DNA from: a virus
IMG/VR virus record: IMGVR_UViG_3300045242_000089
Coordinates: 1 to 39,249 of that record
Strand: one strand, 5' to 3'
Length of the DNA stretch: 39,249 bases
Made by a program: the position numbers and the translations under genes. The notes under the pieces are model-generated. The model worked only from the letters and a program-made list of their open reading frames with translations. It was not told the DNA's origin and made no database searches. Positions within the stretch are counted from its first letter, which is position 1; each line of letters opens with the position of its first letter. This document shows positions 1-39,249 of the stretch, piece after piece.

Positions 1-995
1 AGGGCAAGCCGGACGTTGTACTCGTTACCGGCGAGAACTTCGACGCTTTCGTCACGCAACAACTCGGGCCGCCGGCCGGCGTGGCCACTGACGAGAATCC
101 GGATCCTGAGGCCGAGGGCGCTGCGGCGCTGGCCGAACTGGAGGCAAAGAAGGCCGCAGATAAAGCCGCTGCTGAGCAGCCCCGCGAAGGTGACGAAAAG
201 GACGGCAAGGTCTTTTTCAAGGGCAAATTCGTTGGTAAGCAGGACTTCGGCTACCGGCTGCACCTGAAAGAGCAGGAAATCCAGGCCGCGACCTCTGAAA
301 AAGTGGCGAAGGCGGCCAAGGATGCCGAAGATGCCCGCGCAGAAGCGGTCAAGGCGGCAAAAGAGCGCGACGAACTGCGCGCCAAGTACGAGCCGCCGCG
401 ATCCACTGAAATCGGACCGGAACCGCAGCCGAGCCAGTTCACAGACATGGCCGAGTATGCGAAAGCGCTGAAAGAATGGGCCGGCCAGAAGGCGTTAAAC
501 GAGGCCAAGGCAGCGCGCGAGACGGAGCAGGCTACCAGAGAGCGCGAAGCTCTCGTCAAGGGCTGGAATGCCCGTATGGAGGCCGCCAGGACGGCAATCC
601 CTGACTTTACGGCAAAGATCGAGGCGAGCCCGCTGCAGGTGTCCGACCAGATGCGCGACGCGATCATCGAATCCGAAGTCGGGCCGCAGATTCTGTATCA
701 CTTTGCCGAGCACCCTGAGGTTGCCGAGGCGATGGGCAAGCTCAGCATCAAGGCAATGCTGAAGGAATTCGGCAAACTGGAGGACAAAATCGGGAGCGCG
801 GGCAAGCCGCAAGCCAAAAGCGGAAACGGCGCTGCGGGCGCTGCTACCGTGGCGGAAATCAGCAAGGCGCCAGCGCCGATCAGTCCACTAAAAGGCGGTT
901 CTGCCGTGCCTGGGCTGAAATTCGATGCTGCTGGCAACTGGCTTGGCACGCCTGAGGAATGGGCTGCGGCCAGACGCTCGGGCAAGATCAAATGA
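1..995 (+). CDS. Capsid scaffolding protein, 3' part (start lies at 39068 across the joined ends)
   Basis: The reading frame is open from base 3 to the TGA at 993-995 and has no natural start here. Because 1-127 equals 39123-39249, the gene really begins at ATG 39068 and the full protein is about 349 residues (P22 gp8 has 303). It is highly charged and mostly helical, with Ala/Glu/Lys-rich coiled coil from about residue 60 to 190, and ends in a basic tail (RRSGKIK). Scaffolds of this kind direct coat assembly and are expelled before DNA packaging. The position between portal and coat and the composition support the call; no motif proves it. The stop overlaps the ATG of the next gene. Confidence 0.8.
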   Translation, partial: GKPDVVLVTGENFDAFVTQQLGPPAGVATDENPDPEAEGAAALAELEAKKAADKAAAEQPREGDEKDGKVFFKGKFVGKQDFGYRLHLKEQEIQAATSEKVAKAAKDAEDARAEAVKAAKERDELRAKYEPPRSTEIGPEPQPSQFTDMAEYAKALKEWAGQKALNEAKAARETEQATREREALVKGWNARMEAARTAIPDFTAKIEASPLQVSDQMRDAIIESEVGPQILYHFAEHPEVAEAMGKLSIKAMLKEFGKLEDKIGSAGKPQAKSGNGAAGAATVAEISKAPAPISPLKGGSAVPGLKFDAAGNWLGTPEEWAAARRSGKIK

Positions 996-1366
996 AAACG
1001 CTTGTAGAGTTGACTGTTCGCTACGGCGAATATGGGGAAAACTCCAAGACTGTTGCTATCCAAATATCAGAAGAATTGACGCGCGAATTGCTTTGCCGAC
1101 GCGAACTAAGCAATGAACTATTTTCTCTAATTCTTGCATCGCCAGGAGCGTTTGGCGGACACGGAGATGCGATTACAATCAGGGAAAGAACGTTCAAAAT
1201 GCGCAGAGATATTGCTATCGACATAGCACAAGCGATGATTCCAGAATTAATGAAAGCATTCGGTATTAACGATGAACTGGATGGATACAAAATTGACGAA
1301 ATGAGTGAAGATGAACGAGCCTGGCATCATGAGCGTGGTCGTTTATAGCGGGCAAGATCAAGTGAA
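979..1366. repeat. 18-bp direct repeat pair flanking the 992-1348 gene
   Basis: CGGGCAAGATCAAATGAA at 979-996 recurs at 1349-1366 with a single change (A992 to G1362). The spacing is 370 bp. The first copy is the scaffold 3' end plus the start codon of the next gene. The second copy carries the same junction with GTG as the start codon. This is the footprint expected if a cassette inserted at, or recombined across, the scaffold stop codon. Confidence 0.8.
992..1348 (+). CDS. Small unknown protein inserted after scaffold
   Basis: The 118-residue product is not recognised. It starts at ATG 992, overlapping the scaffold stop (ATGA), so translation is probably coupled. The sequence is acidic at the C-terminus and predicted helical, with no membrane segment or signal peptide. 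Its base composition is clearly more AT-rich than the flanking scaffold and coat genes. It sits between two copies of an 18-base repeat (979-996 and 1349-1366), which suggests that it arrived as a discrete insertion (a moron) and kept both neighbouring gene junctions usable. Function unknown. Confidence 0.7.
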   Translation: MKTLVELTVRYGEYGENSKTVAIQISEELTRELLCRRELSNELFSLILASPGAFGGHGDAITIRERTFKMRRDIAIDIAQAMIPELMKAFGINDELDGYKIDEMSEDERAWHHERGRL

Positions 1367-1577
1367 GCTCAAAATATTTCCGAATCCGATGCGCGACGAT
1401 GGTGTATTCGTTGCCGAAGATCGACCAATCGAGCCATATTCAGGGGTGCATGGCGCAAATGGTGAGGTTTTGTTCCAAGCGGTGCCGCAAGGCCGCATTA
1501 GGATCATGAATCAACTGCCGCGCGACTTTGCCGAGGAATTAGTACGCCGTTGGAACAGCTTTGAGGCAGAAATTTGA
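1329..1577 (+). CDS. Small unknown protein between scaffold and coat
   Basis: The 82-residue product from ATG 1329 is not recognised. A GTG at 1362 lies inside the second copy of the 18-base repeat, in the same context as the scaffold stop/start junction at 992. It was therefore probably the original start, overlapping the scaffold stop before the 370-bp insertion, and would give 71 residues. The body has several short beta-prone stretches and a C-terminal helix (PRDFAEELVRRWNSFEAEI). It may be a minor capsid or moron gene; there is no direct evidence. Confidence 0.6.
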   Translation: MSVVVYSGQDQVKLKIFPNPMRDDGVFVAEDRPIEPYSGVHGANGEVLFQAVPQGRIRIMNQLPRDFAEELVRRWNSFEAEI

Positions 1578-1787
1578 CAACTATCCGGCATAAGCGTAAG
1601 TTAATCCGCAACATTTCGCCAGCCTAAGCGCAACCAGGCCAGCCAACCGACTGCAATTCGGGAACACCTCGCCCGCTTCGAGTCGTCATCCGAAGCCGCC
1701 TCGCCAGCGTCGCCGGCGCCCATGAAGTCTCCACGAGATTCAGAGACACGGTGCAACGCCGTTCTTTTTCGTTTTACGGAGACATCC

Positions 1788-3143
1788 ATGCAAACGCTGT
1801 TGAAATTGCTTGCGCCGCTTGGCGCGTGGCTCGAATCGTACGCCGCGTGGAGCGGGTTGCAGTTATACGCCGTCGATACGCTGCTCACGATTTCGCAAAT
1901 CACCAACGAGGCGCTCATGGTGCTTCAGAACGAGCTCACGTTCACGAGCAAGGTGACGCGCCAGTACGACGATTCGTTCGCCATTGACGGCGCGAAGATC
2001 GGCGACACGTTGAACGTCAGGCGCCCGCCGCGCTTCATCGGCACATCGGGGCCTAACCTCAACGTGGAGGACTTCAACCAGACCAGCATCCCGCTGGTAG
2101 TGGGTGATCCGACGAAATACGGCGATCAGTTTCACGTCGATGTGGCATTTACGACGAAAGACTTGCGCCTATCGCTTGGCGCGTTCAGCGAGAATGTCAT
2201 CGTCCCGGCCGTCGCGGCCGTCGCCAATCGCGTGGACTTCATCGGCCTGCAAATGGCGAAAAACTCCGTCGCCAACATCGTAGGCGTGCCGGGTACGCCG
2301 CCAACTTCGCTACTGACCTACCTCACTGCCGGCGCCTTCCTGACCGCCGAGGCCACACCAAAGGACCGCACCCGGACCGTGTGCATTGAGCAATTCACTT
2401 CCGCGACAATCGTCGATGCGCTCAAGGGCCTCTTCAATCCGCAGGACAAGATCAGCAGCCAGTACCGCAGCGGGCGTATGGGCACGGACTCCGCGGGGAT
2501 GGAATGGTACGTGGATCAGAACATCAACAATCAGAACTTCGGCTCCTGGGCGGGCGCTGCGGCATCAACCCTGACTGCGCCTTCAACCACGTTCGGCATT
2601 GGCGCAGGATGGGCCGCAACAAGCACGTTCGTTCTTACCGCTGGCGCCACGGTCACGCTGCGCAAAGGCGATATCGTCAGCTTCGCAGGCGTGTTCCCGG
2701 TCAATCCGCAGAACCGGCAAATCTACGGGAGCAAGCCGCGCACGTTCGTCGTCCAGAACGACCTGACGATTACCGGCGCATCTACCGGCACACTCACGGT
2801 TGCGCCTGCAATCATCTGGGCCGGCCAGTTCCAGAACGTGAGCATCCTCAATCCGAGCGCGACCGCGGCGGTAACGGCGCTGTCCCTCGGCGTATCAGGC
2901 GTCGGCGTGACGAGCCCGCAGAACATTCTGTTCCATCGGTATGCGTTCACGTGCGCGATGCCGGATTTGCCGATGGTGGGCGGCGTGGATATGAGCGCGC
3001 GAGCGAGCAGCAAGGAATCGGGGATGAGCATACGGGTGGTTAGGCAATATACTATCAACAATGACCAACTTCCAGCTCGCTTCGATTGCTTGTTCGGTTG
3101 GGCCGCCCTCTATCAGGAGTGCGCATGTCGTATTTGTGCGTAG
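1788..3143 (+). CDS. Major capsid (coat) protein, P22 gp5-like
   Basis: The 451-residue product matches the P22 coat family in its N-terminal signature (TLLTISQITNEALMVLQNEL, then RQYDDSFAIDGAKIGDTLNV) and its C-terminal pattern (SIRVVRQYTINNDQLPARFD, then LFGWAAL). P22 gp5 has 430 residues; here a hydrophobic extension of about 30 residues precedes the conserved start. I chose ATG 1788 because TACGGAGAC lies just upstream; an upstream ATG at 1722 lacks such a site. The protein forms the HK97-fold shell around the scaffold. The homing endonuclease gene starts 12 bases after its stop. Confidence 0.92.
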   Translation: MQTLLKLLAPLGAWLESYAAWSGLQLYAVDTLLTISQITNEALMVLQNELTFTSKVTRQYDDSFAIDGAKIGDTLNVRRPPRFIGTSGPNLNVEDFNQTSIPLVVGDPTKYGDQFHVDVAFTTKDLRLSLGAFSENVIVPAVAAVANRVDFIGLQMAKNSVANIVGVPGTPPTSLLTYLTAGAFLTAEATPKDRTRTVCIEQFTSATIVDALKGLFNPQDKISSQYRSGRMGTDSAGMEWYVDQNINNQNFGSWAGAAASTLTAPSTTFGIGAGWAATSTFVLTAGATVTLRKGDIVSFAGVFPVNPQNRQIYGSKPRTFVVQNDLTITGASTGTLTVAPAIIWAGQFQNVSILNPSATAAVTALSLGVSGVGVTSPQNILFHRYAFTCAMPDLPMVGGVDMSARASSKESGMSIRVVRQYTINNDQLPARFDCLFGWAALYQECACRICA

Positions 3144-3155
3144 AATACGCATTCG

Positions 3156-3791
3156 ATGAATGCGTTCTACACATACCTGCACAAAAAGCCAGGAGGCGCT
3201 GTGTTCTATGTCGGCAAGGGCATGGGAGACAGGGCCTATTCTCACGACAATCGCAATATCCATTGGCGGCGAACGGTAGCGAAATACGGACTTGAAGTGC
3301 AGATCATGTCGTATTGGGACACAGAGCAAGAAGCATTCGAGCAGGAAAAACTTCTGATCAAAAGTTTCCGAGACAGCGGCATCAAGCTGGTAAATCTAAC
3401 CAATGGCGGCGAAGGTTCAAGCGGCTATAAGTGGAACGATGAGCAGAAGGAGCGCTGGCGCGCGGCAAATGCACAAAATGGAATGCTTGGTAAAAAACAT
3501 TCCGACTCGGCCAAAGCGAAAATGAGCCTCAAGAGCGCCGGCCACAAAACATCGGAAGCAACGCGCGCAAAGATATCCGAAAAGATGAAAGTACGAGTTT
3601 TTTCAGAAACGCACAGGAAAAATCTAAGCGTTGCCACAACTGGCGGCAATAATCCAACTGCCAGGCCATGCGTGGTGAACGGCATCAGTTTCGATTGTGC
3701 GCAAGCAGCGGCAACCGCAATGGGAGTTTGCAAATCCACCGTGGCGCGTAAATGCAAGCGCGGAGACAATCCGCTTTTCCAGTACGTCTAG
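3156..3791 (+). CDS. Free-standing GIY-YIG homing endonuclease with NUMOD repeats
   Basis: The 211-residue product begins with a GIY-YIG-type domain (YTYLHKKPGGAVFYVGKGMG, about residues 4-23) and continues with an Arg and a Glu region (EQEKLLIKSF) and the typical NLTNGGEG segment. Three NUMOD3-like DNA-binding repeats follow (GMLGKKHSDSAKAKM, HKTSEATRAKISE, VFSETHRKNLS), then a C-terminal NUMOD1-like helix-turn-helix (FDCAQAAATAMGVCKSTVAR). Such enzymes cut intron- or insert-less alleles so that the gene is copied by repair. It sits exactly between the coat stop (TAG 3141-3143) and the next small gene and does not disrupt the coat protein. It is more AT-rich than its neighbours, in line with horizontal gain. 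Confidence 0.92.
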   Translation: MNAFYTYLHKKPGGAVFYVGKGMGDRAYSHDNRNIHWRRTVAKYGLEVQIMSYWDTEQEAFEQEKLLIKSFRDSGIKLVNLTNGGEGSSGYKWNDEQKERWRAANAQNGMLGKKHSDSAKAKMSLKSAGHKTSEATRAKISEKMKVRVFSETHRKNLSVATTGGNNPTARPCVVNGISFDCAQAAATAMGVCKSTVARKCKRGDNPLFQYV

Positions 3792-3800
3792 GAGCCCCGC

Positions 3801-3977
3801 ATGGCAGCCTCAGTCACAGTCACCAACGGCGCGGCAAGCGGGCAGCTCACGGTCAAGCTACAGACGATCAACGGCGATCCAGTCGGCACGCCTGACGTGA
3901 AAGTTGCAGCCGGCGGCAATACCGTGGTTGTTATCAATTTCGATCAACGCATCGTCGTCACCACCACTACTCCGTAG
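3801..3977 (+). CDS. Small beta-rich late protein
   Basis: A 58-residue ORF starting MAASVTVTNG and ending in a Thr-rich tail, preceded by TAGGAG (3789-3794) with good spacing. Alternating hydrophobic residues (QLTVKLQTI, TVVVINFDQRIVV) predict a small beta sandwich, as in minor head or decoration proteins. It lies immediately after the homing endonuclease stop and nine bases before the next gene. Its stop region (TAGGAG) also supplies the ribosome-binding site of that gene. Function not recognised. Confidence 0.7.
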   Translation: MAASVTVTNGAASGQLTVKLQTINGDPVGTPDVKVAAGGNTVVVINFDQRIVVTTTTP

Positions 3978-3986
3978 GAGCACATT

Positions 3987-4415
3987 ATGGCCGCACCGAA
4001 TTCCCAACTCTCTACGCCGCTGCAGGTCTTGTCTGCAAACCAGGCCGTGCGCCTGCTCTGCTATGCGCTCAACGTATCGGCCAATGCCGTTGCCGATACG
4101 GTGATGCCGCTGATCGACACATCGAAATTCAGCGTGCTCTATGTCATCGTGACGGACACGACGGCGAGCCTTGCGCAGGCTCTTGGGGGAGTCTTTACCG
4201 GCCCCGGCGCCACAGGCACTACCATCGTCACGGCGGCGGCTCTGTCTGCGGCTACCGATGCAACCATCGTTGTGCAGCAGACCGTCGCATCGACCGCCGT
4301 GGTGACGAACGTGACGAACCTGTACTATCGCGTGACGGTGGTCAATACGGCGGCAGCAAACTTCGATGTATTTTGCTACGGATTTTCCTTCGACAATTTG
4401 CCGCAATCTCCGTAA
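3987..4415 (+). CDS. Putative minor structural protein (beta-rich)
   Basis: The 142-residue product is rich in Thr, Val and Ala, with no charged clusters, signal peptide or membrane segment. It has the look of an extracellular or virion beta-sandwich protein (NLYYRVTVVN, FDVFCYGFSF). An AGGAG site (3976-3980) precedes ATG 3987. It is followed by two similar Ala/Thr/Val-rich proteins, and the three may form a group of head decoration or head-completion components. No family is recognised. Confidence 0.7.
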   Translation: MAAPNSQLSTPLQVLSANQAVRLLCYALNVSANAVADTVMPLIDTSKFSVLYVIVTDTTASLAQALGGVFTGPGATGTTIVTAAALSAATDATIVVQQTVASTAVVTNVTNLYYRVTVVNTAAANFDVFCYGFSFDNLPQSP

Positions 4416-4459
4416 GCCGATCTGATTCCCGCTGACACGACAATATTTAAGGACTCATC

Positions 4460-4867
4460 ATGCCAACGACTGGACGCACGCGCGGGATTGCGACGGCGGT
4501 AGACGAGGCGAAAGTCGTCACGTTCAATTATGTTGCCGCACTGGTAACGCAGAAGTTTTTCACGGCCGCGGCACCTATGCTGGTTGTTGACATCACGGTA
4601 ACGCCGCGCGTTGCCGGCAACGATGCTGGCGTTGTCAATCTCGCGTTTTTCAAGGCAGCATCTGGCGTTGCCGTTGGCAGCGGAACCGCCATCACGGCAG
4701 CAGCTGCGGCAAATCTGAAGGGCACGGCGGACGTGAATCAGGTGCTCACTCTGGTATCCGATCCTGCCGCACTCACGTTGCAGGTAGGCGACTCGCTCGG
4801 CTACGTGCTGACCGGAACCGCCACGCTTGCCGTTGGCTGCGTGACCGTGACCCTTGAACCCGCATGA
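4460..4867 (+). CDS. Putative head decoration or minor structural protein
   Basis: 135 residues; ATG 4460 is preceded by AAGGA with good spacing. The sequence is almost entirely beta-prone with Gly/Ala/Thr turns (VVDITVTPRVAG, LQVGDSLGYVLTGTATLAVG), resembling phage capsid-surface beta domains. The pattern 'QVGDSLGYVLTGTATL' is frequent in secreted or virion beta proteins. The gene overlaps the next by ATGA, so both are likely translated together. The assignment to the virion rests on composition and position only. Confidence 0.7.
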   Translation: MPTTGRTRGIATAVDEAKVVTFNYVAALVTQKFFTAAAPMLVVDITVTPRVAGNDAGVVNLAFFKAASGVAVGSGTAITAAAAANLKGTADVNQVLTLVSDPAALTLQVGDSLGYVLTGTATLAVGCVTVTLEPA

Positions 4868-5193
4868 TCGCGTTCAATCCTACCGGAGCGCTCCTGAGTT
4901 TTACTGCTGCGGTAGTCCCGCCCACGTCGGTTCAGGCACTTAGCTTGAACGGCGTGCAATGCCAGCAGGTCTGTCTGACCAATGCTGACGGCGCGATTGA
5001 CTGCGTTGTAGGATGGGGTGCAACCGATGCCGCAGCGAAGTACGCCGCGCTTAATCCGACGATCTCGCTCAACTGCTACTTTCTTCTGGCGCGCAGTCAA
5101 GTGGTGGTCACCACGGGCGACGATATGTTCTTCTCAGGCGCCACGGCGTCCGCAACCGCAGCGATAAAGGTCCAAGCCGGCCTGGGGATATAG
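4864..5193 (+). CDS. Putative minor structural protein
   Basis: 109 residues starting at ATG 4864, inside the stop of the preceding gene (ATGA overlap). It is beta-rich with Ala/Thr/Val and contains four cysteines (residues about 32, 37, 47 and 71), which is unusual among its neighbours. The C-terminal segment (VVVTTGDDMFFSGATASATA) resembles an outer strand/turn region. It ends four bases before the gp4-like gene. It is probably a head or neck accessory protein; no family is recognised. Confidence 0.65.
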   Translation: MIAFNPTGALLSFTAAVVPPTSVQALSLNGVQCQQVCLTNADGAIDCVVGWGATDAAAKYAALNPTISLNCYFLLARSQVVVTTGDDMFFSGATASATAAIKVQAGLGI

Positions 5194-5197
5194 CGCC

Positions 5198-6130
5198 GTG
5201 CAAGCGCTCGATCTCTGCACTCGCGCGCTACGCAGCATCGGCGCCTACGCAACGGGCGAACCGATTGACTCGGACGATTTATCCGATTGCCTTGACACCC
5301 TCAACGACATGCTCGCCACCTGGAGCAATGCCACGCTGATGGTTCCCTATGTGACTGAGATCATCCACACGCTGCAAACAAATCTTGAAAAATACACGCT
5401 CGGTCCCGGCGGCACGATAGGCGGTACATTCACCGGATCAATCTCTGTCGGCCCGCCGCCTACGCTTACCGTTTCCGCCATTCCGCTTGGCAACATCGCG
5501 CTCGGCATGACGATAACTGGCGCTGGTGTTCTGCCGGGAACGAAGATCACGCAATTTCAGGCTGGCGCAGGCGACATCGGCACCTACACTGTCAATGTTC
5601 CGCAAGCGGTTGCAAGCGTGGCGATGCAGTCATCCTACGAACGGCCGCTGCGGATCAATTCCGGGTTCGTGCGCGTGTCCGGCATTGATTATCCGATTAC
5701 GCCGATGAATATCGAGCGCTTCGAATTGCTGGGGCTGAAAAAACTGAATGGCCCGTGGCCGCGCGTCGTCTACTGGCAACCTACCAGCCCGATCAGCAAC
5801 GTGACCTATTGGCCCGTTCCCGGCTCTGGCGAAGTCCACCTATTCGTTGAAACCGTGCTCCAGGGGTTCACCGCGCTCTCCGATACCGTTAATCTGCCGC
5901 AGGGTTATGCCGCCGCGATCCGCTGGAATCTCGCGGAGCAATTGCTGCCTGAGTACGGCAAAGGCGGAGAAGTCGCGCAGATCATCATGAAGCACGCGGC
6001 CAGTTCGCGCGCGTGGATCAAGCGCACAAATCAAATGCCGCCGCAGGTTATGAGTTTTGATCCTGAATTGCTTGGCAGGCCGGGGCGCGTCGGGGCCGGG
6101 TGGATACTCGGCGGAGGATTCATACCTTGA
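5198..6130 (+). CDS. Head-to-tail connector, P22 gp4-like, with inserted beta domain
   Basis: 310 residues from GTG 5198. The N-terminus (CTRALRSIGAYATGEPIDSD, then CLDTLNDMLATW) and the C-terminal helical part (PQGYAAAIRWNLAEQLLPEY) match the gp4 tail accessory factor family, which binds under the portal and closes the filled head. P22 gp4 has 166 residues. Part of the extra length is a Gly/Thr/Val-rich beta domain at about residues 80-143 (PTLTVSAIPLGNIALGMTIT, GTYTVNVPQ), a mobile module seen in many phage structural proteins. Its position before the gp10-like gene is syntenic with P22. Confidence 0.85.
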   Translation: MQALDLCTRALRSIGAYATGEPIDSDDLSDCLDTLNDMLATWSNATLMVPYVTEIIHTLQTNLEKYTLGPGGTIGGTFTGSISVGPPPTLTVSAIPLGNIALGMTITGAGVLPGTKITQFQAGAGDIGTYTVNVPQAVASVAMQSSYERPLRINSGFVRVSGIDYPITPMNIERFELLGLKKLNGPWPRVVYWQPTSPISNVTYWPVPGSGEVHLFVETVLQGFTALSDTVNLPQGYAAAIRWNLAEQLLPEYGKGGEVAQIIMKHAASSRAWIKRTNQMPPQVMSFDPELLGRPGRVGAGWILGGGFIP

Positions 6131-6152
6131 AACGCAACGTGGAGCAATAGGC

Positions 6153-7589
6153 GTGGATTTCCGTTTCGTAGGCGCTTCTTATGTCGCGTTCTCGCAAACA
6201 CAGAACGACGAGGAATGCGTGAACTGGATGCCTGAAATTGATACGACCAAGCAACCTGACGAGCGCGGCGTAATCGCTCTCCTGCCAACTCCGGGCATGC
6301 TTTTGCGCCACGAATGCCCCGTTGCAGAAGTGCGCGCGTTTCACACTCTCCCAGGCGGAGAGTTGATGCTGGCCGTAGTCGGCAGCGTGCTCTATAGCGT
6401 AACGCAGGCTTATGTGGCAACCGCTGTAGGCACACTCGCAACTTCTATCGGCATCGTGCATATCGCCGATAACAATTTCGTCGCCATGCTCGCAGATGGG
6501 GCGAACCGCTACAGTTACGACTGGCGTGCCAATGCGTTCGCGGTGCTCACCGACGGCGCATTTACCGGCGCGGATTGGGTAGACGAACTGGATAACTTTT
6601 TCATCTACAACCGGCCCGGCACGAACCAATGGGGATCGAGTGACGTTGATGTGGCGACATCCAGCCCGCTCAACTTGGGCGCGATGATAGGCGCTGGCGG
6701 CAATGTGGTTGCTCTCATTGCCGACCATCGGCAAATCCTCCTCATCGGAGAGCAGTATTCGGAGCGATGGGTGAATGTCGGTACATTCCCGTTTCCGTTT
6801 GCGATCATCCCCGGTTCGTCGATGCAGCATGGCACGGGCGCTCCGCACAGCATCGCGCGGCTTGGCGAAGGCATCGCATTCCTGTCGCAGGACACGCGCG
6901 GCAATGCGACGGTGATTACGTGGGGCGCCGCGATACCGAACCCGCAGCGCATATCGACTTTCGCCGTGGAGCAGGCGATTCAGAGCTACGCGGTCACGAA
7001 CGATGCAATCGGATTCACCTACTCGCAATCCGGGCACGAGTTTTACTTCCTCATTTTTCCGACGCAAAATATCACGTGGGTCTACGACCTCGCAACCACG
7101 CTATGGCACAAACGCGCATGGCGCGATCCGCTTGGCGTCTATAACCGGCATCGCGCCAATTGCGTTGCGGTGTTCGGGAACGATATCGTGGTCGGCGACT
7201 GGCAGAACGGCAAAATCTATGCGCTATCGCAAACCACTTTCACGGACGACGGTGCGCCGTTGCCGTGCCTTCGCCGGTGCAGGCATTTGACGAGTGACCT
7301 GCGCCGGCAATTTTTCCACGACTTGCAGATTCAGTTCCAGCCGGGCATGGGGTTGAACGCGGGGCAAGGGTCTGACCCCGAGTGTATTCTGCGCTGGAGC
7401 AACGACGGCGGGCAGACATGGGGCAATAACCACGTGTTGAAGCTCGGCAAAATGGGCAAGTACCGCAACCGCGCGATCAAGCGCAGGCTCGGATGGGCGC
7501 GCGATCGCGTGTTCGAGATAGTCACTACAGATCCTATTTTCCGCGTGGTGGTATCGGCGAACCTGAACGCATCCGGCGGAGAAAACTGA
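6153..7589 (+). CDS. Tail plug / packaged DNA stabilisation protein, P22 gp10-like
   Basis: 478 residues from GTG 6153 (GTGGAG lies just upstream), very close to P22 gp10 at 472. Family features include the N-terminal NWMPEI region, the TPGMLLRH stretch, the DNNFVAMLADG/YSYDW blade-like repeats, the ERWVNVGTFPFPFAIIPGSS segment and SGHEFYFLIFPTQNITWVYD. These fit the beta-propeller-like plug that binds gp4 and stabilises packaged DNA. An upstream in-frame ATG at 6057 lies inside the gp4 gene and is less likely. The next gene starts on the last base of the stop codon. Confidence 0.88.
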   Translation: MDFRFVGASYVAFSQTQNDEECVNWMPEIDTTKQPDERGVIALLPTPGMLLRHECPVAEVRAFHTLPGGELMLAVVGSVLYSVTQAYVATAVGTLATSIGIVHIADNNFVAMLADGANRYSYDWRANAFAVLTDGAFTGADWVDELDNFFIYNRPGTNQWGSSDVDVATSSPLNLGAMIGAGGNVVALIADHRQILLIGEQYSERWVNVGTFPFPFAIIPGSSMQHGTGAPHSIARLGEGIAFLSQDTRGNATVITWGAAIPNPQRISTFAVEQAIQSYAVTNDAIGFTYSQSGHEFYFLIFPTQNITWVYDLATTLWHKRAWRDPLGVYNRHRANCVAVFGNDIVVGDWQNGKIYALSQTTFTDDGAPLPCLRRCRHLTSDLRRQFFHDLQIQFQPGMGLNAGQGSDPECILRWSNDGGQTWGNNHVLKLGKMGKYRNRAIKRRLGWARDRVFEIVTTDPIFRVVVSANLNASGGEN

Positions 7590-8008
7590 TGGCTGATCTC
7601 TATTTTCCCGAATGCAAATTAATCGATAGCTGCGGCTACATGGATTTTACGTGGCAGTCGTACTTTAGGCAGGAACAGAACAGCCTCTCATTCGCTGGCA
7701 ATGTCACCGGGCCTACAGGTTCAACGCTTGGCCACATTGCCACCTTTGCCGATCCATCCGGCAAGACGCTGCAAGACGGTGGAGCGCTCGGCACAGCGGC
7801 GTTTCAGCCTACTAGCGCATTTCAGCCGGTCAACGCCAAACTGACGACCATTGCCGCGCAGCCACCTGCTGTAACTGCCGGACCGGCGCCGGCTGGCGGT
7901 ATAGGAATTGCCGCTGGCGCGTGGTCAAGCGCGGTAGATCGAGATGCGGCAATTGCGCTCCTGAACACGATCAGGACGGCATTAATTCAGAACGGAATTC
8001 TAACGTGA
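7589..8008 (+). CDS. Short tail/needle-position protein
   Basis: 139 residues, ATG 7589 after GGCGGAGAAAACTG, sharing one base with the gp10 stop. The middle (VTGPTGSTLGHIATFADPSG, KTLQDGG, LGTAAFQPTSAFQP) is the repetitive collagen/fibre-type sequence common in trimeric tail proteins. The C-terminus (RDAAIALLNTIRTALIQNGI) is a helix often found at the end of such phage proteins. In P22 this slot holds the tail needle gp26 (233 residues). This protein is shorter and I cannot show that it is a needle. Confidence 0.7.
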   Translation: MADLYFPECKLIDSCGYMDFTWQSYFRQEQNSLSFAGNVTGPTGSTLGHIATFADPSGKTLQDGGALGTAAFQPTSAFQPVNAKLTTIAAQPPAVTAGPAPAGGIGIAAGAWSSAVDRDAAIALLNTIRTALIQNGILT

Positions 8009-8355
8009 TCGAACCCGCACTCAGTTCCGTCCCGCTCGCCGTCCAGCCGCAGGACTTCTACCGTCACATCGGTAACGTGTTCGTGAAGCGCATGTACCTC
8101 GCCGAACGCGGGCAATCGTGCATCGGGCACGCGCACAAGCACGCGCACCTGACCCTCCTTGCGCACGGCTCCGTGCTCATAAAATCCAGCGGCATTGATC
8201 TGACTTTCTACGCCCCTGCGTTTATCGACATCGGCGCAGGCGAGCATCATCAGTTCGTGGCGCTTGCCGATGAAACGCTGCTCTATTGCATCCACGATTG
8301 CAAAGGGCTCGATCCAGACGACCTGGGCGAGCCATTTATCGAGAAAGCGGGGTAA
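8005..8355 (+). CDS. Cupin-fold protein in the tail gene cluster
   Basis: 116 residues from GTG 8005, overlapping the previous stop (GTGA). It has a cupin signature: a His cluster (GHAHKHAHLTLLAHGSV, about residues 38-54) as motif 1 and a GAGEHHQFVALADETLLYCI segment as motif 2. Together they would form a metal-binding small beta barrel. Cupin proteins occur in phage structural operons, but their role is unsettled. In P22 the corresponding slot carries gene 14. Enzymatic activity is not implied; a virion or assembly role is as likely. Confidence 0.75.
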   Translation: MIEPALSSVPLAVQPQDFYRHIGNVFVKRMYLAERGQSCIGHAHKHAHLTLLAHGSVLIKSSGIDLTFYAPAFIDIGAGEHHQFVALADETLLYCIHDCKGLDPDDLGEPFIEKAG

Positions 8356-8359
8356 CGCC

Positions 8360-9148
8360 ATGCCATTCGCGCTTATAGCAGGGGCAGGCATCGTCGGCGG
8401 ATTGCTTGGCGCCGTGTCATCAAGCCATGCGGCCGATCAGGCTGCTGGCGCCGCGAATCAAGCGACGCAGACGCAACAGCAGATGTTCAACACGATCAAC
8501 CAGCAGCAGTCCCCGTATCGGCAGGCTGGCTATAACGCGCTCTCCGCGCTCGGGACCGGATTTGGTGCAACGGGCGCGGGTGGTTTCCCGTTCGATTCCA
8601 CGGCTGGAACCGGCTTGTCAGATGGTTCACAGACTGGCTCAAATGCATTTAGCGGCATCGCGCCGGGACAATTCACGCATCAGTTCAATGCCGCCGATCT
8701 GAATGCGAATCTCGCGCCGAATTACCAATTCCAACTCGGGCAGGGCCTGGGCGCGGTGCAGAACGCGAGCAACCTGCAAACGGGATTCAGCGGGAATACC
8801 TTAAAAGGCATAAACGATTACGCGCAGAATTTCGCCGGAAATGCCTATCAGAACGCATTCGCCAACTACACGGCGAACCAGACGAACATTTTCAATCGGT
8901 TGTCTAGCATTGCCGGCCTTGGACAGACCGCGAATGCGAACGTGGGCAATGCCGGGGCCGTCATTTCCGGCAACGCGGCGCAGTCGCAGATTGCGAGCGG
9001 CGCGGCGCAGGCGGCGGGCACAGTGGGCACTGCGAACGCGCTGGCGGGCGGGCTGCAAAACGCCGCAAGCTGGTACGCGCTGCCTCAATTCCTGGGGCGC
9101 GGCGCCGGATCGACTCCGCCCGTATTCGATACGCTCTTTAGCAATTAG
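8360..9148 (+). CDS. DNA ejection protein, first of three (P22 gp7 position)
   Basis: 262 residues. A hydrophobic Gly/Ala-rich N-terminus (ALIAGAGIVGGLLGAVSSSH) precedes a Gln/Asn/Ala-rich helical body with NYQFQLGQGLGAVQNASN and ASWYALPQFLG motifs typical of phage DNA transfer proteins. P22 gp7 has 229 residues. ATG 8360 follows the cupin stop closely. It is followed without gap by two larger proteins in the P22 7-20-16 order, so the three likely travel in the head and form the conduit across the cell envelope. Confidence 0.8.
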   Translation: MPFALIAGAGIVGGLLGAVSSSHAADQAAGAANQATQTQQQMFNTINQQQSPYRQAGYNALSALGTGFGATGAGGFPFDSTAGTGLSDGSQTGSNAFSGIAPGQFTHQFNAADLNANLAPNYQFQLGQGLGAVQNASNLQTGFSGNTLKGINDYAQNFAGNAYQNAFANYTANQTNIFNRLSSIAGLGQTANANVGNAGAVISGNAAQSQIASGAAQAAGTVGTANALAGGLQNAASWYALPQFLGRGAGSTPPVFDTLFSN

Positions 9149-9150
9149 CC

Positions 9151-10590
9151 ATGCCGCTTGACTATTCATACATCGCAACGCCGCAAGTCCCGAACGCGAT
9201 GAACTCGCTCGGGTCGATGCTCGATATTGCGGGCAAGGCACAGCAGTTGCAGACCTCCCGGCAGGAATTCCAGCGCGGCGGCGTGGAATTGCAAAAGGCG
9301 CAGGCGCTGTTGCAGCCGGCGATTGCCCAGGGGCAGGCGGCGTCCGAAATCGCGCAGACCGGAGCGCTTGCCGCCAAGTTCAGGCTCCAGGGCGAGCAGG
9401 CCGGCGTGGCGTTGAATGAGGCGGCCACGCTTGCATCCGATCCGGTGATGCAAAAAGACGATCCTGAAGGGCAGATCATGGCGCTAAAGGATGCTCGCCA
9501 GCGCATGATCGCCCGCGGCGTTCCCGAATGGCAGGCCGAATTTCAGACCGCGCACCTTGTACCTTTCGCGCAAAAGCCGGGTGCCCTCTATCAGATGCTC
9601 CAGAACATCGGGCGTGCGAACGCCGGGCCGGCAGCGCAGGCTGCGGTCATCAACGCGCCGGTGACGCCGGTTACAACGCCGGGCGGAGCAATCGCCCCGC
9701 TGCAATTACAGCCTGGAGCGCCTGGAGCGGTGCAGCCAGTGCCGATTTCATCGCTCCAGCCGCCAGCCGCTGCGCCGGCACCTGCGGCGCCTGGCATCAT
9801 CCCGGCAGGAATACCGCCCGGACAAGTCCAGCAATCGACAACCGACTTGCTCGGAAATCCGATCATCGTAGAAAAGAACCAGCAAGGCGGGATTTCGTTC
9901 AAGGCGCCCCCTGGATCAGCCTACAAGCCAGTAATGGCACTTCCGCCGGGCGAGAGCGCGCAGAGCGTACCTGATCTGCTGGCGATGCGCGCAAGGGCCA
10001 ATGCGCTCGGCGCCGCAGCCCCGGCGCAGCATTTCAACAACAAAATGATTCTCGATCTGGCGCCCGATGCCTTTACCGGAACCGGCGGTGGAAAGCTCGC
10101 ATCCATGCTCAATGCCGTGGGCATTCAAACCACAAACGATGTGGGCGCGGATACCGCCGCGCTAAAGCACTATATTGCGCTGCAAATCCAACAGAATGCG
10201 GCATCGGCGGGCGCGAATACGGATGAATCGCGTAGCTTGGCAGCACAGGCCGTTTTGCCAAGCGATTCGCCAGAAAAGGCGATTAAGAGCATCACCAAGG
10301 TCAATGATGCCTACGTGACCCTGAACGAGCACCTCAATGCTGGCATGGAGGCAGCGATCGCCAATCCGAACAATCAATACGGTCCGTTGATTGCGCGCAA
10401 GTTCCAAAATGCGTGGGCGGCAAATGTGGATCCGCGCATTGCCTTGTTGGAAAACGCGCAGAAATCCGGCGACACAGAGACGATAAATCGCGTGCTCGGG
10501 CCAAAAGGTTCGCCCCAGCGCAAGGCAGCCGAGGCCGCTTTGCTGCCCAAGGCGCGCGCGCTGAGCGCTTTGTCTCAGGGGCAACTCTGA
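9151..10590 (+). CDS. DNA ejection protein, second of three (P22 gp20 position)
   Basis: 479 residues, close to the 471 of P22 gp20. The N-terminal third is Gln/Ala-rich helix (KAQQLQTSRQEFQRGG, VELQKAQALLQPAIAQGQ), the centre is a Pro/Ala/Gly-rich linker (about residues 170-240) and the C-terminal part is helical again. No transmembrane segment is evident. It begins two bases after the preceding stop, and its own stop (588-590 of the 10 kb line) shares one base with the next start. The assignment rests on order, size and composition rather than on a conserved motif. Confidence 0.75.
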   Translation: MPLDYSYIATPQVPNAMNSLGSMLDIAGKAQQLQTSRQEFQRGGVELQKAQALLQPAIAQGQAASEIAQTGALAAKFRLQGEQAGVALNEAATLASDPVMQKDDPEGQIMALKDARQRMIARGVPEWQAEFQTAHLVPFAQKPGALYQMLQNIGRANAGPAAQAAVINAPVTPVTTPGGAIAPLQLQPGAPGAVQPVPISSLQPPAAAPAPAAPGIIPAGIPPGQVQQSTTDLLGNPIIVEKNQQGGISFKAPPGSAYKPVMALPPGESAQSVPDLLAMRARANALGAAAPAQHFNNKMILDLAPDAFTGTGGGKLASMLNAVGIQTTNDVGADTAALKHYIALQIQQNAASAGANTDESRSLAAQAVLPSDSPEKAIKSITKVNDAYVTLNEHLNAGMEAAIANPNNQYGPLIARKFQNAWAANVDPRIALLENAQKSGDTETINRVLGPKGSPQRKAAEAALLPKARALSALSQGQL

Positions 10591-12965
10591 TGGCCTTTGA
10601 AGGCGCCATTTCCGTACTTGGTGGCGATCCTGGCGCATCCATGCGGGTGTCTGCCAGCGAACAAGCTGGGCGCGATCAGACGCGCCTGCGCATCCTGCAA
10701 GCCGAATCGGCAGACCCCGCGAACGCTGGCGATGCCGCTTTGCAACGCGAACTCGCTACTGAGAGCGCAAAGCAGGGACAGCAGCCGGCGAACGATACCG
10801 GGCCGTTTTCCGGGGCGATTCAGGTGCTCTCTGGAGGGGAAGGGCCGGCGCCGGCCGGCGCTTCTGATCCACGTGTAACTGCGCCGAAAGCGCCTGTAGA
10901 ACTTGGTGCGGCGACGCGGGCAGCAAACACCGCTATTCAAGGCGCTTTGACCGCTGGCGATACCGTGCGCAGCGTCGAAACCTCATTCCTCAAAGGCGCG
11001 GCATCCTTGGCCGATACTGCCTATGGCATCGTTCCGGGGGTGCTTGGCGGCGTTACCTATGCCGCTGGCAGGCTGATAGGCAAATCGCCTGAAGTCGCCT
11101 CAGAATCTGCCAATACGCTTACAGGCGCCCTTGATAACCCAATCGGGAAAGTGTTCGGCATCACGAACGATCCGGCATATGCTGGCGAAGCGTCACGGCG
11201 GATCATGAACTTCATCGGCGAGAACATCGGCAAGGGCGCGCAGTGGGTATCCGCCCATACGGGGCTGCCGGTAAAGGACGTGGAAAACATGGCGCAAACA
11301 GCGTCCGCCGTTGTGCCTGGGGCTATCGGCAAAGTCGCCGGAGCGATAGCGCGGCCGGTAGCCGCGGCGGCAAAGGCAGTCGGCGAATACAAGGGCGGAA
11401 TCGAGGCGAAACTGGCGGCGCCTGAACCGGCGCCATTGCCGGATCGCCCAATGGCCGGCGGCGGTGCAGCGACGGTTCAGCACAATCCGTATCCTGTTCT
11501 GAGCGGAGAAGTGACCGCTCGCGACGGTTCGTTTCCGGTCATCAAGACCTCGCTGATTCCAGGCAACGTGACGGTTCCAGAGCAGGCCGTGCGTGCGCAA
11601 ATTGCAAATGAGATTGTCAACAACGGCAGGGTGCGGGAAGGCGTAGCGACAGGCAACGAAGATGCGCTGCGCACCGAACACACGCTCGCCAAGAAGGCCG
11701 ATGCCGATCCTGCTCACCCTGATCCCAAAGCCGCGCTGCTGCGCCAGCAAATCGCCGCAGAACAGAAGGGGTTGACGGACTACGCGGAGCAGCGCGTTGA
11801 GGCTACCGGCGCATCCTCGCGCCACATGAACGATGAGCAGCGCGGCATGTTCCTCAATAGCGTGGTGCATGGCGAAGGCGGTGTCATGGGCTGGCTTGAG
11901 GGCCAATGGAATCAGCTTTACGCCAAGGCGCGCGACACGATGGGCAAAAACCCAGTGAGTACGCCGCTGCTGGAGGAAGGACTTGCTGATAAACAGCGCG
12001 CGGCCATGCTACAGGCGCTCGACAAGCCGGGGCTGTTACCCGGCGTCGGCGCGCTGGTCAAACAGGCGCGGGAAGTCGGATTCAAGACCCCGGATGGCAG
12101 GGTAGCCGAGCCCGGCTCAATCGCCGCCTTTGAAGTGGTGCGCCAGCACTTGAACACGCTCATAAACGCCGATTCGCGCACTGCTTTTGCCAGCAAGGGC
12201 CTGAAAAACCTGCTCGATGCCGACGTAGCCAATGCAGGCGGTCCGGGCCTCTATGAACAGGCGCGCGGGCTCTTTCATGCCGGAAATACCATATTCGAGT
12301 CCCCAGGCATCAAAAACCTGTTCGGCGAGGCGGACGCGAATGGCGTAATCGTGTCCAAGACCGCGCCGAACAAGATTTTGGCGAAGCTCAACAACATGCC
12401 GACGGATCAATGGCAGCATATCTACGAAACATTCGATTCGCTGAATCGTGGGGTGATTCCAGGTGCGCCGGAAGGCACCACGATACCGCAGCGCATCCGC
12501 GATCAGGCGGCGCAGGCGAAGCGCGAAATGGCCGGCTCACTTGCGCGCGAAATCCACGATCAGGGCGCTGGCAAGATCGGCGTCTGGAACCAGAACTCTG
12601 CCAACAATGCCATGAACCGGCTCGAATCGAAGCTGGCGATTGCCATGCCGCCGGATGAACTGGCGAAATTCCACACGCTCAATTTAGGCGGGCAGATCAT
12701 GCCTGGAGTGCATTCCTACGAGGGCGCCGGGCAGCAGATCAACCGGATGAATCAGCCGGGATTCCTTGAGCGCAGTTTGCCAGCCATCGGCGCCGCAGCG
12801 GGACGCTTTACAGGTATCCCCGGAGGAGAATTTGTAGGCGGGCGCGCGGGCGAAAATATCTCCGGCCGAATGTCGGCTTCGCAGCGACTTCGCGAGACAA
12901 ACGAATTGCGAAAGAACATGGAAGCAAACGCGCGCCTTCGCCTGCTGCGCGATGTAAAACCGTGA
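10590..12965 (+). CDS. DNA ejection protein, third and largest (P22 gp16 position)
   Basis: 791 residues starting at ATG 10590, which overlaps the previous stop; P22 gp16 has 609. Segments at about residues 130-280 are Gly/Ala-rich and amphipathic or hydrophobic (SLADTAYGIVPGVLGGVTYA, ASAVVPGAIGKVAGAIARPV), suited to membrane contact during DNA entry. The remainder is helical with charged surfaces. A late block near residue 740 (SLPAIGAAAGRFTGIPGGEF) is again Gly-rich. No lysozyme or transglycosylase motif is evident to me. It is probably an internal virion protein. Confidence 0.75.
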   Translation: MAFEGAISVLGGDPGASMRVSASEQAGRDQTRLRILQAESADPANAGDAALQRELATESAKQGQQPANDTGPFSGAIQVLSGGEGPAPAGASDPRVTAPKAPVELGAATRAANTAIQGALTAGDTVRSVETSFLKGAASLADTAYGIVPGVLGGVTYAAGRLIGKSPEVASESANTLTGALDNPIGKVFGITNDPAYAGEASRRIMNFIGENIGKGAQWVSAHTGLPVKDVENMAQTASAVVPGAIGKVAGAIARPVAAAAKAVGEYKGGIEAKLAAPEPAPLPDRPMAGGGAATVQHNPYPVLSGEVTARDGSFPVIKTSLIPGNVTVPEQAVRAQIANEIVNNGRVREGVATGNEDALRTEHTLAKKADADPAHPDPKAALLRQQIAAEQKGLTDYAEQRVEATGASSRHMNDEQRGMFLNSVVHGEGGVMGWLEGQWNQLYAKARDTMGKNPVSTPLLEEGLADKQRAAMLQALDKPGLLPGVGALVKQAREVGFKTPDGRVAEPGSIAAFEVVRQHLNTLINADSRTAFASKGLKNLLDADVANAGGPGLYEQARGLFHAGNTIFESPGIKNLFGEADANGVIVSKTAPNKILAKLNNMPTDQWQHIYETFDSLNRGVIPGAPEGTTIPQRIRDQAAQAKREMAGSLAREIHDQGAGKIGVWNQNSANNAMNRLESKLAIAMPPDELAKFHTLNLGGQIMPGVHSYEGAGQQINRMNQPGFLERSLPAIGAAAGRFTGIPGGEFVGGRAGENISGRMSASQRLRETNELRKNMEANARLRLLRDVKP

Positions 12966-13091
12966 CTAAAGCAAAATGAAAAGCGCCACGCAAATAGCTA
13001 TTAAAGCCGCCGGTCCGATAATGGAGATGGCGATAAGTACAAGAAACGGCTCTACGACTACCTCGTATGATTCTTTCGGCGTAAGCAACAT
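12966..13091 (-). CDS. Small leftward membrane protein between ejection and tailspike genes
   Basis: A 41-residue ORF opposite to all surrounding late genes: MLLTPKESYEVVVEPF followed by one strong transmembrane helix of about 25 residues (VLIAISIIGPAALIAICVAL, then FILL). The ATG at 13091 (complement) is preceded by GGGGAGAGGGAAA, an excellent ribosome-binding site. A possible -10 (TATAAG) lies further upstream, in front of the tailspike start. In P22 the region between genes 16 and 9 also carries leftward genes, including the membrane protein SieA that excludes superinfecting phages. This protein is much smaller and shows no clear sequence resemblance, so the parallel is positional only. 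Confidence 0.6.
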   Translation of the reverse strand: MLLTPKESYEVVVEPFLVLIAISIIGPAALIAICVALFILL

Positions 13092-13142
13092 TTTCCCTCT
13101 CCCCATGAAAAATTTACTTATATCACGGATTTGGGGCACGCA

Positions 13143-15242
13143 ATGAGCGTTTCGGCCGCGGGCAGTATCGGTTTTTTCTACCAGTCATTTTTGCCGGCGG
13201 GCTTGCCGAACGCAGGCGGAACGATTGACACGTTCCTGACAAATACAAACACACCGCAGGCGACATTTACCAGCGCGTCTGGCGCAACACCGAATTCCAA
13301 TCCGATCCAATTAGGTGCGGACGGTCGCGTGCCGTCAGAAATCTACTGTACGGACGGAATTGCCTACACCTTCGTGCTGAAGGATGCACTTGGAAACACC
13401 CTCAAAACGCAAAATGATATCGTCGGAATAGGTAGCGTCGGCACAGCGTTAAGCACTGCTCTTGCCGGACCTGGCGGCGGCGATCTGGTCAGTTTCCTGC
13501 AAGCCGGGACCGCAGCGCAGCCGCGCACCTCGCTATCCAAAGAACAGGACATTCTGAGCCTCTTCGACTGGCTCACTCCTACGCAGATTGCCTCTGTACG
13601 CTCAGGCGGAGCGCCAGACGTTACCGTTCCCTTTCAGGCATTGCTTAACGACCTTGCGACCGTGGCCGTGTACCCATGGGGCGCCAGCATTTACATCCCG
13701 CGCGGCAGATACGCCATTTCAGCACCGATCACCGTCCCCGAAAACCTGACCCAATTCAACCTGCAAGGCGATGGTATGTTTGCAACGCGCTTCGAGATCG
13801 CGGCAGGCGTCATCATGTTTATCGGCGTGCCGCTGCACAGCGTTGTCAACTCGCTGCATTGGTCCGACATCGGTTTTTTCGGCGGCGCAGGCGTGACTTT
13901 CTTTGGCACGCGGAACGTTGATCGGTCGATGTGGAATTTTGATTTCTGCCAGTTCCGGGATCAGACTGTCACTTCTATCGATATGTTTGCTGCGCCCGGA
14001 GCGTCCAGCCTCGATGCGCAGGCGTACCGCTGCCTGTTCTGGGGCGCGCAGAAGATGGTCAATGCGACGTGCGACTACTTCATGGTCCGGGATTGTTGGG
14101 CTGAAATTGCAACACCCGGAGCAGTATTCAGTGGAGCGCAGACGTTTAACATCGAAGGCTTAACCGGCGTTCCATTCGGCGGTGCCGGGGCAGCGGCTTG
14201 CTGGCTTGAAAGTTCAGCACACTGCACTTTGAGGCGCAATCGTTTTGGTTCCGAGGATGGGCATGGGCGCACGGTGCTGCATCAGCTTGCGGCAGGATCA
14301 GCTACGACCGTTCGCATCGAAAACAATTTCGCGCCTACCGATGACTACGCCTACAAGTTCGACGCTGCGCCTGAATTCCTGTCGATCAAGACGAACGACG
14401 GATATAGCCTACTGGGCGGAGCTGGCTGCAAGGGCATTAAATTCTCGACTGCATCAGCACTCAGTGCATCCAAAGTATTCATGGAGCGCGGCAAGTGGGA
14501 GTTTGATGACTTCGATCCAACGGGAACGCAGTTCTCTAACGACGGTTCTGCACAAAGCGCACCGATGCAGGAGCTTGCCTATGCCAAGGTGATGAATACT
14601 TTGCTTCTGCCTGGGCGCAGTTCCAACGTTCTGTATGCCGATATGGTAGTGCAGGCTGGATCGGTCGCTGCTTTCACAGATGGTGGGCACACGAATAGCA
14701 CGCTTGGGACAGGAGCGTATCCGCTCCTTGGCGCGTTGGTCAGTACGAAAATAACAGCTACAGCGGAGGGTGCTACGGCTATTCAAACTGGCTTCGGCAT
14801 TGCTAGTGGATTGGCCGCAGACATTGGGGTGATGACAGCAGTGTTTGACTTCTACGTCACCGGCGCTACGCATCCATTTGAGTCCATTATGTACGTGCAA
14901 GGCAACTACCGGCATCAGGATATTCACAACGGCTTTAACATCGTCTGTTATCAGATTCAACCAGACTCCGGTGCTCCAGCGTGGACTGCAACGTTCAATT
15001 TTATCCCCAATGGCTGCGTGATTCTCTTTGGCCGGTGCAGAATTTTCAAGGGAACGAAAAATATCGACACGATCGAAACGATCTACAGCGATTTGACGGC
15101 AGGCGTGGTGCCAAATGTTAGGCACGAAACCGGCGATAAAGTCCTGTACTGCGATGTGGCGGCGGCTGCTGCGCCTGGCAAGATTTGCACCACTGCCGGT
15201 ACTCCGGGCACATTCAAAAACATGGCGATACTGGCCGCATAA
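13143..15242 (+). CDS. Tailspike: virion-binding N-terminus plus beta-helix domain
   Basis: 699 residues from ATG 13143. Residues 1-95 (GSIGFFYQSFLPAGLPNAGG, TNTPQATFTSASGATPNSNP, IQLGADGRVP, YTFVLKDALG) match the N-terminal domain that anchors many phage tailspikes. After a linker comes a pectate-lyase-like right-handed beta-helix start (SLFDWLT, then PWGASIYIPRGRYAISAPIT, NLQGDGMFATRFE). The rest is long and beta-rich. Such proteins bind and often cleave host surface polysaccharide, which sets host range. The active site cannot be read from sequence alone. The next gene starts on its last stop base. Confidence 0.82.
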   Translation: MSVSAAGSIGFFYQSFLPAGLPNAGGTIDTFLTNTNTPQATFTSASGATPNSNPIQLGADGRVPSEIYCTDGIAYTFVLKDALGNTLKTQNDIVGIGSVGTALSTALAGPGGGDLVSFLQAGTAAQPRTSLSKEQDILSLFDWLTPTQIASVRSGGAPDVTVPFQALLNDLATVAVYPWGASIYIPRGRYAISAPITVPENLTQFNLQGDGMFATRFEIAAGVIMFIGVPLHSVVNSLHWSDIGFFGGAGVTFFGTRNVDRSMWNFDFCQFRDQTVTSIDMFAAPGASSLDAQAYRCLFWGAQKMVNATCDYFMVRDCWAEIATPGAVFSGAQTFNIEGLTGVPFGGAGAAACWLESSAHCTLRRNRFGSEDGHGRTVLHQLAAGSATTVRIENNFAPTDDYAYKFDAAPEFLSIKTNDGYSLLGGAGCKGIKFSTASALSASKVFMERGKWEFDDFDPTGTQFSNDGSAQSAPMQELAYAKVMNTLLLPGRSSNVLYADMVVQAGSVAAFTDGGHTNSTLGTGAYPLLGALVSTKITATAEGATAIQTGFGIASGLAADIGVMTAVFDFYVTGATHPFESIMYVQGNYRHQDIHNGFNIVCYQIQPDSGAPAWTATFNFIPNGCVILFGRCRIFKGTKNIDTIETIYSDLTAGVVPNVRHETGDKVLYCDVAAAAAPGKICTTAGTPGTFKNMAILAA

Positions 15243-16447
15243 TGCTCCGCGTAGGCCAGCGCAGGAAGTTCGTGCGGCTCGCCGGCGGTACAGGCGGCTC
15301 AGGCGGCGGCTCGTTCCCTTCATTCTTTCTGCCGCTGGATGATCTTGGCAACGGCATCGTCAACACGGTTCCGGCGCTGGCCTCTGGCTCTCCTACTGCC
15401 ACTTTCACCCGCGCCTCGATCGCGTGGACGAAATTATCAAGCGGGCTCTGGGGGCAGGTCGCAACCGGCATAGCCCGCGCAACCTATCTTGGCCGCGATA
15501 CTGCGGTAGGGCTGTATGGTGGCTACTGGAGCGAACCCGCTGGCGTACAGTTGATCCCGACGACGGCCGCAATCCGAGATATGCGAGACGCCTCATGGGT
15601 CGCAGTCGGCATCACGCCTACATTGACTGCAACCGGCATCGACGGTGTACCGAATTCCTGCACAACCCTTACGGCAACTGCGCCGAACGGCACTATTCTG
15701 CAAACGCTTGTCGCTGCGGCAACCAGCCGGACGAATAGCGCGTTCGTGCGGCGCAGAACTGGCAGCGGCGTGATTCTACTCAAGCAAGGGACCGCCACGC
15801 AGGATATTACGGCGAGCCTGTCCTCGATCATCTTCACCCGTCCGCAGTTGAACGACAACGAGCTTAACGTCGCCTACGGCTTTCAGATGGCGACGAGCGG
15901 AGATCAGATTGATGTGGACTTCAACCAGTTCGAGCCGCTGGCCGCAGCGCAGTTTGCAACGAGTCCGATGGCGAGCACTGGCGCGGCGAGGGCTGCGGAC
16001 GTCCTGACGTTCCCGAGCGTTGGCAATATCGACTTCACGCAGGGGACCGCCTATGCGGAATTGAGCACGAATTATTCCGCCGCCGGAAGCAGCGTATGCG
16101 AGGCGATTGCAGCCACATCAAGCGGACGCATCATGTATCTCAATGCCACGGATGTAAGCACGGTAATCAAGATGTTTGATGCCACAACGGTTACTCAAAA
16201 ATCCCCTCTTACCGACATGAACGGCGTGGTGAGAAAGCGTGCGAGTTCCTGGGGTGCGGCGGGGCAGCAGATTACAGGAGATGGCTTAGCTCCTGGCGTG
16301 GGCGCGTTCGACGGAACGATGGGATCAGGCGCCGGTATCGAAATCGGGCACAGCGCTGGTATCAATCAGTTGAACGGCACCATTCGCAATGTCAAAATCT
16401 TCCCGTCTCAAGTTAGCGCAACTCAATTATCGGCACTAACAGCTTAA
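15242..16447 (+). CDS. Second tail/receptor-binding protein
   Basis: 401 residues from ATG 15242, sharing one base with the tailspike stop (TAATG). A basic N-terminus (LRVGQRRKFVRLAGGTGGSG) with a Gly/Ser linker is followed by a beta-rich body (PTATFTRASIAWTKLSSGLW; later SVGNIDFTQGTAYAELSTNY). The C-terminus (IEIGHSAGINQLNGTIRNVK, IFPSQVSATQLSALTA) is the hallmark end of concanavalin/LamG-like phage tail domains. It is probably a carbohydrate-binding tail protein working with the tailspike. No catalytic motif is seen. Confidence 0.72.
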   Translation: MLRVGQRRKFVRLAGGTGGSGGGSFPSFFLPLDDLGNGIVNTVPALASGSPTATFTRASIAWTKLSSGLWGQVATGIARATYLGRDTAVGLYGGYWSEPAGVQLIPTTAAIRDMRDASWVAVGITPTLTATGIDGVPNSCTTLTATAPNGTILQTLVAAATSRTNSAFVRRRTGSGVILLKQGTATQDITASLSSIIFTRPQLNDNELNVAYGFQMATSGDQIDVDFNQFEPLAAAQFATSPMASTGAARAADVLTFPSVGNIDFTQGTAYAELSTNYSAAGSSVCEAIAATSSGRIMYLNATDVSTVIKMFDATTVTQKSPLTDMNGVVRKRASSWGAAGQQITGDGLAPGVGAFDGTMGSGAGIEIGHSAGINQLNGTIRNVKIFPSQVSATQLSALTA

Positions 16448-16457
16448 GGAGATCACG

Positions 16458-16661
16458 ATGGCAGTAATCACACTGACTGCGACCGCAGGCCAAGCCGCGA
16501 GCGTCCAGCACGATGTCGGCAAGGCACTTAATTTGGGGCGCGACGCGACGCTCGCGGAAATTGCGCAATACCTACGGGATAATTTGGAAGCTCTACATCG
16601 CCAGATCGCAATTAACGAAAGCGTGGCAGCGTTGGTTGTAAATCCGCTATCCCTGACCTAG
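16458..16661 (+). CDS. Small unknown protein after tail genes
   Basis: 67 residues; the start at ATG 16458 has a strong TAAGGAG site. The N-terminal half is Thr/Ala-rich and the second half is an amphipathic helix (LAEIAQYLRDNLEALHRQIA). It has no membrane segment. It may be a tail accessory or assembly factor; not recognised. Confidence 0.65.
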   Translation: MAVITLTATAGQAASVQHDVGKALNLGRDATLAEIAQYLRDNLEALHRQIAINESVAALVVNPLSLT

Positions 16662-16729
16662 ATGATTCCCATTCGCGTCGCAGTTGGCGCATAGACGGCG
16701 CAGCGCCAAACAGCGCATAATGCTGCGCG

Positions 16730-16849
16730 ATGCAAAATCCTCCCTCTCGTCACTTCTTTCACACCTCGGCGCGCGATCTGTTCGGCCTTCTGATTACTGT
16801 CGTATTCGGCGTTTTGGTCTTCTTGCTGCGTCAGCACTACGAGCAATAG
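16730..16849 (+). CDS. Tiny membrane protein, possible lysis accessory
   Basis: A 39-residue ORF (MQNPPSRHFFHTSARDLFGL, then LITVVFGVLVFLLRQHYEQ) with one strong transmembrane helix and charged flanks. No clear Shine-Dalgarno precedes ATG 16730, which lowers confidence. It ends three bases before the next gene and heads a run of short membrane ORFs leading to the holin candidate. It could be a pinholin-like or holin-modulating peptide; this is inference from size, topology and place. Confidence 0.45.
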   Translation: MQNPPSRHFFHTSARDLFGLLITVVFGVLVFLLRQHYEQ

Positions 16850-16852
16850 CAC

Positions 16853-17164
16853 ATGGACATGCCCGGCATGCGTGGAGAGATTGTTCGCACGCTCGTTATG
16901 GCGATGGCGACTACGATCTTGGGATTTGTCGTTGCTGGCGTTACCGGCGTTTTCGGGAAGATCGACCAAATTCCTGCAATACAAAAAGAGCAGAAAGTGC
17001 AATCAGATCAGGCGATCGTGTTCCGGGAACAGATGGACAAGGCCAAAGAGAATTCCAACGATCTAAAAATCGCTATCGCTGGCTTTTCCGCAGAGCACCG
17101 TTTTTTGATTGAAACCGTGAAAGAGCTTAAGGACGAACTGGCGGCGGCGAGGCGGGCGCGGTGA
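16853..17164 (+). CDS. Membrane-anchored coiled-coil protein of the lysis region
   Basis: 103 residues: an N-terminal hydrophobic helix (LVMAMATTILGFVVAGVTGV, about residues 14-33) followed by a charged helical periplasmic-type region (KEQKVQSDQAIVFREQMDKA, ETVKELKDELAAARRAR). One membrane anchor plus a long coiled coil recalls inner-membrane spanin-like or holin-accessory proteins. It overlaps the following holin candidate (GTGATG). No lipobox partner is adjacent, although a lipoprotein lies at 18314. Function is inferred only. Confidence 0.65.
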   Translation: MDMPGMRGEIVRTLVMAMATTILGFVVAGVTGVFGKIDQIPAIQKEQKVQSDQAIVFREQMDKAKENSNDLKIAIAGFSAEHRFLIETVKELKDELAAARRAR

Positions 17165-17505
17165 TGGATGACGAAATACGCCGTTCCGTATGGTCCGCAG
17201 TCCGCTCAATGCTTATCGCTCTTGGCGCGTGGGCCGCCGGTAAGAATTTGCTCGACTCCGAAACGGCATCCGCCTTGGTCGGATCTCTCATGGTCGCGCT
17301 GCCCGCGCTTGTTGGCGTGCTTGAAAAAATAACGGCGGCGCGCAAGGCGAAGGCTGATCTAGTCGTAGCGGTTCGGGTGGGTCAGACCATCGCTGACGGA
17401 ACCGTAGGCGCTACTCCGCTAGTGGCCGCTTCAGAAGTACCGACGCTCATCAAGATCATCGCGCCGAAGTTGCCTCCGGTTGATGCGCTCGCCGGGCACA
17501 CTTAA
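17161..17505 (+). CDS. Holin candidate
   Basis: 114 residues from GTG 17161, or 113 from ATG 17164; both overlap the previous stop. It has a short charged N-terminus, then two hydrophobic segments (SMLIALGAWAAGKNLL and ASALVGSLMVALPALVGVLE) and a cytoplasmic-type tail. This resembles the two-span phage holins in which a helix, an 'LL/LDSETA' turn and a second helix precede a basic stretch (KITAARKAKADL). It would form the membrane hole that releases the endolysin encoded at 19493. The tail of about 60 residues is longer than usual. Confidence 0.6.
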   Translation: MMDDEIRRSVWSAVRSMLIALGAWAAGKNLLDSETASALVGSLMVALPALVGVLEKITAARKAKADLVVAVRVGQTIADGTVGATPLVAASEVPTLIKIIAPKLPPVDALAGHT

Positions 17506-17507
17506 CG

Positions 17508-17603
17508 ATGGTCCTCAATGCCGAAAATCTCGCAATCGCCGTCGCAGCCTACGCGCTCGCGTGCGGGGCGGTGCTCTTACTTTGCAAATGGATTCGATGC
17601 TGA
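17508..17603 (+). CDS. Tiny membrane peptide ORF
   Basis: A 31-residue ORF (MVLNAENLAIAVAAYALACG, then AVLLLCKWIRC) with a single transmembrane helix and three cysteines. ATG 17508 follows the holin candidate stop by two bases. It overlaps the next ORF by 16 bases. Membrane topology and tight packing argue for a real gene, but the length makes chance possible. Confidence 0.4.
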   Translation: MVLNAENLAIAVAAYALACGAVLLLCKWIRC

Positions 17604-17698
17604 GACAACGCGGCTATATTAAGTGGGCGGACATCGGCATGGCGCTTGTCGCCGCGCTGCTGTTTGTCGCCTTGCTCGTCATGCTTGCGGAACATTGA
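17588..17698 (+). CDS. Tiny membrane peptide ORF
   Basis: 36 residues from ATG 17588 (a second ATG at 17597): a basic N-terminus (MLRQRGYIKWADIG) and a single strong helix (MALVAALLFVALLVMLAEH). It overlaps the previous tiny ORF in another frame. The basic-inside charge pattern fits a type II or III membrane peptide. Possible role in lysis timing; not recognised. Confidence 0.45.
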   Translation: MDSMLRQRGYIKWADIGMALVAALLFVALLVMLAEH

Positions 17699-17748
17699 TT
17701 CGACCGCGCTGGCGCGGAACGCCAGCAACTTGACTGGAGATAAAACCC

Positions 17749-17910
17749 ATGAAAGACGAAATAGAATATGCGATCAAGATACTGACCGGAATGATCAATG
17801 CAAGTATGAAAAGCGATGACGCACTGAAAATCACGCAGGCCGCGTTAAATCTAACGCACGCGTTAGCGATGTTAGACAATATGAATAGTGGCCGGACTAC
17901 ACTTGGCTAG
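17749..17910 (+). CDS. Small helical protein
   Basis: A 53-residue ORF, MKDEIEYAIKILTGMINASM then KSDDALKITQAALNLTHALA. ATG 17749 is preceded by TGGAGATAAAACCC, a good ribosome-binding site. It is soluble, a predicted two-helix bundle, and more AT-rich than its neighbours. Similar small helical proteins are common next to phage lysis genes, with unknown role. It is the last gene before a strong terminator. Confidence 0.7.
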   Translation: MKDEIEYAIKILTGMINASMKSDDALKITQAALNLTHALAMLDNMNSGRTTLG

Positions 17911-17922
17911 GCGTAACACAAT

Positions 17923-17950
17923 GAGGCAGGAAACTGCCTCTTGTTTTTTA
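17923..17950 (+). terminator. Rho-independent terminator after the first lysis/small-gene block
   Basis: A perfect 7-bp stem, GAGGCAG (17923-17929) and CTGCCTC (17934-17940), with a GAAA tetraloop and the T-rich tail TTGTTTTTTA. It is the clearest intrinsic terminator in the window, 12 bases after the stop of the preceding gene. Genes further right must be reached by readthrough or by their own promoter. Confidence 0.92.
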
Positions 17951-18023
17951 ACGAGACACAATGCACGCAGATCACTGAACCGTACAGACTTTCCCGCTTC
18001 AACCTGCTAGGATTCGCTGCGAA

Positions 18024-18314
18024 ATGGAACTTACCGAAATCATCGTGCATGTGGACAGTATCAGCGATGCACACCTGAAACATACATTGCTTTATATAAT
18101 CAAAAAGGAAACTCAGATCATGGCTACTTTGACGCAGTTACAAACCGCTATTACCACCATCCAGACCGATGTCGCTACGCTTACTGCCGCTCTCGTTGGC
18201 GATGTCATCATTGCGCCTGCCGATTCCGACGCCCTGCTCGCATCCTTGAACGCGCTTGCGGCCTCGATCAAAGCGATCGTGCCGGCGCCCGCAGTCGTAC
18301 CCCCGGCGGCTTGA
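18024..18314 (+). CDS. Small coiled-coil protein
   Basis: 96 residues from ATG 18024, or 64 from ATG 18121, which has AAGGA upstream. The body (LTQLQTAITTIQTDVATLTA) is a Thr/Ala-rich coiled coil, followed by an Ala/Pro tail (PAPAVVPPAA). Similar short coiled-coil proteins sit in phage lysis or tail regions with unknown role. Its stop overlaps the start of the lipoprotein gene. A TATAAT hexamer lies between the two candidate starts, but no -35 box accompanies it. Confidence 0.6.
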   Translation: MELTEIIVHVDSISDAHLKHTLLYIIKKETQIMATLTQLQTAITTIQTDVATLTAALVGDVIIAPADSDALLASLNALAASIKAIVPAPAVVPPAA

Positions 18315-18673
18315 TGCGAAAACTACTCGGCGCGTGCTTGCTTGCGTTCTCCCTGGCGCTGGCTGGATGCGCGACCGACCAGGCTACCGGCAATGTCGTC
18401 CTCGTCACGCCCAAATCGCCCACGCAGTCCGTCTACGCCTTGGAAATCAGCCTGACCGCAGCCGTCAACGCCGTGGCTGATCTGCACGATAAGGGCATCC
18501 TCGTTGGGCCGAACTACGAGCGGGCCAAGGTCGTCGAGGCCCAGGCGCACGCGACGCTGATTGATGCGAGGAACGCGGCCATGCAGCAAGATGCGACTCG
18601 GACTCAGGTCTACCTGACCACACTCGCAAGCCTGGTCGACGACCTCGCCAAACTCAATGGCGGTGTCAAGTGA
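18314..18673 (+). CDS. Phage lipoprotein
   Basis: 119 residues: MRKLLGACLLAFSLALAGC is a textbook lipoprotein signal with lipobox LAGC, so the mature protein starts at Cys19 and is anchored in the envelope. The mature part is helical (YALEISLTAAVNAVADLHDK, VVEAQAHATLIDARNAAMQQ) with no Pro-rich spacer, unlike typical outer-membrane spanins. It may act in lysis, as a spanin-like partner of the anchored coiled-coil protein at 16853, or in superinfection control. ATG 18314 overlaps the upstream stop. Confidence 0.8.
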   Translation: MRKLLGACLLAFSLALAGCATDQATGNVVLVTPKSPTQSVYALEISLTAAVNAVADLHDKGILVGPNYERAKVVEAQAHATLIDARNAAMQQDATRTQVYLTTLASLVDDLAKLNGGVK

Positions 18674-18948
18674 ACCCGGCATTGGTAGCGTTGCTCGCGC
18701 AGCTCGCCGAGGCGGGATTGCAGGTCTACACCACCATGCACGTCGCGGCGACGGCGCCGAACCCGAATCTGGCGATTGTCTCTGCCTTGATCCCGGTCGC
18801 GGCGGGCATCTCCCAGGCCATGCTTCAGGCCGGCGGCATTCTCCAGCAGGCGCAGTCCGAAAAGTGGGCCGAGAACGATCCGCGCTGGCTCGCCCCGTTC
18901 TCGGCTGCGGATACGGCGCTCGCGGCGGCGGAGGGTAGGTTGACGTGA
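18670..18948 (+). CDS. Small protein following the lipoprotein gene
   Basis: 92 residues from GTG 18670, overlapping the lipoprotein stop (GTGA). Two mildly hydrophobic Ala/Leu-rich helices (PALVALLAQLAEAGLQVYTT and AIVSALIPVAAGISQAMLQA) could be membrane-associated. The C-terminus is soluble and acidic (ENDPRWLAPFSAADTALAAA). It is co-translated with the lipoprotein and so may be its partner. Not recognised. Confidence 0.65.
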   Translation: MNPALVALLAQLAEAGLQVYTTMHVAATAPNPNLAIVSALIPVAAGISQAMLQAGGILQQAQSEKWAENDPRWLAPFSAADTALAAAEGRLT

Positions 18949-18968
18949 GCTTGTGGTAAAGTATCGAA

Positions 18969-18998
18969 GCCAGCGCGGTGTATTCAGCACCGGCTGGC
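18969..18998 (+). promoter_or_regulatory. Hairpin in the leader of the HNH-like gene
   Basis: GCCAGC (18969-18974) pairs with GCTGGC (18993-18998), and inside it GGTG (18977-18980) pairs with CACC (18988-18991). Downstream, ACCT (19013-19016) can pair with AGGT (19024-19027), partly covering the AGGAGG ribosome-binding site of the gene at 19032. There is no T-run, so it is not a terminator. Confidence 0.5.
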
Positions 18999-19031
18999 CT
19001 CTCACCGAGCCAACCTTTACAGGAGGTCAAC

Positions 19032-19496
19032 ATGGCTGCTTCAAATCCTAGCAGAAACACGACCCACGGACTTGCTGCAAGAGGAAAGATTCATCCCTTG
19101 TATCGTGTTCTGAAAAATATCGAAGCGCGTTGCAATTGCTCAACTGCCAGTCACTATGAATACTACGGTGGCCGCGGAATATCAGTATGCGCAGAATGGG
19201 CGAATGATCCTCTGTCCTTCGTTACTTGGGCGCTTGCGAATGGCTGGCGCAAGGGATTGGAAGTTGATAGAAAAGAAAGCAACGGGAATTACGAACCGGA
19301 TAATTGCCGCATTGTGGCGCACCGTGAAAACTCTCAGCACACGCGCAGAATCAAGACGACCCCTGACCAAGCAAGGCGAGCACGCGAAATGCTTACGGGC
19401 GGAGCTAGCATTAAGGAGATAGCCGCCGCTATCGGCGTTACCTACATGGTGGTATGGCACATCAAGAACAGCCCTGACGTGTGGAGTAATGTATGA
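19032..19496 (+). CDS. HNH/AP2-type DNA-binding protein, probable mobile gene
   Basis: 154 residues from ATG 19032 behind AGGAGGTCAAC. The block HPLYRVLKNIEARCNC, YYGGRGISVCAEW, FVTWALANGWRKGLEVDRKE, GNYEPDNCRIV is a well-known phage domain related to HNH homing nucleases with AP2-like DNA-binding features. The C-terminus is a resolvase-like helix-turn-helix (QARRAREMLTGGASIKEIAA, IGVTYMVVWHIK). The HNH histidines are not obvious, so catalysis is uncertain. It separates the lipoprotein pair from the endolysin and overlaps the endolysin start, as a mobile insertion might. Confidence 0.78.
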   Translation: MAASNPSRNTTHGLAARGKIHPLYRVLKNIEARCNCSTASHYEYYGGRGISVCAEWANDPLSFVTWALANGWRKGLEVDRKESNGNYEPDNCRIVAHRENSQHTRRIKTTPDQARRAREMLTGGASIKEIAAAIGVTYMVVWHIKNSPDVWSNV

Positions 19497-19972
19497 CGTT
19501 CGATGACGCATTTGACCGGCTCATGATCAATGAAGGCGGCGAGGTAAACAATCCGAATGACCCTGGCGGCCATACCAAGTATGGGATCAGTCAGCATAGC
19601 TACCCGAACGAGGACATTTCGGCCATGACGAAGGAACGTGCCAAGGTTATCTTCAAGCGCGATTTCTGGGACCGCGTGCATGCAGAAAACCTATTTGACG
19701 GCGTTGCTTGGCAAGCGGCGGACTTTGCGTATAACAGTGGTCCAGAAACGGCGGTGCGCTACCTACAGCGGGCGTTAGGCGTTGCCGACGACGGCCATTG
19801 GGGGCAGATAAGCCAAGCTGCCGCAGATGCCTCAGACGAGTCAGATACGATCATGCTCTTACTCAGCGAGCGCCTGCAATTCATGACGCACCTCAGCAAT
19901 TGGAATAGCGCGGGGAAGGGATGGGCGCTCAGGATTGCGCAAGACTTGCGGTATGGGGCGACTGACTCTTAG
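19493..19972 (+). CDS. Endolysin, GH108 muramidase with peptidoglycan-binding domain
   Basis: 159 residues. The N-terminal motif INEGGEVNNPNDPGGHTKYG is the signature of glycoside hydrolase family 108, whose conserved Glu of the EGG motif is catalytic. The C-terminal half (VAWQAADFAYNSGPETAVRY, LQRALGVADDGHWGQIS) matches the matching peptidoglycan-binding domain. It cleaves the glycan strand of the cell wall once holins open the membrane. There is no signal peptide, so export depends on the holin. It is the last rightward gene, converging on the leftward operon with 28 bases between stops. Confidence 0.93.
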   Translation: MTFDDAFDRLMINEGGEVNNPNDPGGHTKYGISQHSYPNEDISAMTKERAKVIFKRDFWDRVHAENLFDGVAWQAADFAYNSGPETAVRYLQRALGVADDGHWGQISQAAADASDESDTIMLLLSERLQFMTHLSNWNSAGKGWALRIAQDLRYGATDS

Positions 19973-20000
19973 GCTTTGAAAATGGCGCTCGCCTGACCGC

Positions 20001-20219
20001 TCACCACGGTATTCCTCCGTCTGAATCCTGCTGCGCCGGGTCTTGCCTCAGGAGGCAGCGGGCGCATATCCACTCTCCCCTGCGCCGTTCCAATAGTTCA
20101 CGCGCCATGCTGCTCACGTGTGGCGCGAAGTAATTGCCCTCAGAAGTCTCAAGGCCGATGTACTTTTGCAGTACGTTGTCAGGCACGCGCTGGAACTCGT
20201 CATTCGTCTCTGCGCTCAT
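20001..20219 (-). CDS. Small unknown protein, last gene of leftward operon
   Basis: 72 residues from ATG 20219, overlapping the upstream stop (ATGA). The N-terminus is acidic. A C-terminal RRRGEWICARCLLRQDP segment has a CxxC pair but no second pair, so it is at most half a zinc site. No terminator is visible between this gene and the endolysin. Confidence 0.65.
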   Translation of the reverse strand: MSAETNDEFQRVPDNVLQKYIGLETSEGNYFAPHVSSMARELLERRRGEWICARCLLRQDPAQQDSDGGIPW

Positions 20220-20776
20220 TTCGGCCTCTTGTACTCATGTACCGGTAAATTACAATGGACGCACGCGCCCTGATACCACTCATGTCCACAGCACCGTGCG
20301 GAAACGCTGACCGCATCGCCCGCAGGGATGGGCGCGGCGTAAAGTTTCATTGTGTCTGGATACAGCGCATATCGTCCAGGGAATAATTTATAGCCTTGAT
20401 CGTCCGTTTCGCCTTTTTTGATTGTGTGAAAACACGTAGCTTTTACCGGCTCCTGCCGCGCCGCAGCCGCGATCTTGGCATCAGCCTGCATTCGTTGATG
20501 CGTCTGTTCGTCGGCGTATAACTCAGCCTTATTTCTGCGATCTTCCGCAGCCGCGAGTTGCTCGCGCAGGTGCTTTACCAGTGGTATGCACTGCCGCTCG
20601 CACGTATCCCATTGTTGGCAACACGGCTGTATGTATTTGTTCATCAGCGCTGCATAGTCTGTTTGCAATCGGGAGATTTCCTCGGCCTGTGAGCGGATAA
20701 GCTCGGCCGCATTGATACACTCAGGCCAGTTCATTCCGTCCAGCGCAGCCAGCAGGTTTTCGACTTCGGCGGTCAT
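20216..20776 (-). CDS. Phage early protein with coiled coil and cysteine clusters
   Basis: 186 residues from ATG 20776, which overlaps the upstream stop; GAGAAAAGAA is the ribosome-binding site. The first 115 residues are coiled coil (AELIRSQAEEISRLQTDYAA, REQLAAAEDRRNKAELYADE) interrupted by CCQQWDTCERQC. The C-terminus carries ARCCGHEWYQGACVHCNLPV, a likely zinc-binding knuckle. This layout is frequent in phage proteins of unknown role near recombination genes. The precise function is not recognised. Confidence 0.7.
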   Translation of the reverse strand: MTAEVENLLAALDGMNWPECINAAELIRSQAEEISRLQTDYAALMNKYIQPCCQQWDTCERQCIPLVKHLREQLAAAEDRRNKAELYADEQTHQRMQADAKIAAAARQEPVKATCFHTIKKGETDDQGYKLFPGRYALYPDTMKLYAAPIPAGDAVSVSARCCGHEWYQGACVHCNLPVHEYKRPK

Positions 20777-20967
20777 TTCTTTTCTCCATCGCGTCTGAGC
20801 AGAGCATCGAATCGCTCTTTCCATTCGTCGCGTTCTTTAGTTGCCTTGTGAAAACTGGCGAGGCACGCTGCGTAATCGATCTTTACATTGTTCAGCGTAT
20901 TGCGCGCTCTATTCAAATCTGACTTGCATCGGCGCAGCATCGTGGCGTCAGACGGCGATTTGCTCAT
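20773..20967 (-). CDS. Small helical early protein
   Basis: 64 residues from ATG 20967, overlapping the preceding stop by ATGA. It is basic and helical (MLRRCKSDLNRARNTLNNVK, SFHKATKERDEWKERFDALL), a predicted coiled coil. Not recognised. Tight overlaps on both sides show that it belongs to the recombination operon. Confidence 0.65.
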   Translation of the reverse strand: MSKSPSDATMLRRCKSDLNRARNTLNNVKIDYAACLASFHKATKERDEWKERFDALLRRDGEKK

Positions 20968-21161
20968 ATCTCCACATCCACAGCGACAATGCGTATCCCG
21001 CGCCTGACCAATTCCGGCCACCACGCGACGCGGTAGGCGCGCATCGCGTGCTCTGCCGCGCGCAGCGGGCAGCGGAATATCCTGCCGCTGAGTCTGCCGT
21101 TCGCACGGCGCACGACGAACCATTCGCCCTTGTCTTCGATTCCTGCCTTGCGGCGGCTCAC
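20964..21161 (-). CDS. Small basic protein downstream of the exonuclease
   Basis: 65 residues from GTG 21161, overlapping the stop of the YqaJ exonuclease gene (GTGA). It is strongly basic with a compact alpha/beta pattern (GEWFVVRRANGRLSGRIFRC, RAAEHAMRAYRVAWWPELVR). It may bind nucleic acid. Not recognised. Confidence 0.65.
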   Translation of the reverse strand: MSRRKAGIEDKGEWFVVRRANGRLSGRIFRCPLRAAEHAMRAYRVAWWPELVRRGIRIVAVDVEI

Positions 21162-21799
21162 TTGATCGCCCGCAGCTTTTCGACCATGGCGGCCACTTCT
21201 TTCAGAAACACCGTAATTTCTGCTCGCATGGAGACGATGTACATTGCATCGCGCGGCACGCTCTGCACATACAACTGCAAGTGTTCCGGCATACGAGGAT
21301 CGAAGCTGACGAAATCGCATGATTGCAAATCCCATGCGTCAAGCCCTCCTTGCACCTGGGCCGTGTGCTCTTCCGGCATTCCGTTGAGGATGGTTTCGAT
21401 GTGGTTGAACGGATTGTAGGGACACTTGATTTCAATGGTCCGTTTGTCGTTAGCGATGCCGTCTGACGATACGCCACACCATTCAATCGTCGGATAGTGC
21501 TTGAATCCGACTTGCTCGACTAAAGCGCCTGTTTTAGCCTCATAGGCGCAACGCGCGGCTGCCTCGTTCGCCAGTCCCCATTGCATCGCGGTGCTGAAAT
21601 AATAGTTGCTCGGCTTACTCGTCAGTCGCTCGATTACCGTTTCCATCATGTAGTTGTAGCGCGCTGCCGATGGCTTTCCGCTTTTTAGCTTGCGGGTAAT
21701 GTCATCGAATCTGGAACCTGTAGCGTGCCCGATTCTTGACTGCAACCATTCGATGCTCTGCTGCTCGCCCTGCTCAAGGAATTTGTCGAAATCGCTCAT
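21158..21799 (-). CDS. YqaJ-family phage exonuclease
   Basis: 213 residues from ATG 21799. YqaJ/lambda-exonuclease motifs are visible: EWLQSRIGHATGSRFDDITR near the N-terminus, MQWGLANEAAARCAYEAKTG in the middle, and the catalytic GVSSDGIAN and TIEIKCPY (the D...ExK core at about residues 112-128), followed by HTAQVQGGLDAWDLQSCDFV. It resects double-stranded DNA ends 5' to 3'. With the ERF protein it forms a two-component single-strand-annealing recombination system. Confidence 0.93.
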   Translation of the reverse strand: MSDFDKFLEQGEQQSIEWLQSRIGHATGSRFDDITRKLKSGKPSAARYNYMMETVIERLTSKPSNYYFSTAMQWGLANEAAARCAYEAKTGALVEQVGFKHYPTIEWCGVSSDGIANDKRTIEIKCPYNPFNHIETILNGMPEEHTAQVQGGLDAWDLQSCDFVSFDPRMPEHLQLYVQSVPRDAMYIVSMRAEITVFLKEVAAMVEKLRAIK

Positions 21800-21844
21800 G
21801 CTGTTTCCTCCGGTTTCCGCGCTTCGGCTGCAACGCGCTCGGCC

Positions 21845-22777
21845 TCATGCTTTGCCAGCCACGCACGCACCTTCTGCGGCGTGCCGTAACGACATAAGAT
21901 AGGCGTCGATCGCCGCCGCGATGCCGGCATAAGGGCCATACAGGTTGATTCGAGCGCGCAGCATCCGAATCGCTTCCTCCGTGTCAGCCGCGAATTGCCG
22001 TTTCCGCTCGTCCTCGCGCCGCGCGTCCTCGATTGCATCGCGCTCCGTCTTGGCCTTCGCCTCAGCTTCCTCGCGCACCTTGCGCGCGGCGTCGTCGATC
22101 CGCTGCTGCTCCTGCCTTTTGGCCTCGGCCAGAGCCCGCGCCTCGGCGTCTATCTTTTCGCGCTCCTGGCGCAGGCGCAGTTCCTCGGCGTCCCGTACTT
22201 TCTTTGCCTCGGCCTCGGCCGCTTCGCGCGTAACGCGGGCAACCCTATCGGCTTCCTCACGGATCAGCCGCGCAGCGCGTTCCTCCTGCTCGATCCTGGC
22301 TCTGGATGCGCGGGCTGCTTCCTCGGCTTCCCGCTGCGCGCGGGCAATTTCCGCCTGCTGGCGCGCAATCTCTGCGCGCTGCTCTGCCATGCGCCTTTCC
22401 TCCGCAACCCGCGCCGCTTCCTGCTCGGCGAGTATCCGCCGCTTTTCGGCCTCGATCGCAACTTCGCGCGCGCGCTGCTCGGCCTTTACCACATCGTCAA
22501 TGGCCTTGGTCACTGGGTCTTCCAGCACCGCCAAGCGCGCGGCAATGCGCTTCGCTTCTGCATCGACCTTTCGCCCGTACAGCAAGCTCGCTTCCTTTTC
22601 CCGCACGCGTGCATTCTCAAGCGAAATGCGGTAGGCCGAGATTTCCTTCTTTGCCGCCTTCGCTACCGCGAGTCCTTCCGGCGTTGTGGCGTCATAGATT
22701 ACGTTGAGGAATTTCTGATCCAGCGTGGCCAGCGCGGCTTCGATCGGCTTGAAAACTACCACTTCTTCCTGGCTCAT
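21845..22777 (-). CDS. Long coiled-coil early protein between annealase and exonuclease
   Basis: 310 residues from ATG 22777, overlapping the ERF stop (ATGA). The N-terminus (KPIEAALATLDQKFLNVIYD) is folded; residues about 75-270 are an uninterrupted Glu/Arg/Ala coiled coil. Coiled-coil proteins of this type often sit beside ERF/YqaJ genes. It ends in LMSLRHAAEGACVAGKA, 45 bases before the exonuclease start. An overlapping +1 frame continues as YGTPQKVRAWLAKHEAERVA to a stop that overlaps the exonuclease start as every other junction here does, so the true C-terminus may lie in that frame. Confidence 0.75.
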   Translation of the reverse strand: MSQEEVVVFKPIEAALATLDQKFLNVIYDATTPEGLAVAKAAKKEISAYRISLENARVREKEASLLYGRKVDAEAKRIAARLAVLEDPVTKAIDDVVKAEQRAREVAIEAEKRRILAEQEAARVAEERRMAEQRAEIARQQAEIARAQREAEEAARASRARIEQEERAARLIREEADRVARVTREAAEAEAKKVRDAEELRLRQEREKIDAEARALAEAKRQEQQRIDDAARKVREEAEAKAKTERDAIEDARREDERKRQFAADTEEAIRMLRARINLYGPYAGIAAAIDAYLMSLRHAAEGACVAGKA

Positions 22778-23550
22778 TTTTTCTCCGCTCCCTTCAAAAT
22801 TTTCCTCCTGGCTAGAACCGCTGCTCTCAATTCTTCGTGCGCTGCAATGTCACCTATGGCGGTCGAAGCGTCTAGGATTTGCCGCCATACCGCTTCAACT
22901 TGTTCCATCGATTCCGCCATTTCCACCGCGGCGAGCCAGTCGGCCAATGCTTTATCCGGCATCACTTTCTTGTCGCGGTTGCCGTCGTTGTCGTCCATCG
23001 TGGCAACGTTGAAGATCATGCAGATCAGGTAGCGCCGCGCATAGCTATTCGTGCTGCCGGTCGCGTGCAGGCGCGTCTTGTTGACATTGCCTTTGATCCC
23101 GGCCTCATCTGGCGGCATATCGATGTGGTACTGCCGGCTGTGGCCGGCGGCGTGCGACAGGATCGATACGATGCGAATATCCCCGGCCTTGGGCGCATCC
23201 GCCGTGTCGAAGCTCAGCGCAAATCCCTCCGCTGTGTAGATCGGAGAAATGGCCTCAACAATGGCCTCTAGCTTGGCGTACTTGCTGTCTGTCTGCGTAT
23301 TCGAGGCCTTGCGAGCCACGGTAGGCATAAGCGCCTGGGCGCGGGCAAGGGCGGCATTGAAGGCCGTCTCCGCGTCGTTTTTCACCATGCGCTCGTGCAG
23401 GGCGTAAAGGCGCTCGATCTTGCTCAGGTCCGTCGCAGGGTCCGCAGCCGCGCGCACGATCGCTTGCAGCAAGGATTGCTCGGACTGCGCAACCGCCGGC
23501 ACGCGGTCTTCGGCGCGCGAATACGGCACTACAAGGGTTTCGTCGCTCAC
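22774..23550 (-). CDS. ERF-family single-strand annealing protein
   Basis: 258 residues from GTG 23550 (MSDETLVVPYSR). The GTG overlaps the upstream stop and follows AAGGAAAAGCC; a longer in-frame ORF upstream reads through the preceding gene and is rejected. Core ERF features are YALHERMVKNDAETAFNAAL, YAKLEAIVEAISPIYTAEGF, ALSFDTADA, HAAGHSRQYHIDMPPDEAGI and TGSTNSYARRYLICMIFNVA. The C-terminus is helical. It anneals complementary single strands exposed by the YqaJ exonuclease and may circularise the incoming, terminally redundant genome. Confidence 0.93.
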   Translation of the reverse strand: MSDETLVVPYSRAEDRVPAVAQSEQSLLQAIVRAAADPATDLSKIERLYALHERMVKNDAETAFNAALARAQALMPTVARKASNTQTDSKYAKLEAIVEAISPIYTAEGFALSFDTADAPKAGDIRIVSILSHAAGHSRQYHIDMPPDEAGIKGNVNKTRLHATGSTNSYARRYLICMIFNVATMDDNDGNRDKKVMPDKALADWLAAVEMAESMEQVEAVWRQILDASTAIGDIAAHEELRAAVLARRKILKGAEKK

Positions 23551-23726
23551 GGCTTTTCCTTCTTCGGCGCGTTCGCGGCGCGCGGCTTGCGGGGCTTGAA
23601 GTTGACCGCCTCGATCACCTTGCGAAGTTCCAAAGTTTCGACGCTCTGCCGGAACACTTCTACCTCTACCGGCGGGGCGCCCAGGTCGGCCATCGGGTTG
23701 CACTCGGTAACAGTGACTTTGAACAT
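23547..23726 (-). CDS. Small protein preceding the annealase gene
   Basis: 59 residues from ATG 23726, with the strong site AGGAGGGAGAAACGC; an in-frame ATG at 23753 lies before this site and is rejected. The N-terminus has a beta strand (MFKVTVTECNP), the middle is acidic and the tail very basic (KPRKPRAANAPKKEKP). It overlaps the ERF start by GTGA, so it is translationally coupled. Not recognised. Confidence 0.7.
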   Translation of the reverse strand: MFKVTVTECNPMADLGAPPVEVEVFRQSVETLELRKVIEAVNFKPRKPRAANAPKKEKP

Positions 23727-23841
23727 GCGTTTCTCCCTCCTTTTTTTCGCCAAACCCCAAAACCTTCCGGAAAGATCCGGACGGCGTTTTCTTGGTTAAC
23801 CCCAATAAAAAAACAGGGCAACCCCTTAAAACCATCCTTTG

Positions 23842-24258
23842 CTATCGGTTTATCGCTTCTGGTGAATCCCGAGAAAGCCGAGCCCCTACCGCAAAAAAAG
23901 CGGTTTCGCTTCGGCCATCGCCTCCGGAGCCATCCGTCGGTCGCCGTGTCCAGACTTCTCGCCTCATGCGCTGCTTGATAGAGACATACCGGCATGCTCT
24001 GGACGTTCGCCCACACTGGCCGCTTTGCCCTGCCACGGTAACGGCCTTGCGTATCGACGCTTGCCCCGCGTCGTAGGTGCCACGGCAAGCGCGGCGCAGT
24101 GAAAAGCCCTTTGAGGGGCGCACCCAGATATGGCAGCCCTTGGACGGACAGAGAAACGTTTTCGGGTATCCAGATACGCCCGTCAAAGGGCTCGAAACAT
24201 TCTCTATCTGATGCTCGACTGCCAAGCCGAGGCGCTGCAATTCACAACGCGATTTCAA
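23842..24258 (-). CDS. Doubtful ORF in a 550-bp gap of the early operon
   Basis: A TTG at 24258, preceded by AGGGAGATTAAAG, opens 138 codons. The product is Arg/Ser/Gly-rich with scattered cysteines and lacks the regular helix/strand pattern of its neighbours. The ribosome-binding site and the otherwise empty gap favour a gene. The composition and the inverted-repeat structure inside it (24105-24192) favour a structured noncoding region. I cannot decide; no family is recognised. Confidence 0.35.
   Translation of the reverse strand: MKSRCELQRLGLAVEHQIENVSSPLTGVSGYPKTFLCPSKGCHIWVRPSKGFSLRRACRGTYDAGQASIRKAVTVAGQSGQCGRTSRACRYVSIKQRMRREVWTRRPTDGSGGDGRSETAFFAVGARLSRDSPEAINR
24105..24192. repeat. 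Inverted repeat with a third partial copy in the early operon
   Basis: AGCCCTTTGAGGGGCG (24105-24120) and CGCCCGTCAAAGGGCT (24177-24192) are inverted copies with one mismatch, separated by 56 bases. A degenerate direct copy, AGCCCTTGGACGG, lies between them from 24135. It could be an RNA stem of 16 pairs or a cluster of protein-binding sites. Confidence 0.6.
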
Positions 24259-24282
24259 CTTTAATCTCCCTTTTTTTCGTTG

Positions 24283-24432
24283 TCAACTAGCCTGCATTCC
24301 AAGCCCAATCAATACCCCGACAACTGCGCCAAAGGTGCCCAGAATCCAGAATCCAATCATCCCGAGGATGAATGCCGCTGGCGCTACCGCAAGTGCAAAA
24401 ATGCAGGCCATGACGATCAGAACAGTGTGCAT
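24283..24432 (-). CDS. Small two-span membrane protein
   Basis: A 49-residue ORF from ATG 24432, preceded by AAGGAGGGAGAAGCG, one of the strongest ribosome-binding sites in the window. It consists almost entirely of two hydrophobic helices (HTVLIVMACIFALAVAPAAF and ILGTFGAVVGVLIGLGMQAS). An early membrane peptide may modify the host envelope or block superinfection. Not recognised. Confidence 0.7.
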   Translation of the reverse strand: MHTVLIVMACIFALAVAPAAFILGMIGFWILGTFGAVVGVLIGLGMQAS

Positions 24433-24510
24433 CGCTTCTCCCTCCTTCGTTGAAAATCTATGAGCCTTGGCGCATCGGCCTTCCGGCCAGGTCCAGGTCG
24501 CTTTGGTAAC

Positions 24511-25197
24511 TCATTGCGCTGCTCCACGCATTAACCTCCAGCCTTTTGTGTAGTAGTACTCACATATCCTGCATCGGCGTGTTCCGGCTTTTAGAACGCG
24601 AGTGTTTTTTTCATTAAACTCATGTCCATGATCGCAATGTGTCTTTGCCGCATTTGTTACGGTTATATTTGCCCCTCTATGGGTATTGGTGTTGTGACTC
24701 ACTGTGTTATTTCGTACCGGTTCCGAATGGTAGGGAATATGTTTCCATGTTTTCCTGTTTTTAATATTGTAGATAGTGGTTTCTGTAGTTCCGTAATCCT
24801 TCGCAATCTTACCGTACGGCCTTTCGTCATTGAGAATCGCTTTAACCGATGTCTCGTTTAATTGTGAGTTACCATTTCCTTCGCCTACCGCACAATTGCC
24901 GCTGCGCATCGTGTCTATAGCGTTCTCTTTTGGAGTGCCTGCGTATAAGTGGTCGGGGTTCACACATCTTCTGTTATTACATTTATGACATATGAAAAGA
25001 CCATCAGGGACAGGACCGTTGTGCAAAGTCCACGAAAAGACGTGCGCTCTATAGTGCTTATATTTAATATCGAGTCGGCCATATCCATCTTTTTCCGTTG
25101 AACCTAGCCAATTCCAGCAACTCTCTGTTTTTTCGACCCGCAACCAAAAGCGCTCGATTGGATCAACAAATCGTCCAAGCAAGGTATGCCTTATCAT
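24511..25197 (-). CDS. HNH endonuclease with AP2/HTH-type middle and zinc-knuckle tail
   Basis: 228 residues from ATG 25197. An HNH domain occupies about residues 20-95 (CWNWLGSTEKDGYGRLDIKY, YRAHVFSWTLHNGPVPDGLF, ICHKCNNRRCVNPDHLYAGT, with PDHL as the final histidine motif). A resolvase-like HTH follows (QLNETSVKAILNDERPYGKI, DYGTTETTIYNIKNRKTWKH). The C-terminus has a zinc motif (HCDHGHEFNEKNTR, RRCRICEYYYTKG). It is AT-rich relative to the operon and overlaps its upstream neighbour by ATGA. It is probably a homing nuclease that entered the early operon. Confidence 0.9.
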   Translation of the reverse strand: MIRHTLLGRFVDPIERFWLRVEKTESCWNWLGSTEKDGYGRLDIKYKHYRAHVFSWTLHNGPVPDGLFICHKCNNRRCVNPDHLYAGTPKENAIDTMRSGNCAVGEGNGNSQLNETSVKAILNDERPYGKIAKDYGTTETTIYNIKNRKTWKHIPYHSEPVRNNTVSHNTNTHRGANITVTNAAKTHCDHGHEFNEKNTRVLKAGTRRCRICEYYYTKGWRLMRGAAQ

Positions 25198-25448
25198 TTT
25201 CCTGGCCTCAATGGACTGCCGTAGGTGGTTAAATCACCTTCTGCGGTGGTGACGTGGCGGTCGGCGCGTTCGTCCGGTTTGTCGTCGCGAAAATCGGCTG
25301 GAGTCAAATTGAGTGCCCAGTAAGCTCCGCGCGCAAATCCAAGCATGTACAAATCGTCAATCGCATGTATGCGAACAATTTTTGGCATTTCGCCAAGGTC
25401 AACTTCAAGCTGGCTGCGAGCAGCGGCTTTAATATCTGATAAATTCAT
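25194..25448 (-). CDS. Small unknown early protein
   Basis: 84 residues from ATG 25448; both ends overlap neighbours by ATGA. The N-terminal half is helical (SDIKAAARSQLEVDLGEMPK) and contains YMLGFARGAYWALN, a pattern reminiscent of small phage proteins of unknown role. The C-terminus is polar and probably disordered. Not recognised. Confidence 0.65.
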   Translation of the reverse strand: MNLSDIKAAARSQLEVDLGEMPKIVRIHAIDDLYMLGFARGAYWALNLTPADFRDDKPDERADRHVTTAEGDLTTYGSPLRPGK

Positions 25449-25621
25449 TTCTCACTCTCCCTAATCCGGCGCTCTTCCCATCCGTCGCCCGGCGCGTCCT
25501 CCGCTGCGATCTGCGCCTTGACGCAGCGAGCGCAGTAGTACCGTGCTCCGTCCCATTCGCGGCCATCGTCGTGATCGGTTTCGCCCCAGGTCTCGCAGAC
25601 ATAGCAGATTTCGTAGCTCAT
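25445..25621 (-). CDS. Small zinc-ribbon protein
   Basis: 58 residues from ATG 25621, which overlaps the upstream stop; an in-frame ATG further upstream (25654) lies inside the neighbouring gene. Two CxxC pairs (CYVCETW and YYCARCVKAQ), about 22 residues apart, form a plausible zinc ribbon. Small zinc-ribbon proteins are common in phage early operons as host-takeover or regulatory factors; there is no specific assignment. Confidence 0.7.
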   Translation of the reverse strand: MSYEICYVCETWGETDHDDGREWDGARYYCARCVKAQIAAEDAPGDGWEERRIRESEK

Positions 25622-25920
25622 ACGATCAACACCTTTCGAATGTTGATGCTGCACTGATCTGGTTTATCCGATTCACCGTACCAGCACAGCAGCCATTGCC
25701 AATCAGCAGGCGCGCATTGCCGATCGAAAATCCCATCATGCCGCCGCCACATTTTGCCGGGATAAACGCCTGTCGGCAGGGTGCTTGAGTATTCATGCAA
25801 TGCCTTGAATGTGCAATCGGTCATAAGCGCGTGCGTGTCGTCAATCGTAATCGCGCTCAATGGCGGTTGATCCCAATGCGCGCCTAGCGGATCAGTAATC
25901 GCAGGAATCACGCTTTCCAT
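25618..25920 (-). CDS. Small unknown early protein
   Basis: 100 residues from ATG 25920. It contains WDQPPLSAITIDDTHALMTD and GKMWRRHDG followed by QWLLCWYGESDKPDQCSINI, a compact alpha/beta pattern with several tryptophans. Similar proteins occur in phages of proteobacteria without a known role. The start overlaps the previous gene by 13 bases and the stop overlaps the next by ATGA. Confidence 0.65.
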   Translation of the reverse strand: MESVIPAITDPLGAHWDQPPLSAITIDDTHALMTDCTFKALHEYSSTLPTGVYPGKMWRRHDGIFDRQCAPADWQWLLCWYGESDKPDQCSINIRKVLIV

Positions 25921-26072
25921 TTTGGCGCCCTCGAATTGCGGTCAAGCACGTAAATCCCGCGCTTCCTGAGGTAAGCAATCGCCCTCGCGCGTTTTTCCTC
26001 CATCGTCACCGCGCGGGGCAGGGGATCAGCCGGGCGCTCGATTTGCTTTACCAGTCTGAGGCGAAATTGCAT
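25908..26072 (-). CDS. Small basic early protein
   Basis: 54 residues from ATG 26072, six bases after AGGAGG; an ATG six bases further upstream abuts that site and is less likely. The sequence is basic with a helix (TMEEKRARAIAYLRKRGIYV) and could bind nucleic acid. Not recognised. Confidence 0.65.
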   Translation of the reverse strand: MQFRLRLVKQIERPADPLPRAVTMEEKRARAIAYLRKRGIYVLDRNSRAPKWKA

Positions 26073-26103
26073 GGTCATCCTCCTAGAAAATCCTCCCTGA
26101 CTC

Positions 26104-26310
26104 TCACTTATTCGCCTGCATTGCGGCGTCGATTGCTGCGTCGATTTCCGATGGCGTACTCGGCGCATTAAACGGCGGTTCTGTCGGCAGGAACCAGCAC
26201 GCGGCAATGTCCATGTGTTTCTGATCTCTCAGCCACCGATACCGTGCTGCATCCCGTTGAAGGTAGGCAAGATCGGCCGCGGCAATAGGCACAACGCAAT
26301 GCTCATCCAT
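26104..26310 (-). CDS. Small early protein with YRWLRD motif
   Basis: 68 residues from ATG 26310, or 69 from the adjacent ATG 26313; AAAGGA precedes both. The segment DLAYLQRDAARYRWLRDQKH followed by a C-terminal SEIDAAIDAAMQA helix is a very common pattern in small phage proteins of proteobacteria, whose role is not known. It overlaps the upstream stop. Confidence 0.7.
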   Translation of the reverse strand: MDEHCVVPIAAADLAYLQRDAARYRWLRDQKHMDIAACWFLPTEPPFNAPSTPSEIDAAIDAAMQANK

Positions 26311-26464
26311 CATTCCTTTCTCTCCCATTGCGCATGTTCGCTTTGCCAGCAACGCAGGCAATAACCAATAAATACGCCCAGTGTTCCTGGGATAAGGATG
26401 CAAGCCCATATCGGCCATTCAGTAATTTTCCAGCCCTCTCGGCGAGCGTATCATGCGGCGTCAT
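26303..26464 (-). CDS. Small unknown early protein
   Basis: 53 residues from ATG 26464, immediately after the DUF3551-like gene; alternative in-frame starts at 26482 and 26542 would overlap that gene. No strong ribosome-binding site is visible for any of them. The middle contains SQEHWAYLLVIACVAGKANM, a moderately hydrophobic helix. Not recognised, and the start is uncertain. Confidence 0.45.
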   Translation of the reverse strand: MTPHDTLAERAGKLLNGRYGLASLSQEHWAYLLVIACVAGKANMRNGRERNDG

Positions 26465-26468
26465 ATTA

Positions 26469-26651
26469 TTAGCGGCGCGCATCTGGATTAACAACGCACA
26501 TTCCTCTGGCTGCGGCTGCGGCTTGCTGACACGAATTAGCATCGTAGTACCAGCACTGCCAGCCAAAGCCGGCAACGACGCAGAACGGCGCTCCGTTTGC
26601 TATCGCCGATTGCGAAAGCGTCAGTGCGATCAGTACGATTACGGTTCTCAT
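26469..26651 (-). CDS. DUF3551-like small exported protein
   Basis: 60 residues from ATG 26651 behind GGAGGGAAAACC. MRTVIVLIALTLSQSAIANG is a Sec signal peptide with a signal peptidase I site around SAIA. The mature part has four cysteines spaced as in DUF3551 (FCVVAGFGWQCWYYDANSCQ, then GMCVVNPDARR with the typical C-V-x-NP end). That family is best known from alphaproteobacterial chromosomes as small secreted proteins of unknown function. Finding it in a phage early operon suggests capture from a host and a periplasmic action on the infected cell. Confidence 0.72.
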   Translation of the reverse strand: MRTVIVLIALTLSQSAIANGAPFCVVAGFGWQCWYYDANSCQQAAAAARGMCVVNPDARR

Positions 26652-26721
26652 GGTTTTCCCTCCATTATCCTGCCTCAAGTGCGCAGTCAGCGTCGGCCTC
26701 ATAACCGGCGGAAACTGGAAC

Positions 26722-26925
26722 CTATGGCATATCATCTATTTCAGAATACCCGCACTCGTTGCAGGTCCAGACGTAGTAACCGCAGCCGTCCGCGTCGAAT
26801 TCTTTTCTGCGCGTGCCGGTTTCATGCGGGCAATTGCCCATCGCGCGTTCCATCGCGACATGCTCGCGCAGGGCCATTGCTTGCGCTTGCTCGCGCTCGA
26901 TCTTATTGAATGCGTTGCGCGACAT
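26722..26925 (-). CDS. Small zinc-ribbon protein
   Basis: 67 residues from ATG 26925, sharing one base with the preceding stop (TAATG). The N-terminal helix (NKIEREQAQAMALREHVAME) is followed by NCPHETG and YYVWTCNECGYSEIDDMP, a likely zinc ribbon using Cys/His and the C-terminal CxxC. It may bind nucleic acid or RNA polymerase; no specific assignment. Confidence 0.68.
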   Translation of the reverse strand: MSRNAFNKIEREQAQAMALREHVAMERAMGNCPHETGTRRKEFDADGCGYYVWTCNECGYSEIDDMP

Positions 26926-27113
26926 TATTCCATCCACTCTGCTGTCGCGCAGAACCCGCACCCACACTCAGGATCGGGCGCGGATTCAAGCTCGGCATAG
27001 TCGTCGCTCCCGTACTCGATGCCGTTAGACCCTGCAATGTTGACCGCGACGGATTGAAAATCTCCACCTTCAAACTGGAGTCGGTGCGATTGGGCGAGCA
27101 AACCAGGTTTCAT
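26925..27113 (-). CDS. Small unknown early protein with Cys cluster
   Basis: 62 residues from ATG 27113 behind ACGGAAAA. The C-terminus carries ECGCGFCATAEWME, with three close cysteines; the rest is acidic (YGSDDYAELESAPDPE). Not recognised. It is second in the leftward operon after the leader gene. Confidence 0.6.
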   Translation of the reverse strand: MKPGLLAQSHRLQFEGGDFQSVAVNIAGSNGIEYGSDDYAELESAPDPECGCGFCATAEWME

Positions 27114-27162
27114 TTTTCCGTTCTCCGTGTGCGTTAAAATTCCATCACCTCGGCCAGACTCG

Positions 27163-27315
27163 CTACCTGCGAGCCACTTCAGCCGAAAACGCTTTTTCCG
27201 CCTCGCCCTCCGGGTATTCGTCGTATTTTCCTGCCGCTACCAGTGCGTCGAATTCAGCATTCAGCGCGTCGCACTGCTCCTGCGTATAGCCTGCGGTATT
27301 TTCGAGTGTGAACAT
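27163..27315 (-). CDS. First gene of leftward operon, small acidic protein
   Basis: 50 residues from ATG 27315 behind GGGAGATAAAA. The opening MFTLENTAGYTQEQCDALNA is typical of a small, widely distributed phage protein with unknown role. Being the first gene behind the leftward promoter, it is likely made early and strongly. An in-frame ATG at 27369 lies upstream of the predicted transcription start and is rejected. Confidence 0.72.
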   Translation of the reverse strand: MFTLENTAGYTQEQCDALNAEFDALVAAGKYDEYPEGEAEKAFSAEVARR

Positions 27316-27358
27316 TTTTATCTCCCGGTTTCGCGCCGCCGCGCAGCGCACAGTTGCA

Positions 27359-27388
27359 ATCCTACGCATGTTTGTGCTAGTGTGTCAA
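27359..27388 (-). promoter_or_regulatory. Leftward early promoter
   Basis: On the minus strand TTGACA (27388-27383) is followed after 18 bases by TAGGAT (27364-27359): a perfect -35 and a 4/6 -10 for the sigma70 class. Transcription would start near 27352, about 37 bases before the first gene. On the other strand a weaker TTGTGC (27372-27377) and TGTAAA (27395-27400) at 17-base spacing could drive the rightward gene at 27418, so the two promoters would overlap and share operators. Confidence 0.7.
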
Positions 27389-27417
27389 CTATTTTGTAAA
27401 TACGCGGATTGTATATT

Positions 27418-27624
27418 ATGACAGCGGACGAAGTGCGCGACTTGATACGCGAGCGGATCGGCGCTGGCACTCAGGTTGATTTGGCGCGCAAATTAGGCGT
27501 ATCTGGATCGTATTTGAGCGATGTTCTCAAAGGTTCACGCGAACCGGGCGGCAATTTGCTCGAAGCACTCGGGCTAAAGCGAGTCGCGGACTACGTGCCA
27601 AAACGCAAAGGAAAACCGGCATGA
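27418..27624 (+). CDS. Cro/CI-type HTH regulator (short)
   Basis: 68 residues from ATG 27418. The helix-turn-helix is clear: TQVDLARKLGVSGSYLSDVL (about residues 20-39) within an XRE/Cro-like fold, with a basic tail (YVPKRKGKPA). There is no dimerisation or protease-like domain, so it resembles Cro rather than CI. It lies at a divergent promoter region and probably represses one or both directions. It is preceded by few bases of leader and no clear ribosome-binding site, so it may be translated from a very short leader. The next gene overlaps by ATGA. Confidence 0.82.
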   Translation: MTADEVRDLIRERIGAGTQVDLARKLGVSGSYLSDVLKGSREPGGNLLEALGLKRVADYVPKRKGKPA

Positions 27625-27827
27625 TCGCCACCACCACGCCGGAACTGCCGCCCGAGCGCTGCGGCACTTGCGCGATGTCTCGTCCGGCTGACGACGCGAG
27701 CGGGGTATTGCACGCGGCGGGGTGGCTCCAATGTAGCTACCAGCGCGCATGGTGCTATGTGTCGCCCCGGCATCCTTGCCACTTCGAGCCGTCCCGCTTT
27801 ATCGCCAAACCGGAGCGCAAGCCGTGA
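27621..27827 (+). CDS. Small cysteine-rich early protein
   Basis: 68 residues from ATG 27621. Cysteines occur as RCGTCAMS, WLQCSYQRAWCYVS and HPCHFEPSRF, a pattern compatible with a small zinc finger. Such proteins are recurrent in phages between the cro-like gene and replication genes; the role is unknown. It overlaps both neighbours (ATGA, GTGA). Confidence 0.68.
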   Translation: MIATTTPELPPERCGTCAMSRPADDASGVLHAAGWLQCSYQRAWCYVSPRHPCHFEPSRFIAKPERKP

Positions 27828-28042
27828 AACCGTTTTCGACGAAACGCCATATTTTGCCTGTGCGCCAGATGCAGGTAATGGCGTTGCTGTACGAAGTTTA
27901 TCCAATGCCGATGCTCGCCGAGCAGATTGCATACGAAGTCGGCATCAGCACCGCACACGCGCATAATCTGCTCGCCATGATGCGCCTCGCCGGGCGCGCG
28001 GTAAAGTGCGGACCGGCGCTGTACGGAAGCATTCACCCATGA
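27824..28042 (+). CDS. Small winged-helix type protein
   Basis: 72 residues from GTG 27824, overlapping the previous stop. MALLYEVYPMPMLAEQIAYE and VGISTAHAHNLLAMMRLAGR form an HTH with a recognition helix, followed by a short wing (AVKCGPALYGSIHP). It likely binds DNA. It is paired with the next winged-helix gene, which it overlaps by ATGA. Confidence 0.7.
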   Translation: MKPFSTKRHILPVRQMQVMALLYEVYPMPMLAEQIAYEVGISTAHAHNLLAMMRLAGRAVKCGPALYGSIHP

Positions 28043-28353
28043 AAGAACTGATCCCGCCGATCCTGCACCGCCTCGGACAGCTGACGCTCGACCAGCTCGG
28101 CGCGGAACTGGGCGGGCCGCACGAACGCACGCTTAGGAGTTGGCTGTCGGACCTGCGGAACGAGGGCCGCGTGCATCAGGTCTATGCCGGCCGCAGTGAT
28201 CGCAACGGGCGGATTTACAGCTACGAGATCGGGCCGTCATCGAAGCCGCTGCCGGGGATGCGCGCGACGGAATACCGCTGGCCTGCGCCAACGGGGTCTG
28301 ACCCTGACCGCGTGCGCCGGCTTTTCCGGCTGGAAATGGGTAAGGACGGGTAG
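28039..28353 (+). CDS. Winged-helix DNA-binding protein
   Basis: 104 residues from ATG 28039. LGQLTLDQLGAELGGPHERT and LRSWLSDLRNEGRVHQVYAG describe a winged helix-turn-helix with the wing GRSDRNGRIYSYEIG. The C-terminus is basic (RVRRLFRLEMGKDG). It is probably a regulator or replication accessory; not further assignable. Confidence 0.7.
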   Translation: MKELIPPILHRLGQLTLDQLGAELGGPHERTLRSWLSDLRNEGRVHQVYAGRSDRNGRIYSYEIGPSSKPLPGMRATEYRWPAPTGSDPDRVRRLFRLEMGKDG

Positions 28354-28355
28354 GA

Positions 28356-28607
28356 ATGGGCGCGGGCAGGGAAGGGGTCGATCTGTTGAACAAATTAGGC
28401 CGTCGCGCATTTTGGCGCGGACTGCGCCGTGGCCGTTTCAATAGGATGATGTGGCGCGACACGTTTGGGCGCGTGCTTTGTTGGTTATCGGGCGAGCATG
28501 TGATTCACCAGACTTTCTACGATGAAAACAAACCTCCTGAAACATATTGTCTATGCTGCTGTAAGTGGCTGTATCAGCATGGGCACAAATGGAAGACGAA
28601 ACCATGA
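28356..28607 (+). CDS. Small Cys-rich early protein
   Basis: 83 residues from ATG 28356, three bases after the previous stop. The N-terminus is basic (LGRRAFWRGLRRGRFNRMMW); the C-terminus has YCLCCCKWLYQHGHKWK, a likely metal-binding cluster. Not recognised. It overlaps the next gene by ATGA. Confidence 0.6.
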   Translation: MGAGREGVDLLNKLGRRAFWRGLRRGRFNRMMWRDTFGRVLCWLSGEHVIHQTFYDENKPPETYCLCCCKWLYQHGHKWKTKP

Positions 28608-29083
28608 GAGAGAAACAAAAAAACGGCGCTTTCTGGATGGAAAACGCGGCTGACGAAACCAAGGAAAGGAACATGCTCAAGCCATCATGCTCTAGCTTAT
28701 ATCCGTTCGTAGGCATTTGCCCACATTGTCATTATGACCACGGTACTATGGACTTTCAATGGCAACAATTGCGCAAAGCCGTGTCTGAATTTGAACGCAC
28801 GCGCTGCACCTGCGGAGTCTCGACGACGTTGGGAGTCGTACATCGCGCCGATGCGCCATGCTTTCACTTCACGGAGCACGTAGCATTTACGTGTAGAGCC
28901 CAGAAATCCGACCCGCCGCAGGATTGCGATTGGCCTTTGTGTGCGTGCGATCCACACGCCGAAAGCGTTATCAGGACATTGGACGATAGAGGCGCAACCA
29001 TCGTGAACAAGGCGCCTGCGAGCGTGGAGCGAGAGGCTAGGGATGGGTACGAAGGTTTCGGCACAGCGAAAGACATTCCATGA
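28604..29083 (+). CDS. Early protein with multiple cysteine motifs
   Basis: 159 residues from ATG 28604, overlapping the previous stop; a second candidate start at ATG 28673 has the stronger site AAGGAAAGGAAC and would give 136 residues. CPHCHYDHG, RCTCGVSTT and CDWPLCACDPHAE provide several potential zinc ligands. The C-terminal half is acidic. Not recognised; possibly a zinc-binding regulatory protein. Confidence 0.6.
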   Translation: MREKQKNGAFWMENAADETKERNMLKPSCSSLYPFVGICPHCHYDHGTMDFQWQQLRKAVSEFERTRCTCGVSTTLGVVHRADAPCFHFTEHVAFTCRAQKSDPPQDCDWPLCACDPHAESVIRTLDDRGATIVNKAPASVEREARDGYEGFGTAKDIP

Positions 29084-29409
29084 ACGACTTAGAAATTACG
29101 CTGTGGTGCGCAAGGTCCGTGGATGCCGAATCGCCAGTCGGCTGGAAGAGAGCTTTTCAACCAACGGTCACACCTCTTCCGTACTGGCCGCTGACCAACG
29201 ATGAGCAATGTTTCGATCTGATAAAGCGTTTTCGGTTGAATATCGGCCAGTTATCAGGCGGGTGCAAAGTATTTACTCAGTTCGGTCCAGATAATGAGGT
29301 AGTCAAAGTCTATGAGGCAGACGACGACGATCTTAACCGGGCTGTTTGTAAGTGCGTCGCAGAAATGCGGATGGGCATGGAAGAGGATGATCTTAATAAA
29401 GATCGATAG
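29080..29409 (+). CDS. Phage ABA-sandwich-like protein
   Basis: 109 residues from ATG 29080 (ATGA overlap). PLPYWPLTNDEQCFDLIKRF followed by a divergent strand region and DDDLNRAVCKCVAEMRM matches the pattern of the phage ABA sandwich domain, in which a W/DPL-N-D motif and a C-terminal NRAI/VC helix are conserved. The function of that domain is unknown. It is the last gene before a 240-base control region. Confidence 0.65.
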   Translation: MNDLEITLWCARSVDAESPVGWKRAFQPTVTPLPYWPLTNDEQCFDLIKRFRLNIGQLSGGCKVFTQFGPDNEVVKVYEADDDDLNRAVCKCVAEMRMGMEEDDLNKDR

Positions 29410-29415
29410 GCGCAT

Positions 29416-29440
29416 ATAGCGCTATGTAGCGTTATATAAT
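29416..29440 (+). promoter_or_regulatory. Candidate operator/promoter with tandem ATAGCGCTAT-type sites
   Basis: A perfect 10-bp palindrome ATAGCGCTAT (29416-29425) is followed one base later by the related GTAGCGTTAT (29426-29435), overlapping a consensus TATAAT (29435-29440). No convincing -35 box is present. The layout suggests a repressor site at a promoter. Confidence 0.45.
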
Positions 29441-29465
29441 TTTCAACGCGCGGCCCGAGTGCTAA

Positions 29466-29633
29466 ACTGCCGCGCAACCGGCGCGCGGCGGTTCCCTCCC
29501 CACAGCCGGCCAGGCCCTGGATTTAACGGCGCTCGCGTACCGTCTGGGGCCGATTGAACGCTCGACCGCGCGTCTCTCCTATCAGCGCGCCGGAGAAGCT
29601 AGGCCGGGGTCGGGCGTGACGTCCGCCCCGGCC
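29466..29633 (+). other. Noncoding stretch with two strong hairpins
   Basis: Between 29410 and 29651 no gene is supported. ACTGCCGCGC (29466-29475) pairs completely with GCGCGGCGGT (29483-29492, one G-U pair). GGCCGGGG (29602-29609) pairs perfectly with CCCCGGCC (29626-29633). Neither has a T-run. They may be leader structures for the small gene at 29652. Confidence 0.5.
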
Positions 29634-29651
29634 GCCCACATCGAGGTGCAC

Positions 29652-29831
29652 TTGATTATCAGCCGCAGAAAGCCCGGACCGGACCACTCGGCGGTGATGC
29701 GCGGGATTGCGCGCATGCGCCGGTTCGAGCGGGAGCGGGCGCAGTGGATTCGAGAACATCAGGGCGCGACCCACGACGAGCTGCGCCGGGCGATGGATTT
29801 GCTTGCGGCGCGGCTGACGCCTGGGTGGTAG
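29652..29831 (+). CDS. Small basic helical protein
   Basis: 59 residues from TTG 29652 behind GAGGTG; a GTG at 29646 is an alternative, and an ORF start at 29616 lies within a hairpin. MIISRRKPGPDHSAVMRGIA, RMRRFERERAQWIREHQGAT and HDELRRAMDLLAARL are very basic helices, suggesting nucleic-acid binding. Not recognised. It ends just before the promoter of the C4-like RNA. Confidence 0.5.
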   Translation: MIISRRKPGPDHSAVMRGIARMRRFERERAQWIREHQGATHDELRRAMDLLAARLTPGW

Positions 29832-29837
29832 GCGCGT

Positions 29838-29866
29838 TTGATTTTTCGCCCCGCCTGCGCTAGGAT
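29838..29866 (+). promoter_or_regulatory. Promoter of the C4-like RNA
   Basis: TTGATT (29838-29843), 17 bases, then TAGGAT (29861-29866). The -10 hexamer is identical to that of the leftward early promoter. The start predicted about seven bases downstream coincides with the first base pairs of the C4-like structure. Confidence 0.65.
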
Positions 29867-29870
29867 TTGA

Positions 29871-29945
29871 TCTCGTCCGGCCTGCAACCGGATAGTCCGA
29901 AGCGAGACCAGCCCCGCCGGTGCCCACTACACTGGCGGGCGCTCG
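29871..29945 (+). ncRNA. C4-type antisense RNA candidate
   Basis: Two hairpins are seen directly. The first is a closing stem TCTCG (29871-29875) with CGAGA (29903-29907) around TCCGG/CCGGA (29876-29880/29888-29892) with loop CCTGCAA. The second is CCCGCCGGTG (29913-29922) with CACTGGCGGG (29930-29939) and loop CCCACTA. From memory this matches the Rfam C4 consensus closely (CCTGCAACC loop, then CCCGCC...GGCGGGCG stem). C4 of phages P1/P7 is an antisense RNA that blocks translation of the ant operon. The second loop is perfectly complementary to TAGTGGG at 29961-29967, overlapping the ribosome-binding site of the next gene. Confidence 0.72.
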
Positions 29946-29977
29946 CCTTCCCGCAACCCTTAGTGGGGGAGACCAAA

Positions 29978-30433
29978 ATGAGTACCTATTCGGAAAAACT
30001 GCGCGACCCGCGCTGGCAGAAAACTCGTCTCGAAATTTTGGCGAGGGATTATTGGTCGTGTCAGATTTGCCACGATACAAAAACCACATTGAATGTCCAC
30101 CACCGGTATTACGATTACGGCGTTGAGCCGTGGGACTATCCCAAATCCGCGCTTATTACGCTGTGCCAGCCGTGCCATGAATTAGAGGAAAAATACAAGC
30201 GGGATTGGGATGCGACATTCATAAGAACAATGCGCTCTGCCGGTTGTTTTAATCGGGAATTGTCTGCATTGGACGAGCTTTTTTCAGTTGAGGAATTGAA
30301 CGAGTATGACTGGCGCATTTTGACCGACTATTTGCGCGTGCTCCTGCCAAATAGAAAAACGTCGCCAGAGTGGGACAAAATATCGCGGGAGGTTATCCAA
30401 TCATGGCTGGATCAGCGCAATAAAGCTGCCTGA
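29978..30433 (+). CDS. HNH endonuclease under a C4-like RNA leader
   Basis: 151 residues from ATG 29978 behind GGGGGAGACCAAA. Classic HNH features: RDPRWQKTRLEILARDYWSC, QICHDTKTTLNVHHRYYDYG (CxxC...HH) and ITLCQPCHELEEKYK (second CxxCH). The remaining C-terminal half (ELSALDELFSVEELNEYDWR) is helical and family-specific. It may nick DNA in homing, replication or packaging. The SD region is paired in a CUUCCC/GGGGGAG stem and is also complementary to the C4 loop, so translation is likely tightly regulated. Three bases separate it from the DUF1376 gene. Confidence 0.88.
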   Translation: MSTYSEKLRDPRWQKTRLEILARDYWSCQICHDTKTTLNVHHRYYDYGVEPWDYPKSALITLCQPCHELEEKYKRDWDATFIRTMRSAGCFNRELSALDELFSVEELNEYDWRILTDYLRVLLPNRKTSPEWDKISREVIQSWLDQRNKAA

Positions 30434-30435
30434 CA

Positions 30436-31350
30436 ATGGATAAACCGCTGCCCGCGCCGCTCGTTCCAGCCGAGGTAGATTTACGCGATTTTCCGTACAT
30501 GCCGCTCGACATTGAACGGCTGATGCAGTCGGATTTCTGGGCGCTTTCAACCCCCGAGCAATTCAAAGCCGGACTGGCGCTGTGGTGTCACGCATGGCAC
30601 GCGATACCCGCGGGATCGCTTGACGTCAACGAGAAAGTGCTCGCTTTACATTCAGGGGCCGGCATACGCTGGAGGTATGTACGTGACTTCGCTTTACACG
30701 GCTTTATTCTGTGCTCAGACAACCGCTATTACCATCCTGTAATCGCAGAAAAGGCAATAGAATCATTCAGAAAGCGCAAAAGCGCCAGCAAGAAGGCGAA
30801 AGCCGCCGCGAACGCACGATGGATGCTTGAAGCAGTGCATAAGCAATGCACAAGCAATGCTCCAAGCAATGCTCCAAGCAATGCACAAGCAATGCTTGAA
30901 AATGCTAAGAGAAGAGAAGAGAAGGGAAGAGAAGGGAAGGGTTTACCGAGCACCGTACTTAATCAGCCCGAAAAGCCGAACCCGAAAACCCGAAAACCCA
31001 AACCCCTCCCCGAAGAGATTCCAAAACCCGAACCCCCGAAAACCAGATGGTGGGACACGGATGCCGGAGTCGTTTCGACCGCCAAAACCCTCAACCTGCC
31101 GTCAATCACCGGTGAAACCATCCACGCCATGAAAGATCGGTGCTTCGCCGAGATCGAGCGACTCAAAGCCGCAGGCGCAACCCCGCTGCCAGCCATCAAA
31201 CCACCGTCCTGCGCTCGCTGCGGTACACCGTTCGCCAACGGCGGATTCACGTCCATGTCCAGCGGCAACGTGTGTAACCCGTGCTATGCCGCCTACCTGC
31301 GTTCTGAATGGCAACCGCCTCAACCCGCTCAGACTCCACCGGCAGTCTGA
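30436..31350 (+). CDS. DUF1376 (YdaU-like) replication-type protein with internal iterons
   Basis: 304 residues. Residues 15-110 match DUF1376: DLRDFPYMPLDIERLMQSDF, WALSTPEQFKAGLALWCHAW, RDFALHGFILCSDNRYYHPV, IAEKAIESFRKRK. This domain is found in phage proteins at the replication-initiator position. A low-complexity part (SNAPSNAPSNAQA) corresponds to DNA repeats. It is followed by a Lys/Pro-rich linker and a C-terminal zinc ribbon (CARCGTPFANGG, SGNVCNPCYAAY). It probably binds the origin inside its own gene, as lambda O does; that is inference. No helicase or primase gene is evident nearby. Confidence 0.8.
   Translation: MDKPLPAPLVPAEVDLRDFPYMPLDIERLMQSDFWALSTPEQFKAGLALWCHAWHAIPAGSLDVNEKVLALHSGAGIRWRYVRDFALHGFILCSDNRYYHPVIAEKAIESFRKRKSASKKAKAAANARWMLEAVHKQCTSNAPSNAPSNAQAMLENAKRREEKGREGKGLPSTVLNQPEKPNPKTRKPKPLPEEIPKPEPPKTRWWDTDAGVVSTAKTLNLPSITGETIHAMKDRCFAEIERLKAAGATPLPAIKPPSCARCGTPFANGGFTSMSSGNVCNPCYAAYLRSEWQPPQPAQTPPAV
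30830..30895 (+). repeat. Iteron-like repeats and purine tract: candidate replication origin
   Basis: AAGCAATGC occurs at 30841, 30852, 30864, 30876 and 30887, with a degenerate AAGCAGTGC at 30830: six copies at 11-12 base spacing, one per helical turn. Immediately downstream (30907-30941) is a purine-only strand of GAAGA/GAAGG repeats. Direct repeats next to an easily distorted tract inside an initiator-type gene is the lambda-ori arrangement. Confidence 0.6.
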
Positions 31351-31522
31351 GCAAAACCCCGATCGACTGCGCGCGCTTCGCGCTTGCTGTGTGTCTGGAT
31401 TTTTACGCGGGGCATTCCGCACCAAAACAGGGCAGCCAAGGATTTGACCGTTAGGCCGGCGGACCATTTTGCCGCCGCCGGCAAAGGGTAGGGGCAAATT
31501 GCCTACCCCCTGTGCGTAAATC

Positions 31523-31531
31523 TGTGGATAA
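31523..31531 (-). promoter_or_regulatory. DnaA box
   Basis: TGTGGATAA is the exact complement of the consensus TTATCCACA. It lies in a hairpin-rich gap about 600 bases after the iteron array, so host DnaA could take part in replication or control. A single 9-mer could occur by chance. Confidence 0.45.
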
Positions 31532-31621
31532 CTGCGGGTAACTTTTTGCGCTATAGTTGCGCTGTGCGTTCCGACGGGAGCGCGCACGTTGTTCCCAGGC
31601 CGCCGGCGGCGCTCGTATCGC

Positions 31622-31656
31622 TGCTGGCGCCTTCAACCCATACGAGGGGGCCAGCG
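31622..31656 (+). promoter_or_regulatory. Shine-Dalgarno-sequestering hairpin
   Basis: TGCTGGCGCCTTC (31622-31634) pairs with GAGGGGGCCAGCG (31644-31656) with one internal mismatch and two G-U pairs, loop AACCCATAC. The whole SD (GAGGGGG) is inside the stem; the start codon at 31658 is just outside. Confidence 0.6.
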
Positions 31657-31657
31657 C

Positions 31658-31852
31658 TTGAAAAAGTGGTGCCCAGGCTGCCAAGCCAAACTGCCCGGCC
31701 GCGCGTTCGGCGACAACAAGTCCACGAAGGATTTGAAGATGCCGTATTGCCGCGAGTGCATGGCCAGGATCGTCCGCGAGCATCGGGTGCGCGTGGGGAA
31801 GACGCAGCCGGGGAGAAAAGTGGGCCGCCCTCGTAAGGCGGCGGCACCATGA
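31658..31852 (+). CDS. Zinc-ribbon plus AT-hook small DNA-binding protein
   Basis: 64 residues from TTG 31658, eight bases after GAGGGGG. KKWCPGCQAKLPGRAFGDNK and MPYCRECMARIVREHRVRVG give two CxxC pairs for a zinc ribbon. The C-terminus GRKVGRPRKAAAP contains the AT-hook core GRPRK, which binds the minor groove of AT-rich DNA. The combination suggests a small architectural or regulatory DNA-binding factor. A longer ORF starting at 31589 would put the SD region inside the coding sequence and is rejected. Overlaps the next gene by ATGA. Confidence 0.7.
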   Translation: MKKWCPGCQAKLPGRAFGDNKSTKDLKMPYCRECMARIVREHRVRVGKTQPGRKVGRPRKAAAP

Positions 31853-32265
31853 GCGGACGATGGCTCACCGAGGCGCAGGTCGAGCAGCACCAGCGCAAAT
31901 TCGGCAAGGTGTCGCTCGTGACGCTGGCGGCGAAGGCGAGGCTTGCGCCGGTAAAGCGGGCGACCCGCAGCGACCTGGAGGCCGAGCTTGAGCGGCAAAT
32001 CGCCTCGGCTGGATTGCTTGGGGCGAAGTACGACTGCGTTTATCTCGTCGGCAGCCGTTGCCGTGCCGACATCCTGTTCGAGGCGCAGCGGCTCGTGGTG
32101 GAGGTGCAGGGCGCGGTGCATCGCATCAAAGGCAAGGCGCACGCCGATATCCGCAAAGCCGCCGAATCGCTGCTCCAGGGTTATCGATTGCTCCCGGTAG
32201 ACAAGGACTCGATTTATGATGGTTCCGCACTGCGCTGGATTCAGCAATTACTGAAAGGAGGATGA
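31849..32265 (+). CDS. PD-(D/E)XK-type endonuclease (VSR/DUF559-like)
   Basis: 138 residues from ATG 31849. RSDLEAELERQIASAGLLGA, then SRCRADILFEAQRLVVEVQG give an E...D-x(n)-ExQ arrangement, the catalytic core of VSR/DUF559-like restriction-fold nucleases. HRIKGKAHADIRKAAESLLQ and GYRLLPVD complete the fold. It is probably a structure-specific nuclease used in replication or recombination (resolvase role), placed after the replication genes. The exact substrate is not readable from sequence. Confidence 0.72.
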   Translation: MSGRWLTEAQVEQHQRKFGKVSLVTLAAKARLAPVKRATRSDLEAELERQIASAGLLGAKYDCVYLVGSRCRADILFEAQRLVVEVQGAVHRIKGKAHADIRKAAESLLQGYRLLPVDKDSIYDGSALRWIQQLLKGG

Positions 32266-32267
32266 GC

Positions 32268-32570
32268 ATGGCCGAAGCACAGCAGGACGACCTGACCTAC
32301 GAAAACTTGAGCGTGAGCAACTTTGCCGCGCGTCAGAAAGGCATGCACCTGAGCGAAATAAAGGCTGCTCTGCCGGAACTGGAGGCCGCGTGCAATCGCG
32401 CGATAGAAGCGAGCGAGGCATTCTCCGACCTTTGCACGCTGATCGGGTTGAAGGCGCACACTGACGCGGCAGTGGTCAAGACCTTTGTCACGGCACGCTG
32501 CAAGGACACCGAAGCGAAGAATCTGAACAAGGCCGAGCAGCTTCAAATCCTCTTCGGCGAATTCGAGTAG
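32268..32570 (+). CDS. Conserved-type small helical protein
   Basis: 100 residues from ATG 32268, six bases after AAAGGAGG; the ATG at 32262 abuts that site. The sequence is soluble and helical (GMHLSEIKAALPELEAACNR, AIEASEAFSDLCTLIGLKAH) with an acidic end (LNKAEQLQILFGEFE). The layout suggests a compact helical bundle. Not recognised. It may be a regulator preceding the late genes, but there is no HTH. Confidence 0.65.
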   Translation: MAEAQQDDLTYENLSVSNFAARQKGMHLSEIKAALPELEAACNRAIEASEAFSDLCTLIGLKAHTDAAVVKTFVTARCKDTEAKNLNKAEQLQILFGEFE

Positions 32571-32574
32571 CGCC

Positions 32575-33057
32575 GTGGATGTCAAGCTAGAGGACTTCCG
32601 CGCGCTCCTGGGCGTCGCGCAACTTGCGGCAGGAATGATCGTCAGCACCGGCGAGCGGCACGCGCCTATCGTTTTCGGCGCAAAGATCGCGGGCGCCGGA
32701 AAGTACGGCCTCATGACGCCAATCCTTTGCCGGAACGAGAAAAAGAGCGATCTCGTCGATGCGCGCAACATGCTCAACGTGCTGCTCTCCAAGCGCGTAA
32801 TCGACATAGGAATCTTCGTTTGCGAATCGTGGGTGCTGAGTGAAGGCACAGACGCCGAGAGAGCGGAAGCGGACGAGAACGGCCTTGAGCACAACCCGAA
32901 GTCCATAAGCGGCATCGTCATGATGATGTATTCGCGCGACGAGGAGCACTGCGTAATCAACCCAATCGAGGAAGGCCCGCCGCGCAAGATGGTGCGTGGC
33001 AACATCAAACCGGACGGCGTGGTCGAAAGCGGCAGGCTGTCGATGTATGCCGGCTGA
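32575..33057 (+). CDS. Unknown protein before the late control region
   Basis: 160 residues from GTG 32575, four bases after the previous stop. Alpha/beta composition: AGKYGLMTPILCRNEKKSDL, RVIDIGIFVCESWVLSEGTD, SISGIVMMMYSRDEEHCVIN, RGNIKPDGVVESGRLSMYAG. There is no signal peptide, membrane helix or recognised motif. It is the last gene before two matched operator-like dyads and a structured leader. Function unknown. Confidence 0.65.
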   Translation: MDVKLEDFRALLGVAQLAAGMIVSTGERHAPIVFGAKIAGAGKYGLMTPILCRNEKKSDLVDARNMLNVLLSKRVIDIGIFVCESWVLSEGTDAERAEADENGLEHNPKSISGIVMMMYSRDEEHCVINPIEEGPPRKMVRGNIKPDGVVESGRLSMYAG

Positions 33058-33099
33058 CCGCCGCACAAAATGCCTCAGGAATGCCGCCGGAAGCAAATT

Positions 33100-33178
33100 C
33101 CGCTTAACCAGGCTAAGCGGATTTGAAAGAGCGTGCTAAACTGACCCTATCTCACGTCCGCTTGATTTGGTTAAGCGG
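33100..33178. promoter_or_regulatory. Pair of 21-bp operator-like dyads at the start of the late region
   Basis: CCGCTTAACCAGGCTAAGCGG at 33100-33120 and, on the other strand, CCGCTTAACCAAATCAAGCGG at 33178-33158 share 16 of their end bases and identical length. They are in opposite orientation, 58 bases centre to centre. TTGAAA at 33124-33129 lies between them, with a poor -10. They could be operators of the late promoter or RNA hairpins for antitermination. Confidence 0.55.
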
Positions 33179-33211
33179 AAGGCACTGAAAAGCCTAATCG
33201 GAGCGTCCTTG

Positions 33212-33310
33212 AACCTTTCCGCCCTCCACGTACCCATTGACCCAAGTCAGGTCTCCATGCCTGCGCTCCGGGAATTTTCAGCTTTGGGCGACGTGGAGGC
33301 CGAAAGGGTT
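33212..33310 (+). promoter_or_regulatory. Long-stem leader hiding the ribosome-binding site of the 33316 gene
   Basis: AACCTTTCCGCCCTCCACGT (33212-33231) pairs with ACGTGGAGGCCGAAAGGGTT (33291-33310) over about 18 pairs with two bulges and one mismatch, closing a 59-base loop. AAAGGG (33303-33308), the SD for ATG 33316, is in the stem. Confidence 0.6.
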
Positions 33311-33315
33311 TAACC

Positions 33316-33657
33316 ATGACGAATGAAGGGTTGAAGAAAGCGCGCGAAAAAATGGCCGCGATGCGCGCGGCTGGAATCAAACCGCAACCGGCGGCAAAAC
33401 AGGAGAGAACCGCAGAACAGCAGCAAAAGGTGGATGCTTATGTGGAAAATATCCCCGTATCTGCCCGCAACATCTGCCAGAAAGCGTTTGCTGGCGAAGG
33501 TGGCGCGATGAACGCAATTCGTGCGAAATGCTTGGACTGTTCGTGCTGGCAACGGGAGGAAATCACCTATTGCCGCGTTTTTGCGTGCCCACTGTGGAAG
33601 TGGCGCCCGTATCAACCTGGGACCGGCGACAGCGAACCGGAAACAGCCGCAATTTGA
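33316..33657 (+). CDS. Zinc-motif phage protein upstream of packaging genes
   Basis: 113 residues from ATG 33316. The N-terminus is basic and disordered (KKAREKMAAMRAAGIKPQPA). The C-terminal half has the conserved phage pattern AKCLDCSCWQREEITYCRVF, ACPLWKWRPYQPG, with five or six cysteines for one zinc site. Homologous-looking proteins are common just upstream of small terminase genes in proteobacterial phages; the role is unknown. Its SD is hidden in a long stem, so expression is probably controlled post-transcriptionally. Confidence 0.75.
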   Translation: MTNEGLKKAREKMAAMRAAGIKPQPAAKQERTAEQQQKVDAYVENIPVSARNICQKAFAGEGGAMNAIRAKCLDCSCWQREEITYCRVFACPLWKWRPYQPGTGDSEPETAAI

Positions 33658-33689
33658 CATCCGCCGCCATTTGTGGCAAAAATGCGCGC

Positions 33690-34028
33690 ATGTTCAAGCC
33701 TTTGCATGATTTTTTGCTGGTAAGGCCCGAGAAAACGCCGGAATTCTCGCCGCTCGTCGTCATTTCCAAGGACCGCATGAACCGAGGCACCGTCGTTGCC
33801 GCTGGCCCCGGCAAGTGGTTGCGAATTAAGTCCGGGCTGATCCACGAACCAGAATCAGGCGTGTTCCTGCCGAACACGGTCAAGGTCGGAGACTTTGTGA
33901 CCTATACCGATTTGGATATCTTTCCGAAGTGGCGCGAGCGCGATGGAATGGAACAGTTCACACTGATCCAAGAGGCTGATGTTTGCTGGATCGAAGAACG
34001 CGAACCGGAGCAACAACGTGCCGCTTAA
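33690..34028 (+). CDS. GroES-like co-chaperonin
   Basis: 112 residues from ATG 33690. It shows the Cpn10 pattern: FKPLHDFLLVRPEKTPE at the start (compare 'PLxDRVLVKR'), a loop region SPLVVISKDRMN, RGTVVAAGPGKW, then VKVGDFVTYTDLD and a closing QFTLIQEADVCWIEE (compare 'LIMRESDILAIVE'). The mobile-loop region is shorter or altered compared with host GroES. Phage co-chaperonins such as T4 gp31 replace GroES to fold a large coat protein; placement just before terminase and capsid genes fits that role. A longer ORF starting at 33528 is a frame overlap. Confidence 0.82.
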   Translation: MFKPLHDFLLVRPEKTPEFSPLVVISKDRMNRGTVVAAGPGKWLRIKSGLIHEPESGVFLPNTVKVGDFVTYTDLDIFPKWRERDGMEQFTLIQEADVCWIEEREPEQQRAA

Positions 34029-34055
34029 AAAATCAGCAGATTGAATTGAACTCAA

Positions 34056-34349
34056 GTGGCAACAAGTGGTGCACAACCTGGGAATAACAACGAAGTCAAA
34101 GGCAAGCGGTGGTATGCCGCCATTGACCGCGCGCTAGCAAAGCGTTCTCGTGTTTCTGGGATCGCGGCTCTTGATGAACTCGCCGATAATCTGCTGGAAT
34201 TATGCGCTCAGAAAGATTTGGGCGCGTTGCGTGAACTCGGAGACCGGTTGGACGGGAAATCGCCGCAAGCAATTACTGGTGATGGTGGCGGCCCGCTTAT
34301 CGTCCAGATTCTGAAATTCAGCGAATCCGATAAAACCGATGCCGGATAA
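34056..34349 (+). CDS. Terminase small-subunit candidate
   Basis: 97 residues from GTG 34056. GAQPGNNNEVKGKRWYAAID and RALAKRSR, then IAALDELADNLLELCAQKDL and GALRELGDRLDGKSPQAIT match a family of small basic proteins directly upstream of TerL in many podoviruses and siphoviruses. The basic N-terminus could bind the packaging site. A classical HTH is not obvious, so the terminase role is inferred from position. Its stop overlaps the TerL start by 11 bases. Confidence 0.7.
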   Translation: MATSGAQPGNNNEVKGKRWYAAIDRALAKRSRVSGIAALDELADNLLELCAQKDLGALRELGDRLDGKSPQAITGDGGGPLIVQILKFSESDKTDAG

Positions 34350-35715
34350 TTGCATCCGCTTGCCGGCGCATGATTGGCGACCGCGGCCGTATCAGATGCC
34401 GGCCTGGGAAGCGTTGGAGGGCGGAATCAAACGCATCGCGCTTGCTTGGCATCGGCGCAGCGGTAAGGACGACATCGCACTGCACTGGACCGCATGCGCT
34501 GCTATGCAGCGCGTAGGCGCCTACTGGCACATGCTGCCAGCAGCGAATCAAGCGCGCAAAGCGATCTGGGACGCGGTGAATCCAAATACGGGCCGGCGCC
34601 GCATTGACGACGCATTCCCGAATGAGATATGCGAGCAGCGGCGCGAACAGGATATGTTCATTCGCGTGCGCGGTGGTTCGACGTGGCAAGTCGTAGGTTC
34701 GGACAATTTCAATTCCCTACTAGGTTCTCCTCCTGTCGGCGTGGTATTCAGCGAATATGCACTCGCCGATCCTTCCGCATGGGCATTGCTCCGTCCGATA
34801 CTGGCAGAGAATGGCGGATGGGCGCTGTTCATTTCGACTCCGCGTGGGCGCAACCATTTCGCAAAGCTGGTGACGTTCGCAATGAACGACGCTGACTGGT
34901 TCGGGCAAATTCTTAACGTAGAACAAACGAACGTTATATCGAAGGAAACGATTGACCGCGAGCGGCGAGAACTCACAGCGGAGCGCGGCAAGAAAGAGGC
35001 GGATGCGATCGTTGCTCAGGAATATTACTGCGACTTCGACGCCGCGTTGCCGGGCTCGTATTACGGCGAACTTATGTCGCGCGCAGAACGCGAAGGGCGT
35101 ATCGGATTGTTTTCGCATATACCGAATCTGCCTGTTGGCACCGCATGGGATTTGGGCATCGGCGACAGCACGGTGATTTGGTTTTTCCAGCAGCCGCCAT
35201 CTGGCCGCGTGCGATTAATCAACGTACTTGAGGGTTCCGGTGTCGGGTTGGACTGGTACGCGAAAAAACTGGCGGAGGTGCCGTATGTGTACGCCGATCA
35301 CATCTGGCCACACGATGGGGACAATAGCGAACTTGGGACCGGCACAACGCGGCGCAGAACGGTTTTTTCCCTGGGTATCAAAGTGCGAGTACTCGAACGC
35401 GATGCAGTTGATGACGGCATCCAGGCGGTGCGGCAAATGCTGCCATTGTGCGAGTGGAACACGGAACCGCTGCCGTTCGCAGATGAAACGATGGAGCAAT
35501 CACGGGCACGGATGGACCGGGCACTAGACGCGATGCGGCAATACCGGCGCGTATGGGACGAAAAGATACAACGGTTCGGGGATGCGCCATTGCACGACTG
35601 GACATCGCACACAGCGGACGCTAAACGCTATCTGGCGCGAGGACGCATTCCGTTTCCGAATCAGCGGCCGATTCCACAAACCGTTGAAGAAGTGCCGTCT
35701 CACTGGATGGGGTGA
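34339..35715 (+). CDS. Terminase large subunit (TerL)
   Basis: 458 residues from ATG 34339. ATPase: Walker A WHRRSGKD at about residues 37-44, Walker B VGVVFSEY at about 133-140, coupling motif FISTPRG at about 164-170. Nuclease: first acidic residue in AWDLGIGDSTVIWF near residue 271, a central YADHIWPHDGDN and a late DWTSHTADAKRYL. It pumps DNA into the prohead and cuts concatemers. It uses an RRSGKD-type Walker A rather than that of P22 gp2, although the surrounding head genes are P22-like. A circularly permuted, headful mode fits the circular assembly. Confidence 0.95.
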   Translation: MPDNCIRLPAHDWRPRPYQMPAWEALEGGIKRIALAWHRRSGKDDIALHWTACAAMQRVGAYWHMLPAANQARKAIWDAVNPNTGRRRIDDAFPNEICEQRREQDMFIRVRGGSTWQVVGSDNFNSLLGSPPVGVVFSEYALADPSAWALLRPILAENGGWALFISTPRGRNHFAKLVTFAMNDADWFGQILNVEQTNVISKETIDRERRELTAERGKKEADAIVAQEYYCDFDAALPGSYYGELMSRAEREGRIGLFSHIPNLPVGTAWDLGIGDSTVIWFFQQPPSGRVRLINVLEGSGVGLDWYAKKLAEVPYVYADHIWPHDGDNSELGTGTTRRRTVFSLGIKVRVLERDAVDDGIQAVRQMLPLCEWNTEPLPFADETMEQSRARMDRALDAMRQYRRVWDEKIQRFGDAPLHDWTSHTADAKRYLARGRIPFPNQRPIPQTVEEVPSHWMG

Positions 35716-35718
35716 AGA

Positions 35719-35931
35719 ATGGGCGCGGATCGAGAATATCTAATCAATGAAGATCGTTGGATTGATGGCGATGAACTCGCACAATATAGGAACAAAGTAG
35801 CGATGATTCGCGCGGCCGATCCTTATCGCGCGTGCAGGCAGGACATTTTTAATGCCACTCGCGCTTATCCGATTGATATTCGTATAAAGGCTTTGGAAAA
35901 AACCTTAGAAGATGAGCGCGGAATATCATGA
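35719..35931 (+). CDS. Small unknown protein after TerL
   Basis: 70 residues from ATG 35719, four bases after TerL. It is charged and helical (INEDRWIDGDELAQYRNKVA, YPIDIRIKALEKTLEDERGI). Slightly AT-rich. Not recognised; it overlaps the next gene by ATGA. Confidence 0.6.
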   Translation: MGADREYLINEDRWIDGDELAQYRNKVAMIRAADPYRACRQDIFNATRAYPIDIRIKALEKTLEDERGIS

Positions 35932-36185
35932 ACGAAGAACCGTTTTTTATTCCCGCGTGGGCCACAAACGCACTCGGCCAAAAGCAAGCGCGCGAAGTTG
36001 CCGACGTTGCGCAGGAATTGCAACTGCTGCGCGCGTTTTTCCAATCCTGGGAAAAGTTGCACGCGATCCAGAATAAGCCAGAGAATAAGCACAAGATGGA
36101 GCAGGCCGCGCAAACTCTCGTTGATGCCGCCGATGCAATCAGGATGGCGCGCGGCACGGTGATTGAAGGGAACGCGAATGGCTGA
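35928..36185 (+). CDS. Small helical protein between terminase and portal
   Basis: 85 residues from ATG 35928. Two helices (REVADVAQELQLLRAFFQSW and KHKMEQAAQTLVDAADAIRM) form a probable hairpin. Not recognised. It overlaps both neighbours, the next one by 8 bases. Confidence 0.62.
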   Translation: MNEEPFFIPAWATNALGQKQAREVADVAQELQLLRAFFQSWEKLHAIQNKPENKHKMEQAAQTLVDAADAIRMARGTVIEGNANG

Positions 36186-36336
36186 CGCGAAAGAGTTGGC
36201 TGCGGCTTTGAATAAACTAATACATGCTTGCGAAGATCAGATAGACGATTACGGCAATATAGATACAGCATGCATTGAGGGGAAAAAGTTGTTGCCTGAT
36301 TACAACGAAACGCCAATCTTTACCGAGTACGGCTAA
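36178..36336 (+). CDS. Small acidic protein before portal
   Basis: A 52-residue ORF, MADAKELAAALNKLIHACED then QIDDYGNIDTACIEGKKLLP. ATG 36178 lies inside the previous gene and the stop shares one base with the portal start (TAATG), so it fits the chain of coupled genes. It is acidic, with two cysteines, and AT-rich. Not recognised. Confidence 0.6.
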   Translation: MADAKELAAALNKLIHACEDQIDDYGNIDTACIEGKKLLPDYNETPIFTEYG

Positions 36337-38432
36337 TGTCTGCTGATCCGAACGACGCTGTAGCTTTCATGCGCATGGCGAATGAGGCCGAGTCGCACAA
36401 TCGTTCTGCTGGCCTTGAAGCGCTGCGCTTTCGCTATGGCGCACAATGGCACGCTCTCGCAATCCAATCGCGCGGCATCGATCGCCCGCAGTTGACCATC
36501 AATGAGACAAATACGTATGTGAAAAAGGTGACGAACGCGCAGCGCCAGCAACGGCCGCGCGGCAAGGCAAGTCCGCTTGATGACTTCGCGGACAAAAAGG
36601 TTGCCAAGATCGTGACCGGCCTCGGGCGCCACGTCGAAGTGAATTCGGACGCGGACTGCGCCTACGACACGGCATTCGATTTCGCGGCAACGATGGGTTG
36701 GGGCTACTGGCGCCTGCGCACGGATTACGTGAGCGAGGATTCGAGGCTCCAGGATATTTTCATTGATCCGATCGACAACCCCTTTACCGTGTCGTTCGAT
36801 CCGCACAGCAAGCTGCCTGACGGATCGGACGCGGAGCAGGCGCTGATTACGGACCTGATGCTGAAAACGGTGTTCCGCAAGCAATATCCTGACGCGCTCG
36901 AATCGGGCTTTAATGAAAATGGCGCGGGCAACAACGACCCCGACTGGATCACGGACCACGAGATACGGCTCGCGGAGTATTTCTACGTTGAACGCGTGCG
37001 CGCGAAGCTGGTATATCTCTCGAACGGAATGAACGTATGGGCGGACAGGCTGCCAACAACCGACGTGCTCGCCGCCGCCGGCCTCACTATCCAGGGCGAT
37101 CGCCAAAGTTTCAAGCGCACGGTGCGCTGGTGCAAGCAGTCGGCATTCGAAATCCTTGAGGAAAAGGAATTGCCTGGGCGCTGGATTCCGATCGTGCCGG
37201 TCTATTGGACCAGCGTCATCATTGACGGTAAGCGCATCCTGCGCGGCTTGGTCTACGACGCGATGGACCCGGCGCGGATGAATAACTACTGGCAGACAGC
37301 GATCACGGAATGGCTCGCACTCGCACCGAAAGCGAAATGGCTGATTGCAGAAGGGCAAGACGAGGGGCACGAGATAGAATTCAAGAATGCGAATCTGTCC
37401 GCCAATCCGGTACTGCGTTACAAGCAGACTGATCTTGCCGGACAGCCAGCTCCGCCGCCGGAGCGTGTGCAGGCCGAAATGCCGCCGCAAGGATTTATCG
37501 AGGCCGCATTCATGGCGAGCCAGAATCTTTCTCGCGTCATGGGCGTATTCGATCCGGCAGTGCGCGGCGGCGCGCAACACAAGTCGGACAAAACGCTGAA
37601 TGCGGAGCGCGGCCAGTCTGAAAACACGAACTTCGACGGCTACGACAATCTCACGCGCAGCATCTGCCATTCGTGGCGCATCATGCTCAGTTATTTTCCA
37701 GTCGTCTACGATACGCAGCGCGTGATGCGGATCATCGGCGAAGACGGCCGCGCCGAACTTATCACGCTGAATCAGAAAACGCAGGCGCAGGACGAGCAGG
37801 GCAATGCGATCGTCAAGGTGCTGAATGATGTGACCGTCGGTCAATACGATGTGGTGATGCAGACCGGGCCTGGATACGAAACGAGGCGGCAAGAGGGATC
37901 GGCCGCAATGCTTGAACTGCTCAATACGCCGCTCGGGGAAAAGATCGCTGCGACTGGGGACGATTTGATCGTGCGCGAGATGGATTTTAATGGGGCCGAT
38001 CAGATTGCTGACCGCTTGGCCGCCGCCAATCCGCTTGCCCAGATTAATGAAAAAGACGATGTGCCGCCGCGCGCCCAAATGCAGATCAAGGCGCTGCAAC
38101 AGCAATTGCAGCAGGCCGGCCAGCAGATGCAGGCGATGGCGCAGGAATTGAAGTACAAGGGTCAATTGGAACAACTCAAACAGGATGCCGAAACCAAGCG
38201 CGAGTTGATGCGGACCACGGTCAAGGCGCACGAAAACGAAGCGTGGCAACAGGAGGAACGCGAACAGGTGCAGTCAGTCGAGCGCACGCGGATGAATGAA
38301 TCGGCGGCGGATAATCAGACGAAGATTCTCGTCGAGGAAATCAAGGCGCACGTCGCGCTGCTTTTGGCGAAGATTGACGAGCGATTAGAGAATAAGGCGC
38401 GTGAAGGCGCAGAACGCAGCGCAACGCAGTAA
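36336..38432 (+). CDS. Portal protein, P22-type
   Basis: 698 residues, close to P22 gp1 at 725. N-terminal region: RYGAQWHALAIQSRGIDRPQ, LTINETNTYVKKVTNAQRQQ, RPRGKASPLDD. Core: FDFAATMGWGYWRLRTDYVS, FIDPIDNPFTVSFDPHSKLP, LAEYFYVERVR, RWIPIVPVYWTSVIIDGKRI. Late core: VRGGAQHKSDKTLNAERGQS, TRSICHSWRIMLSYFPVVYD. The last 130 residues are a Gln/Glu coiled coil (MQIKALQQQLQQAGQQMQAM), corresponding to the barrel that extends into the P22 head. It forms the dodecameric DNA gate docking TerL and gp4. Confidence 0.93.
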   Translation: MSADPNDAVAFMRMANEAESHNRSAGLEALRFRYGAQWHALAIQSRGIDRPQLTINETNTYVKKVTNAQRQQRPRGKASPLDDFADKKVAKIVTGLGRHVEVNSDADCAYDTAFDFAATMGWGYWRLRTDYVSEDSRLQDIFIDPIDNPFTVSFDPHSKLPDGSDAEQALITDLMLKTVFRKQYPDALESGFNENGAGNNDPDWITDHEIRLAEYFYVERVRAKLVYLSNGMNVWADRLPTTDVLAAAGLTIQGDRQSFKRTVRWCKQSAFEILEEKELPGRWIPIVPVYWTSVIIDGKRILRGLVYDAMDPARMNNYWQTAITEWLALAPKAKWLIAEGQDEGHEIEFKNANLSANPVLRYKQTDLAGQPAPPPERVQAEMPPQGFIEAAFMASQNLSRVMGVFDPAVRGGAQHKSDKTLNAERGQSENTNFDGYDNLTRSICHSWRIMLSYFPVVYDTQRVMRIIGEDGRAELITLNQKTQAQDEQGNAIVKVLNDVTVGQYDVVMQTGPGYETRRQEGSAAMLELLNTPLGEKIAATGDDLIVREMDFNGADQIADRLAAANPLAQINEKDDVPPRAQMQIKALQQQLQQAGQQMQAMAQELKYKGQLEQLKQDAETKRELMRTTVKAHENEAWQQEEREQVQSVERTRMNESAADNQTKILVEEIKAHVALLLAKIDERLENKAREGAERSATQ

Positions 38433-38452
38433 GTCACCGGAGGAATACATTT

Positions 38453-38677
38453 ATGAAGGATCAGCACACGCTTATTGCCGGCTACCGCGATCTGACGCAA
38501 GCCGAGATTGACTTGATGAACGCAATTAAGGCGAAGTCGGTAGAGCTCGGTACGCTTGTCGAAACGATGCGTGCCGATAAGACGCTCGATCAGCGTTGGG
38601 TATCCATTGGAGCGACCGACTGCCAGACCGGAATCATGGCGCTGATTCGTGCCGTTGCGCGGCCAACTACTTTCTGA
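38453..38677 (+). CDS. acb2: Acb2-type anti-CBASS cyclic-oligonucleotide sponge
   Basis: 74 residues from ATG 38453 behind CGGAGGAATACATTT. The pattern IAGYRDLTQAEIDLMNAIKA, VELGTLVETMRA, DQRWVSIGATDCQTGIMALI and RAVARPTTF matches the Acb2/Tad1 hairpin family: a short N-terminal helix and two long antiparallel helices ending in a conserved 'G-x-MAL-RAV-RP--F' tail. Known Acb2 proteins are hexamers that bind cyclic di- and trinucleotides and so prevent activation of CBASS effectors. Placement between portal and scaffold lets it be made with late genes. The family assignment is strong; activity here is inferred. Confidence 0.85.
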   Translation: MKDQHTLIAGYRDLTQAEIDLMNAIKAKSVELGTLVETMRADKTLDQRWVSIGATDCQTGIMALIRAVARPTTF

Positions 38678-38687
38678 GACGGGAATC

Positions 38688-38891
38688 ATGGCTGAACCTG
38701 CCGAAACCACGCAGGAAACGCCTGCCCGCATCGGCGCGGTAGAGGGCAAGCCGGACGTTGTACTCGTTACCGGCGAGAACTTCGACGCTTTCGTCACGCA
38801 ACAACTCGGGCCGCCGGCCGGCGTGGCCACTGACGAGAATCCGGATCCTGAGGCCGAGGGCGCTGCGGCTGACAGGAGCGCGGTGCAGTGA
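38688..38891 (+). pseudogene. Duplicated, truncated scaffold N-terminus
   Basis: From ATG 38688 the first 60 codons and two further bases are identical to the start of the scaffold gene at 39068. After base 38869 the sequence departs and the frame stops at 38891, giving 67 residues ending AADRSAVQ. It keeps a plausible ribosome-binding context, so a peptide may be made, but it lacks the coiled-coil and coat-binding parts. It most likely arose when the downstream small gene inserted or when the region was tandemly duplicated. Confidence 0.75.
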
Positions 38892-38893
38892 AA

Positions 38894-39075
38894 TGATATA
38901 CACGCCCGCGCAACGCTCACAACTAACAAACGACGCGGTCGGGAGGACGATTCAGTCTCTGATCTGGGAGCCTAAAGGGCGCTACTGGGTTATGACGTTC
39001 ACCGACGGCGCTGAACTGTGTCTGAGGCTCATGGCAGAAATCGAGGACGTGACGATGGAGTCGGAAAATGGCTGA
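38894..39075 (+). CDS. Small protein inside the scaffold-duplication unit
   Basis: 60 residues from ATG 38894, behind AGGAGCGCGGTGCAGTGAA and two bases after the truncated scaffold copy. VGRTIQSLIWEPKGRYWVMT, FTDGAELCLRLMAEIED is a compact beta-rich fold seen in small phage proteins of unknown role. The stop lies 8 bases inside the intact scaffold gene, so the two are coupled. Its neighbour acb2 raises the possibility of a counter-defence role, but the sequence gives no direct hint. Confidence 0.68.
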
Positions 39076-39249
39076 ACCTGCCGAAACCACGCAGGAAACG
39101 CCTGCCCGCATCGGCGCGGTAGAGGGCAAGCCGGACGTTGTACTCGTTACCGGCGAGAACTTCGACGCTTTCGTCACGCAACAACTCGGGCCGCCGGCCG
39201 GCGTGGCCACTGACGAGAATCCGGATCCTGAGGCCGAGGGCGCTGCGGC
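39068..39249 (+). CDS. Scaffolding protein, 5' part (continues at base 128 of the window)
   Basis: ATG 39068 starts MAEPAETTQETPARIGAVEG, then KPDVVLVTGENFDAFVTQQL. The frame is open to the window end and joins exactly in frame to the scaffold ORF: the last 127 bases equal bases 1-127. The full gene is 1,050 bp. The N-terminal 60 residues are acidic and low in structure, as in other scaffolds. Confidence 0.85.
   Translation, partial: MAEPAETTQETPARIGAVEGKPDVVLVTGENFDAFVTQQLGPPAGVATDENPDPEAEGAA
39123..39249. repeat. 127-bp end overlap with bases 1-127 (circular contig)
   Basis: Bases 39123-39249 are identical to 1-127. The length equals the largest k-mer commonly used in short-read assembly, so this is best read as the closure overlap of a circular graph rather than as biological terminal repeats. 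The scaffold reading frame continues across the join. Confidence 0.85.

Follow-up and report, generated by a model that had tools for sequence, protein, structure and literature searches.

A phage leader hairpin whose loop covaries with the downstream Shine-Dalgarno region is very likely a translation switch of replication operons

Replication operons in a group of environmental phages are preceded by a leader RNA in which a hairpin loop and the Shine-Dalgarno (SD) region of the next gene change together and remain complementary. In all likelihood the hairpin is a genuine translation switch, from an RNA family that is not yet in databases. The element was studied in a 39,249-bp virus record (hereafter the window, meaning the whole stretch of DNA analysed) with P22-like features, namely a portal protein (phrog_156), an Erf annealing protein and an exonuclease. 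In the reading that we prefer, the element is the 5′ leader of a replication operon, and pairing of its loop with the SD region probably blocks ribosome entry.

An earlier sequence-only reading had proposed a promoter, two hairpins, an antisense loop and an SD target at this locus, and direct reading of the sequence confirms their coordinates. The features are the following.

29616–29831, plus strand: small conserved ORF adjoining the promoter upstream, found at 15 viral loci; its conserved portion begins at TTG, ~29653
29838–29866, plus strand: putative sigma-70-like promoter, TTGATT-17-TAGGAT, read from the sequence; most relatives also carry such hexamers at that spacing to the loop
29876–29892, plus strand: hairpin 1, stem TCCGG/CCGGA and loop CCTGCAA, at the predicted 5′ end of the RNA
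29902–29946, plus strand: hairpin 2, from alignment, pair counts and predicted folds
29923–29929, plus strand: 7-nt antisense loop CCCACTA, complementary at 7/7 positions to 29961–29967
29961–29967, plus strand: target TAGTGGG, overlapping the SD, ending 10 nt before the ATG at 29978 and covarying with the loop
29978–30433, plus strand: HNH endonuclease gene, the first cistron in the window and absent in L043 (PHROGs HNH families, E 2e-13 and weaker)
30436–31350, plus strand: replication/primosomal protein with a DUF1376 N-terminus (Pfam DUF1376; phrog_22470 replication protein, E 1e-31)

The putative promoter has its -35 hexamer TTGATT at 29838–29843 and its -10 hexamer TAGGAT at 29861–29866, separated by a 17-nt spacer. 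By consensus alone it is weak, the best -35/-10 score being 8/12, which about one in five random 65-nt stretches reaches or exceeds. Most relatives carry TTGATT, TTGAAA or TTGACA with TAGGAT, TATTCT or TAGCAT, and the distance to the loop is unchanged. The two hairpins are joined in the window by a linker of ~10 nt. Hairpin 2 consists of an outer stem (GCGAG 29902–29906/CTCGC 29942–29946) that is nearly invariant across elements, an internal loop ACCA(C)GCC, and a covarying inner stem of 10 bp (29913–29922/29930–29939); downstream follow a 14-nt spacer, TAGTGGGGGAG and the ATG at 29978. The first reading had found no partner for the loop of hairpin 1; nothing consistent nearby serves as one except the loop's own self-complementary core (TGCA or GGCC), and kissing dimerisation through this core is only a guess.

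Taken alone, the loop–SD match in the window is weak to moderate evidence. The window has a single occurrence of the loop/target pattern with a gap of 10–40 nt, 0/100 shuffles have any, and the fold of the element has a z of -2.5 to -2.9; in a broader scan, 7-nt-loop hairpins had a 7/7 complement 20–45 nt downstream by chance in about 0.5% of cases. The element stands far above chance because it is conserved, with covariation, in relatives.

Relatives were collected by a search with the replication protein, which gave L043–L045, and by using the conserved small upstream protein as an anchor, which led to the 15 viral loci mentioned above. As a control, the database was scanned with a pattern whose loop core was left unspecified; this matched 46 contigs. 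Eight of them have stems of 9 bp or longer, and each of these eight shows a 7/7 loop–SD complement; in the other 38 the stem is at most 6 bp and the complement at most 6 nt. The same scan added L076, with a TTGACA promoter and a differing hairpin 1. The window and nine further phage loci share the leader, with 7/7 loop–SD pairing in 10/10. Five loop sequences occur among these ten loci: CCCACTA in the window and, with the same SD target and changed stems, in L043 and L044; CCATGAA in L045, where the SD region correspondingly reads TTCATGG; CCTACCA/TGGTAGG (loop/target) in L055 and L062; CCCAACA/TGTTGGG in L059 and L064; and CCCAATA/TATTGGG in L063 and L065, which are identical in sequence. In every locus the target falls within the SD region; its end is 7–12 nt before the ATG, and a nearly fixed distance of 23–31 nt separates it from the loop. 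L059 alone among the ten has an additional target copy, TGTTGGG at 3447, in the 5′ arm of hairpin 1.

A covariance model built from hairpin 2 and the target (R1) recognised an eleventh member outside its training set, L126, at 55.9 bits. Its outer-stem pair is changed yet paired (CCGAG/CTCGG), and its 6-nt loop CCAGTA faces TACTGTGGG with only five contiguous pairs; given this imperfect pairing, the element may be decaying or different. All members are environmental virus contigs, nearly all with one common upstream gene, and form a small and related sample. Direct DNA similarity gave no relatives among public phages and plasmids, in the collections and at the sensitivities used: the matches were short and due to chance only, including one to an S. 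bongori plasmid near RepA (E = 5). An exact-core pattern scan gave three chance matches without the hairpin/SD arrangement, L046 was likewise discarded, and the one match in a scan of genome contigs was false. The leader is also missing from the HNH homologue L002 (57% identity) and from the distant CHC2-primase operons L136–L147.

The ten elements were aligned with MAFFT, and the structure, including the loop–target helix, was tested against shuffles; these ignore relatedness, so the counts from them are not probabilities. Across the full structure 98.9% of cells are paired, compared with 85% in shuffles, two-sided changes occur at eight pairs, and the covariation of 0.42 (0.14 in shuffles) was reached by 0/500 shuffles. 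Pairing collapses to 33–55% when partners are slid by 1 to 3 columns. In the loop–target helix 70/70 cells are paired over the ten loci, with two-sided changes at 4/7 positions, and both partners must have changed on at least four independent occasions to give the five loop/target sequences. The inner stem of hairpin 2 and hairpin 1 likewise covary, the latter being formed in 11/11 elements with about nine stem sequences, all fully paired. The perfect complementarity of CCCACTA to TAGTGGG claimed by the sequence-only reading is therefore real and also conserved and compensated at homologous loci; the compensatory changes that it had named as a check are present, as five matching pairs in 10/10 loci. 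Loop and SD sequences that change together and stay complementary are strong evidence of a functional contact.

The unit presumably regulated by the leader is the phage replication operon, whose replication genes belong to several unrelated types across the loci. A primosomal/DUF1376 protein is encoded downstream in the window, L043 and L063 (the operon of L076 resembles that of L063 on a reading of the sequence), replication initiation proteins in L044 and L045, a CHC2 primase with an AAA_25 helicase in L055 and L062, and an AAA_25 helicase in L059 and L064. The first cistron varies: it is the HNH gene in the window, where the replication gene begins 2 bp beyond the stop codon of HNH, small ORFs in other relatives, and in L043 the replication gene itself, directly behind the leader. 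Because of this variation, and of the absence of HNH in L043, the most plausible view of the HNH gene is that it was inserted between the leader and the replication gene. Of the earlier proposal that an HNH gene followed by a replication gene is regulated here, in place of an antirepressor, the position of the element before a replication operon is confirmed; HNH itself was probably not the client at the outset, and the replication/primosomal protein is likely the main one.

Loop type tends to track the replication module. In L044 and L064, hairpin 1 and its flanks are almost identical and hairpin 2, target and downstream genes differ, a pattern from which hairpin 2, target and operon appear to have been exchanged as a cassette.

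Other leader-like elements lie nearby. At 31553–31655 of the window a second element has the same design (5′ hairpin, 7-nt-loop hairpin, SD complement), with loop CTCGTAT at 31612–31618 and target ATACGAG from 31640; elements of this type precede a GIY-YIG endonuclease gene in L058 and L065, a gene missing in the window, and all three copies have one loop sequence, which gives no covariation support. Two HNH genes are also present in the window (24511–25197, minus strand, and 29978–30433); with the apparent remnant of the GIY-YIG unit, they suggest that endonuclease genes move about among these phages. L063 has a tandem second element at 1700–1772 (the same in L065), in which 10/11 hairpin pairs form and a loop CCCAACT corresponds to AGTTGGG. 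This target is located at the primosomal gene's own SD, behind a 22-codon ORF; the element scores only 11 bits with R1. A conserved structured leader at 29457–29640, starting from GTGCTAAACTG (extended -10-like), is found in the anchor loci, where its hairpin modules are exchangeable, and has a few compensatory pairs; folded by itself, the window copy is unremarkable given its composition, and its resemblance to the SAH riboswitch is weak (19 bits, far under the cut-off). A second GTGCTAAACTG leader at 33131–33318 continues with a hairpin and a long interrupted stem (AACCTTTC..CCTCCACGT / ACGTGGAGG..GAAAGGGTT) that ends just before the ATG at 33316 (z = -3.6).

Transcription would begin just 5′ of hairpin 1, and the 7-nt loop of hairpin 2 would pair with the first gene's SD region and keep ribosomes from entering. 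The operon behind the leader, in the window HNH and then the replication protein, would be poorly translated, with possible loss to Rho-dependent termination, and silencing would extend to the next gene by coupling or polarity. The loop is unpaired in predicted ensembles and the 7-bp SD pairing has a bare-duplex energy of about -7 to -10 kcal/mol, so that SD occlusion would be a straightforward outcome; the target can pair locally instead, with a predicted unpaired probability of 0.22–0.78. Pairing may take place within one transcript, as a pseudoknot-like switch, or also between molecules after release of the leader, as in C4. Both may occur, since the partners lie on one RNA and specificity varies by cassette. 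These are two modes of the preferred explanation, and our confidence in either overlaps with our confidence in SD occlusion itself.

The first mode is a purely cis-acting pseudoknot that opens in response to a protein or ligand or through the kinetics of translation or transcription, following the logic of SD-sequestering riboswitches or autoregulatory phage leaders; we would put it just short of an even chance. It accords with the location of both partners on one RNA at nearly fixed spacing, and something could bind at the outer stem and internal loop GCGAGACC, which hardly vary. Proximity would favour cis pairing, but all seven loop bases pair, which would leave no linker inside the loop, and only ~8 nt separate the outer stem from the target in three loci. 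Full pairing of the loop and a short spacer would thus be less comfortable for an intramolecular knot. No known riboswitch class in Rfam 15 matched the window stretch or eight relatives, and the loop is unlikely to be a ligand pocket because its core varies while complementarity is kept.

In the second mode, to which we give tentative credence, the leader would be processed to a stable RNA of ~75–90 nt that silences the replication operon of related infecting phages, the loop/target variants being immunity specificities. The transcript order is that of P1, with c4 preceding its target, and loop length is fixed at 7 nt with full pairing, as is the case for kissing antisense loops. Five specificities exist, mismatched loop/target pairs between them are weaker in most combinations, and a small RNA would gain stability from hairpin 1 at its 5′ end. 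Against this, neither a terminator between the hairpins and the start codon nor a known processing site was found, and a trans-acting RNA would need processing because no terminator separates leader and gene. No tyrosine integrase is detectable in the window, which leaves lysogeny unproven, and a second upstream target comparable to P1 a1b1 or P4 seqA is lacking except for the TGTTGGG in hairpin 1 of L059. A modular RNA-based system of replication immunity, in which each module brings its own loop and SD and largely orthogonal 7-nt specificities silence like-typed competitors in trans, appears rather unlikely.

That the frame open from TTG 29867 in the window is an N-terminal extension of the HNH protein and the RNA features are incidental is very improbable, as several relatives have in-frame stops before the start and indels not in threes, the downstream proteins are unrelated and the stem changes are compensatory. 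Chance complementarity in a GC-rich leader, for which the 0.5% of hairpins noted above would speak, is hardly credible against 10/10 matching homologous loci with five loop sequences and a specific free-loop scan.

The result would add an RNA family that matches nothing in Rfam 15. As a natural family it is compact, offering five swappable specificities before several unrelated replication modules. With it one can test whether leader RNAs whose loops match an SD work in cis or as immunity RNAs that diffuse, and by what means phages retain control over replication modules that are exchanged. If the immunity reading is true, phages of this group silence the replication of like-typed competitors in trans.

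The sequence-only reading had likened the element to phage C4 RNA and was to be given up if both a C4 match and conserved loop/SD complementarity were lacking. The complementarity is strongly conserved, but as family membership the resemblance fails: with membership in Rfam C4 (RF01695) set at a covariance score of at least 45 bits, the window stretch and eight relatives gave no match at gathering or at E <= 10, in a search that recovered P1 C4 (68.8 bits) and its a1b1 element. The upstream a1/b1 element (RF03163), present in P1, had no match in the window stretch or the eight relatives, and R1 had none in P1. As in P1/P7 C4, a loop (b′ in C4) has the complement of the following gene's SD on the same transcript, the system is phage-borne and its specificity varies between relatives. 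The architecture differs, C4 having a closing stem around a UUCG-tetraloop hairpin and the b′ hairpin whereas the new element has two successive hairpins; the second pairing of C4, a′/a2, just 3′ of the RNA, is exact in P1, for which the positions of c4, a2, b2 and icd were taken from its record, and has no consistent counterpart near the new element. The client of C4 is the icd-ant antirepressor, that of the new element a replication operon, addressed by one 7-nt pairing. The new RNAs work like the b′/b2 half of C4 and are not C4 members; their mode is C4-like. C4 acts in trans as an RNA of ~77 nt, and in P1 it is processed by RNase P (PMC5320573).

The P4 CI RNA is likewise the leader RNA of a replication operon; derived from the leader, it shuts off the replication operon of its own transcript by pairing with seqA (upstream) and seqC (downstream), which leads to transcription termination (PMC4825925). 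In the new element the pairing covers the SD instead, and among the ten loci only the TGTTGGG copy of L059 is reminiscent of an upstream decoy or seqA-like site. SD-sequestering pseudoknot leaders, such as preQ1-type riboswitches and the T4 gene 32 leader, resemble the new element in that a loop of a leader hairpin pairs with a segment further downstream or a pseudoknot in the leader governs translation start. Phage antisense control of expression is also exerted by P22 sar RNA and lambda OOP RNA (PMC12197685); these are separate antisense transcripts, whereas the antisense segment of the new element is part of its own target's leader, on the sense strand.
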